Source of the DNA: Ascidia mentula
Lineage: Eukaryota; Chordata; Ascidiacea; Phlebobranchia; Ascidiidae
Reading direction: 5' to 3'
NCBI GenBank assembly: GCA_947561715.1
Contig: OX387199.1
Span: 11,723,001 to 11,787,000 of the forward strand
Length of the DNA: 64,000 nucleotides
Made by a program: the position numbers and the translations under genes. How positions within the stretch are numbered: the first letter of the stretch is position 1; every line of letters starts with the position of its first letter. The notes under the pieces were generated by a model. That model made no database searches and was not told the DNA's origin. It saw only the letters and a program-made list of their open reading frames with translations. This document shows positions 1 through 64,000 of this stretch, one piece after another.

Positions 1-504
1 TTCGGATACAGAGAGATGAAAGGATCATTGAACCTAAGCTTGACACTGAATGTTATTTAGGTGTTTGTTGTATGTTTCTTTCACCTTCACAGGTGTGTTA
101 CAATTGACATAATGTGCCTATGTTTGCTAGTGTTGAAAACTCTTGTGTGTGCACCTTTAGTCATGTCTGTATGAAACACCTGATTTCGATTGTTTTCCCA
201 GTCAAACTTTTTGTAAATTTTACTTTTATTGTGCTCAATAGGTCCAAACAATTTGTTTTGTTCCAGCCTTAATTAACATTGATTGTGTTTTTCTCCTTGT
301 TTTCAATAATTGTGCTCTGTGTTATAACAACTCAAATGAATTCAAATAAATGTTAACCCCTACTATTGGAAAGGTGGATATAACTTAACATTACAAGAGA
401 AAATTATTTCACAAATTAGATATGAAAGATATTAAAGTGCATTTTTGTAAAAGCATTGTGGCATTATGTATAATGTAAACTAAAATTTTTATTTGCTGTT
501 TCAG
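1..504. other. Left edge: intronic or unresolved ATG2 sequence
   Basis: The first certain ATG2 exon starts at 505 after a TTTCAG acceptor, so this stretch should be intron or earlier exon. A short open stretch at 3-60 ends in a GT-like donor (TTAG|GTG) and could be an exon. Its phase (one base left over) does not fit directly onto exon 505, which begins in phase 0, so a further exon or another explanation would be needed. I do not call it. Nothing else is recognisable here. Confidence 0.5.
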
Positions 505-3500
505 ATTTCATCACTATTTTATTGGACAAAGGGTTTTTTTACTCCAACTTTTGAGAAGTGTGATGACCAATCTGTTATGTCATTTACTCAGCAGAAATGT
601 CGAGTAAAATCACACACAAAAGAGTTTTTTAGTTGGGAAGATGCATTGTTATCTCAAACACCTTTAAATAATGTGCCTTTAGCCAACAAAAAAACTGACC
701 ATTTTGAAAAAGTGGACATTGGTGAAATTGACCAGTTTCAATCAATTACCAACAGCCCAGAAGTGTCAGGTGCCAATACTAATATGTAGCAACCATAATG
801 CACTCATTGTTTTAAAGACTACTAAAACATTTAGCTTGTTTGTCAAGTAATGTATAAAAAATCAATAGAATGCAATTTGCAATCCTGCCTATCATGCCAT
901 TGAATAAAATATTACTGTTTCTGTTAATTTGCAGGTTGTGAAGTATTTGAAAATTCAAATGAAACCTCTGGAAGCAACATGCCATTTCACAGTCAACCTC
1001 TTGTACCAGATACAATATCTTTTCACTGTGATTTAAAAGTTCGAGTCTTTATTCTGCACTTGCTTCATATAGATCCAGAGTTTAAAAAGCTTGACCAATC
1101 TACTGAAAATCAAGTTTGCAACTTTAATGATTTGACCAACTTTCACTTCCGCTATATTTCTGAAAAGGTCAATTCAGTTCCAAGTGATATTCTGCAATTG
1201 CCTCAAATGTTGTCATGTTCATGTGACAAGTACACACATATTAGGCTGGTGGCTGGTCCAGTTTTTTTGGACCTTAGAGAATCTCACAATTCTCTGTTTG
1301 TTAATACCAAAGTTTCTGGTGGTGTGGGAAATTTGATAATACAAGAATGTTTGGAGAAGGAAAATGATCACTCAAAATTATTCTCATCGGATATACTTAC
1401 CGTTGGGCATGGCAAAACAGAGCCTCAGCATTTAACTGTAACTTTGAACCAGATATATAGTGAAAATTCTAATGATTTATCTTTGGAAGTCAATATACCA
1501 GGTATGTAAAATGTTCATAGCTTTTCGATCAAAACTATGATACAAAACAAATTTGTCCAGAATGGAATTAGTGAGAAAATAAGTTCTGTTGGTTGCAAAT
1601 TTTGATGAATACTTCAGTTTAATGTATTTTGCAATAAATATATTGTAATTGGGAATTGTCATGCAAATATTATTTGAAACAAAAATGTTTGATATATCTG
1701 GTTGCTTAGAATCTCACCTTCGATTAGGCATTGTCTTGTAACAGTGACACCAATATGTGGAATAATATGAATTAAATTAAATTGTTGTTTAATATATTTT
1801 CTGTTTTGTTGCAATTACCAACCTGAAAGAAAATAAGTAATGTGTACATGATGTTCTGCTGACTGGTTTATCTTAACTCTGCTTATTTTGCAGAGGTCAG
1901 AGTGAGCTTTGACCTGAGCATCATTAATAGACTATCATGCATTGTGAATGTATTGCAAGAGTTAGCACATTCACAGCGGGCAAAATATTGTGCTAATCAA
2001 GATGCAAAATTTCAAGATGTGCTTTCCCAACAAGCTTTATTCCAAAATATTATAGCAGAAGTAAATGAGAACTGCCAAAACACTGTAACTATCACCATTA
2101 ATTCAAAAAATGCCGAGGTAATAATGTTTTGAAAAAAAGCATTGTAAATATTCTTTCTTTTAACTGTAATTCTGTGTATTGTTATAGTACAAACATTATT
2201 TTTATATTATGTTAAATAATATTAAGTCATTAGCTAGGCTCAGAAACATTTTTCAACTGAAGATTGTGTTATATGTGTAATGTTTCAGGAGGCAATAGGC
2301 CCAAACTGTAAGCTGCACCCTCACAAAGGGCCACTGTTATTTTACACAATCCGGTCTCATTAGTGCAACTAGGTGACTAAGAACAGTCTTGCCAGCTATG
2401 GGACCTGATAGGTCCACACATTGTTTTTTTTAGGAATTTGTAAATGGTTTAGTATTCATAAGGATTCACATTGTCCATTTTTTATTACTTTTTCCTTTGC
2501 CTGACAACAGCGTGTGGCAAAGTTATTTTTACTGTGCTTTGATTTTCAAGCAAAAGATAATTTTAGGGTGATAAAAACTGTTTTTTTAAAAATAACCAAC
2601 AATTTGCCTCACTAATTATTTGTTATTAGGTATTGTTCTTCTTTCCCATTCCTGATTTACGACCTAATGGAAATAGAAATCCTTTTAAAAAAAATTTGAG
2701 ACCTGACATACTACACATTTATGTAAATGATCTGAAACTTTCAACCTTACAAGGTAATTTACAAGTTAAAGGTGTTTTTGTTTTTAATATTATGTTAGAT
2801 ATAAAATGAACTGGTATTTAGTACCTTTATACCTTGTATCACTTTTTAGGTACGAAGCCAAGCTGTTTAATGGAAACCGTGGATGTTCATTTTGTCATGA
2901 GCCAACTAAAAATACTGTATTCAAATGAAATTATAATGTATGCTATTATCTTTTTATTTGCTAATTCAGTGTTAAATTCTGAAAACAAATAGAAAAAGCA
3001 CCCTGATTAAAGTATGTTAAACTGTAAATATGCAGTAAGTTCTTATTTTCTGAAAAAATATTTCTTTATTGTCTTACTGTGTTTTTATTTACTGTCATTT
3101 TTTTAGAACCCCACTGCCAATTTTATTGGTTACCAAAAAGAAAGACAACTTGGACCAGCCTGCGATTCACGTTTGTTATTATCCGTGTAATCAGGTTAAA
3201 ATTGGTTTTGCATCATTTTAAAATGTTTTAGGTAAAAAGAAGCTCCAAGTATTACAACTATGACTATAATTTGGCAGCAAATATGGTCAACTTTCATAGC
3301 ATGACTGATACAAAACAAGCATTTGATTTCAAAAGCAGGCATGTGCCAAAAGAATTTTCAGACAGCACTCCCTCCCCATTTTCAAAGCGCCGTGTTATTT
3401 ACAATAATGAAGAAGTTAAACGACCAGGTTAATTATTTTAATTGTGTTATGCTAATTATTATGTTTGTAGCAATAATTATGTTTTGTAGGAAACCATGAG

Positions 3501-6500
3501 GAGATACAACAGTTTATTGAACATTCTTTACAAACAGCGCAAATAGCAGTGTATTTCAAAGTACCCTCAATTGCAATAAATTTGCAATCGAAAAGCACAT
3601 TTGAGTCTCTCTATAACAGGCTTTGCAATGATTTACCTCTTTGGCAACCAATCTTTTCCTCCCATAGCAACACTGCTTTGTTTAGAAATTCTAAAAACTT
3701 ACAAGTTGATTTGGACGAACAGGATGTTACAGATTCAGACATGTTTTTTACTTTTGAGTCAAAGTAAGTTTTTTTTATGCCCACATGCACTTTAGATTGT
3801 AGTGTTATTAAGATGTTATCACCGGTTTTGCCAACAAACTTAACAAATCCATGAATTATCCAAACATAAATAAACAACAATGTAAACTTTGTTGCCTTGC
3901 CTGCATCTCGCTAAATATAAACTTTGTTTAAAAAAAACAGTGTACTGGCAATTTAATTAAAAAAAGTTCAATAGGAGTTCATTTAAAAATGTGAATATGA
4001 ATTTTCAATGTCTTGTAGTGATTACTTCTATTTGTGGTTGCAATAGAAATTTTCAATATTTTGTATCTAGTTAAATGCATTTTGTTTACTGTTTGTAGCC
4101 ATGGTTCTCAGTTTGTTTCTGATGATGAGGATGAAATAACAGCAGATGACTCTTCAATGCACAATAAATCTTTCAGTCACAGCAAGAGTATGCTTTCAAT
4201 TGTGCTTGATATTGGGTCTGGTAAAGTGGCAATTAATTGTAATAATTCAAATGAAACTGACCCAACTACAAACTGCTTACTGTTAGAGGTAAACTATTCT
4301 GCTATTAAAGTTTTAAGTACAGATAAATCCTGTGAATTCGGTTGATTGGAATTCAATTTGTCTAAGAGATTTGTCAGGATTGTGCAAAGACATTTGTTGC
4401 AAACCTCATTTTGCGTGATTAGTAAGATATTGGAAAAATCATCTTAATTCGACATAGCTGAGACATCTGTGTAACTTAAAGATCCAAAAGACCTTTGCAA
4501 GTGTGTTTGTAACTTTATGCACTGATCACCACAGAAGCATTCTGTGATAAACATAACAATGACATGTGATACTATACAAGCAGAATCAGGCAGTTGTTAT
4601 TACAATCTGTTATGCATATACATGTAACTGATATGTGGTTAGGTATGTGGGTGCACAGTTGAAGCAGACAAATTCTTGAAAAAATTGCAAATCATTTGTA
4701 CCTCCAGTTTCGTTGGAAATAGGCCAATTTCCAGATTAACCAAATTATAAATACACCAATTTTACTGTAATAAAACTTTTAAATCTCTTTTTTTGTACAG
4801 TTTATCATTCCTATACATTATCTTTTGTTGGTTTTATTTGATTTATGTATATCACAATTACTAAGAATATTATTAAACTTTTAAATTTGGACATGTTTAA
4901 GCTTTAGCCTAGAGATTGTTATGTTCATATGGGTGCCTTACATGTTTGGCACAAATGAATTTATTTGTAATATTATTACATATTTTAGGTTGTTGACAGT
5001 AAATTGTGCACAGTTTTACAATATCATGGAAATGAAAAGCTAGACTATGTTTCCTTCCATGCAAAAGAAATTTGTATACATCAAAAAGTAAGCACCCTTG
5101 TTTTAGCTACAGCACCCTGGCTTTTATACTATTAAAGGGGTATGTTAAAATATTTCGAAACCAATCTAAAATATGCAAATGTATTATATAGTTAATTAAG
5201 GGTTAAGGTCATTAAAACTCACGAGACAAATAGAAAAATTGGCCACAATTATACTTACTTTTGTTAACACTGAAAACTGAAAATAGGTTTTGACCATCAG
5301 GTATCATGAGTTTAGTATTCATGTTTTAGCTTGCTTCTGAGATGAAAGACCTGAACTCCCTTCTTGAAAATGAAATAACGTCTTCATTTGAGTTAATTGT
5401 TGCACCATCTACAAGTAACATTACCATTTTTTGTGTTTTCAATGTACATTTCAAAGTCTTTTGTGTAACTTATTGTAGGTGGAAACAAACAAGACAACAT
5501 GCTAACATTAGCTTTAAGAATTGACATGGAAAGTAAGCAAGCCCTCAACCAATGTTTATTTTCATGTTTAATTTCACAAGCATCAATTAAGCATACGTTC
5601 GTTCCTTCTGGTGAATCTTGGTTTGAGCAGGTATTCATGATCGCTTGTAAAATAGCACGAATGTAAAATAAAACTACTAAACTGTGTCATATACTTTTAG
5701 TTGTTGCATTTTTTTGATGTTTCTGACACTCCAATAATGGGATATGAACTACCATCAGTTTTGACTGAAACCCATCTTCATGTTCAAAATTCTGCCATCT
5801 GCTACAAACCAAAATTTATGTCTCCACCTCTGTTGGCTGTGGTTACTATTCAATCTCTATCCCTCTCCTCAAATGTAGTAGCATTTTCACCACATTCCAT
5901 ACTGCAAGTAGTCATTGACAACATGGCAGTATATATTTGTAACAGGTCTTTTTTGTTTATTTAAATAACAGAAAGTATTTGAGTGCATCAATTTGTGTTT
6001 TCATCATTGCATTTTAGTGCTTTAGATGGAAATGGGGTGTTTGTACCAGTGCTAGATGTAAATGTACTGGAGATTGCATTGAAACTTTGCAAGCAAAATC
6101 AGACCAACATAGACCAAACTGGTAAGACTTCGGTGGTAATATTCATTCCTATTAACCCTGTATTTAAATCCTAATGGAAATTTAAGTCTAAATACATTTT
6201 TATTCTGAACAAAAACTAACTTTTCAAGTATTTTATGCCAGTGAAAAAGGTTTTGAATGTGCCTAATGTAAAGTTACAGCTTGTGTCTGCACCTAAACAA
6301 CTGACTTCTTCGGCCCCAAATAATCCAACTTATGAAACAAACCTATCACATTTTTTACAAATTATTTTTTTAAATTTACCCAGAACCAGTTAAATTCCAA
6401 CTACCAGTTGTGGACTTAACAATTTCCAACAATGAAGTAAATCTTCAAACTTGTGCTGATTCCTTGGCAGTGCTTGGAAGATTAATAACATATATGTCAA

Positions 6501-7182
6501 TGGATGGTGATATTGCTTTTGCGAAAAAAGCTCCACCTACTTTTGATACAACTCAATTGTCAAGTGGTGGTACAAACAATGAGGTGATTTTTTTCTTTTT
6601 CAATTATAAGTTTTTGAAATGAGTTTTTCTATAAAATATGTACTTATACGTTTGGGAACTTATAAATTACTATTTGTAAATTTGACTAAAAAGCATTTTT
6701 GTTGGACGTACACACATACTCTTACTCATAAGACAAAAAAGTTACATATATCATAAACTTATACTTATTTTAAATCTCTCGGTGATCCACTATCTGTAAG
6801 TTGAGCATAACAGCAATGGATGTGTAATAAATGGAAGTGGGATATAAAAAACATGCTCCTCACAATGCAAGGTTTATTGATCTGGAATATTGCCAAATAT
6901 AACCTGTGTTGCCAAAATATGGTGCAGTTTGTTCAGTTCCAAAACTGTTTGGGTAAATATGTACCAGAAAGTATTGTCCCAGATCTGGCCTTTTATTTAC
7001 ACATTTCCAGCTCTGTTATCTGTGGGGTTTATCTGTACACTGGTGCAGGTATATGTCATTTTTTTGTTCCAGACTATGTTAGAATCTTGTGATATAAGTT
7101 ACAGCGATGCTGTGTCTGATTTAATGGCCGATGCAATGCAGGATGTACAGTTTAAGTCAAACATGCAGAAAAAACCAGAGAA
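505..7182 (+). other. ATG2: ATG2 exon block A (middle of the protein)
   Basis: Exons read from splice sites and phase: 505-769, 935-1501, 1894-2117, 2630-2753, 2850-2937, 3107-3194, 3232-3427, 3490-3763, 4099-4288, 4989-5087, 5330-5414, 5479-5630, 5701-5945, 6018-6121, 6384-6583, 7073-7182. This is the central beta-rich rod, with low sequence complexity apart from short conserved islands (for example LYNRLCNDLPLWQP at the exon from 3490). An acidic serine-rich stretch (DDEDEITADDSS) follows in the exon at 4099. Several exons are under 100 nt, and introns range from 37 bp (3195-3231) to about 700 bp. The 37-bp intron is unusually short; reading through it would give stops, so it is likely real. 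Confidence 0.88.
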
Positions 7183-10100
7183 GTAAGTGATTGTGTATTA
7201 AGAGGGCTTTGTTATTAATAAAGTTTTATTCTACTTTATATATTTACTTGCATACAAGGCAAACCTTGACATTTAAAGTTTTTTCAAAAATTGAAAAAGT
7301 GCTGAAGCCAAGGGTGGAATTCATAAACCCCGATGAAGGGTCAGATTAGTTGATCCGATTCAGTTTTCATTGATCCATGTTCATGATCAGAATGACGCGT
7401 TTTGATCCATGAAGTTGATCCACCCCTTGAATTTAGCATTTAAAATGTAAAAGTGAGTGGTTAACAAAGGACAGCAACATTTACCAACCAAATTAGTCTG
7501 ACTTCCTTGTTTCCCTTATGTTCCATCTTTCAGCAAAAACTCAGACCACTACCCAGCCTGCGTAAAAAAGCTACCGCTGTCAATACAAATCGCCACAGAG
7601 ACCAGTAACCATACTTCCTGTCGAAGTAGTGCAGTTTGTTGTCTGCACAATCACTGAACCGTAAAAAATATGATACAAATTCGTGTTGTATCATGAAACC
7701 CCGATTAAAACTGTGGTTGATTCAGGATCAGCTATTCTGGGTTTATGAATTAACTGATCAGGGTTTATGAATTCCATGCTAAGAGTCATTATCCACAAAT
7801 AGTGGACTCAGACACCACAACTCATCCCAAGTAAAAACTTAAACCAGCAGACAGAGATGTTTTTAAACACTGGAATATAAAAACAGTTATGTGATCTCAT
7901 TCTTCTTTCAAACCAATATAGCACCAGTTTCCATATAATTAGTGGTAAATACATAGATTAGAAAATTATATTTGTTGATGTAGTTAATGATTTGAGGTTG
8001 TTGTTACTTTATCAAATCTTTGGGTAGTTTTATCTGTTTATGTCTTTTTAAACATTTTGTGTGTAGTGCAAATAAAGTTTCTACATTTTGCAAATCTGAC
8101 CTGCATGAAGAAACTTTCCTTTTTAACAAGGTACTATGTTTGTTGTTGTTTTTTGAAGATTTAGGTTTGCGCTTGTATGCTTTGCCTGCATTTTCTTAAT
8201 ATTCAAAGTAATATAAGACATTTTGATGTAAGTCGCATTGGAAGATTGTGTTCCATGTCCAACCTAAATTCATCAGTTTAACTTATGTTTAAAATTTGTA
8301 TGGTTTAGTTGCTAGCAATGATACTGTTTTTATCAGAATCTGTTGAATACCAACAACTTATTTCACCTTGCTGACTTGGAGACTTTTTATACTTGCATAT
8401 TTGTGCAGTAATTACAAACATTGTTACAATTTATTTTAGGCTGGTGATAACTCAAGTGTTGATGAGTTTTGTGTTGTTGTTGATTCTGAACTGGATTGCT
8501 ACAATCTTGATAGTGAAAACCCAGTGGTGGAGTATTTGGTTAAATCCAATTGTATCAAATCTCCTCTCACAAATTACTTTCTTCCTGTGCTTGGTAAAGT
8601 TGACCAGCTTCAGTCTCCGGAACGGTTTCCAGTACCAATGTACAAATATACAATAAAAGAACTTTCTTGCAAGTGGTCACTTTTTGGAGGAAACGATTTT
8701 TATCAAAAACAATCCACTAGTAGCCCATCATCAAAAAAGCACTTGAAATTTCAAGACTATTACTCCCAATGCAAACCAAGGCAGCATCACAGAGAAAGGG
8801 ACTATTCTCAACTATTGGAGATTAAACTATTGAAGGTTGTGCACACTATTTCATGTTTTGAGTTAACAACTGTACAAACTCACTATTTTTAGATCCGATT
8901 TCGCCATGAGATTTACCATCCCAGTGAAAATTTGTCAGTTAGAACAGTTCTTATTGTTCCTGAGTTTGAAGCATGTGATCGTTTGGAGTCTTCTCAGATA
9001 AATAAAATGCTGTATGGTTTTCACAATCAATCCAGCCCAAAGCAATCCCATTCAAATATGCTTTTGGTAAAAGCAATACACACTCTTCCCGAATCAAATG
9101 CTAAAATTTCTGAATGTCGTTTGTTTGTGTCTTTGCAACCTCTTCGAATAAATATTGACCAAGATACATTGGAATTTTTGACAAGTTTCTTTGAAACAGT
9201 GAACAAGCATTTCCAGGATCATCTATGTTCTGGGCCGCATGATGAATACTTTTTTCTAAGCGAACATAGTCAAAGCAATGGTAATTTTGTCAAATTTTTG
9301 TTTCAACTTTTTTTAATCGTCAAGCCTTTACTTATGCAGCCGAAGGCAATCAAGGAAATGCAAAAATTTTTTTCAAGGAAATTGTGTTTTCACCAAGTGT
9401 ACCCATTCGTTTGGATTACAATGGAAAGCATGTTGATATTGAACAAGTCAGTATATAAATTTTACACACACTGTTATACAGTGCTTGCCATGGCTTATAA
9501 GATCACAAAGCTCCTACTATTTTAATTTAAGGGAACAATTACTGGGTTGTTGAAAGGACTTGGTCAGCTGCATTGTTCTCGGTTGACACTCCGCAAAATA
9601 GTTTACCGTCATGGAATACTTGGTGTGGACAGAATGCTAAATTTTGTCTTGAGTGAATGGACTGAAGACATCTTAAAAAATCAAATTCCTTCAATTTTGG
9701 GTGGTGTTGGTCCTTTGCACTCCTTTGTTCAGTTCTTTCAAGGGGTTCATGATTTAATTTGGTTTCCTGTCGAACAGTTCAAACGAGATGGGCGTATTAT
9801 TAAAGGTCTACAGAAAGGTTCAACTGCATTTGGTATGTAAATGTAGCTTTGTCAGTTTATAAATAAATCCTTACTAAAAATTGGATATTAATGTTTTTCA
9901 ACAATATGTATTTTTATTTAATATTTTGGTCAGGTACATCTACAACCACTGCTGCATTAGAACTGACAAACAGGTTTGTTTGTCTTATTCATGCTGCAGC
10001 TGAAACCACATTTAACATCGTATCCCCTGCAAGTTCAGCTGTGTAAGTTTATTAACACTATTAGTGTTTTGAACCATTTTATTATACTTAATCACTAATT

Positions 10101-10981
10101 CTGGTAATGTAACCCCAATTTGTCAATTGTTTTAGGAAAGCAAAAAGATACTCTTTACAGGCTACTGTAAGTAATACAAAACGAAGAAAACAACCTGTTG
10201 ATTTACGGGAAGGAATAAATAATGCATTAAACCTTGTTCATCATGGTGTTACAGATACAGCAGTTACTTTGGCCCGGGTTGCACATGAGGTATTACTCTA
10301 TCACACTGGCCCTTATTGGTGTTAACAGTGTTAACTCCATTACACTATTTTGGTGTAGATATTTAGGTATCTCTTTCTGGTGTGGTATAAGTGATTTTGA
10401 TCAAGTCATGTTTGTACAATTGGTACATGCAGAATAATTGTGCCCCACATTTAGGGAACACCCCTTTACTTTACAAGTATTCAATATGTTCAAGCAAATA
10501 GTAGTTTCAATCATGACCTTGTGAGTGACAAAAGAACAAGGCGAGGTTAATGGCAAATTATTTTCAGAATAACAAGGCTTCATAATAAACATTTCAAAAA
10601 TTGACCTGCAATTTCTAACTAAACATTATAAGGGGGGATTATTCATCTTGTGATGTGCTCTAATTAAAGTTATAGTTTAATTTCTTGTGAAAAATGAAAT
10701 TTGTTTTGAATTACTTGCTTTCCAAGTAAAACTAGATTCAATACATTGAATTTTGCCTAAATTTCTTTTTTTTAATTCAGAAATATTTTTAGGAACACAA
10801 TCAAAAAGGTTTGTCAGGTGCTCTTGGAGGCGTTCTTCGTCATATCCCTCCTACACTTGTAAGACCAGTAATAATAGCTTCTGAAGCAACATCCAATGTT
10901 TTAAGTGGAATGCGAAATCAAATCCTTCCAGATGCTCAAAGAGAAGACGAACTAAAATGGAGATCAAATGAATCAAGTTAA
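505..10981 (+). CDS. ATG2: Autophagy-related protein 2 (ATG2), 5'-partial, last 24 exons
   Basis: ATG2 is a rod-shaped bridge-like lipid-transfer protein that moves phospholipids from ER exit regions to the expanding phagophore, working with WIPI/Atg18 and ATG9, and also acts at lipid droplets. The 24 exons give about 1,572 codons ending in TAA at 10979-10981; vertebrate ATG2 has roughly 1,900-2,080 residues, so some 400 N-terminal residues, including the chorein-N lipid-entry domain, lie left of the window. Diagnostic segments are the FPIPDLR stretch (exon at 2630), TCADSLAVLGRLITYM (exon at 6384), the PVPMYKY...WSLFGGNDF block (8440) and the long conserved C-terminus. All junctions are GT-AG with consistent phase. 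The gene converges on LIN28, whose stop lies about 1.65 kb away. No frame breaks were seen. ATG2A and ATG2B cannot be distinguished; a single pre-duplication orthologue is expected. Confidence 0.96.
7315..7776. mobile_element. MITE with TGGAATTCATAAACCC inverted ends, in an ATG2 intron
   Basis: The 883-bp intron 7183-8066 contains a block of about 462 bp whose ends are near-perfect inverted copies (TGGAATTCATAAACCC on the left, GGGTTTATGAATTCCA on the right). It has no coding capacity, and the interior contains GATCAG/TTGATCC repeats close to the ends. I could not find a clear target duplication, so the superfamily is unassigned. Confidence 0.7.
8067..10981 (+). other. ATG2: ATG2 exon block B (CAD motif and C-terminal region)
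   Basis: Exons 8067-8130, 8440-8835, 8893-9280, 9340-9446, 9532-9832, 9934-10042, 10136-10289, 10793-10981. The exon at 8893 holds the Cys-Ala-Asp (ATG2_CAD) motif region, seen as FEACDRLES. The next exons carry the family signature IFFKEIVFSPSVPIRLDY and GLGQLHCSRLTLRKIVYRHG. The last four exons carry GGVGPLHSFVQFFQGVHDL, PVDLREGI and GMRNQILPDAQREDELKWRS, very close to vertebrate ATG2 C-termini that bind lipid droplets and ATG9. This block makes the gene assignment secure. Confidence 0.95.
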
Positions 10982-11153
10982 CTTTGTTAATTTGAGATTT
11001 TAACACTGTGCCTGTTTTTAAGTAAAACATAGACGTGATGGTGCAATAATTATTTCGGATTTTTAAAACATTTAGTGTACTCCTTACTTGAAAACTTTTG
11101 AAAATGGCCATTTTTGCGCCCAATGACTCAATTACATTGCCCTTTGCCTAGCC

Positions 11154-11381
11154 CAGGGGTCGGCAATCTGTGGCCCACCTAGCAAAATTAATAGCAGCCT
11201 CTTTACAAAAGGCAGTAACCATGCGTGTATTTTTATACAAAATAAGTAGATACTTTAAATAAAATGCCCCTTATTCGTAAGGTTTAACAACATAAACAGT
11301 GGAGAGACTGATATTGTGAGTCCAAAAGACAGACCTGCTGGTTCTTTGTATAGTAGTTGGCTCTGGAAAGACCGTCCCCTG
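11154..11381. mobile_element. hAT-type MITE with CAGGGGTC ends
   Basis: The left end CAGGGGTCGGCAATC is mirrored by a right end whose complement reads CAGGGGACGGTCTTTC. It is a 228-bp non-coding unit. Imperfect 8-bp flanks (GCCTAGCC / ACATGGCC) suggest an old hAT insertion. The same end sequence recurs at 19195, 22056 and 45072. Confidence 0.65.
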
Positions 11382-11984
11382 ACATGGCCCCTTGTAAACT
11401 ATTGACTGCTCTCACGATTCACAGCTTATATAAATATGTAAATTTTGTTGTGGACTGTTTTGGGATTATTATTTCAACAGTACGATTTGTGTGGAATAGC
11501 AATTATTGTGATCATTTTTGAGAACAGTATGATGTTAGTCCACGTTTAGCCCCCATATTACGGTCGAGTATTATTTCCTTTTCGACGATTAGGGTTCATA
11601 GCTACCTTTAAACAGTTTTGTTGACTAGAGAATTATGCAGGCCAGCTAAATTGGAAATGTTGCTTTGGTTACTGATCTATCTGAATCAGGCAAACTTGTG
11701 GCGAACAAAAACTTATTGTTTCCGACAGCAATATAACGTTTCACGAAAAAAATCAAACAATAAAATTTGCTTAAAAAAAGTTTTAAAATTTATTGTGGTA
11801 TTGCAAAACGTTTGTGCGTGATCAATAAACATACCTAAATACAAACATAGATTCTCTTGACCGAAATGTAAAAACAAGTAGGCTAATGCGGCGTCGGTCG
11901 CGAAAGTTGGCCTGTGGATATTGAAAGAAAACCTTGTCTTTCTTCACTGGCTGGTTGCGATTTTTCTGTTATTAATTTCGAATT

Positions 11985-12180
11985 TATTCACATTCCGAAC
12001 GACTTGAATTTTTTAAATTGTATAACATTAAGATAACTGGCATCGCAGCTACTTTTTCCCAACAAGTCGGAGGGAGATACAAAATACCAAGCTCCAGGTG
12101 TGGTTTGAATTTTGGACATAAGGAAGCACAGCGGTTAAGGGTTGCAATATTGTGACCATGACGCACAGGTGCGCGAGCAC
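11985..12180 (-). repeat. Old tRNA-derived SINE copy
   Basis: Read on the minus strand, this shares with the better copy at 42211 the segments TTCAAACCACACCTGGAGCTT (B-box end plus acceptor) and CTCCGACTTGTTGGGAAAAAGT (body). The promoter half is heavily diverged. Length and order match the other copy, which supports common SINE origin rather than a gene. Confidence 0.65.
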
Positions 12181-12561
12181 ATAACGTGCTAGACGACCTA
12201 CAGGTTTACGGAGGGGATTTGCTATTCAGACAAAATGTTATCGCTTTGCATGCTATAGGCCTACGATACGTAAATCGACAGGGCCTTTGCAGTGGCACGA
12301 AAAATCCGAAAGTGGTTGCAAAAAAAACAAAAAGCAGGCCTGACTCAAAATTCGGCGTGGTGTATTGGCGTAATGTAGAAAATTCACACCCTGAGAAAGC
12401 AATGTACAAGTTTACATCAAAAAAACATTTCCTGAGATAGTAGCAAAACGTTGCTTTGCGGACGCGAACAAGAGCAGGGTATGCATGATATACCATAATT
12501 ACATGAAGTATAACAGGATTGCATGATACACCAAAGCTGCAAAATAAGAGATACAAAAGAG

Positions 12562-12587
12562 GAGGTAGATATTTATTGTAGAGGTAG
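12562..12587 (-). promoter_or_regulatory. Two let-7 seed-match sites in the LIN28 3' UTR
   Basis: On the mRNA (minus) strand CTACCTC occurs twice, at 12587-12581 and 12568-12562; each is a perfect 7mer-m8 match to let-7 positions 2-8 (GAGGUAG). An AATAAA lies between them (12577-12572). The upstream site is therefore in the UTR whichever cleavage point is used; the downstream one sits where cleavage normally occurs and may be kept or lost. The promoter-proximal site also has upstream bases (TATAACTTCAAC) able to pair with the let-7 3' half. LIN28 as a let-7 target is established in animals; function here is inferred. Confidence 0.8.
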
Positions 12588-12633
12588 ACAGTTGAAGTTA
12601 TACTACTGCTATACTAATCGTTGTAAAGAAAGT

Positions 12634-13476
12634 TTAACAATCACATGGAGGTTTGTGGTTGTTAGGACAGATGGCAATTAAATGTTCAACTGATTCACAG
12701 CAATAACAACGTTTTGGTAAGGGCGGACACTTGCACTCTTTTGCATGATGACCAACTTCATTACAGTTGAAACACCTGTAGACAGAAATTACTTTACTTT
12801 TTTAATTCATGTCAATTGCAATAAATGCACTTTACCTGTCAGGTCTTCGCTTTCGTCCCGTGCACGTCACACCCTTCCTTCGCTTCGACCGTCGCTTTAT
12901 TCCAATGCAGTCTTCCCCATTGGGCCCACACACCAACGACGCCTCCCAACCGAGAGGGCTTTGTTTATACTCAATTTTTACCCTTTCACCTTCATATAAA
13001 CTACGATGCCTCGGCATTTGAATGACAGACTGCAAAAAACACAACGCTGAAAAGTTCTTATGAACGCAGATGATTGCAGTTATTTACCTGATGAACAAAA
13101 ACATCTCGTTGTTCGTTTCCTTGCTCGTGATGACAGGTATCAATCGTAACGAAGCCAAACCCTTTGTCAAACCATTTACAGTTCCCTTTACAAATTTAGG
13201 ACCATATGTCATTGCAAATCAAGACCAAAATACTTGCTTAAAACATTTACCAAGACCACTAAAATGTTTCTGGTTGTGTGTTACATCATCTTGATCTTCG
13301 AGCGGAGATTTTGCGGCACAGGAAGAACTTTGCCCGGGGTCTATTTTCTTCTCTAACAAAGCAAAAATGTGGAATAGGTTAAATGGTCAGAGCCGAGTTA
13401 ATACTATCCCAAATTGGCTGTATGCTATAATATTTTCGGAATTTTAAGAAGGTAATGTACCATCATCGTCTGACAT
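12634..13476 (-). CDS. LIN28: LIN28 RNA-binding protein, complete, five exons
   Basis: LIN28 binds the terminal loop of let-7 precursors, blocks their maturation and recruits a uridylyltransferase, and it binds many mRNAs; it controls developmental timing and pluripotency. Exons (minus): 13461-13476, 13251-13352, 13088-13185, 12836-13029, 12634-12775; these give 183 aa with matching phases. The cold-shock domain begins at GNCKWFDKGFGFV (RNP1) and DVFVHQ (RNP2), about residues 40-110, followed by an Arg/Lys-rich linker. Two CX2CX4HX4C knuckles have ligands C138, C141, H146, C151 and C160, C163, H168, C173, with the typical KECKCPPLPKRC spacer. The first exon codes only MSDDD plus one base. No alanine-rich N-terminus is present. 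Knuckle spacing and the DVFVHQ motif separate it from Y-box proteins, so confidence is high. Confidence 0.96.
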
Positions 13477-15657
13477 TGTTGATTCAGCTATGTCATCGTC
13501 TTTTCTCAAACGATGAAATTTCCTCCTACAAATGAACAATTCAAAATTATATTACGCCGATATTTATTTTTTAGGAATTTACACGCCACGTTGTTTTTGA
13601 ATGCCAAGCTGTTGATTAAATTTCTGCAAAAAACGTATTCTTACCTTTTTATGCGAACATCCCACACCAAAGCATCAAACAATAGCCTATCTTCTGGTTT
13701 TCTTCTACAGTTAAAAGTCGTGTTACCAATACATTGCAAAAGTGCAAACAATTGTTTAATTTGGTCTAACGTTAATGTTTAAAAAACAATAAAATAGGTG
13801 GATGACTATTCAAATTTTGGAATGGTACGTTTTATCAGAGCTTGTTTGACGATGTAGAGTCTTCATTTTATTGCCACCAGGGCTTGATTGACCACCAAGC
13901 AAAGCAAACACGTAAAGAGATTCATTGTTCATGTGGTGATATACAGTTTATTTGTTTGTTATGTTTTGATTTGCACATATATGGGGCATCGAAGCCAAAG
14001 GCGATTATGACATTCAAGAAATAAAAAGGATTTGGGAGATGGATCCGATACGAAGAGGGGTAGATCTAGCATTATGACGTTACTTGGCAAATAAAATCAC
14101 TTTTCTGCGGCTCCGTAAATAAATAAAGGACAAGAAAATCAAATGGAAAATGCTACTACACCGGGTCACAAAGTTTTTTCCAAACTTCATCCACGTAAAA
14201 GTCTGTGTAAAAGAGAAATCTGTGTGATTTTAATGATTAGGTGTAACAGGGCCACCACCTGTTATTTTTGTTTATAAATTTAACTTAAAATACTACACAA
14301 AATCGTAGCGTTAATATCTGCACAAATTTCCATGTTAGGCCGGGTCCACACTCTCGCTTTGCGCCGTGGATTCTTTGTTTTCTCTTTTACACAGACTTAT
14401 ACGTGGATCAAGTTTGGAAAAAACTTTGTGACCCGGTGTGAAAGTATCTTCCCAAGCACATAGGTATAAAATAAAGAAGCACTATGAGGCGTTTTACTAC
14501 CGGTGCAACATACATATATTGTTGCGTCTTGATGCGTTACATGGGTTCAAGTAAATATTTTTATAGATTTCACCACAATGAACTCACGGTTGTTTATTCG
14601 GAACAAACAAACTGCTGTCCACTTACGAACGAAAAAAGTATTTTGGTGGTGTGCAAAAGTAATGCAGGTTAACAAATAATTGTTTTAATGTTTGCTCTGC
14701 CTCTCGAGACCAGAAACTACTTCCAATAATATAACGGTCACAACACTGCTTGAAAACCTCAGTTTAACCCTTGCCTCGGTTTAAAAAGCTACAATTGTCA
14801 GACAAATGTGTGACATAATCATTGTACCAGGCTAACCCACACGGTCCCTAAAAACAATCACACACAAGTGTTTTTTTTACGAATTCAAACAATTGCCTCC
14901 AGTCTTACTGCGAACAATCAAGATGGAAAACTTTTGACTGACCTCAAGCCATATGTATAACACTGTTTTCAACCTAAGTGAACAGTGTTTTGTAAAAATT
15001 TTCCTACAGTAAAAGTCCTAGCGAATTGGGTTTCCCTATGCGACTGCAGTGCTAATATGTCGAGCAGGATCAAGCATCGACTTAAACTAAATAAATTGAT
15101 TAATAATGTTTATCAATACTTCACTTACCAGCAAAAACCAACTAAGTAGCGAAACTCGGTGAACCTTACTGTAGTGACCGTCAGCTGGCAAACAAAATCG
15201 CCGCCCCGTTCTGTCCGCGACCTACTTTCTGCCTTTCTCTTTTTTTGCTTCCAGCTAAGAACATTCCCAATGGCTGGCCCTGCACCCAACGGCTGTAACT
15301 TAGTAATTCAGTGTTTCTGTTTTATGATTACTGGACAATTTTACAATAAGTTGTTTTGTTCGCTAATACAATTATTGAAAATTGAGTTTAGGCAAACAGA
15401 GATGGTATTACTAACTATAACAGTTTACAAAACAATGTTGTATTGAAATATTGCGAATAGAAAAATATGACAAACAAATACAAAGTAAGATCACTTGGGA
15501 ATTGAAAAACAAATGATTACAAACAGACAGTTACATGTTGGTAAAATCTAATAGAAAACTACAAGCACCTGCTGCTGGAAATGTGTTAGTTTTATATCCA
15601 GCATCTATAATCACAATTTACAAGTGTGTTGGCATCCAGTAATAAAGTGCAACTGAC
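13477..15657. other. LIN28 5' leader and LIN28-afadin intergenic stretch
   Basis: This contains the LIN28 leader (with a two-codon upstream ORF, ATG ACA TAG, at 13496-13488 on the minus strand), a MITE at 14158-14438, AT-rich sequence without recognised genes, and the afadin 3' UTR. Both neighbours are on the minus strand, so the LIN28 promoter should lie here; I see no convincing TATA box or CpG-rich block. Open frames at 13513, 13842, 14484 and 15159 have no supporting features. Confidence 0.5.
14158..14438. mobile_element. Young-looking MITE with about 61-bp terminal inverted repeats
   Basis: The left arm starts ACACCGGGTCACAAAG and runs to about 14218. The right arm is its reverse complement over about 61 bp with only two visible mismatches. 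The total is 281 bp with no coding capacity. The interior holds a second motif (GGCCGGGTCCACACT at about 14339) resembling another element end, so it may be composite. The high arm identity suggests recent insertion. Confidence 0.8.
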
Positions 15658-18600
15658 TTAAGTCGTATCACCAAGTTTTTTCTCTATTTGAAGTAGAGTC
15701 TTGGAAGATTTTGGTTTACTGATGGGACTGCTTCCCCCTCTTTGAAACAAACGTTGTCTATCTCTAAAAGTTAAAGTTGAGGGATCTGTTTCCTTCCTTC
15801 TGTTTTGCGCATTTCTGTTCACAAAATATTTCATTACAGTCCCTGACGCATGTCATAGTATATACCTGTTTTTTGTTTCCTGTTTTTTGTGGTATGGGTC
15901 ATTATATATCTCTTGTGAACCAATGACGCCTGAAGCTGAAGAAACTAAATAACCAGTTTGCTCATGAGAACCATTGGTTTGATTATCCTAGCAAAATAAA
16001 AAGTTGTTTTGAGAATGACTTATTTTGGTTCTTTAAGTGAGCACTTAAACATTACATGATCATTTGCCTGGTCAATCATGGAAGACAAGAAATATCCATC
16101 AGATACAGGTCGTGGATATTTACCCATTGGTCTTCGCTGTTCAAATGACCTGTTGAAACAAGACATCCTGAGGTTTTTAAAAAACTTTCATTGAGATGAA
16201 TCTTTTACCGAAGTTTGCTATTTCTCATTCTCTGAGTAGTGTTTAATTCTTTAGGTGATGCAATTCGGTCACCATGAGAAGATTTGCTTGTTGAGTAGGA
16301 ACGTTTTTCTCTGGTCAATGGTTCACCTTTTGCCACAATTGAATGAAATTTAGGCTTTCCGTTAGATGCAGAAATTTCCTAAAAGTTATCAATTTATTAT
16401 TGAAGGTTTTTTTTTTGAAACACAACCTACAATAAGCCTACCTTTTCTTAATCACAAACATATGTTCTAAATTTCCAACCCATTCAAGGCAAAGCACTTT
16501 TTAGCATTTTTCCCCAACACAAATTTTAACAATAAAATCCAGGACAAAACATGTAACATCCTAATGTATGGTAACCCGACATTATAGTGCAACATGAAAG
16601 CACAGTTTGAATAAAAATACCCAAACTTTCAAGGTGTCTGCGAGATTGATTTTTAAGGTTTAACAAAATTTAAAACAGTGAAGGGATTGGTATTGCCTGA
16701 TAACCTGGTAGAGATTGGCTTTGGCTTAAGGCTAGGAAAAGGTACCTACCACCATTGTAAGTAGTTGTATTATCATAGTTGTTATAACTCAAGTTTTGGG
16801 ACAATACATCCTACTAATTGACATACTGTGGTTGTTTTTTTTAAACAAAATAGGGAAATAATGTCCATAAAAAATAGAAGAAATAGCTGCTGAAAAATGT
16901 ATGAATTACTAATTATTCTAACCGTGGAAGAAACTGATGGTGACAAAGAATGAGAGCCATCAACCTTTTCTTGTTGAAGCCTAAAACAAACAACAGATAA
17001 ACATACAAGCAAAGTAGGTATCATACACTCTTATATTGAGGCAGAATTGTGTAACATAAGCAAGCACTAACATAATAATTAAATATCAAACAAGCCACAA
17101 GATATAATTAAGATTTAAAAATACATATTCACCTTGAGACTGGGAATTTGTCAGTCACCAGTTTGGTGTTGTTCTAAAAAAATACACTATTACATCTTAG
17201 CTGCACTTGAAACTTGCTCAATGAAAAATACCTTAATTTTGTTCGAGGCAGTATGATGTTTTTCCCCGTCACCAAGAGCTTGGTCATCCTGTTGAAGGAA
17301 GCGGTCCTTGTCAGGACGATCTGGTATATCGTTAAAATCCTAAACAGTATAACACACCACAGTAACAAAATGATTTTTACACAAAACAGAAAAATATATA
17401 TAGCATTAATAAAATTTTTTTTTTTAATGAGCTGCAGACAGGGCAACTATTTTAACCTATTAGGTTTCATCAGTGTAACTTTGGTACAGTCTTGCTTGGC
17501 TATTTAGTTCAAGATCATTGTAAGTCGCCATAGACGCACCGGTGAGAAAAGTACCCCTTTCTTCAGCTCACTAAAAACATTACTGGCTCTATTGCTCATA
17601 CAACAACAAATATAAATATTATTTCAAGTACTGTTTTAACAATTATATCAAAATATGTCTCAGAAGAAGCAAAAATTTAGGAATTATATTGTTCATACTT
17701 CAACAATAATATCTTCGTCACAAAACTTCATTTTTTCCTTTTGTATTTTAGAATGAAACTCTTTTTCCTGAACGAGGGTTTCGAGTCTATTAATGTAGAA
17801 AGGTTTATATTTTTAAACTAAATTGATTTTGTGACACAGCACTTTTTTTATTTTTATCTCTTTTTGTGAATTCTCCACATGATATCAAACAAGGAAAATA
17901 TACTTTGGCATTTAAGGTATACCTGTCTCTTTCAAATGATGTCAGTAGTTCAAGTCGGTCCGTCAGTTGTTGTATTTCTTCATCCCTTAGAGAATTTAAT
18001 TCATCTTGAACAGTTTTTTCTTGCCTTTCCCTTTCCATTCGATCCTGTGCAGTTGTTGATTTAAAATGGCGAGGCAATGTTGAAAATTTCTTTGATTCGT
18101 TTTTCTGCACATTCTGCATTAAAACATAATTGCTGGATCTCTTGGTACACAATCACAAAATCCATGGATCATAGAATTTGTCAAACAATGCCTTACCATT
18201 GATTTTTTTATTCGCAAATCTTTTTTTGATTGCTTTTGATTGAGATCCAAGTGTTCAGACTTCTTTTTTAATAAAGGTTGTTTTTCCAGATTGTTTTCTG
18301 ATTGGAGTTCATTTGTTTGCTTAGACTCGTTTTGAGGTAGTATAATGAGAGAGCTGTAGTTTGGGTTATCCAGAGATACACAAACAACATCTGCTGAAGT
18401 ACTCTGTCTGTTTATTCCTGATGAGCTAAAAGTAAAAATATTTTTGCTGCTTTTCATGCATCTGGCTTGAGTTATTTCTATAAAGTTTATGATCTTGCAA
18501 AATACATAATGTGTGTAGTGGCTAACCTGTCTGGCATATTAACAAAACAACATTTTACCAATTGTTTACAATAGGGTTACTAGTTCTATTGTATCTGTTA

Positions 18601-19055
18601 TTCTTAAAATTTGAAATACAAAAGTGTTATTGATCAACTTTTTTGAATTTTTACATGAAAAACAAATTAAAAAAAGACAACTATGACAACAAAAATTATC
18701 TAACAACAGCATAAAAAAAGAATTCATGAAAAACTGTCATGTGTAGAACATCACCAAATTTTGGGTAGCCTAATAAAACACTTCAATATATTTTTTTCTT
18801 TATCAACATTTTCATGATGATATTATCTTTTACATTCTATAATAGCTACTACTCTATTTTTACCTTAACTTTTCCTTTTTTGTAATTTCTTTAAATTCCA
18901 TGCTTTGACCACCCTGAAATGTTTTGCCATTTGTTGTTTGTAATATTACATGTATGCTGGAAAATTAATATTTATAAAAATAAAATTCATTCTTACTTTA
19001 TGGGTACTTGACACTTGTTTCGGGGATCCTGTTTTATTTTCCATTGTGGTTTCAT
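15658..19055 (-). other. AFDN: Afadin exons 25-36: charged C-terminal tail
   Basis: Exons 18997-19055, 18864-18913, 18197-18425, 17923-18113, 17699-17786, 17232-17339, 17133-17173, 16923-16980, 16209-16378, 16056-16149, 15866-15987, 15658-15814. Exons 28-29 encode a charged, probably coiled-coil stretch (RMERERQEKTVQDELNSL...IQQLTDRLELL) corresponding to the alpha-catenin/actin-binding tail. The vertebrate polyproline and E/R-rich repeats are missing or reduced. The last exon holds the conserved TFRDRQRLF motif and a final TLLQIEKKL helix. Confidence 0.9.
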
Positions 19056-22000
19056 CTAAAATTTACAACAGCCAATTATTTCTTCCGAATGGTGCCTTAA
19101 AAGGGTGAGAAAACAAAGCTTTTTCCTACATGTTAATATATATGGCAAGTAAGAAAACAATTAATATTTAAATAGTGCATACAGCAGGGGTCAGCAACCA
19201 AAATCATCTGGCCCACAGCCTTTTTGCAAAGAGTAACAGATGATAAACGTCAATCTATATGCTTTTTTATTAAAACAGAAATATAAAATTTGTCTACAGT
19301 TTCTGTCTAAAAAGAATGACATTAAAAAAACACAACAAAGCTCAAAAGTGAGCCCTGAAGCTTACTTGACAGACTTATAAAGTAAAAAGAGGCCATGAGA
19401 AAAATGTTATTGTAGTCTCTGACAGAGAGGAAACTAACAGAAAAAACTGAACTCAAGGTGTTAGTGGCCAAGTAGAAGAAAGGAAGAGCAGTAAGGAAGT
19501 CATGATGGCAAGTGAGTTGCAGAACTCAATGTTAAGCTTTGTTTTTTTTCTATTTCATTCTTTTTAGACAGAAACTGTAGACAAATTTTGGTGAAATTTA
19601 TATTTCTGCTTTCATAAAAGATGATATATACTGACACTAATCGTCTGATATATGGCGGAGTCTGGCTTAAGCCCATGGCTGTAGAAAAGGTTGCCGGTCC
19701 CTGGCACATACAATAAAAGCTTTCTTTAATGTTTCATATTTTTAACACATTGCACATCAGCACAAATTTCTAACCCCTGTGTAAGTTTTCCAATAAAGAG
19801 TTATTCTTCTGATTGTTTTGAGGCACTAGTTCAGTATGGTTTTCATCGAAAGCAGGCTGTGAATGGTTTTTGGGCAATGGGTGATTTAGAATCATGGCCA
19901 ATCCATGATAAATAGCACCTTGCTTTGCAACCTCCAAAACTGCAGTTGGGCCAGTCTTGGTCATGAGATTTGCCGCCCTAAACATTTAAATAAGATTTAT
20001 AACAACCTTTTTGTGAATTTTTTGGAAACTAAATAGAGCAAATGAAAAAGGTTAAGGACAGAAAAGATAAAAAAATAAAAGCATCGTTTATCTATAAGAT
20101 ATTATAGTGACATAATCATTTTGATACAAACACTTAAAATACTGTATGTAATTAAATTGGAACACCAGGACCTACTCTACATTGTTAGCTTTTATAATAT
20201 TCCTGTTATTTATCAACTGCATTGATCATGCAACACAAACTTTCTACAAAACACATCTTGACATGCAGTCAGTGCAACTGTTTCGACCTATCAGGTGTCA
20301 TTAGTGCATGTAAACGATTGAAATAATTGCCATGTCATAAGTCATTTACTAGTATTGGCTCTAATGATTCTAAATAATATTATGGCCACAATAAAACATG
20401 ATATTTGTTGCCTCAAAGGAGTACTAGTGATACTGAAGCTTTGATTTAGCAAATTTCAGCAGTTTTGACGAAGATTCAGTTTAGGCCGAATAATTTATTT
20501 TTATTTGGCCCAAACCAAACTGATGGTATCCAGGACCAGCGATGGCCAAGACAACCTTAAAACCTTAAAGAACTAAGATAATACACAACTATCCTATTGT
20601 TTGGCTGTCTGCAAAATTTTTATATCATAAGCATAACGAACAGGTTTGCATGACGTCACATGATTCGGTTGATTTGGCCGAATTAACTGCCAAATATTCA
20701 GTTTTGGTCTGAACCTAATTCAGACGATTTGGTATAACAATATGCAAAACAACATTCTGTCAAACATTAGTTGTTTAAACATTGAGACCACTTGAAAAAG
20801 ATTGACATGGAGAAAAACAACCAAGCAAGCAGAGCACATTTACCAACATACCTTTCCTGGTCAACCCCAACTAACGAATGTCCATCTACACTTATTAGTT
20901 GATCACCAGCCTGTATTCTTCCATCCTGTGACAATTTTCAACTTACTTAACGATTTAAAGAACATTTTTCAACATCCTTTTGAATTATTTAAAACAAGTT
21001 GAAAATAGGGACATGTATAATTTGTCTCAAGCACAGGTGCCTAGTTTTCAGGGTTGGCAGTAATATTGTGACATCATCAGAATTTTAGTGCATGTGACAT
21101 ATTAAGACATCCAATAACAAAGTTTGACCAACTGTAAATATTAGGTATTTGGATAAAGGATAGAAAAAATCCAGGTTTCGGGTTGCGTTTTTGAATGATA
21201 GTTCTTACCAAATCTGCTGCACCTCCCTTGACAACAGAACGGATGTAAATTCCCATTACTGCACTGTCCACTCCCTGGCATATTTTGCAAGATATAATTT
21301 ATAAATTTAACACAAATGTGGAACTTACCCTTGCAGCAACAATGCTCAAACCCATTCCTCCATTTTTCTTGTTAATTGGAACCCTGATCACATCTGTATT
21401 GTGGCTACTATTCACATTTGAGTCATTTTTATGCATTGAAATCCTCTGTAATAGTAGATGTTAAGTACGAAAACTTGACTACTTTTTGATTTTGCAAATT
21501 TACCTTCATTTCATGTGATGAAAAAAATGTGGTCCACAATCCATTTGAATTTGTTTCAACAACGTAAGAACATAACCCTGGCAGGAAAATTGTTTTGGTT
21601 CAAATAAAAAGATTACAGAGCAGGAACAACTAAATTAGGTTAAGGTAATAATTCATGCCATAAATATACATAATATGAGAAATTGGGATATTTCATAAGT
21701 ATAAATGTAGGTAACTTTTTATGATGTAACTAAATTATATTAATGTTTCTCAGCTAGTTTTCTTTCCAATTTGCCTGGTACTCAATTTTAGTCTTTATGG
21801 TGTCAAGCTTAATTTTTGCTTTAACAAACAAAATCTAGTTTACAGCATGGTAAAAATTGTAACACCTTTTTGTGATAAGCTATCCATAAAATCAATTAGT
21901 CCAGAAGGGGCACCATGCACAACATCACATGAATAACCATCTTCAGGTAGTAAGAAAGGCAGCTGCAAGTCAGGATCTTCCATTAACTGAATACTTCGGC

Positions 22001-25000
22001 CATCAGAACGTGTTAGCTGTGTGAAGTTTAGTATCTTATAAAGTGCATCTAAAGCAGGGGTACCCAACCTGTGGCATTGTTGCATTACACAGTTACTATT
22101 GGTGCACCACACACCAGAGATAATAAAAAACAAATTCAGGTCAATCATAAAAGTGTTTTTTTTTTAAATTAAATTTTAAAAAGAAAAAAAAATAATGCAT
22201 GAAAGCAAAAGTGAGCAACTGACCTCATCAGCAGAACTTTCAGCGACAGTAACAACTTTTTCAATCATTTCAAGTGAAATAACACTTTCTTGCTCTTCAG
22301 CAGAATAATTCATTAAAAGGGCTCGAAGTTGAAGAGAATTAAGCTTAAAACATGTTCCACTTATAGCTGCAATGTCATCACTTGAATATTTCGGTGCTTG
22401 AAGTAGATGTGTTGCTTGTGTAATTCTGGCAAGGTGGCAATCAGCTGCTAATTCCAAACCCTTAAAATTGGTGAATTTAAACTACTTTATTTTATCATTG
22501 ATGCAAAAGGCAAACCCAACTGATATGATTTGCAAGGGAAACTATTACTGTAACCACTTTCTTCAAAATATATAATATTGGCTTACAATTTTATGGGCGA
22601 TTTTTCTACTGTTTTAGCTTCAAGCAATACCTGCTTTTCTGCCCAAGCCTCAATGATTGCCAGACGCGCACGAATGCAAATTCCCCATTTCTTTGAACAC
22701 AGGACCTTAGATTCAACCTCATTTGAGACCAGTTTATTAAATAACCACATGTTAATGAAGTGAAAAAGTTGTGAAAACAATTGAATGGTCAGAGCAGCAT
22801 TTACTCTGCATTTGCGCAAAAGTGACATTGCTGATGACAGCATTCGCAGAATATCATCTGAAAAGAGTTTCACAACTTAATGCCCACAATTCATGATTAA
22901 TCTATATCTAAAATATTGAGCATACACATAGTAGGCCCATCTGCATGATCCCTTTGTTGCTTTAAATCAACATCTACTATTCCTCCAGGTAAATCTCCAT
23001 CAGATTGTGATAAGAAAGCTGACATAAGGGCAAACAGATTTCTTTGCATGCATTGCACAATATGCCTGGTAAAGTTCAAAATGGTCAATAAATAGCACAC
23101 AACAAAACCAAACAAAACCTGAAAGAGAGTTGGACAATTTTGGCTAGTTCATCTTGTGCTCTATTGGTGGACATACACAGATCCATATCTTGTCGAATAA
23201 AGTTTAACATTTCTGATACATTTGCCATCCAAAAAGCAAGCTCTGTTACTGATGAGGTACATTCCTTTAAATAACAGAGCAGTTCACATTTTTATATTAT
23301 TACAAGACTGTTTTTGTTTATTTGACTAATATTTATAATACAAAAATTGGAATTAGAATAAATTAACACAACTATAGTTGTGCAATTGGGATACAATACA
23401 CCAACTTCATAGAAAAGAAAAATTTGTTTATTTTGTGCCTTGATTTCAATTGATTGTATATAGTTTCTATAAACCAGTAAATCCATCTGAACACAACCTA
23501 ATATTAAACAAAATAGAAGATGTTAAAAAACAAAGCTTTTTAAATGATAAATGATATTATGCCACAAAGTGAACACTACATACTAAATATTTTGCATATA
23601 ATTACTGCACCAAAATACCTGAATTATTATGTTGATTTTGTGTGCTACTGAATTTAGATACATATAGGTTTGATCAGGAAAATTTCTTTGAATCCACCGT
23701 GTGGCAAGATACACGACATATGCAGTTGATAACTTAAAATGCAGATTGTGTCCATTTGTTTCCAGCACAGTGGTAAAAAAATTTTCCATTGCTTAACACA
23801 TATTGGTGAAAACAATAAATAACAACTTGCAAACTCAACACACTTACTACTTCCTTGCAATAGTAAAGAAATAGGCAATTGTCTGTCCTGCAATGTACCA
23901 CTGGATATCCTATTTGTGTTGATAGATTGCATATTCACTTTGTGGGTTGATATAACATCATTAGAAGTCAAGCGTCTTCCCGGATTCTGTGCAATTTATA
24001 GCACCATTTGACATATTATTGACATAGGTGTTGGTAACATCACAATTTAAAAGAAACAATATCCTTACAGCATGATTCAAAGACGAATTATTTTCAACTT
24101 CTAAATTATGATATATTTTTTTTGAAACTGGTGATACCGGGTTGCAGCGATGACCTTCAACAACTGGATGGTGCATTTCTACAACAAAATAATTGGTACA
24201 GTCTAGGCTTACTTATTGGCAATAAAAATAAGCAAGAAAACATCAAAATTATTAGTTTATGTCTGATGGTTATACATTTAAAACCATTTTATCTGTTTGT
24301 ATGTTGACTTATTGGTTGAAGTAATTCAAGCTTGGCACAAGACGTAATTATTCCAGGCATGTTGATTTACCAGTTTGTACTCCAATACTTTGCTGTTGTG
24401 TTGTGTCACAGAGAAACATCAAACATTGTATTTATGGAATCATATATTACGTCAGAATTTAAGGATTTATATGAATTAAGCCATATTAGTTTTTATGTAA
24501 TGCGTGTTGCAATGCAGTTTATTTAAGTATTACAAAAGTCACATTTTGGTGTGCGTATATATGTTATTATGCGAAGATACTAACACTAATACATTAACCG
24601 GCACATGGCCTTCAAAAGGTGGCAAACCCCTGGGAAAGTCAGAATAAATGTGGCACTAAGTCCCTTTACATACCGCTGGTGGTATGCATACCATAGACTA
24701 AGAACCATTAGTCTAAAGAAAAGACAGTATATCAACTTTTATCTTTATGGGGCATTTCTTCAAGCACTAAAATTAGAAAGAAACATTACGAAGAAATTCA
24801 AAAAATTGTTCTGCTTGTTTTTTTATTTCATTTGTTTGATTTAAATATAATAATGACAGGCCAGTGGAAATAAATTTCCGACCACTTGATTGATTCAAAA
24901 ATCGACATTCAAATTTGCGCAAAAATGCTGCAAAATGTGCAACACTACCGGATAGTGGAATTGTGTAAAATGGTGCAAAACCTATCATTGCATATTTTAC

Positions 25001-28000
25001 ACCTATTTAATTTGAGATACCGGATACCTGAAATATTAAGTGTTGGTTGAGAGTGCATCTTTGAAAATTTATCAAGCTTGGCATGAGCAGCATTCTCCTA
25101 ACAATATGCAAAGTTATTCTCTTTCACACAAAAACATATTTTGATCATCTTACCACGTATTTATATCCAACTTCACAAAAGACTAACATTTTTTTGCCAA
25201 TTTGTACGATATTATTTTGTTCAAGCACTGTTGTTTCATCTATGGGCTTTCCATTCACATAAATTTGATTTTCTTCATTGTGTGGTGTAATCTAAAAAAT
25301 TATATATATTTGAGGTTAGTTACGTTTTAGTTTTTCATTGTGCAAATACTAAATATATTTGTCTAATTGAAAATTTGGGAAAAAAAACTCTGAGTTAACT
25401 GGTCGGAATAGAAAGGCCAAAGCTTGTATGCTAATCATGCTGAAGCAGATGTTTCAAACACTACTGTGTTCATCATCAGTGCTTTGAGAAGATTAAGTTG
25501 CAACAATGCACGCACAGAGGTAGGTAAGCAGGCAACTAAACAGACAAGCAAAGCAACATGACTGAAACTCATAATGTGACAGCATACTCGGAGGTCCAAG
25601 GCAGTGACGTTATCATTTGAGATGTGCCAGACTGCAATTCAGGAACTAGGTGTTAAAGAGGTAAAGTGGTCTAGAGCTGTCATCTATGTTAAGTGATGGT
25701 TTGTGTTTTATTCAAGATTAATTCCACAGTGGAACTGTGCAAAATTCTAGGCGAGTTAAATTTAACAGTATGATCTGATTTGTCTCACAGGTGGTTGCTG
25801 ACCACACTTTTAGCCATAGTCGATGGATGATCTTCTCTCATGCGCACCCAGAGGTTACCTCTTTAACACCTAGGTTCTCATTACAGCCCAGCACATCTAA
25901 AATAATGATGTCACTACTTTGGACCTCCGAATATGCTGTCACATGATGTGTTCCAGTCATGTTGCTTTGCTTGTCTGTTTAGTTGCCTGCCTACCTCTGT
26001 GCATGCAACATAGTCTTCTTTAAGCACTGATGATGAAGACAGTAGTGTTTGGAACATCTATTTAAGCATGATTAGCATATTAGCTTTGTTAATACTGATA
26101 CAATCTATGGTGTAACTATGAAGGCACAATGGAATATGCTCCTATCATATTATTCAATAAATTTGTTTTATCATTGCAACATCTTATTTGAACACTATTG
26201 TAACCAAAAGGTATTTTTTTCACATACTATCACATATTTTACATAAATGGTTTAGGTCCAACAAGGCATCATCAGTTTCTGCAACTTGTTCAAATAGCAA
26301 CTTATTCTATTTAGACTCCAACACATAACAAAACCTTTTTGTTTTAAACAATTTAGTTTGAAGAATGTTTGAATCTGTATCACTTAGCCTGAAATCCATT
26401 TTGCAGTTTATGGTGTACATAGGAAGGCACCAGAATGAACTCCATGCCAAACCATGAGTTTCATATTTAGAAAATTTTTCATGGCGAGAGAAAACATAAT
26501 TTTTGCTTGCCGTGTGAAGTCAATTATGAATAATTTCTAAACACTTTATGTCTGCATATCATACCATTTCCATACATTTTATATATACGAACATCATTAG
26601 TCACTTGAAATTACAATTACTATTTACAATTATTCACAAATACCAAAATTCAAACATACTGTAACTATTCCATCCATATTGGTTACAACACAGATGATCT
26701 CAGCATTACTGTCTGCATTCCACAAAAAAGGAGATTTACCGAAACAACTTTTGCTTGCAACTTCAGACACATTGGGTTGAATTTGATGTACAACTACTTT
26801 ATTTCCTGGAAGACAAAACATATTACCAAATAAAATATAAAATGACAAAAAAGTAAAATATTAAGGTCCTTAGTCTGTTAATGATATTTTGACAGAAATA
26901 TTTTGTTTATTAAAATGTTGGTACTTATTTTACTTTTATATGCTAAAGTTCTTCAATACGTCACTTGATGCCTGACAAAAAAAGTTTTTACTTACAGATT
27001 TTTAATCATTAGTTACAGATAATGACATATATACAGAATTTAACACAAAAAACATTCATAATTTTACCAAATGCAAAGCCCCACCCTGTCAGTAACCCTG
27101 TTTACATGAAAGTTTAAGACAGTTTCGAAGCTGACACAACGATCTGATTCTCTCATTTTTGGTGAAGAGAAAAAGGTAAACAGCTTTAGCTAACTCAGCC
27201 TTCAATCTAACATGGAGAGTGGTTTACGGGACAGCTTAAAGCAAATAAGTCTGCTTAAAGGCAATTGCGACAATGGATGCGAAGAAGTTAGGCTTCGGTA
27301 ATTTGAGTAAAATTTGTTTTCACTACAACTTTAAGCAATAAACTAGTTCTAACACAACTACTTAAGTCTGCTTTATGCTACAGGGATTTTTTACTCTTGC
27401 TAACACTCCAGATTTAGCACACTAATTTTGATAGGCTTATTGTGCAAGTGTTGACTACTAGAATGGCTTTTGCACAGAACAACATAAAAAAAAGCACAAA
27501 ACTTGTGAATATTCATTTTGACAACCTAAATTGCATTTTGGAGACATGTAGCTTACAACCGCAATGCAGTTTTGTTGACACATGCTTGACACAAAAATGA
27601 AGTATTCATGACTTTTGTTTGTTTCTAATGATATGCCATGTATATTGTGTATTCAAACCAAGAACTATTAATATATCCGGCAAAGTAAATTTGCATGAAT
27701 TTCTGAATAATCAAGGACCTATTTACTTGAAAAACTATACTGCTGTACCAGTACCTCATGATTGTATACCAATATCTGAAATATTCATTATTTATTCTGT
27801 AAAGATTCTGAATTTACATCCTGTCAGTCCGGAGACAGCAAACGTAAGCTTGCTCAAGTGTCGACTTGGTCAAGTAAACATGATTAGTGTTTGCTGGTGA
27901 CACATTGTATTATTGGTTAATAGCTACAAATATGCAATTATTGTTTCCAAAATATTTATAATACTTACTTATCAGCTCAACTAACTTGGGCAATTCTTTT

Positions 28001-31000
28001 TCATTCACATTTTCTTTCTGTTGAAGTACAAAAGATAACAGTTAATGATGGACACTGCTGACAAAACTAAATGCAGCAATGGGTTGCATTTTATTTATTA
28101 CAAAAATGTTTGTTTTTAAATCATATGTACCTAAGACACCCACCATACACACAGACAACAGTTTTATGCTTTTATGACTGAAAATATAACATGTGCAATG
28201 AGGTACAAAATCTAGTTGCAATTCAGAAGCAGGCAAATTTTGAAAAAAAACAATTAGAACTTGCAAGCACTTGAGATGCTTAAGAAATGTATATCCAATA
28301 CATATGCACCAGAACATATTTTTTACCTATATCAAGACATACAGATGTTTTCAATAAAATATACTCTTTTTTTTGTTTAATTTTTTTATTCACATCAACA
28401 CATTTTATGACATTAAAAATGTAGCTAAGCCTTATGCAAACATTATATTTGTGAAGTAAGATTGGTCATTCCATGTCAAATTACACAAATTACCTAACCT
28501 AAACCCTTACATACCTTTTTCATTTTGATGAATTTTTGGCATATGTGTTCAGTACTATGACACAGTCACATAAGCCAAATTTAACCAATCTGACAAGTGG
28601 TTTGGGACTTACGCTCCCTCAAACTTACCGTTTTGAGACAAAATTGGGTATGCCTTTTGTTTTTAAACCCCTGTATTTCGAAAACTACTGGGATAATTTT
28701 GATATAATAAGAAGTAGCCCAACAGCTATGTTTGTCACCACAGCTTGTTAGAAAACAATCATATAACATTTAAATCCATTTTCAGGTTTTAAAATGACAT
28801 TTTATTCCCAAAATCACTCACGCACAACTAGAACGATCACTTTTTTGCCAAGATTTAGTTTTTAAAGTGATATTGCAAAAAAAACTAAGAAATTTTTTTT
28901 GATATGTTCAACTTTATATGGCAGACCTAAAAGTTGAACAGCTGATAACTCTCATATCAAGCGTCCGGCAAGGTCAAATTCGGGGTCAAAACAAAGGTCA
29001 TTGTAAATAAGAAACAAAAATATTAACAACTTATTACAGATTAAAAATCTGTGTTCAATTCTCTTTAAAAAAACCCAAATTTTATCAAAATTAAACCAGT
29101 AGTTTTCGAAACACAGGGGGTTTAAAAACGAAAGGTTTGCATCAAAATGGAAGTTTGATGGAGCGTAACTCCCAAACCACTTATCTGATTATTCCATACT
29201 TCGCTTGTTTAAGTGTGCCTTGGTACCTAACACATATGCAAATTTTTTTCATTAAAATCAAAAAGGTAAGGGCTTGGAATATAAATTTTTGGGTGATTTG
29301 CTGTGCCATCGTGTTCAAGATTGAAATTAATTCGCTTTATTTGTATCAAATAGATGCACCATGAGCATAGGCGTATCCAGGAATTTTCAAAGAGGGGGTC
29401 CAATTTTTTTGGGAATTCCCTGATTTTCAGGTGTGGTCGATAATCGCAAAAAAAGAACGCCTGTGTTCGCACCAATCGTCACATAAACGGTGGCCTACTG
29501 CCTTGCACAATCGCGTAACGCTATGGAACACTCGATGCGAGTTTTTGCGGTAGTGCTTGCGCTGTAGTTTTAATACTACTACTTTGAAAGAAAGGCTTGA
29601 ATATATTTGTAACCAAAAGGGATCAAATGTGGGCTTACGTTATCAAGAAAACAAACCAATTAAAACAAACAATATTTTTTAAGCAGTAGCCTTATATTCC
29701 TCTTTGCACCTATGTGAGCGCTAACAGATGTTTTCAACATGAGTAATATTGGCAACGTGTTTAACAACTAAACTAATTAAATTTCACGCAAGTAAACCGC
29801 TTGCCATTACAACGTGACCATTGAAATACGACATTTCGTCCGTGGACTGACGAAAAATGACACTTGTTTCGTAACAATGCAACATGTGTGGTATCATTGC
29901 CAAGTTTTCGGTAACAATGCTCCCTGTTTGGAAACAATGGTGAATGCAAGCAGGATGCAGTTTTTAGGTCAACGTTAAAGAAAATTTCTTGTTTTCACAC
30001 GGATTTTGACAAAAAAAATACAGTGGCATTTGTTTAGTTATCAAAACAGACCAAAATAAAGGGGTGGGGGGGGTCCGGACCCCTCGAACCCCCCTGGATA
30101 CGCCAATGACCATGAGGATAATATTATTTTAAAACCTTTACTACAGCCATATTTAACATCTACATAAATATGAATGTACAAAAACACCTGTAAGCTTTTG
30201 ACGTCACTTGATAACTGCTGTTTTTTGGCATCATTATCAGTTATATCTCCTAAGGATTTTGAGTGTGGCATAACTTTTTTTCTCAATTGGAACATCAATG
30301 TACCTGTTTTGAATGTCACAGTAAAACAACTTTATAAAGGAGTTTCTGCTATCCACATTTTATGTTTTAGTGTACTTTATGATATCATTTTGGCAACAAA
30401 ATATATTACAAAAACTTATTGAAGAAAAACAAGAACATGTGTCCAAGCTTATCCTGTGTTGTTATATAAAAACATTGGAAAAGAACAAATTACATACACT
30501 TACCAACACAGCAAAAAATTACCTTGATGTGGTTGCCACTGGTCAAAAATTGTAAGTGGGAGGTCGTTGTTTCTAAGGATAGTTTCTTTGCCCCAGCCAC
30601 CATCAAAACACTCTTCAGGTTTGGAGCCAGGGGGCAAAACAATCTGGCAAAATATCAAATTGGAAGTCTATAATCGACAAACCGTGTACATATCCAATAC
30701 AAAATGAAAAATTTAATCAGATTTTAAAAATGGGGCTAAAGGAGTTCTTTATATTTTTACTATTAAACAATGCATGTCGTATTTTAAACAAACAAAATAC
30801 ATAAAGATTGAATAATAAGGTATATATATAATGTTTTTGTTGCTGCCAGGCATATTGTAACTTAATAATCTGTTCTTCTGGCATATATGTTTGAAAACAC
30901 TACCTATTTCAGATCATTATTCAAAATTTGAATAGGCAAATCTATCACCAAAACAACATCAATACAAATAATTAAAAACTTTTGATTGTTGGCAATGGTC

Positions 31001-33652
31001 AAACACAATTTGGGTACACTTCAAATATGCCCAAACTAGTCATGTCAGTTACCTGTATGAGGTGATAAATAGATGGCACTTCATGGACAAAGCCATATTT
31101 GTTTAAAGTGTCTCGGATGACTGTTTCTGTTGTGTCACCAGGCAGAAGAAGTAATGTTTTGTATGGGATTTCTGGATTTAAGGTATCCGCATATATTTTC
31201 AGAGCTTTTGCTAAAAAGTAAAGATATGTTTATTACATAAACAAAAATTGTTGCTATTTTTGTTAAACTTGCGCACCTCCACGTTTCTGTAATTTTTGTT
31301 CCCTCCGCTTTTTCATGACAGCTTCTGGATTGGAGACTGTTCTGGTAAATGTTGATTCGGGTACTTGATTGTAAAGTTGCTTAGCAGCAGATGCCTAAAG
31401 GCATAGTTTACTAACAACAATCCGAAATATAAACATTTTTTTGCCTTACCTTGTTCTGAGTTGACAAAACTTCATGTTCAGAGACTTTTGGTGCTAACTT
31501 GTCACGCTTCTTTTGGAGTTTTTTTTCTTTTTTTGTTAAGTTTCTAGTTAGCTTAAACCCCTTTATTGTGTCTTCACTTTCTTCATAGAGACCTTTGCCC
31601 GCAATATTCACCTGTAATGCAGTAGTGACATACTGGAAAATTTTTGTAATTCTTTACATTTAGAAACAAATTGACATTATTTAACCATTGTACATGTGAT
31701 GCTTGTTATGTTTTGTGAAAAATGCACATCATCATTATTATGAAACAAATTATCCAATTTATATACTCTATTTAATTAAAACGATGTATTAAAAACAATG
31801 GCATCTACAAAATATGTTTGAAGTTTGTCACTTTTTTCAAATCTGCCTGTCACAAGTTTACATTACTTGTTTACCCACTTACTGATTTTACATTCTCTTC
31901 ATGAAGTAATAAAAACCTTCCTTCTCTGTCATCTTTAATCCAGTCAAGCTGGACCAACAATGGATATTCAGCATCTTTTAATTTTCTCGATTCTGTAGGT
32001 ATAAATAATATTACACTAGCCAAAAATAAAAACTACAACAAACTAGCTATGTTTTCTTACCTAGTGTTATGACACAAAATGAATGTATATAAAAATATAT
32101 GTTGCATGCCCGTTGCAATTTGTGAGAGTAAATAATATGATACACTTAACACAAATATAATACAACCTTGATGAGTTAGTATGTATTACCAGAATATACC
32201 CATAAAAAAATAAATTAATCTCACCTCCATCCATATGAACTTCATATAAACCATAAAACGGTGTGCTCAACATTCGCATGTCAGATCTAAACTTTTCTGC
32301 AAGTACTTCAATAACGTCAACAGTAGTGGCAGAACTGCTCACACGCACACACTTTGTGGCATATTTGGCATTGTTTGATGTGTCTTGGTGATAAAATCTA
32401 ACTATTCCATGGCATTCCTTTCTCTGTAAAACACCATGATCTGATATTAAATAAAAAATCAACAGTACATGTTCAACATCGTTGATTTGGTGACCAGTCA
32501 AATGTCAGACTGTAAAGTTCAAGAAATCCTCAATAACTCTATTTTTTTGGTAAATATGATTTGACATTGCAATTCATTTTTCACCAACTTATCCACTTTA
32601 ACATAGTTAGGAAGTTTTAGTGGGTTCCATAGAAGTTTATGTTTCGTACCTAATTAATGAAGCCGTGGTTAAAATTTGTTCGGACATTTACTATGCAAAT
32701 AAGGTGAAATATCGAACAACTTTCGTCCAAGATAACACAAGACTTTTTAGTTGCAAGCGCTTGGCCAAGTTTAACAAAAAATGTAAAAACAAACCCTATA
32801 ATCCGAAACAAGTCTGTATCCTCGATTACTTCAAGTAATGCAGTGAGATTGTTATTTTACTTTGCTGATTAAAAACAAATCTGCAATAGTCCAGGACATG
32901 GCTTTGCACCGCTACATGCACATCGACGTTTAGCGGTAGGATATAAATATTTGCGAAATATATTGAAATGAGACGAAAATCAAAATACTCGTTTAGCTGC
33001 ATAAATTTTGGTTGAATCTTGTGGATTTGTAACAGAAATGAATTCATAAGGTTGTGTTTTCAAAAGCGGTATTGTTGACAAGTTATTGACCAACGGCCCG
33101 ATAATTGATTGTTTTATAAACAGTCATCGCAGCGTGAATACAACGAGCACGACGGATAAACAAAGAAACTGCACAGACGAACACTAGGTCGCAGTGTTCC
33201 TTTCACACCTCTCAAAACAATGTGCCAAAATGCTGAGGGGGGTGTTCTGATACGAAAACACTCTACCCCTAGATCCGCCACTGTAATGACATGGCACAAA
33301 ATATTATTGCCCACACCATGTATATGGAAAACAAAAAACAACTGCTTTGATACATAAATCTAGGTCCTCAGTAAAGCTGCGATTTTCTTTTGCAGACATT
33401 TAATCATGAGGAGCAAGAACAGAAATATCCAGTTGTGGTGTTCTACCAACAACCTCAGCTATGCAAACATTTTTTTGTGCAATGCGGTTTGGGGAATCTG
33501 TTCTGATGCAATACTCTCATTAACTAGTAGAAAGGGTAAAAAGGACGAAGGCAACTTACCTCGTCAAAATCAGAAATGTGGAAAAGATCAAATCGGCTTT
33601 CATTCCAAAGCTTTATGGTAGCTGCAAGTTTTTTTACAGTTTTATCCATCAT
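15658..33652 (-). CDS. AFDN: Afadin (AF6), complete, 36 exons, 1,527 aa
   Basis: Afadin is an actin-binding scaffold of adherens junctions. Its RA domains bind Ras/Rap1, its PDZ domain binds nectin C-termini, and its tail binds actin and alpha-catenin. The 36 exons sum to 4,584 nt including the stop, all in phase. Domain order is RA1 (about residues 36-130), RA2 (about 230-325), FHA (about 335-430), DIL (about 540-890), PDZ (about 940-1030), then a charged, proline-poor tail ending in LTFRDRQRLFQRGG (human afadin: LTFKERQRLFSQGQ). The start is ATGATG at 33652; either Met works, and KKLAATIKLWNESRFDLFHIS follows, matching the human N-terminus. It is shorter than human (about 1,820 aa), mainly in the tail. 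No disruption was seen. Minor doubt concerns the exon 8 acceptor. Confidence 0.96.
19195..19703. mobile_element. hAT-type MITE with CAGGGGTCAGCAACC ends
   Basis: The left end CAGGGGTCAGCAACC and the reverse complement of the right end (CAGGGACCGGCAACC) form a 15-bp TIR; the unit is 509 bp. Flanks (GCATACAG / GCACATAC) are a degraded 8-bp duplication at best. It lies in the afadin intron between exons 24 and 25. Confidence 0.75.
19775..21577 (-). other. AFDN: Afadin exons 20-24: PDZ domain
   Basis: Exons 21504-21577, 21329-21445, 21209-21274, 20852-20925, 19775-19977. The carboxylate-binding loop GGMGLSIVAAR, the strand GIYIRSVVKGGAAD, AGDQLISVDGHSLVG and the alpha-B/end segment AANLMTKTG...EVAKQGAIYHGLA match afadin rather than other PDZ proteins. 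Expected ligands are nectin-type C-termini (family knowledge). Confidence 0.96.
21866..25097 (-). other. AFDN: Afadin exons 11-19: linker and DIL domain
   Basis: Exons 25028-25097, 24069-24178, 23848-23986, 23619-23791, 23119-23264, 22926-23065, 22631-22857, 22224-22460, 21866-22016. The dilute domain is very well conserved: CRVNAALTIQLFSQLFHFIN is identical to the human stretch, and GLELAADCHLARI and DPDLQLPFLLPEDGYSCDVV follow. Exon 16 uses a GTATGC donor one base after a GTGTAT alternative; only the former keeps phase. Intron 18-19 carries a lone hAT end. Confidence 0.95.
22056..22130. repeat. Solo hAT MITE end in an afadin intron
   Basis: CAGGGGTACCCAACCTGTGGCA at about 22056 matches the ends at 11154, 19195 and 45072. 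I see no opposite end inside this 207-bp intron, so it is a fragment. Confidence 0.5.
25417..26088. mobile_element. Foldback element with about 240-bp inverted arms, afadin intron 9
   Basis: The left arm (about 25417-25667) begins AAAGCTTGTATGCTAATCAT and is matched, inverted, by the right arm (about 25855-26088). Shared landmarks include AACTAAACAGACAAGCAAAG, GACAGCATA.TCGGAGGTCCAA and TAGGTGTTAAAGAGGTAA. The loop is about 190 bp. No coding capacity is visible. Arms differ by scattered changes, so it is not brand new. The intron RNA would form a long hairpin. Confidence 0.85.
28504..29272. mobile_element. Foldback element with about 190-bp inverted arms, afadin intron 7
   Basis: The left arm (about 28504-28695: CCTTACATACCTTTTT, then GCATATGTGTT, AAGTGGTTTGGGACTTACGCTCC) recurs inverted at about 29090-29272 (GGAGCGTAACTCCCAAACCACTT, AACACATATGC, AAAAAGGTAAGG). 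The loop is about 390 bp. The arms are moderately diverged. It ends about 90 bp before the hAT MITE at 29366. Confidence 0.8.
29366..30108. mobile_element. hAT-type MITE (CATAGGCGTATCCAGG family), copy 1, perfect 8-bp TSD
   Basis: The ends read CATAGGCGTATCCAGG and, inverted, CATTGGCGTATCCAGG. Direct flanking repeats ACCATGAG at 29358-29365 and 30109-30116 are identical, the 8-bp signature of hAT transposition. It is 743 bp with no transposase. Near the right end it carries a series of GTAACAATG motifs. The sister copy is at 49496-50225. Confidence 0.92.
31053..33652 (-). other. AFDN: Afadin exons 1-6: N-terminus, RA1 and start of RA2
   Basis: Exons 33560-33652, 32225-32423, 31883-31992, 31450-31611, 31277-31394, 31053-31210. 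Exon 2 carries GIVRFYHQD...ATKCVRVSSSATT...EVLAEKFRSDMRML, near-identical to human RA1. Exon 4 has the conserved FKLTRNLTKKEKK basic linker and exon 5 has ESTFTRTVSNPEAVMKKRR. Exon 6 opens RA2 (KIYADTLNPEIPYKTLLL). These residues form the Ras/Rap1-GTP contact surface in the family. Confidence 0.95.
33196..33283. repeat. Degraded short MITE (GATCCGCCACTG end)
   Basis: The segment TTTCACACCTCTCAAAACAATGTGCCAAAATGCTGA and the terminal CTAGATCCGCCACTG match, at high identity, the 106-bp element at 50519-50624. The left end is degraded. It lies in afadin intron 1. Confidence 0.65.
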
Positions 33653-36600
33653 TTGCAACAAAAGTAAACTATGTTTTCATCTTGAAAAATGTCATAAAAA
33701 TACCTACAAAATGTAATAATATTTGACTTTTAGTTACAAATATTAGGTACAAATGATTACACTCATGCAAAAATTCCTGCTTACTGCATTTTTTTATAAA
33801 TTGTTGAGCAACTTAAAATGCAAATTCAGTGAAAAATCTTCAATGCCACGACAGAATCAGGCTACTTTGTTTGGAAACCTGTTAATATTTAGGTTGCATA
33901 GCATAACATTTCTCTTTGATGCTGAGCAGAATTGTAGCCACCACACTAAACTCCTCCACATTCTACATGACCTCATTGGTCAAAGGGGATACAGTGGACC
34001 ACTGGACAAGTTTCACCAGTAAAATACAACTTGCCCTACCAGTTTCATAGGAAATCAATACCACAATATGTATTGTATAATAGCAACAATGTAAATATTG
34101 TTCTGGCCCCAAACTTCCCCAACAACTTAAAATGTTGTCTAAAGGAGGAACAACAAATCTATTATTATATGTGAGAGGTGCTGGACTAGTTGAAAGGCTT
34201 ATACATCACTGTTGTAATCACAAATAATAGCATCAATCTATTAGAACTACATAGCAGATAAGTTTTTTACTACCCTATTTCCCCATCTGGAGTACTTATT
34301 GAACATGTGTGGGTTAATTGTTGATGGTAAACTGGATGAAGGCCCTTTTGTTCAATAAGATGTAAATATAAAGTGTAGACCGAAACATTCCATACATTTC
34401 TGCAGTTTTACTTATGCTTGTCACTGATATTTTTTATATACACAGAAAGGCAATATAAAACAATTCTATTCCAGAATAGTTAAATCAAATCAAAATATTG
34501 AATTATATTTTTGCTTCTTGCATTGCATTTTTCTTTTTTTCAAAGGTCTGTGAATGTAATAATTGTTTGATCAAATTGCCTGCCATTAAATCCATGTTTA
34601 TAAAAACAAAATATGTGAACAAGCAATGTGATAAAGTATGCGAAAAAGTTTTCCGTATTATTCAATTTAAATTAGAATTTGTTTAGGATTAAAATCCTAC
34701 AGATTTGTTATTCTGAATTGCCCACCCCCATATTACATATAATATTGGTTATAACCAGTTGAACACTTTGTATTACCCATCCTTTTTTGATCGTGCATGT
34801 CTGTTAATAAAGCTTTAACGAGGCTTAAAAACCCTTGTTTAGAGGTCATGGATGCCGAACATGACATTACACTCAAGCTGTCCCTGTTTTAGTCAACTCA
34901 GACATGTTTGTGCAAAAGAAAATCACAGCATTTGAAACAAGTTCTTCTATGTCGCTTCGGCCTTGGATCAAGCCACAGCAGCAACATTAATAGACTTGAT
35001 CGAAAGACATCCTGGGGAAAACAAGTAAAAAGCCTTCAACGACGATTGCTGCAATCATTTGCCCATTTTCACCAAGTATGTGCAGCATGTCTCCTAAACA
35101 TGCCTCCCTTGGGTAACAAAGAAACCATCTGCTTTCATGAACTTTTTGTCTTGACAGGTGACCAGGCACTTGCTTTATTTTCGAATACTAGTTCCTGCAG
35201 CACATGCCTGAATACATTAGATCCGTGAAGATAAAATGGGCTTCGTGTGCTGGCAATCATAATGGAGAATTTGATGTCAACTCAACACAACACATACGCC
35301 AACTCGATGCAGCACCCGCAGGCATGTGTTTTTACCAGGGAGCCAAGTCTAAACACGTACCCTCAAACTGTTTTATTTTGTGAACTGGATCAAAACTTGA
35401 ACCGGTAATTTGTAATTTAAAAAACTCAAACTGGAACAGAACCAATAAATTGTAATCTAATCAACCCTGAACTGTAACTGAAAACCAATTCTTTCACAGC
35501 ACAAGCAAATGATTCATTGACATTCATTTGATGAAGTTCTTGTCATGTGTGAAGAAGTCATCATTTACTCAGTTGAAAAAGTATTGTTGGATGTATAAAA
35601 ATTTAAAATATGCGGTATGTATTAGGCTCCGGTAATTTATACTTCCGCTAATATGAAAAAAAGTGCTATAGCCAAACCTAACAGATCGATTCAAAAAAAT
35701 TTCTTCCTGATGTTAATTTACGTGCATTACTTATTAACAAATTAAAACATCCCATGAATTCTTTTGACATAGTCCTTTAGTTGTTGTGCAGAATACTTGC
35801 TGGTGACAATTACACTTAAAATAGTTCTGAGCGTTTAAATTTTAAAGTTGAACATGCGACGCAACTGTTCAACGAAAAATGTTAAGTTACCGGTAAACAG
35901 TACCACGAACAGACCAACGCTATTGTTATCTACAAAAGTCCACACATCGAATTACTATAATAACTTAATTAGGACTAACATATAAGTCACGCCAATCTTG
36001 CAACATTCACATCGATCTTACTAGTTTTCTTTTTCAAGGATTGGATGCCAACAATTTTCCTATTGACATGTATTTGTCAATTTTTTGGCGTAGATGCCGG
36101 TGGCAAAAGTGGTTCAAAGACGTTGGTGTCAGTATAAGTCCTGCCAGCTATTTAGCTGCACTGATGTGAACTATTAGACTAAACAGTGGCCCTGTCTGCA
36201 ACTCACTAAAAAAACATTATCGGCTATATTTACGACTCTTTAAGTCTGTTCAGGGCGTCGGTTTTTTTCTGCATGTCGAACATCTTGAGAAAAATTGTCG
36301 AGCGTGTCGAATAGTAAAAATGTCGTATCTGGTAACTATCGCATGAGAACGGCCAGACTTTATTAGATACAGGATTATTGTATTTGCATAATTTGGAATA
36401 CACGTTAAAATAACGACAAAGCAATTAAAACATTGCATGTTGCAGGCTGCTACGTCTCTTTTAAGGTCCGATTGAAAGAAAATTGGTACTAGTTTGGTAA
36501 CAATGCCACGTGTTTGGTAACAATGCTCCATGTTTGGAAACAATGGTTAGTTTAACTCGCTTATTTGCTGAACGTTAAAGCAAGTGCTTGCTGGTTTTGG

Positions 36601-38500
36601 CATGGATTTTGTCTAAAAATTTAGTGCGGTTGCGTTTATTTAGCTATCTAAACAGACAATTTTTTCAGGCCGCCTGTGTCGAACAGTGGTGCGAGTGTCG
36701 AACACTTAGAATGGCGAAAAAGGCATAAATTGATACCCTGAGCCTGTTCTTTCTTTGGGACAAAGTTTTTGACAGCAATTCTTTTGACACTGGTGCATTT
36801 ACTAGCTTATTTAATATCTAAATTAAATGTGAAATTCTGCTAATATTCATAACATACTTGAAAGTGAAACTTAGTATCACCCAACTTAACTATAGTTCAT
36901 ATATTTAGCCCAAAAGTAAAAATTTCTCAAAAATTTGATTTCCTGCTGTGCTACACTCATTTTACTGAAAAGCTTCTATCTAAAGCAATAACATATATAT
37001 ACCAATGCGTTCTTCGCCAAACTTTACCTGCAGCATTGTGACATCAAATGTATTGTTGTTAAAGTTGAGTCGGAACCATAAATTGTATCAGCGTTAGCAA
37101 TTCCCATAGAACTGAACAAAAATTAAACTTGAAAAATCACGAAAATTATTTTATGCATGACCGAAATCAATTTTATTTCAATTTAAAAAATAAAATGAAA
37201 CAGTGTTTTGAAGCCAACGTGCCTTAGAACACTGGTCAAAATTAAACAATATAGAGATCTGTGGTCAAGAATGTGTTGCAACGTAGCGACCATTGAACAC
37301 TGGATAGTGCAACCAAATATAATTGGCTCGGAGCGCATAAAAAGAGAGTTGGACGACGCTTTTTTCTAAACATCTTGCAAAATTAAATCAAATCATGTTT
37401 ATTTTGCGAAAAAGGCAACTACGCGTATGAACAATATACAAAGAAACAAAATGGCATAAAACCATAAAGGTTATCGAGTCATATAAAGGTGATATACTCA
37501 TGGAGAATGACCGTCTGTAGTAGGATCGCAGCAAGTCGCATTGGGAGGTGATGGGTTGCGACAGGTTGCTTGTGACGAAATGTGGCCACCCGGCTGTGCT
37601 GGTCAAGGCAAAACCCATCGAAACGCAAACGCCAACTAGGTTCTAAGATTCAGAACGTTTCCTTTGATCCACATCGATAGACCTTTAACGTCACGAAGAC
37701 AGTACAATCGTGGTGGTTTTGGTTGGAGATGGCCGGGATCGTATGGAGATTGCGCTTGTTGAATCATCGTAGGTCTTGCTGATGGACTTGAAAGAAAAAG
37801 GGAAAACGGACTGCCAACAAGGTGGATGAAAACGGATGTTAGTACTGAGATGTGAAAGATAGGCGAATTTTATTTTAAATGATGAACGGGAGAACGATCT
37901 AATGGAAGGGTTTATTTCCTCCCATATCTGTGGGACCCTATATTTTTTTTGCAGTCAGCGACATTGGCATTTCTGAAACGACCAGGTTTTGTGAACCAAG
38001 CAGTCAGAGTCCATCAATTGGGCTGGTTTTCGACATCGAATTGCGGATTGCAGCTTTTGAATAGGTTTGGCCGGCAGCTATAACTGAAGCTAATCTCTGC
38101 CATGCGTGTTCTTGCTGTAGTATACTAACTTGAACTCCGTGAGCAGACTTATTTATTATATGAAAGATACGTGGCAACATCAGGCGGCGTAACTTTAAAT
38201 TGTCCCAAGCGCGTTAGTGACTTAAGCGAGTTACTTCTACGGCGTGCCAGTTGATTAGTTAGTGTCAGAAACTAGTTAGGTGGCAGAGAGGAAGTGCGAA
38301 CAGTTTACACATATTTAGTTACGATGAGTATTAAAAGGCAGGACCTAGAGAACTTGTAGTATTAGAAGGTTGGACATAGCGGACCTGTAGTATTAGAAGG
38401 TACCAAGCGCACAGATAACATAAAAACTGACCAGAGTTGAGACCTGGCCAAAAAAAATAAGACAAAAGTTGAAAAAACAACTGAATTGTTAAAAATATAT
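33653..38500. other. Gene-poor stretch upstream of afadin
   Basis: No recognisable host gene. It contains the putative afadin promoter/leader (no clear core motif) and a repeat at about 36246-36720 of a TCGAACAC/GGTAACAATG-containing family, also seen partially at 45985-46258. Two direct copies of CCTGTAGTATTAGAAGGT-like sequence lie near 38355-38405. An open frame at 34908-35228 (106 codons) has no similarity I recognise and no splice context; I do not call it a gene. Confidence 0.5.
36246..36720. repeat. Dispersed non-coding repeat with GGTAACAATG motifs
   Basis: This shares GCATGTCGAACA, AATTGTCG.G.G.GTCGA, TCTGGTAACTA.CGCA.GAGAACGG and GTTTGGTAACAATGC with 45985-46258. Its GGTAACAATG part also resembles the right halves of the hAT MITEs at 29366 and 49496. 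Ends TTCAGGGCGTCGG and, inverted, CAGGCGGCCTG are only weakly paired, so boundaries are approximate. Confidence 0.5.
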
Positions 38501-38854
38501 GAAATGCTGTTTTAGAAATCAGATATCTAACACAACATCAGTAATGCCAAAATTAAAAAAAAAATAAAACCAGTGGCGATGGAAACGTTCGACCAGACCA
38601 TTTGACTGGGCATGATAAGCCGAAGCTTGACACCAAGAAACTGTAAATAACTCTAAGGGTCTCAGAGATATTTAACAGTGTCTCGATGGCCTGAGCGGTT
38701 ATTGAGTCTCTTTGATGGTTAAACCTGCTTCTGACCCGTCCTATAAAGCACCCAGAACCAAGATCTCTTCCCGAATAATTGTATTCATTTCTGTTATCTT
38801 CTTCATTACGACGGTACATTACAACTTTCAATACAACGTTGTTAGGATGCCAGC

Positions 38855-38897
38855 AAATAGAATCAAATAGAATCAGATAGAATCAAAGAGAATTAGA
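38855..38897. repeat. Short AGAATCAAAT tandem repeat
   Basis: Four imperfect copies of the decamer AATAGAATCA run through here. It may belong to a retroelement LTR, as it sits within the fossil region. Confidence 0.6.
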
Positions 38898-39150
38898 ATG
38901 AATTTACCGGTCTAACCTGGGCTTTTTAACGCTCTCCATTATGAGAGCTGATTGGTCAATAATGTCACGTGATATCATGAGGCGCTTGAAGTAATATAAT
39001 ACAAGAACATAGGTGTAATGTGACATAAGCATAGGAGAACATTTTATGTGGTAAACAGAATGTTGAATAAATCACTTTACTCGAGAATATTCGATGGCTC
39101 AATCATTTGGGTCACATTGTGGGATTAAGCAGTACATGTGCAAAGCTGCA

Positions 39151-39252
39151 CGCAAAACATTACGCAATACAAGCACTGGTTTCTGTGACGAATGTTACAC
39201 ACGCAAAACATTACACAATACAAGCACTGCTTTCTGTGACGTATGTTACAAA
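39151..39252. repeat. 51-bp tandem duplication
   Basis: Units 39151-39201 and 39202-39252 both begin CGCAAAACATTAC and end TGTTACA, with about four differences between them. It is a simple direct duplication inside retroelement-derived sequence. Confidence 0.85.
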
Positions 39253-39829
39253 ACCTAGTTGTTACGACGATTTTTTAATTTCTGGAACTGAAAAGGAGGT
39301 AGATAAATTTTCTAAACAAGAATCAGGAATAAATTTAGGAGGTTATTTACGAAAAATGTTCGAGGGGGTTGGTAACTCAAGATTTTAATTTTGTGGATTT
39401 AGGCTGCTGCTGCTGATGCTGCTAGTTGCAGTGGGTCTCTTGGCTTGGGTAGAAAACGCTGAACACACGAAATAATGGCACGTCTTCTTCTTCAGCTTCT
39501 TTTGTCCTCAAAATAGCACGTCAGTACTTCTTCAGTAAACGAATGATTGACTGAGCTTTCCATCTGTTTCAATGCATACCTGTCTTCTTTCGATAGTGTT
39601 GTTCCAGGTGACAGCGTGGTGGGACCAAAATCGCTTTCCCACATGCACTTTATTTGTTGGTGCAACATTTCGTTCTACGAGTTTACAAAATTCTCACATA
39701 CCTGTGAATCACCTGAACCACGACCATGGCACGGACCCAAAAGTGACCAACCAAGCATAGAACGCACGGCACTTGGCTCCTTTCGTCCGCCTCTTCTTCC
39801 AGCGACCTAACTTTTCCACGTACGCACGT

Positions 39830-40830
39830 GCGATTACAAGAGGACGACCGTATACCGTTCGTATAACAACTCTCGAGCCTTTCGGTAACCATACGTAGGT
39901 TCCAGACCAATACAAAAGGAGATCATGTCATACGCTTCCTTACGACAGTATTGAATCAGGTAATTCAGCTTTGCACTATCACTGTCTACGCGACGACCAA
40001 TATTTTCGTCAAAGCTTATCATGAAACGCGTATACATTAGTGGATCATCTTCGAAATACAACAATTCCGGTCTGGGAAGGTCCATTCCTGCCTTTAACGC
40101 AGCAGCAACACGGAAGAAGTCACTCACCTCCGGTTCATGATTCGGCACATCCGTTTTTGACTTAGGTTCACTGCATGAAGAGGTTGGACGGTCCATTGCC
40201 ACCTTCACTTTGGCGTTACTGTCGTTGACATCGTCGGACTCAGTCGCTTGATTTTCCTGTTTTATTGCCGGCGTTTTGGCCTGTGTAGAGGTCGGGGAAA
40301 ACTCAACGTTCCGATTCTCATGAGAAAATCCATCTAAGCACGATCCCGACGATGACTTTCGTTCCCACATTTTAGCTTCCATCGTGGCAGCCCTTACTTT
40401 ATGATCAGCTTCAAGAATTTTTATCTCATTTTCTGCTTCCATCTTCTTTTGCAGAAACTCCTTTTCCAAAAGCGCAACCTCTTTTCTTACAAGAGCTTCA
40501 GTACGCCTGAAACTCGAGCTCGAGCTTACCCGCGCGTGAACTAGCTTTGCTTTTTGAACCAAAATCGCTGACAGACAGTGCCTTGCTGTCACGTTCAGTT
40601 GGCCTTGGACGCATTACTTGCTCCATCCATTCATTTACACGTACATCAAACTCTTGTTTGCCACTTCGTAAACTTGCAAGTGCTGCGTTAATTTTTCTTT
40701 TATCCCTTCTTTTTTACTGTGTCCAAACGTGTTGCATGTTTGTCGACACATTCGTCATACAAAAAGTCGATAGCTGAAGTTACCTCCTTTAACTTTTGTA
40801 CATTCGAGAAGTCCATTATTATTTTCTCAG
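39830..40830 (-). mobile_element. BEL/Pao-type gag fossil
   Basis: A minus-strand open region encodes a charged coiled stretch followed by a domain resembling the DUF1759/Pao gag family (a proline-glutamate-leucine lead, aromatic-rich middle, then a Ser-Ala-Lys-Leu-x-Tyr-Leu motif). It is a broken remnant: downstream pol is absent and no LTR pair is visible. It lies inside the insertion that splits the integrase fossil. Family assignment is from pattern memory only. Confidence 0.6.
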
Positions 40831-42210
40831 CATCGTGATTTGCCAAGTTGAGACGATCAACTAAATTGACAAGGGTTTTTTAGGATTCAACCATCTTAGA
40901 ACCTCTATCGACACGTTACTCCGTAGTTGTCCGAGTAGGAACGTTGTCCCAGTTGAAAAACTTTAATGTTACGACCGCTTGTGCGCAGCCTGGTCCTGCG
41001 CCGTTCGTCCCACTAGGCAAAAACGCGCCCACCCAACTTTCCAAGAAAACCCACTCCTGGTCTGACTGGGTCTTGTGTATTCTGAGTGTAGCGGCAACCA
41101 CAACATTCATAATAGCAGATTGCTACGACATAATATAAGTATTGAAATAATGCACACGAACATACGCTTCCCACCACAGTTTCAAATTGCATCTGCGTTA
41201 ATCATTAACCTTTAAACTACGTCGCCGAGTCAAGGCACATCACAAGATCAAAACGCAAGTAAAAACTGAACATACTAACTGTGGGGTAATCCAGGTCCTT
41301 ACTAACCTGCGGCTAGTGGCTCCATCAACGTTCCAAAATTCATATGCATTAACACACGTCTTACTGTTGTCTTATTCAACTTATTCAAATAGAAACAGGA
41401 TAAATTAGTTGTATCTTAACATAACAAAGGTTTAACAGGTAAACTAATTTATCTTCACACCCAACGTCGTCCTAAAGACGCATGCGAGGATGACTACGAA
41501 CGCTTTACTGGTTAAGGGTGAAATCAGCCAAGCGTGAATTCTCGCTGCAACACTAGTGAAAGATGTCCATAAATCAGACGTGAATTGTGGACCACGGTCG
41601 GAGGAGATGTCCAAAGGAACACCAAAACGCGATACCCAGTGGTAAACAGATGCCCTGGCACACGTTGGCGTGGTAGCAACAGGACGAGGAACAGCTTACG
41701 GCTGCATCTATCAATCTCGTAAAGCAGTCGACCATTGTAAACAAATATGTAAAACGTACCTGTTGTTGGATACGATATTGTGCCAGCTAGTTGGTTCCAA
41801 ATTCGTGCGGCGAACGTACCTGTTGTTGGATTTTCAATTTTTGAAATTGTATTGTAGATGCGTGTTCTCAGAAAACTCTGTATAGATCTGACACCATTTC
41901 AGAATAGACAATCTTTCATTAAGATGGCAAAACTTGATAGTCATCAAAACAGCAAATCCAAGAGTTGAGTTATCAATTTAAGCGTTCGGTATCGAAATAG
42001 TCAGAATGGCATTGAGTTGAGTAATCTGGTCTGAATGACTGAATGACGCGCAGTGGGGCGATCCTGCCTTGCTATGCGAAAGCATGGCATTACTTCTGCG
42101 TTGTCTGATTACGGTGGTGGAGATCCTCTACGCATGTGAAGGTCGCCTGACAAGTTGTGCGCTTGCGCATCAGAGTACCTTGGCCACAATATACCCCGTG
42201 AAGCCACTGA

Positions 42211-42400
42211 GCTCCTGTAGCTCAGTTGGTAGAGCGTTGGGCCTGGTTAGCCCAGGGTCGTGAGTTCAAACCTCACTGGGAGCTTGATTTTTCAGATCTC
42301 GCTCCGACTTGTCGGGAAAAGTGGCTGATCCAGCTTGGCCGCAATGCCTTGGATGCGAACCTTATGTCAAGAAATATACGTTTCTTACTCGTCGACGTCA
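42211..42400 (+). repeat. tRNA-derived SINE with well-preserved tRNA head
   Basis: 42211-42283 folds as a tRNA: acceptor GCTCCTG/TGGGAGC, D arm GCTC...GAGC, anticodon stem TGGGC/GCCCA with loop CTGGTTA, T arm GTGAG/CTCAC. Box A (TAGCTCAGTTGG) and box B (GAGTTCAAACC) are intact. Two bases instead of one separate the D and anticodon stems. The 3' part (CTCCGACTTGTCGGGAAAAGTGG) is shared with the copy at 11985-12180, so this is a SINE rather than a tRNA gene. The 3' end is approximate. Confidence 0.8.
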
Positions 42401-43450
42401 CCAATAAAGCGTTTTAGAGTTTTATTGAATTCCAAAGTTAAAACTGACTCCACGAGTTCACGCAAAATCAGCAAAAGAGAAACGCGGCGAAAAAAAGCAA
42501 TTAATCCGCTTCGTTAAATTGCGGTAAAGTGAGCGCTACAATGTCACGGTTTTTGTAAGAGGTTGGTACAAAAACTTTGCCCCCTTCATATGGGGACCTA
42601 CAAATTTCTTCAAAGAACACGGACTAAATAGAATTTTACTTCAAATTGCAACATGTGAACTTGAGACATAACATCATATTCTAAAACTTTTGTTTGGTCA
42701 CTTAGTTTTTGGAGTACATTGATACTGACCCAAAACACCAAAATCACAGTAACTTTTCTTAATATTGAGAGTCAAGATACATGCAAATAAATATGCAGCA
42801 CATTTGCAAACCCAACAAAATAATTTAAAAAAATAGTCTACTTGTGGCAGCTTACGTTTTTTGCCTTGTATGTCTTTCTACTACATTCAAAAGCAATTTT
42901 ATCCATACTACTACTCACAAACTACGTCAGGATAGCGTATCATTACGTCAGCACATGCATTCTGGGGCACATTCAAAACAAATGTGAGTTGAATCATAAA
43001 ATGCTAGAACAATTCTATGGTGGAAAACTTTTTTTTTTTCATTTGCACATGGTTTGAAAAAAAAAACTCTTCAGAACAACATAGTTTTATTGCGAAAAAG
43101 GACATGAATTATTTATTATTTTTTTTATTCATTCGAATCACTATATTACTACTTTTACCATACTAAAAATTGGTTTTAAAACTCTTCTCCCGATTAAAGC
43201 AATTCGTATTTTTTTGCAAGTATACTATCACTCTACATGCAAAAAGTCGCATTTGATCTCCTGAAAAGCATGTGTGACGGAGATTCTGCAAAATAATAAA
43301 GAAATAAAGAAAAGAGGGGCCGTTGCACTGCCAAAAAAACATACTATGGTTGCATGTACTGAGCAACAAATCCGTTACGTATAGCCATGTTCGTCTTGTT
43401 TTATCTCTATTGACAGTAGTTTCCCTCCCCTTCGGCGTCCCTCTTTTTAG

Positions 43451-43494
43451 TGTCCGTCCCTCCGTCCCTCCGTCCCTCCGTCCCTCCGTCCCTT
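43451..43494. repeat. TCCGTCCC minisatellite, G4-capable on the minus strand
   Basis: About five direct copies of the octamer TCCGTCCC. The minus strand therefore has repeated GGGA.GG runs that could form a G-quadruplex. Replication slippage is the ordinary explanation. Confidence 0.9.
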
Positions 43495-44586
43495 TTCTTG
43501 TTGCCCGGTGCAAGGCCTCTCAGACCACCACGTTACTTAGATCTCGTTGTGAAAATATAGGACAGAATGGCTGCATAAGCTGTAATTGAATGTTCAGTCT
43601 TCGCTTTATAATGCTGCAGGTATATATTGACTGAAAATCAATGGTTTAGATAAGAATTCTTCAATACACGCGCGTGCGCAGCGGTACGCAAAATATTTGC
43701 GTTTATGCAAAGCAAAAATGGTCCAAGAGCATAAGTACCAAGAACTAAAAACGAAAATTCAAGTTTAAAGAAGAAAAAATTATTCTATAAAATACGCAAA
43801 CTACAAAAAACAGTAAAGTATAAGATGAAACTTGCAAATCTTTACAAATTTAACTTAAAATTGACAAAATGCATTATCAGTGCTATTTATTTTTTCAACA
43901 AAGTTTTTCTAAAATATGCAAACCTCTCTTTGTATTGCAACTAAGTTACCCACTCTTAACTAAGTTGTCTTACAAGTCGTAAATATTATATTTGCTAATA
44001 CTACCATTGATTTAACATTTTAAAACTGTGGCTTAAGCAATTAATAGTCACACAATTTCTGTGGCAACCAACAATAAAGTGTTATTTATTTGTTATTATA
44101 CCTTGGGTGGGTGGTCGTTGTTCTATTTTTTGGTGTCATACAGCAATTATTTGTTAATTAAATTGATGGTATATTCTGTAATGTGTTTGTTATTTGCGAT
44201 GCATGGTTCGTGTGGTTTGCATATTTTAGAGAAGCCCAGCTGTTGCTGCATCGTTAGTAGGGAAAATCGCCGCACATGAAACAAAAGATAAAAAAAAAAA
44301 TAAAACATCACAGATATGCTTTAGTGTCCATCTGCTGTCATTTTCCACACAACCAAGACCTCAGTAAAATTTTTCTCACAAGGATTTACCACTCCACCAC
44401 ACACATTTTCTTGAAGAATTCTTATCTAAAGCAATGTATTTTAGCCAATATTTACCTGCAGCTTTGTGACGGCAGACCCATTGACTTGAAGACGGACCCA
44501 TGAATAAAAGGTATATGATATCATGGCAAGATAATAACAAAATTTGTGTTTAGATAAACTTTTGCTGTGTTTATGAGCTTTTTAAA

Positions 44587-47500
44587 ATGGAAGAATCCGG
44601 TAAAAGCAGGTAAGTTCAATTGAACAGCAAGCAGTTAACATACAGATTTGCTGGACTTTTACTGCAGAAAAACAGAAACATCGTTTCTATGGGTTGATAA
44701 AAGGGAAAGTGGAAATACCACAATGATTCCAAGGCATGCAGCATGAATTAAATGGGTGGATTGTTTTATGCTGATTGGATCATAGTTTAAGATTAATTAT
44801 GAATTATGGAGAATTTGAAATTTCAATCACTTATTACTCCGTGTCTCTAATTAACCATTATGGCCCATCCTGAGAGCAAAGAATGATGTTCCCCAAAAAA
44901 ATCCATCTTGCAAATTACAAACTGATAAGCATTGTGTCTCCAAAAACTTATCATGTTCATTGTATTCTTTGTGCCTCTTGAAACCCATTGTGAAAAATCC
45001 TATTACTTGCACTCAAGAAGTTTAAGTTTAGTGTTAGTTTTGGAGGCACAATATTTTTTCGAGGCAAAGAGCAGGGGTCTGCAAATGTTTTTTATTCCTT
45101 ATATCTTGTAACACAAATAAGAATATGTAACATCTACGGTTTTCCTGCAATTGGCTCTGCATGCTGCAAACCGCACACAATGTAACTGTGACATAACAAT
45201 AAAATTTGCAAAGTCGACGAACAATATATTCCAGTACATGATAGTATAGAAAAAATGGACTCTCTTATTGGTGACCTTTATGTATTTTTCAGCCGAGAAA
45301 ACCTTATATTTAAATCTTTCGCTCCTACAAACCAACCTTTTGTGGACCCCTGCTTTAGAGAAAATTTAATTTTTTTGTTTGGACTGGTTGTATTTACCTT
45401 TTTAAAATTGTACTTTATTTGTGCAGATTTTCTTCTGAGGTTGGAGGTAAGCAGTCAATCATATGTACATATGTTTTATTTGTGCAGTTTTAGATTTTAA
45501 ATAGATTCTTTTCAATTACGCTATATGATCAGTGAGTGTACAATTCCAGACAGGTAACAAATATATATGTATGTCATGTGACAAAACATTAAATAAAAAC
45601 AATGTCTATTGAGAAACTGTTTCAGATTGCCCCAGACAAAGTGTATTTGACAAAAGGGTGGCTTAGTCTTTTGCTACCGAAGTCTACGTCCAAAAGTAGC
45701 AACTTATTGTAAACCATACAATTGTTGGCTCTTAAATGAAAAAGATATCTAAAATCAGTCTTAAAGCTGTAAATATGTGTGATCGATATGTTAAGCTAAA
45801 CAAGGTCATAAAAGAAGTGTTACCCCGCTTTACCACTTTCGATGCATGTTGACAGAATATTATGACATCTGCCCACCAATGTTTAAACTAGGACACTTAA
45901 ATAACGTTTTTTAGCACTGTTGCCATTATGCCATACTGCGACTGTAAGGTGTGTAACTACATTGAGACAAACGACAAAGTGGAGATGTGTTCAGGCTGTC
46001 GATTTTTAATAGCATGTCGAACACTGAGGGAATAATTGTCGTGTGCGTCGAGTAACAAAAATCTCGTAGCCTGGTAACTAACGCAAGAGAACGGCCCGGC
46101 GTAATTTTAATCAAAACATTGTTTGATAAAACTCTATCATAAATTATACTGGTATTGATCACAGGTTTCATCTTTAAATGCTGTGTCCTGCTTTGACTCA
46201 GATTTAACGAAAAATGGCATTTGTTTGGTAACAATGCAACATGTTTGGTAACAAATTTTAAACATTAGGGAAACAGTCAGTCAAGTGCTGTGGTTTGATA
46301 ATGACTCCAAACACCAATTTCCCCCTAAATAATTATTTGCATTTGGAATTAAATAACTTGCTTCCCAGACTAGGGGCCTATGGTTTTTGTGTCTTCTGTT
46401 GTTATATCATTTTTTCAAGTAAAGGTTAGACAGCTTTGTAGATGCTTCAATTCAGAAAAATATATATGTGATTATTTATTTTTTTTTAATATGATATATG
46501 TTTACAGGTGACCTTATACCTTCTAAAAAAGCTGCACAACCAGGAAAAAAGAAGGTAACACTTGCCTCTCTGTTGCATTGGTGTTGTATGTCAATTTCTT
46601 ATTGTTATAACCGATTTTATACACTGAACTAAAATATGATAAAATTGTCAGGTTTGAATATAAAATTGTCAGGTAAAAAAGAATATAAAAAGTAACATGT
46701 CAGAGCTGAGTTGTGACTGGCTATTTAGAAATTCATCAACTTGGCTTTTTGAAATAAATATTGCTGAAGGGTAATATAGATCCAGCATGCCCTAAAGGGC
46801 TCTGCACACCAGACACGGTTGACTTTTGCGGCTGGCAATGCATAGTGGTTGCGGATTTTTCCGCGTTTTTGGAAGCGGCAAGGGGATTCACACCTGCAGT
46901 GCGGTTGGCGGCAATGCGGCAAATCATTTCAATATCTAAAATACCTTAAGTGTCGTAAAACGTTGATAGGAAACTAGTTTTATTATTCCATGGTTAACTT
47001 AGTAATCTAATAATATTTGTGTACAGAGCGTATACTGACGATATATGTATTTGGTCTACTTAGTTCCCTTTTACTGTTAGTGACACCGATTAATATTTCA
47101 TAAAAGAAATGTTTTTACAAAGTCCAAAAACAAATTACCGCAAATAATTTGTGCCATTGTTGACAATAAAAATCTATTATTTAATTTTGATATCTTATCA
47201 CCAAACACTCAATATACAAATAGAATTACTTAAAACCACCTAAAATTAATCATAACAAGCCAAATACCTTACAAATCATTGTGGCTGACGGACAAGTTAA
47301 TTCAGATTGAACTCCGCCGTCAGCACCTCAATTGGGAAAATCACGTCCTCATGACATGGCACCCCTTGGTGTGAATCCCCCGCCGCTTCGAAACCACATC
47401 GCTAGCCGTTAACCCCATCTGGGGCGGCATTATGAACACTTGCTCGCTCGCTAAGTTAACGAGCTCGCTAAAATAATTTTTAGCGAGGACTTAACGAGCG

Positions 47501-50500
47501 AGGAACTCGGTAACATATTTGGTATTACGAAGTGTCCTCGCAAACGCCTCGCTGAAGCCTGACGCAAAAACGAGAGAATGCGTCAAAATCGTGAGAAAAA
47601 AGACGTCTGTCTCAGCAAAATTAGGAAGTCGCGCTATGCGACATCTTACGGAAGGCTTTTTGTGTTGGTAGTTGAGCTTCACGTGGACATTGGCGGCATT
47701 GTTTTGCAAGTTTTATGACGAATCCTTTTTCATTCTTGTGTTTAGTCATCGTGTAAACTGTAGTTTTTTGAAAAGTCCAAATCTGTTGCTGTGCAGCCAC
47801 TTTTTTCAATAAACAAACGCAAAAACATTTCACAAACATGACTTTATTGGAATGTAGAAACAATGGAATCTCTCACAGTACTACCTTGTAAGTCATGAAT
47901 TTTATTTGTTGTGGTGGTGTCTAGTAGTGAATCTATGTCAGCATTTGCTGGCAGTGGCACATTGTGAAGGCGACAAATATTGTGCAGAATGAAACAACAC
48001 ATTGTAATTTTACAAACTTGTAAAGGTGAATAACATAACCTTCCTCCTGTGTGATCAATAACTCTCCATCTCTGTTTTAAAACACCAAATGCCCTAAACA
48101 ACAAAGCTTTATTATCATTTATGTTAATGTTATGAGGTGCAAGACAAGTGTAACTTACTTCTCTATAGTTGACCGTGTTTGTTTGTGAGCCTTATTATAC
48201 TTCTGTTGTGAAGGGGTACTTAGATGGCTAAGAGGTATCATTAACCAAGGTTTTAATGGATAACCACTGTCACCCAGCAAAATGTCATCGTGATATTTTC
48301 CACTCTCAAACTCCTGGTACACATTTGATTGTCGAAGAATGAATGAATCATGACATGAGCCAGGCCACTTGCATACCACATCCAGAAATACCATATTGGC
48401 GTCACATATAGCCTGCAAAAAAATTTGAAGTCAAAACCAATTTATCTCAAGGGAAAAGTATGCAACTTGCCTGCACATTGATGGAATGGTAACCCTTTCT
48501 GTTGACAAAGAGATGTTCTTCCTCACTTGGTGCAATTATGGGAATATGTGTTCCATCAATGGCCCCTATGACGTCAGGAAACCGTGCAATTGAGTAAAAG
48601 TGTTGCTTTATCATTGTTGAAGACATCCTGTTTGGCATGTGGATGAATTGATGTCGTTTTGAAATCAAACTATCCATAAATCGACTTAGCAATACACTGA
48701 CAGTTGGTTGTGAAACATTAATATTGTCCTTTTGCTGAATTTTGAAAGCTTCCCGATGCCAAAAGTTTTAATGATATCAAAACTTGTTCTTCCACTGTAA
48801 GACATCTTTTACTGGCACTCTTTGGATTTAAATCTTGGTGCAAGTGGTTGCACAATTCCATTATCACAGCTTTGGGCATTCGCTATTCTGAAATTAATTC
48901 TAAATCCGACATTTCCAGGGGATTTTGTCTTACCTTTTTTCGTTTATATGAGCGTTTAGCGGCCAAATAGACAGCCATTATTAATTGCCGACGCAGCTGT
49001 GCGGGTTTGTCCGGAATATTTTGGCGTTAGCGAGTGGTCTCAGCTCCTCGCTACTTAGCGAGGAGTTTAGCGAGGTCCGGTTAGAGAGACGGGGGTTCGT
49101 AATACCAAATCTCGACTTAACGAGGTCGTGCGTCAATACCGAGCTCGCTAAACTTAGCGAGATGTGTTCGTAATGCCGCCCCTGGTGTGAATCCCGATCA
49201 ATGCAACTAATGTTTCAAAGATTAACCAACGGTTTCCAAGCATATCATGTAAACACAGAAATGGGAGACATTATGTAAAGATCAGCATTTGTGACTTCCA
49301 TGTATTTGCTAGTATTAGTCATTCTTTGGATGTATAGTACCTTACACTTGTAATGTTTCACACAATATATTGCTGCATGAAACAGAATGCCAAAGTGGAC
49401 AAAACCAGCAAGGGGAGGTTAAAAGATAACTTGTGATAATTGTAGGCATGTGATGTGTGAAAGAGCTGCGATATATGTATATATATGTATATATACATAG
49501 GTTTTTGAAAGGGAGGGTCCAAATTTTTTGGGAATTCCCCAATTTTTAGGTGTAAACTAAGGTTAATTGTGGTCGAGAATAGCAAAAAACGAACACCTGT
49601 GTTTGCGCAAATTGTCACAAAAACGGTGGCTTTCTAGCTTGCGCAATTGTGTAACGCTATGGAACACTCGATGCGACTTTATGCGGTAGAGCTTGCGCCG
49701 TAGGTTTATTACTACTACTTTCAAAGAAAAGCTTGAATATATTTGTAACCAAAAGGGATCAAACATATCAAGAAAACATACAAATAAAAACTATTTTGCA
49801 TGCAGTGGCCTTCTATTTCTCTTTGCACCTATGCGAGCGCTAGCAGTTGTTTTCAACATGTGTAATATTGGCAACGAGTTCAACAACTAAACTAATTGAC
49901 TTTTACGCAAGTAAAACGCTTGTCATTACAACAACGTGACCACTAAAAACGACGTTTCTTCGAAAATGACACTTGTTTCGTAACAATGCAACATTTTTGG
50001 TAACAATGCCAACTGTTCGGTAACAGTACTCCCTGTTTGGAAACAATAGCGAGTGCAAGCACGATGCGTTTTTTAGGTCAATGTTAAAAAAAACTTCTGG
50101 TTTTCACACGGATTTTGACAAAAAATTACATTCGCGTTTGTTTGGCTATAAAAACAGACTAAAGTATTTTACAAAAGGGTGGGAGGTCCAGACCCCTCGG
50201 ACACCCCCCCCTGGATACACCCATGTATATATATACTAAATCTACAGCTGAAACATTTGCATACGATTTGTATGCTGTACATCTCTTCAGATTTGCCCAG
50301 GGTTGCAGGTGCCTGGCTTTCACATTTAAAAGCTATATTGTGACATCATAACTTGTCATTTTGATGTCACCAGGTATTGCAAAAATATTACTAAATTTCA
50401 GTGCAAATGATGTAGTAAGACATCCAGCCACTAATGAACATTTTTGAAAATAAATATACAATGTTCATTTGCACCAACCCTGCTCCCATGACCAGGCACC

Positions 50501-53500
50501 TATGCCCAGGGTTACGATCAGTGGCGAATCTAGAAAAAAAACACTTTCACACCCCTCAAAACAATGTGCCAAAATGCTGACAGGGGTGTTCTGACACAAA
50601 AACATCCCCCTAGATCTGCCACTTCTCACAGATGTTTTTGTTTAGAACTGGTATTGATGATTATTCTTTTTAGGTTATTCGCCGTTTAGTAAAAAATGCA
50701 AAAACTGGAGAAATCATCAAAACAGAAATTGTCCGGGTGGACAGCAATGGCGAAACAACTGTTACCTCCTATCCAGCTGGCAGCCAGGTTCCAAGTTTAG
50801 GTATTATTTAATTAATAGAAATGTATGTGCAAATCTCTGTTTAATGCTTATGTCTTGGTGTTTTTATTTGCATCGCCAGCCGATAAAACTTGGTAATGTC
50901 ACTATACAAAACTTTTCCACTAGTGATGTATTGTGTTGTCAAAATTCGGTTGGGACTGAACTAAAAATTTGGCAATTTTGCCAAATAAATTTGTCCGAAT
51001 CCAGTGTATTTTGCAGGATAAAATAGTTTTTACTTCAAGACAAACAGTCGTGCTGCAACATGATAGTTGTTTAATTGTTATCATAGTTCATTAGGTTTTT
51101 GGGTTGTCTTTGCTGTCATTGGTAGTTTTCAAGTGTATTACTGATCTTGTACCAGGCATGGGCGAAACGATAAATGAACAGTATTGACTCCCTTCTTTCA
51201 AAAAGGGTATGTTGTCAGCGACCATAAATGCTAATATTTGCATCACAGTAATAAACCATCTTCCTAACAGTTTTATTGTTATGTCACTGAACAATCATAA
51301 GGCATTGTTTATTCCTCGTTAAACTATCATCTTTCAAAGTATTAAAAATTATCCATAAGGTCTATAAGCATTTTTGGTGTTCCATAACATTTTTCTCAAG
51401 TGTAAAAGTTAGGTTTTGGACGAATCGAAACAAATTGTTCTGCCGAAACCGAATCTTTGTTATATAGTGCACAAGTGCACAACTTGCCAGGCAACCTTCA
51501 CATCTAGTAATGCTAAATATGATATGTAACAAATGAATTAGGAATGTAGTAGTATACTTTTTTATCACACTGCCTCAAGTAAAAGTAGACTATGTAGAAC
51601 TAAGCAAACATGTTTTTGTTTCAGAATTGAACAAACCACTACTTTCTGCACAAGAAAACACATTGAGGTAATTGTTCAATATGCAGACTGTGTATAGCGC
51701 AAACCTTTTCATCAAAGCGCAAATCAAATCAAGTAAATGAAATGTAGGAGACAGTATGAATATAAATAACCAACACCTGGAATGCAATCATATCATAATT
51801 TATTGCATGTTCAAAAAATCGCTTGCAGTTGATAAACTTTGGTTATAATGTAAGAATTTATTGTTAAAGTGCATATGACACGGCCGGGACAACTTTGCGT
51901 AAAACTAAAGGTACATCTACAACAAACATATATCCAAAGTTTTACGGTTCTACGTCAACTAAAAAATGTAAAAAACTGCACGAAAACTAACTGCGACCAA
52001 ACCTAAACCTTTTGCGCTAAGGAGAAAATGACATCATGCAAGGCACTGGCGTCGAAAAAATGCATTGTTTAGATAGGAGAAGGCGCCTTTTTTTGCAGAT
52101 ATCGAATAATTTCAAACATAGGAGAATCCACAGATTACGATACCTTTCAGGACAGGGTTTCGCATCACACAAAAATATGTCATTGTGACGTCACAAACCA
52201 AAGGCTTATTTGTCCCAAATTAACGGAAGACCATAGGGTATAGCAGAAACGACACTACTCTGTACGTCGGTAAGACGGGGATGGTGTGTTTCTTTGCTAA
52301 GTGACATTACATGACAACATTTTGGATGTGATGTCATTTTTAACGTCCCCTTTGTGTTGACTTTAATTTGCTGATTCCAACAACATTTCTAGTTACGAAC
52401 TATTGCGAAAAATACATTAGTGGTTGATTGTGGCGAAACGCGAACTCGTAAGCAACGCTACTGTCGGGCAAAAAGTGGTATTATGACAGAACAACTGTGT
52501 TGCATAATCAGCTAATTTGGTCGGTTTTTCTCCGCGGTCTTTGCCAGTCTTAAAATTCAATTAACCTACTTCTATCTTTTGCTGTGAGTGGACAAAACGA
52601 CAATGCTAAATTGACGGTTTGTCTCTGTCATGTTTTTAAAAGTTCATGTATCACATTAGCGATCATAAATGCTCTAACATCAAGAACACCCTGTCCCAAT
52701 AACTGTTTTATTATTACACAACTAAATAAGACATAATAGGTCGAACAGCGGCCATCTGTCTTCAGCTTAAATTAACATAAAATCTGTTTATTTCACTTGT
52801 TCACTTTTTGTCCCCTGTTTAATGCAATATTATGCTAAACCAGTTTTACAATGTTTTCCATTCCTACGCATAAGGCTTGCTGCAAGCACTCGCGTACAAC
52901 CGAAGCGCCTTCTATGACATCACGCAACAATATCTCGATTTTGCACATTTTCGTTTGCAGCGGCAAAAGTGCGACTTTGATCAGCTGTATCTTAGAAACT
53001 AGTTGCCGTATCAAGCTACTTTTTTCGCCAAAAAATGTTCTAAAGTTATGAACATCTCTTAGTTTGATTATTAACATGTTTTATATTTACGTGTCATATG
53101 CACTTTAAATATAGAAAATCAGATATTGGCCCAAGTGTTCCGGTCAATGTGTCTGGAATTGATGACCTTCTGGAACAAGAAAGAGCTTTGACTTTATCTG
53201 GTTCCAAAAAAGTTCCCCCCCCAACAAAGAAATCTCAAAAAGTAATAAACTCTTGAAAAAACTGATTAAACAACTGATCATGCTGGCTTGTTTTCAATGA
53301 AGGAACTGGAAGAAAGTTTGGAAAGCACAATGATAACAATCATGAAATCTAAAAGGAATCGAGAACCTAAAAGCAGAAAACGTGGATTAGTTGCAAGCAC
53401 TATGCCTGGTCACCAAAATGATGGAAGTAAAGGTTAAATATGTCAAATATATTGTTTTGTGGTTGGTAAGGATATTCAGATAAAACGAGCTTCTGGCAAA

Positions 53501-56500
53501 CTCATTTGGGCTTCATGTTTTTACGGTCATGTGTGAGCATGTTTTTTCCTTATCTCCGCTATCACCTACTATAGGTTCGTTACCACACTGTAGTTCACTG
53601 TGAGCTTGAGGTGATAGCGTTGCAAGGGTGTTTTTGTGTGTATTATATTGCTTTTATTACTACTACTACGTAATTTTTGCAGAAACTGACGGTGCTTACA
53701 TAAACGAAATCGATTTTTTACAATAAAATCTGCTGACTTCAATTCGAGGCTTGTTGCTTCATTATATGTGCGAACCAAAGTAATTTGCTGTCGCAGATAA
53801 ATAAACAATGCCTAACCTAGGGCTAGATTCCTCTACAACTACTAAGCAAGTCGATACTCAGATAATTGGCTTTAATTTTATGTATTAGGCGAAATTAATT
53901 CTGTCGTTACTAAATTTATAAATTATAAGATCGCAGTGACACTGATCATGGTTCACACTTTTATTTTTTTTGATAATTTTGTGTATTTAGATAATACGTT
54001 TTCCTGTTTGTTGTATTAATGGTGGTTGTGTGTTTTTTTTCTTTATTTTTCGTATCTGCTGTTTCACACTAAGGAAATTCTAAAACAACTAATAGGAAAA
54101 AAACACTTACAGATAACAAAGGAGGTGACTTTGTTGAGGACACAGATTACCGAAATATTGCTGGTGGTGATGTTTGTGATGATGAAGCACACAAAAAACG
54201 CCAAGAAAAACACAGGTTTGTTGTAAGATTCTAAAGCACAAAATATTAGTTTTATCTCATGTACTGTTTTCTGTGGTCAAAATTTGCTGCACTGTTTGAA
54301 TGTTTTCTAACAGACGTAGAAGAGAAAAGAAGATAGCAGAAGATGGTTTTGCAAACAAGGTGCTGCCTAATTTCCTAATATTATTTTGTTTTTTCATCTA
54401 ATTTTGTAATTGCAATTATTAGAGTCTGTAGCTGAACCACTAGTTAGAGACATAAACTACTACTTGTTTTCATGTTAATGTCCTATTGCCATTTTAATTA
54501 GTCACAAGTATTCGGAGTTGAAGACCTTGCCAAAACTGTTGTGAATGATGATGATGATGACGAGGAGCTTTATCCTTTGGAGGAAGCAGAGTTGATGGCA
54601 AAACAAATACAAAAAGGTTGAAGTAAACTTTGGTTAACCTGTTTTTTTTTGACCAACAAATTCATCCAGATTAGTTGCAGTGCTGGAGCATTCAAATATG
54701 TTATATGCCTGACTTTGCATGTAGATATTAGAATATCACCAAAAACTAACCTGAAAGACAACTTAGACATCTTTGTAGCTTGTAGACCGAAAAAGACAAT
54801 ATAGCACATGTTTTGCAACAAGTGTTTTATTAAGAAAAATATCAGAATTACTTTGCACATATTTTATTCCGAATTTTTTAAAGAAATGCAGTAACTAAAT
54901 ATAAATTGACTGAGGTTTACTGCATGTGCTTTTGCCACTTTCAAAGGTGTTGGTTACCAACAATGATAATTATCTATAAATTATTTGTTGCATGATCCTT
55001 TTTAACCTATTTTACAGAAAAAAAGTTACAAATTGACAATCAACCAGTTACACAAAATAACATCAAAACTATGGCAATCAAAGATGAAGATGATGTAAAA
55101 AAACAGAAGGAGAAGAAAAAACACAAGAAAAAAAAGGAAAAAAAGAAGAAAACAAAACGTAAAAAGGATTCTGATGTTGAAGACATATCTCAAGAAAGAG
55201 AAAGAAGTCCAATTATTCACAAACACATGGATTTTGAAACCAAAACTACCAATGTGCCCCAGCATCGTAGTAGGTAAGTAATCATTTTTGTTTGGTAATT
55301 GGCCAATCGGCCACTGTGCGCTGTGTGGGCACCATGGTAACCACGAGCCCATGGTGCCCACAACTACCTGTGTACCCCCAAAGGCACAATAATGTTGCAT
55401 CAGCGATTAACATGTCGCGACTATGGGATATAAAGGGCCTCTTGCAAAACATGCGGAGCCCAGTATGTTGGGCAGACAAAAAACATGTTTTCCACTCGCT
55501 GGAATGCCCACAGGTTTTTGAGTGCTCGCTAGATAGCGATGTTATTGGTTTTGTTTCATTTAAGCACGGTAATTTTTTCACAATCACCACAGACAACAGG
55601 ATAAAACTAGTGTGATAATGCCATCTAGTTTCTTACATATACACTATGTATGTAAAATGGTATATTTTTATGCTCTGAAGCAAAATAGTGTTGCTCTATT
55701 ATTATTATCATTAATATTATTATTATTATTATGTGTATGGGTTCTAAACACCGTGAAAAAACTGTGAATATCTATTTTAAGATCAAGGAGCTTTTCATCT
55801 ATGTCACTTTCTTCTATATCATCATCGTTCAGTGACTCTTTTGATTTTGCTCAGGGGGATTTCAAAATGACTCAACCTGAAAACTTCGACAATGTATTCT
55901 GTTCTGATTTGAACATTTATTTGATTTTTGATATGTGTTTAAATATTGTGCAGGCCTTGGGAGAATACCAGCGTACCAGGGGTATGTTTCCTTTGAGAGG
56001 CAGAGGCATGTTTGATCCTTATTTAAGGGGTGGTCGTGGATTCCGTGGGTACCCAAATCTCAGAGGCAGGGGACGATCAAGAGGAAATTTTCGTGGAAGG
56101 GGACGTGGAGGTGGTGGTTATTTTATTTGATGCTAATTTGTCAACATTAACAGAATTGTTAGTGATTATGAGTTAGCAGATAGTGGTCAATATTGAGATC
56201 AATTTGAATATTTCAGAATACATCTTGTGCTCTGTTCATGCATATTGTATTTTAAGATGGTTCTAGCTTTATTGAGCCTTCACCTGGTATGATGGGTGCT
56301 ATTCCTGGTGGACCTGGCCGTGGAGGAAGAGGCATGTGGAGAGGGGGTGTTTGGGTCACCCCCGGTTGGGGACGAGGTGGGCCTAATAACATGGAAGAAC
56401 CTGGAATTGGAATTTATGTAGAAGAAGATAGTGATGATAACAAGCGAAAGCATCGATCAGATTCCAGGTATGTTATCGATGTAGCACATATATCACTTTA

Positions 56501-59500
56501 TTGGTTACAATTATTTTTTTTAAATGTGAGTTGTTGGTAGTTTATGTGTCCTTATTTTCCCATAATTGTTCTACCTACTATGACTCTACTTACGCAACAT
56601 ATTAAACTTTCAAAACAAATTTTGTGGACCGGTGGACTTTCAAAATCAACCTAAAATGTAATTACGACAAAAATATGCAATTCAAAAGAAGTATGAAAAA
56701 TTCAATTCAATGAGAAGTTTGCTGCTGTCTGTTTTATATCATGCATGTTAAACGTGGTTCTAATGAAGTTTCTGCAAGGCGAAGTAGGGCGTTGACTTCC
56801 ACATGATTTCTCTGTTTGGTCTTGATGAGAGATAACGATGAAAAACTTTTCTCAGATAGGTAAGTTGTACAAAAAATCAGCAGTAATTTCATTGCTTTGT
56901 CACTGAGATCAGGATATTCATTTTTAAGCGAAATCCAAAATTGTGACAATGGCAAGTCTTTTTGCTTGGACATCAATGTGATATCACAGAAAAGTTCAAT
57001 CAGCGATTCTTACTCAATGGCGTTAAGATGGCACGAATTGATATCATTTGCAAAAGAATGAACAATCCAAAAGTTTCCCTTTCGAGGATCTGCAGTATAT
57101 GGAAAATATTTGTCCAAACTCTCTCCAATGTTAACAGAAGCATTTGCCACGAAATCTTGCAAACATGGAAACATATCGATATTGCCTTTCTGCACATTGC
57201 CACTCCAAAACTTCAGTTTCTTTTTGAAAGCATCAGTTTTGTTACATTATGTAAATATGTTGGTGTGCGTACCTTGCAGAGAACTGTTAAGGTCGTTCAA
57301 GCGGCTGAATATGTCCGCTAAGTATGCTAGTTTGGCTGTCCACATCTTATCGGATAAGAATTCTCTTTAGTTGAGAATTTATTTCATGGAAAAATTGCTT
57401 GGCTTCTCTCAACTAAACGAGCGAGAACTCTTCCTTTCGAGAGCCACCTTACTTCTGCACGAAAAGTAACAGATATTTATGTTGCGAACCTATGTTATCT
57501 CACAAAGCCTCAAAGATTCTTGGGTGCAATGCTCGGCCACGTATAACATTTATGATCTTCATGCGGCGTTCATAACGTCTTATAATTGAGGAGACAGTTT
57601 TTTGGCAGATAAACTTTTCTGCTGAAGAACGCAGTGTGATCAGCAGATCTTTGTTTGCCACTTCTCTAATTTTCACAGTTGCTCCCGAATGACATCCAGT
57701 CATGTTAGCAGCACCATCCGTACAAACACTGACACATTTTCCCCAATCTAAACCTTGCTCTTGCACATAGTTATTAAGAGACCGAAATATTTCTGATTTG
57801 GACATACACATAGCAATTACGAATAGCACAATTGCTCAAGTCTGTACATTTGTCAAGTTGTATAGCGAAATATTTCCATTCTTTTACTTGTTCAATAATT
57901 TGTTGTTCAACATCAACTGTCATATCTATTATTCTCCTTTTAACTTTGTCGTTTGAAAGTGGTATGGCTTGAAGTTTGTTAACTGCTCCCATCAGGAAAA
58001 CCTCTGTAGCAGGTTTTATTAAATCTTCTCCAATTGTATAAGGCTTTTTAGTTTTGCTGATTTGAAGTGCAATTAAATAAGAAGATTAAAGAAGGGCTTT
58101 ATCAGTCGTTGTCATCTTTAGCAGTTCTTTCATTTTCAGCTTCGCTCAGTAATCTTTTGAAATACGCAAGAGACTTTCCAACGAGGTTGCTATGCCGCGA
58201 GTAAAAAATGCCGCCTAAGCTTTGAGGGTTCCATTGCGTCGTTTGAAAGTATTTTGGCGCAGACTAAGCACATGGAAAGTGGTACTTTTTCACTGCTAGG
58301 AGCAATAGTGAAACCGTTCTCCACGTACTTATTATCGTACTGCCTAATGAAGTCTCCCTTTAGCTCCATATCAACTTTGTGCAATATTTTTTTTTTGTAC
58401 AGCTCATACACTTCATCCTATTCATCAAGATCTCGATCTCGACACCGGAGGAGACGGCGTCACAAATCCAGCAGTCGATCATACAGCTCATATAGTCGAT
58501 CCTATTCAAGATCATACACTAGATCATATTCAAGTCGTTCTTATTCCAGATCGTATTCGCGATCAACATCCAGGTCATACTCATCCAGATCACGATCTCG
58601 TTCTTGGTCATCATCAAGTCGTTCAAACTCAAGGTGATTGCTATGTTTAAATGGAGCATCATTGACATTATGCTTGCTTGGTCCAGTTTAACTACACTTT
58701 TTTATGTTTTTAAATCTTGTTCTGTTTATTATCATGTATATGACCTGTAAAGATTTTGTTTGTTTGTAGAAAACCAGCACGTTGGAGTTCAGAAGAAGAA
58801 AAAAGGTGATTAGTTAAATTGTGTTATTGCTATTTGTTCTGTATTATGAGCATTTAAAGAAACTTGCATTTGTTTATTTGTCTGATAATTAAATATAGAT
58901 TTGATGATGTTTACAATGTTGGTGCCAACACTGCCATTACGCACAATGAGGAAGTTCCATGGTGGGCAGAGTTTGACAAAACATACGAGTTGAAAAAAAA
59001 AGACAAGGTATTTCAAATCTACCTTTAAACTTTTCACCAAGTTAACACTAATGTGTTTAGTAGACCTTTTAGCAGAAACTTATGCCACCACTTACTGATA
59101 TTATTCATGTCAATGTTAGACAATATTTTAATGGAATAAAATAAGTTCATCACCACTACCTTGAATTGGTTTATTTGTTAATGTACAATAAAGTTTGTGG
59201 ATTTTTGAATTCATATGTTTTAAATTCTAAATATGTTGTCCTGTTGAATGTTAGAATGGTGAAGTTCAATCTGATGTCAAAAAGAACACTTCTAAACAGG
59301 GTGGGTATATTTTATCATGTTAATGAAAAAATGTTAAAAAATCCAGGTCTTGTATGGCAAAGAAGATACTGTACACGGTATATGAGATACCATGCAGAAA
59401 CTTGTCTACAATACAAAAAGGGTGTAAATTTTTGTGCCTTTTCATGGCACATGGTTTGTGCAAGTTGCGGATAAAAGCTGTGTACTGTACTTTATTCTGC

Positions 59501-62500
59501 ACATGCGTCAATGCGGTTATATATCTACTAACAATGTAATCTGGCAGAATTACAGCAAAGGAATATTTGCCAAAACATAAAATTAAAAATATAGTGATTT
59601 ATCGAATAATAATATTCAGATATCAATTGATATAAATAATATTAAAGCATGGTCATTGCTAACTGCATGCCACAATAAGTCGTACACAATGAACAATTTT
59701 TCTTTCGTCCAACTCCCTGAAGTATCAAACAGCTTGTTTTAACTAACATTTATTCCAATACTGGAATATGTGGAACATTGGAAAAATTTTTCTGAAATGC
59801 CCAACAATTTTGTGGTCAGAATCTAATTCAGCAGCTTTGCATGTTGCTAACCAAGAATTCACCTAATGTGTTGGAGTGATAATTCATTCCATTTTCATTT
59901 AGGCTGAATATAGGGGCATTAGACCTACTTGTGTCAGCCATCATCTGACCAAACCCAGTCACCAACACCTTTTAAAACAAAACAAAAATGCATGTGACAA
60001 GAGTTGAGCAACGGTCTACTCTGTTTCATATGCAAAAATTTTAGTCTGCTTTTTTCTGCATGCAAAAAACAGACGAAACATTTATACTGTATAAGGCCAG
60101 CTCTATGTACTACTAGTGTGAGAATATTTGCCACAAACTTATCAACATTGTCTAATCAAGGCTTTTTGAACTCTAACCTAGCTTTTTAAATTATTTTGAT
60201 GTATTGAAATGAAACTTGATCCAGTTTAATTTTGCTGAATCGTAGTCTATAGTCAAGTGCAAACATGCTTTATATATAAAAAAAACTTGCAATTTTAGTG
60301 AACAGTTCTGATGAGATGGAAGTTGTAAGATGTACTCTGCAATTGGTCAACAGAGTATGCAAGTCTCAGAGCACTTTTTCTGCTGTTGCCGAAATTTGTC
60401 TGAAGGATCTAATCAATAAGGTAGTCTGGTGTAATTATTTCAGCTATCAGTCTGGCGTAGTCAAAAGAGATTTTTATTGTAATGTTATGTACACATAACA
60501 TAGGCATATTTTTTTTTTCATTTTTAGGTATAGCCAAATTAATATTCAGGCTCATTAGCATTAGGTTGTATTCATATCTGACTTGGCTTGCCACACATGT
60601 CAGCTTTAACTCTATCGTTTATCAGAAATCCGACTTTGTCAAAAGCAAAAACTTTGTCTTGGCAGTTTTGTGGCATTTGTGCCACTACATGCTGGTTTGT
60701 AAAACAATTTACAACCAATAAAGAAGTGTTGCCAGATTTTTTTCTTTTGAAAATTTAAATTTTAAATCACCCAACCCATTCAAAAATAATCAAAAAAATT
60801 TAAACCTGCCCAATTTTACTCTGGATTAGCTGCAATGCGAAATATGGTTGTGAATTCCTAAAGTCGTTAAATTTAGCCTATTGTGGTTACATATTTTTAA
60901 TGTTCGGTTTGGACCATGGCGCCACCTATCAGATTATGTTTGAATGCAAGAAGGAATTCAAAAACATTTTTTTCAAAAACGTCCCAAAATTACAGGAATT
61001 TAAGGCATAATATAACATCCAACAACCTCAAACAATAAATTATTCGCAAATTATCAACACATGTAATTTTACGATGAAACTTTGTATATCTGTATTTTCG
61101 TGCGTAAAGCGAGCAATTGTGGAAGCTGTTAGTAAAGAAATATTGCAAGTTATTTTCTTACGCTGCTGAAAATGTCTTGCATGCACTGTAGCCTCCAGCA
61201 TTCTTTGCCTCATTGGATTTCTTAATTTTGTTTTATAAAATCCTTTTGCAAAAATAATGTTTCAACAACAGCATTGCTGAATTTGTTGAATTTTTTTCCC
61301 ACCCACCCAATGCATGTTGTCTGGGCGCATTATTACTTCCCTGTGCCATACGATTGTTTCGTTTAACTGGAAATAAACGCATTTGTTTACTCTTTTATGA
61401 TGCAATACTGCCAAAATGCGTGAATATAGGGTTATAGTTTAATTGGTAAATCCACCCAATAAACCGCAACTGAAAAACAACTCGCAACTTGATGTCGAAA
61501 AGAAGCCCAATTGGGTGGGAAAACTGCCACTCTGGCAACACTTACCCCATCTGCTTAACAAGCAAAATTGGAAACTTTTTTTCGCAAAACATCTAGATTG
61601 CCTGCTGAACATATGTAGCACTCCGCCCTGTGGTGATAAGTTAAGATATACGTACATAATATTCTTAAAAGAAATATTTAGGATGTCATCTGAAACAGAA
61701 TTCTCATCAAATTGAAGTATAACTTTATTTATTGGCATGTGTGCTATTATTTAACATGGACACACTTTTTGCTGACAAAATGTAAGTTTGTTTTTGAATG
61801 ATTACCATATCAATTTGCAACTGATTTGTACAAGTGTTGCCTTATGATTTTAGATAACTTCAGTGGATGAGGAGGTTCAGTTTTGTTTGGATGGTATATT
61901 AGATCAAGTGTGCTTGTGTGAAAACCTACAGAACCTTTCACCAACACTTTTAAAGTTGGTCCCCAACATTAAACATGCTGATCAACAAAAGTTAGTGCCT
62001 AAATTAAAAAATGCTGCATGCATGTATTGTTGTTGTAAATTCTTCACAAGTTTATTATTTAGTGTAGTTCTCTGGTTTTTATACAATAATCAACAAAACA
62101 AACTATGCTGCTTAAAAAGTTTGTTTGGCATAAATGTCAAAAACTGAATCAAACATAACTTTACACCAGCGTTTGGAACACTCGGAATTGCTGTAAAGAG
62201 TTATTTCCTTCTTTATTTAATGATTAATTATGACCAATTAGTTGTCAATCTGTATGTTTTAATGTCCAATATTTTTGCAATTGTAAACAGATTTATTTGT
62301 TTTATGTTGTATATGCTTAACATATTTTCCTTGTTTAAAGTTTTCATGCCAATGCTTATAGATGCTAAATGGTATATATTAACTATAGGGGGTTATGTAG
62401 AGTAGTAGCATAGAATGTTTTGTTTGTGTCCAGATACACATCATATGATGCATTGATAGTTTATCATATGTGTTTAGACTTACTGATTGCTACAACCAAG

Positions 62501-63764
62501 CTCATGTGTTTTCTTCTCAACAAACTGCTGTTGTGAGCACAAACACTGCAAGGTCTTCACGTAAAGATGTTTCTGAGAGCAAACGACATTCACACAGAAG
62601 GTGAATTTCTTTGACATTTGTACTTTTTAATAAAAGGAAAAATGTTGCTGGTTTGACTAATGTAAAACAGAAAAGAAAAAAAATAACAAACAATATTACA
62701 ATATTTTTTAACAGAAGAAAACGCCGATATACAAGAAGTCGTTCTACATCATCATCAGAGTCAGAAAAAAGGCAGTCGCTTGTAAATCTTACATCAGAGC
62801 AACAAGAAAGTTTGCAGCAAGCTCAACAAATGTTAATTATGCAACAAAAACAACTTCAAGCTGCCGGAATTTTGCCGCCGAGGTATTAATATTGCAATTG
62901 TTTGCTGATAGCATACTGATAAACAAAGTGGCACACCCCATGGCATTGCTAACAGGGTTTTTACTACTGACCCATGTCATTGTTGGTAGAAAAGACTTGC
63001 ATATTAAGGCAGTGCTTTACAACCTTTTTACCATGACGTCACACTTGGCACACCTCAATCCAATTTGTAAGAGTTATTATGTCATAATAGAACTTCGCAG
63101 TCATCTAAATGCAGTCTAACCATAAAGTCTACACAAGCGTTTGGTGAATATTCAACTGTTGTAGTGTCAAGTTTTGTCAAAAATAAAAAGTTCATTAGGT
63201 TTTCAAAAATATTGTCCAGTTGTGGTCACACAGCGGCACGCCTGGCTTTTTTCTGCACATCGGTAGCAGAGCACTGTTTTAAGGCGATGTTATGCTTTTT
63301 GAGACCCTGTTATCTCAATGAAACTAAAAACCGTTATGAAATAGTACTGTAGGCTGCTGTGTTATGTCAAGATTATAAGTTTGTCTAATTTTTATTAAAA
63401 TTTGAAACATTATTTTAATATCGAGTAACATTGTATGCAGTTTGATAATTCCCAGCTTAGCTACCATTACTGGGTCGGCACTTCAAGATGGTGATGGATT
63501 GAATGCTAAGTGGGACAAAGACATTGTAAGAAGAATTTAAATTTTGTTAGGTTTTTATTCTGATTGCTGTGTTAACTTAAAATAAAATTATTGTTTTCAA
63601 ACTCGTTTTCATAATATATCATTAAATTAAAGGATGCTAAAATGAAAAGCAAGGATGAATTGACTCGCAAAGTGATGCAGCGAATGAAGGAAAAAAAGAT
63701 TCATGCAGATGATGATATGTCCCCAACTTTTTTGAGCAGAAATCAATTAGTAAAACTTGTTTAG
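44587..63764 (+). CDS. Unidentified RS/RGG-rich nuclear-type protein, complete, 24 exons, 911 aa
   Basis: I do not recognise the family. Twenty-four exons with consistent phases sum to 2,736 nt. The start ATG (44587) has an in-frame TAG upstream; the stop is TAG at 63762-63764. Seen in order: a short N-terminus with VIRRLVKNAKTGEIIKTE (about residues 31-70); a basic middle; an acidic NDDDDDEELYP (about 250); an extreme Lys block (about 300-330); RGG/GRG-rich exons (about 400-500); a dense RS exon (about 521-598); a FDDVYNVGANTAITHNEEVPWW segment (about 610-645); and a Gln-rich C-terminal helix (SEQQESLQQAQQMLIMQQ, about 815-835). This composition is typical of speckle or splicing regulators, so a role in RNA processing is inferred. 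No RRM, zinc finger or helicase motif was seen. Confidence 0.85.
45072..45352. mobile_element. hAT-type MITE with CAGGGGTC ends, intron 1 of the RS/RG gene
   Basis: Left CAGGGGTCTGCAAA; right end inverted CAGGGGTCCACAAA. It is 281 bp and non-coding. It ends 74 bp before exon 2. Flanks are only weakly alike (GCAAAGAG / CTTTAGAG). Confidence 0.7.
45985..46258. repeat. Second copy of the GTCGAACAC/GGTAACAATG repeat, partial
   Basis: This aligns by eye with the first half of the repeat at 36246-36720 (TTCAGGCTGTCGATTTTT, GCATGTCGAACACTGAG, GGTAACTAACGCAAGAGAACGG, GTTTGGTAACAATGCAACATG). The right part is missing. Confidence 0.55.
46872..47389. repeat. Inverted-repeat element with GGGGATTCACACC arms
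   Basis: GAAGCGGCAAGGGGATTCACACC on the left is mirrored by GGTGTGAATCCCCCGCCGCTTC on the right; outside these, weaker similarity continues. A further GGTGTGAATCCC lies at 49184, just beyond the Harbinger element. The Harbinger may therefore have landed in, or beside, a copy of this repeat. Confidence 0.55.
47421..49182 (-). mobile_element. PIF/Harbinger DNA transposon, nearly complete
   Basis: Terminal repeats GGGGCGGCATTATGAACAC (left) and, inverted, GGGGCGGCATTACGAACAC (right) bound a 1,762-bp unit carrying a HARBI1-like transposase. Both subterminal regions contain dense TAGCGAG/CTCGCTA motifs, likely transposase-binding sites. No second Myb-like ORF was found, so mobilisation would need a partner in trans if this family uses one. 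The 3-bp TWA target duplication was not evident. It sits in intron 3 of the RS/RG gene, antisense to it. Confidence 0.88.
47844..48978 (-). CDS. Harbinger (HARBI1-like) transposase, four exons, one apparent frameshift
   Basis: The DDE nuclease of the element. Exons (minus): 48934-48978, 48471-48882, 48159-48412, 47844-48093. Motifs: VLISLKLLASGSF (helix-turn region), VSQPTVSVLLSRF, GAIDGTHIPI (first D), NRKGYHSINVQ, WPGSCHDSFI, LLGDSGYPL (second D), STIEKAFGVLKQRW (catalytic E) and CCFILHNIC. All three catalytic acidic residues are present. The second intron has a GC donor (GCAAGT). In exon 2, just after GSFQ, the frame shifts by one base within an A-run, so this copy is probably inactive. 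HARBI1-type domesticated genes were considered, but the flanking TIRs show a transposon. Confidence 0.85.
49496..50225. mobile_element. hAT-type MITE (CATAGGCGTATCCAGG family), copy 2
   Basis: Same interior as the element at 29366 (for example AAACGGTGGC, GTAACGCTATGGAACACTCGATGCGA, TTGTAACCAAAAGGGATCAAA). The left end has lost part of the TIR after CATAGG; the right end is CCTGGATACACCCATG. Flanks TATATATA at 49488-49495 and 50226-50233 are identical, consistent with an 8-bp duplication, though in simple AT repeat. Confidence 0.88.
50519..50624. mobile_element. Tiny MITE with CAGTGGCGAATCTAG ends
   Basis: About 106 bp; left end CAGTGGCGAATCTAG, right end inverted AAGTGGCAGATCTAG. The interior TTTCACACCCCTCAAAACAATGTGCC matches the degraded copy at 33196. 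It ends 50 bp before exon 4 of the RS/RG gene. Confidence 0.75.
51868..53104. mobile_element. TTAA-flanked element (piggyBac- or Kolobok-like, non-autonomous)
   Basis: Perfect 15-bp TIRs AGTGCATATGACACG and CGTGTCATATGCACT are each flanked by TTAA (51864-51867 and 53105-53108), the target duplication of piggyBac and Kolobok transposons. It is 1,237 bp. A minus-strand open frame of 80 codons at 52835-53077 is unrecognised and too short for a transposase. The right end lies ten bases before RS/RG exon 6. Confidence 0.85.
53557..53619. repeat. Short hairpin, 11-bp perfect arms
   Basis: CGCTATCACCT and AGGTGATAGCG enclose about 41 bp in an intron of the RS/RG gene. The stem beyond 11 bp is poor, so a microRNA precursor is not supported. 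Confidence 0.6.
55325..55361. repeat. Perfect 13-bp palindrome arms in an intron
   Basis: GTGGGCACCATGG and CCATGGTGCCCAC with an 11-bp spacer, in the intron after exon 11. It lies in a GC-richer patch (55290-55640) with composition unlike its surroundings, perhaps a small inserted element. Confidence 0.7.
55698..55733. repeat. ATT microsatellite
   Basis: An interrupted (TTA)n run about 50 bp upstream of the exon 12 acceptor. Confidence 0.9.
55782..58633 (+). other. RS/RG gene exons 12-15: RGG exons and RS exon
   Basis: Exons 55782-55893, 55954-56116, 56257-56467, 58403-58633. Exon 12 is serine-rich. Exons 13-14 encode RGRG/GGRG repeats (MFDPYLRGGRGFRGYP and GGPGRGGRGMWRGG). Exon 15 is almost pure RS/YSR repeat. 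The 60-nt intron 55894-55953 is a multiple of three without stops, so it can be retained in frame. The 1.9-kb intron before exon 15 contains an hAT relic that reaches within about 30 bp of the acceptor. Confidence 0.8.
56734..58380 (-). pseudogene. hAT transposase relic (ZBED5/FAM200-like), antisense in an intron
   Basis: Minus-strand pieces match an hAT transposase in order. The N-terminal part at 58380-58190 has FIRQYDNKYVENGFT, a BED-like CLVCAKILSNDAMEPSKLRRH. The middle at 57992-57500 has YFAIQLDKCTDLSNC and CVSVCTDGAANMTG. The C-terminal dimerisation segment at 56976-56734 has MKLLLIFCTTYLSEKSFSSLSLIKTK. The frame changes several times, so it is dead. No clear TIR was found, and the 5' end is cut off close to exon 15 of the host gene. 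Vertebrate ZBED5-type domesticated genes derive from the same clade, but the breaks argue against domestication here. Confidence 0.85.
60725..61543. mobile_element. Non-autonomous element with AAGTGTTGCCAGA ends
   Basis: AAGTGTTGCCAGA at 60725 is mirrored by TCTGGCAACACTT ending at 61543. The inner sequence has paired CACCCAA/TTGGGTGG near both ends. It is 819 bp with no transposase, in the intron between exons 19 and 20 of the RS/RG gene. The target duplication is unclear. Confidence 0.75.
63010..63276. mobile_element. hAT-type MITE, CAGTGCTTTACAACC end, 7/8 matching TSD
   Basis: The left end CAGTGCTTTACAACCTTTTT and inverted right end CAGTGCTCTGC enclose 267 bp. The interior GGCACACCT and GCGGCACGCCTGG are typical of hAT MITEs. 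Flanks TATTAAGG / TTTTAAGG agree at seven of eight bases. It lies in the intron between exons 22 and 23. Confidence 0.85.
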
Positions 63765-64000
63765 ACTTAAATGCCTAAAATATTACTATACCTTAAACTA
63801 CAGTGGAAGTATGATTTATTTACCAATTTTTTTTGTTTCTGATTCAGTTTAAAAAAATATTTTCCCAGTGTTTGTATTTTTTAATGTAGTTTTTTGTAAT
63901 GTAGTGTTTAGCACACTGCTACTTTCCATTATAAAATAGAGATATATTCATTAAAATATTAAAATATATTTTTACAGACTGAAGCTACACCTACTGACAA
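63765..64000 (+). other. 3' UTR or downstream flank of the RS/RG gene
   Basis: AT-rich with no coding potential. ATTAAA variants of the poly(A) signal occur near 63950-63960. Confidence 0.5.

Follow-up and report, generated by a model that had tools for sequence, protein, structure and literature searches.

The LIN28 gene of the solitary ascidian Ascidia mentula very likely carries two genuine let-7 sites of the 7mer-m8 type, as judged from the DNA sequence. Within a short 3′ UTR, these most probably act as canonical sites for the let-7 family, as part of a LIN28/let-7 loop and with both sites kept in the mRNA. In the window, by which we mean the whole 64,000-nt stretch of DNA that was analysed, the minus strand carries CTACCTC at positions 12581–12587 (site 1, 46 nt past the stop codon) and 12562–12568 (site 2, 65 nt past the stop codon), the two copies lying 19 nt apart and being spanned by 26 bases. 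The preliminary description had reported this motif twice in 26 bases of the mRNA strand with AATAAA in between, and that strand does read CTACCTC at 12587–12581, AATAAA at 12577–12572 and CTACCTC again at 12568–12562. Both copies match nt 2–8 of let-7 perfectly, in the sense orientation of a 3′ UTR whose transcription to that point we infer. The base next to the heptamer is T in one copy and C in the other, not A, and neither LIN28 site is therefore an 8mer.

The naming of the host gene as LIN28 in the same description was confirmed by its predicted protein. Five coding parts, joined at GT/AG borders placed by eye on the minus strand between ~13,480 and 12,560, yield a product of 183 residues. 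The first part (13461–13476) runs from the ATG taken at 13476 to a GT donor at 13460, likewise assigned by eye; the frame is open upstream of this ATG, and the N-terminus of the model is provisional. Exon 2 (13251–13352, AG/GT borders) is followed by exons 3 (13088–13185) and 4 (12836–13029), with the cold-shock domain split between them, its first half in exon 3 and its second half, together with a basic linker, in exon 4, and by the last coding exon (12634–12775), which encodes two CCHC zinc knuckles and ends with the stop codon TAA at 12636–12634. Pfam recognized the cold-shock domain across the joined exons (residues 40–105) and one CCHC knuckle (residues 137–152), and alignment to chains that the PDB names lin-28 homolog A (residues 17–175, 2e-36) spans both knuckles. 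The predicted protein thus displays the arrangement that defines LIN28, in which two CCHC zinc knuckles follow a cold-shock domain, and on this basis the minus-strand gene is LIN28.

A LIN28 query against the whole genome (195.84 Mb in 79 contigs, the window lying on contig C52) returned three matches, all of them exons of this same gene, and found no second copy. The genome holds six further places with a cold-shock domain, none of which was matched by the query. As the query matched nowhere else in the genome, a second LIN28 copy was set aside, and a search for LIN28 relatives in viral contigs retrieved none. The convergent neighbour of LIN28 is the autophagy gene ATG2 (~9540–10981, plus strand; Pfam ATG2_CAD, 9.6e-39), whose stop codon, placed by eye, lies ~1.6 kb from the let-7 sites. 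Upstream of the LIN28 coding exons, two 74-nt arms (14145–14218 and 14379–14452), separated by 160 nt and complementary at 91%, form an inverted repeat that resembles a small transposon-like element.

The occurrence of the heptamer was assessed with an order-2 Markov model built on the window, under which CTACCTC arises with a probability of 1.67e-5 per position and a pair ≤40 nt apart in the first 100 nt past the stop codon with a probability of ~1e-6. Among 20,000 simulated stretches of 600 nt, 218 contained at least one copy and two contained two, with no instance of two copies ≤40 nt apart. On both strands of the window, six copies were observed against 1.87 expected, a number reached by none of 100 shuffles. 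A survey of both strands of 51 sequences (50 genome loci, which are a non-random sample, plus the window; in all 300,126 bases, overlaps included) uncovered two distinct CTACCTC pairs ≤60 nt apart, namely the LIN28 pair and another that lies antisense to a let-7 gene. The earlier reading of the two heptamers as let-7 seed matches is sustained by a pair that exceeds chance and by a genome that encodes let-7. Tandem duplication was considered as the origin of the pair and rejected, the copies around the matches having, by eye, only TCTACCTC in common.

The surroundings of the sites were also evaluated. Site 2 is predicted to be more open than 96%, and site 1 more open than 79%, of the 7-mers in the unspliced 12400–12800 stretch, which includes some intron. 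The let-7 3′ part paired with either LIN28 site no better than with shuffled flanks (12 comparisons, in which 12–95% of 500 shuffles did equally well), and additional 3′ pairing was accordingly discarded as a property of these sites. As cited in PMC2374997, repression by let-7 pairs is reported to be strongest at distances of 13–35 nt, a range that PMC4081082 applies as a rule; the former paper also counts distances under ~22 as overlapping and describes strongly overlapping sites as less repressed. At 19 nt, the full 22-nt footprints of let-7 on LIN28 overlap slightly, and the spacing falls near the lower edge of the 13–35 range. Among the matches listed from the openly licensed literature, titles and the opening parts of abstracts gave no description of let-7 sites in a tunicate LIN28.

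The same genome provides the cognate microRNAs. The Rfam let-7 model yielded five matches, one of them above the gathering score, and a seed scan of both let-7 loci brought the cluster on contig C67 to five hairpins, for a set of six: five at C67:4.2505–4.2526 Mb and one at C67:14.92 Mb. The latter adjoins a miR-125 hairpin, the distance from seed to seed being 239 nt. All six hairpins carry GAGGTAG, the seed that matches the LIN28 sites, and the few other GAGGTAG occurrences at these loci sit outside hairpins of their own. GGAG, the element bound by the LIN28 knuckles, is present in the loop region of three of the six (cluster locus L012, positions 3961, 4822 and 6067) and missing from two cluster members (L012:4318 and 5472) and from the miR-125-linked let-7 (locus L013). 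This distribution, with half of the hairpins bearing the double-negative-loop element, fits the mutual repression of LIN28 and let-7 invoked in the preliminary description, and suggests that LIN28-sensitive and LIN28-resistant let-7 copies may coexist within one genome. A second TGAGGTAG, at L012:3938, precedes the let-7 at 3961 by 23 nt and sits on the 5′ side of that hairpin. A similar let-7 set, with four members on one scaffold and one elsewhere, is reported for Halocynthia (PMC5399378), and PMC2884542 names let-7 members among the miRNAs most highly expressed in adult Ciona.

The TRIM71/LIN41 gene of this genome, whose best match is a TRIM71 chain (2e-127), offers a weak internal parallel. 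CTACCTC is found three times in sense and never in antisense within 1,650 nt past its stop codon, a length picked after the sites had been seen; the sense copies lie at positions 3662, 5007 and 5169 of locus L041, that is, 4, 1,349 and 1,511 nt past the stop. We consider the parallel weak because of this post hoc length, because the first site is only 4 nt past the stop codon, and because an AATAAA at L041:4620 precedes the second and third copies. MicroRNA sites very close to a stop codon, such as that first one, tend to work poorly. The last copy starts 11 nt past another AATAAA (L041:5153–5158), in a placement that recalls LIN28 site 2. Sense copies were evident in two of eight NHL-gene stretches (L040 and L041). 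Ascidian LIN28 resembles lin-41/TRIM71, including the TRIM71 of this genome, in having sense let-7 matches past the stop codon; those of this TRIM71 are spread out, whereas those of LIN28 are paired.

The hexamer between the LIN28 sites, AATAAA at 12572–12577 on the minus strand, looks like a working proximal poly(A) signal. Relative to the 206 AATAAA of the window, its downstream sequence ranks in the top 5.3% for T, the top 3.9% for G+T and the top 3.4% for GU-type words, whereas its best 15-nt windows downstream place it no higher than the top 16% and 26%. A search for 11 poly(A) hexamers between the LIN28 stop codon and 12577 yielded none. The placement of AATAAA between the sites is unremarkable by itself, because the hexamer is common in the window and expected near a stop codon. 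According to an animal poly(A) survey (PMC4360255), cleavage occurs ~15 bases past the hexamer, a figure derived from human, and AAUAAA is present at 48.4% of 287 Ciona sites. Such a distance would put LIN28 cleavage near 12557–12553, beyond site 2, and the likeliest cleavage region would be 12552–12558, ~15–19 nt past AATAAA. Site 2 occupies positions +4 to +10 after the hexamer, and most LIN28 transcripts should therefore retain both let-7 sites.

This geometry bears directly on the switch that the preliminary description had proposed, in which the choice of cleavage point after AATAAA 12577 would strip site 2 from some LIN28 mRNAs and so tune their repression. Site 2 does lie directly past the hexamer and near the cleavage zone, but it would be lost only by unusually early cleavage, at ≤9 nt rather than the ~15 nt given for animals in PMC4360255, and the T-rich tract starts only past site 2; we therefore did not retain the proposal, which appears very unlikely. 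Site 2 could instead be a by-product of a pyrimidine tract, serving either as a poly(A) downstream element or as a 3′ splice site for an alternative last exon (TTTTGCAG, with its end at 12537), with site 1 alone answering to let-7. Pyrimidines dominate the sequence between site 2 and 12537, the end of which is acceptor-like, and the frame past 12537 stays open to 12206. That exon was nevertheless rejected, since its open frame has no Pfam family above the cut-off (best E 0.13); nothing points to splicing at 12537, and a second exact heptamer within 19 nt is improbable by composition, all of which makes the by-product explanation decidedly unlikely. The failure of let-7 3′ pairing to surpass shuffled flanks would suit a pair that is fortuitous and functionless, an origin that we regard as very unlikely for so rare a configuration (~1e-6) in the best-known partner gene of let-7.

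A different role for AATAAA 12577 would be to divide let-7 from miR-125/lin-4 control, rather than to split the let-7 pair. Cleavage after this hexamer would produce an mRNA with let-7 sites only, and use of AATACA (12361–12366), a candidate weak distal signal, would produce a longer one that also carries candidate miR-125/lin-4 matches at 12436 and 12395 and answers to both microRNAs. Those matches are CTCAGG (12431–12436, nt 3–8) and the 7mer-m8 CTCAGGG (12389–12395, 238 nt past the stop codon), all on the minus strand. In favour of this tandem poly(A) arrangement, a scan of the 651 nt past the LIN28 stop codon with 43 conserved seeds returned let-7 twice, miR-125 once and no other family; notably, all three hits fall to the two classic timer miRNAs. 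Of 5,000 order-1 simulated copies of the downstream sequence, 25 contained CTCAGGG and four contained two CTCAGG. AATACA ranks in the top 1–3% of the 98 AATACA of the window for downstream T richness, with a U-rich tract behind it (12320–12333), and the genome places a miR-125 hairpin beside let-7. The order itself, let-7 and then lin-4, recurs in Elegans-group lin-28 (PMC13286352). Against it, three hits are ordinary in number, the 43 seeds averaging 2.04 per window segment, and the antisense strand of the scanned stretch gives six, from other families; the miR-125 heptamer occurs in 38 of 2,534 window segments of equal size, counted with overlaps and with the LIN28 site included. AATACA is a rare poly(A) signal, and the sole other AATAAA found (11983–11988, minus strand) has a poor downstream context and lies beyond a short dispersed repeat copy (12046–12109, minus strand) that recurs at 75–86% identity in at least 43 other genome places, most of them matching over those positions. 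We hold the tandem arrangement to be tentative and, on balance, rather unlikely, and we grade the division of microRNA control that it would bring about just as cautiously. If true, the choice of poly(A) site would determine by which of two timer microRNAs, linked in the genome, LIN28 expression can be shut off.

We favour canonical let-7 sites because of the LIN28 identity of the gene, the occurrence of the sites beyond chance, the six GAGGTAG hairpins, a spacing of 19 nt within the 13–35 range and the predicted openness of the sites, joined by the weak TRIM71 parallel and the high adult expression of let-7 members in Ciona. The absence of an 8mer, 3′ pairing at the level of shuffles, the single let-7 match out of five that passes the Rfam gathering score, the slight footprint overlap and the many Caenorhabditis species with let-7 but no let-7 site in lin-28 count against this reading. 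Under canonical let-7 control, let-7 RNAs, made later in life, would load into Argonaute, bind both LIN28 sites and lower LIN28, which would in turn restrain the maturation of those let-7 precursors that have the GGAG loop element. AATAAA 12577 would act as the normal proximal poly(A) signal, with cleavage ~15–19 nt on that leaves both sites in the mRNA and site 2 only ~5–9 nt from the tail. In this scheme, expression, cleavage position, repression and joint action of the sites are the components that we infer.

The partnership between LIN28 and let-7 is already known from worms and vertebrates, and the ascidian pair is very likely a further case of this known kind. In the Elegans group of Caenorhabditis, a lin-4 2–8 match comes after the let-7 site of lin-28, with an extra 3–8 site in all species but C. 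elegans; beyond the Elegans and Japonica groups, lin-28 has no let-7 site in most species (PMC13286352). As that paper reports, many Caenorhabditis lack the site though their genomes have let-7, and the loop is not universal. Ascidian LIN28 shares with the Caenorhabditis gene the order of let-7 first and, in the ascidian, candidate lin-4 type matches after, but carries its let-7 sites as a pair spaced by 19 nt and its 3–8 match ahead of the 2–8 match; only in the ascidian does a canonical AATAAA stand ahead of both lin-4 type matches. The mammalian double-negative loop, as outlined in PMC3164678, likewise combines a let-7 site in the LIN28 3′ UTR with restraint of let-7 by LIN28; the ascidian differs from mammals in its single LIN28 gene and in a predicted 3′ UTR that is very short. 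Taken together, the let-7 pair, the GGAG-bearing let-7 hairpins and the let-7-then-lin-4 order would argue for both arms of the loop in early chordates. If the distal sites are transcribed, LIN28 could show whether poly(A) choice picks between timer microRNAs at ascidian metamorphosis.
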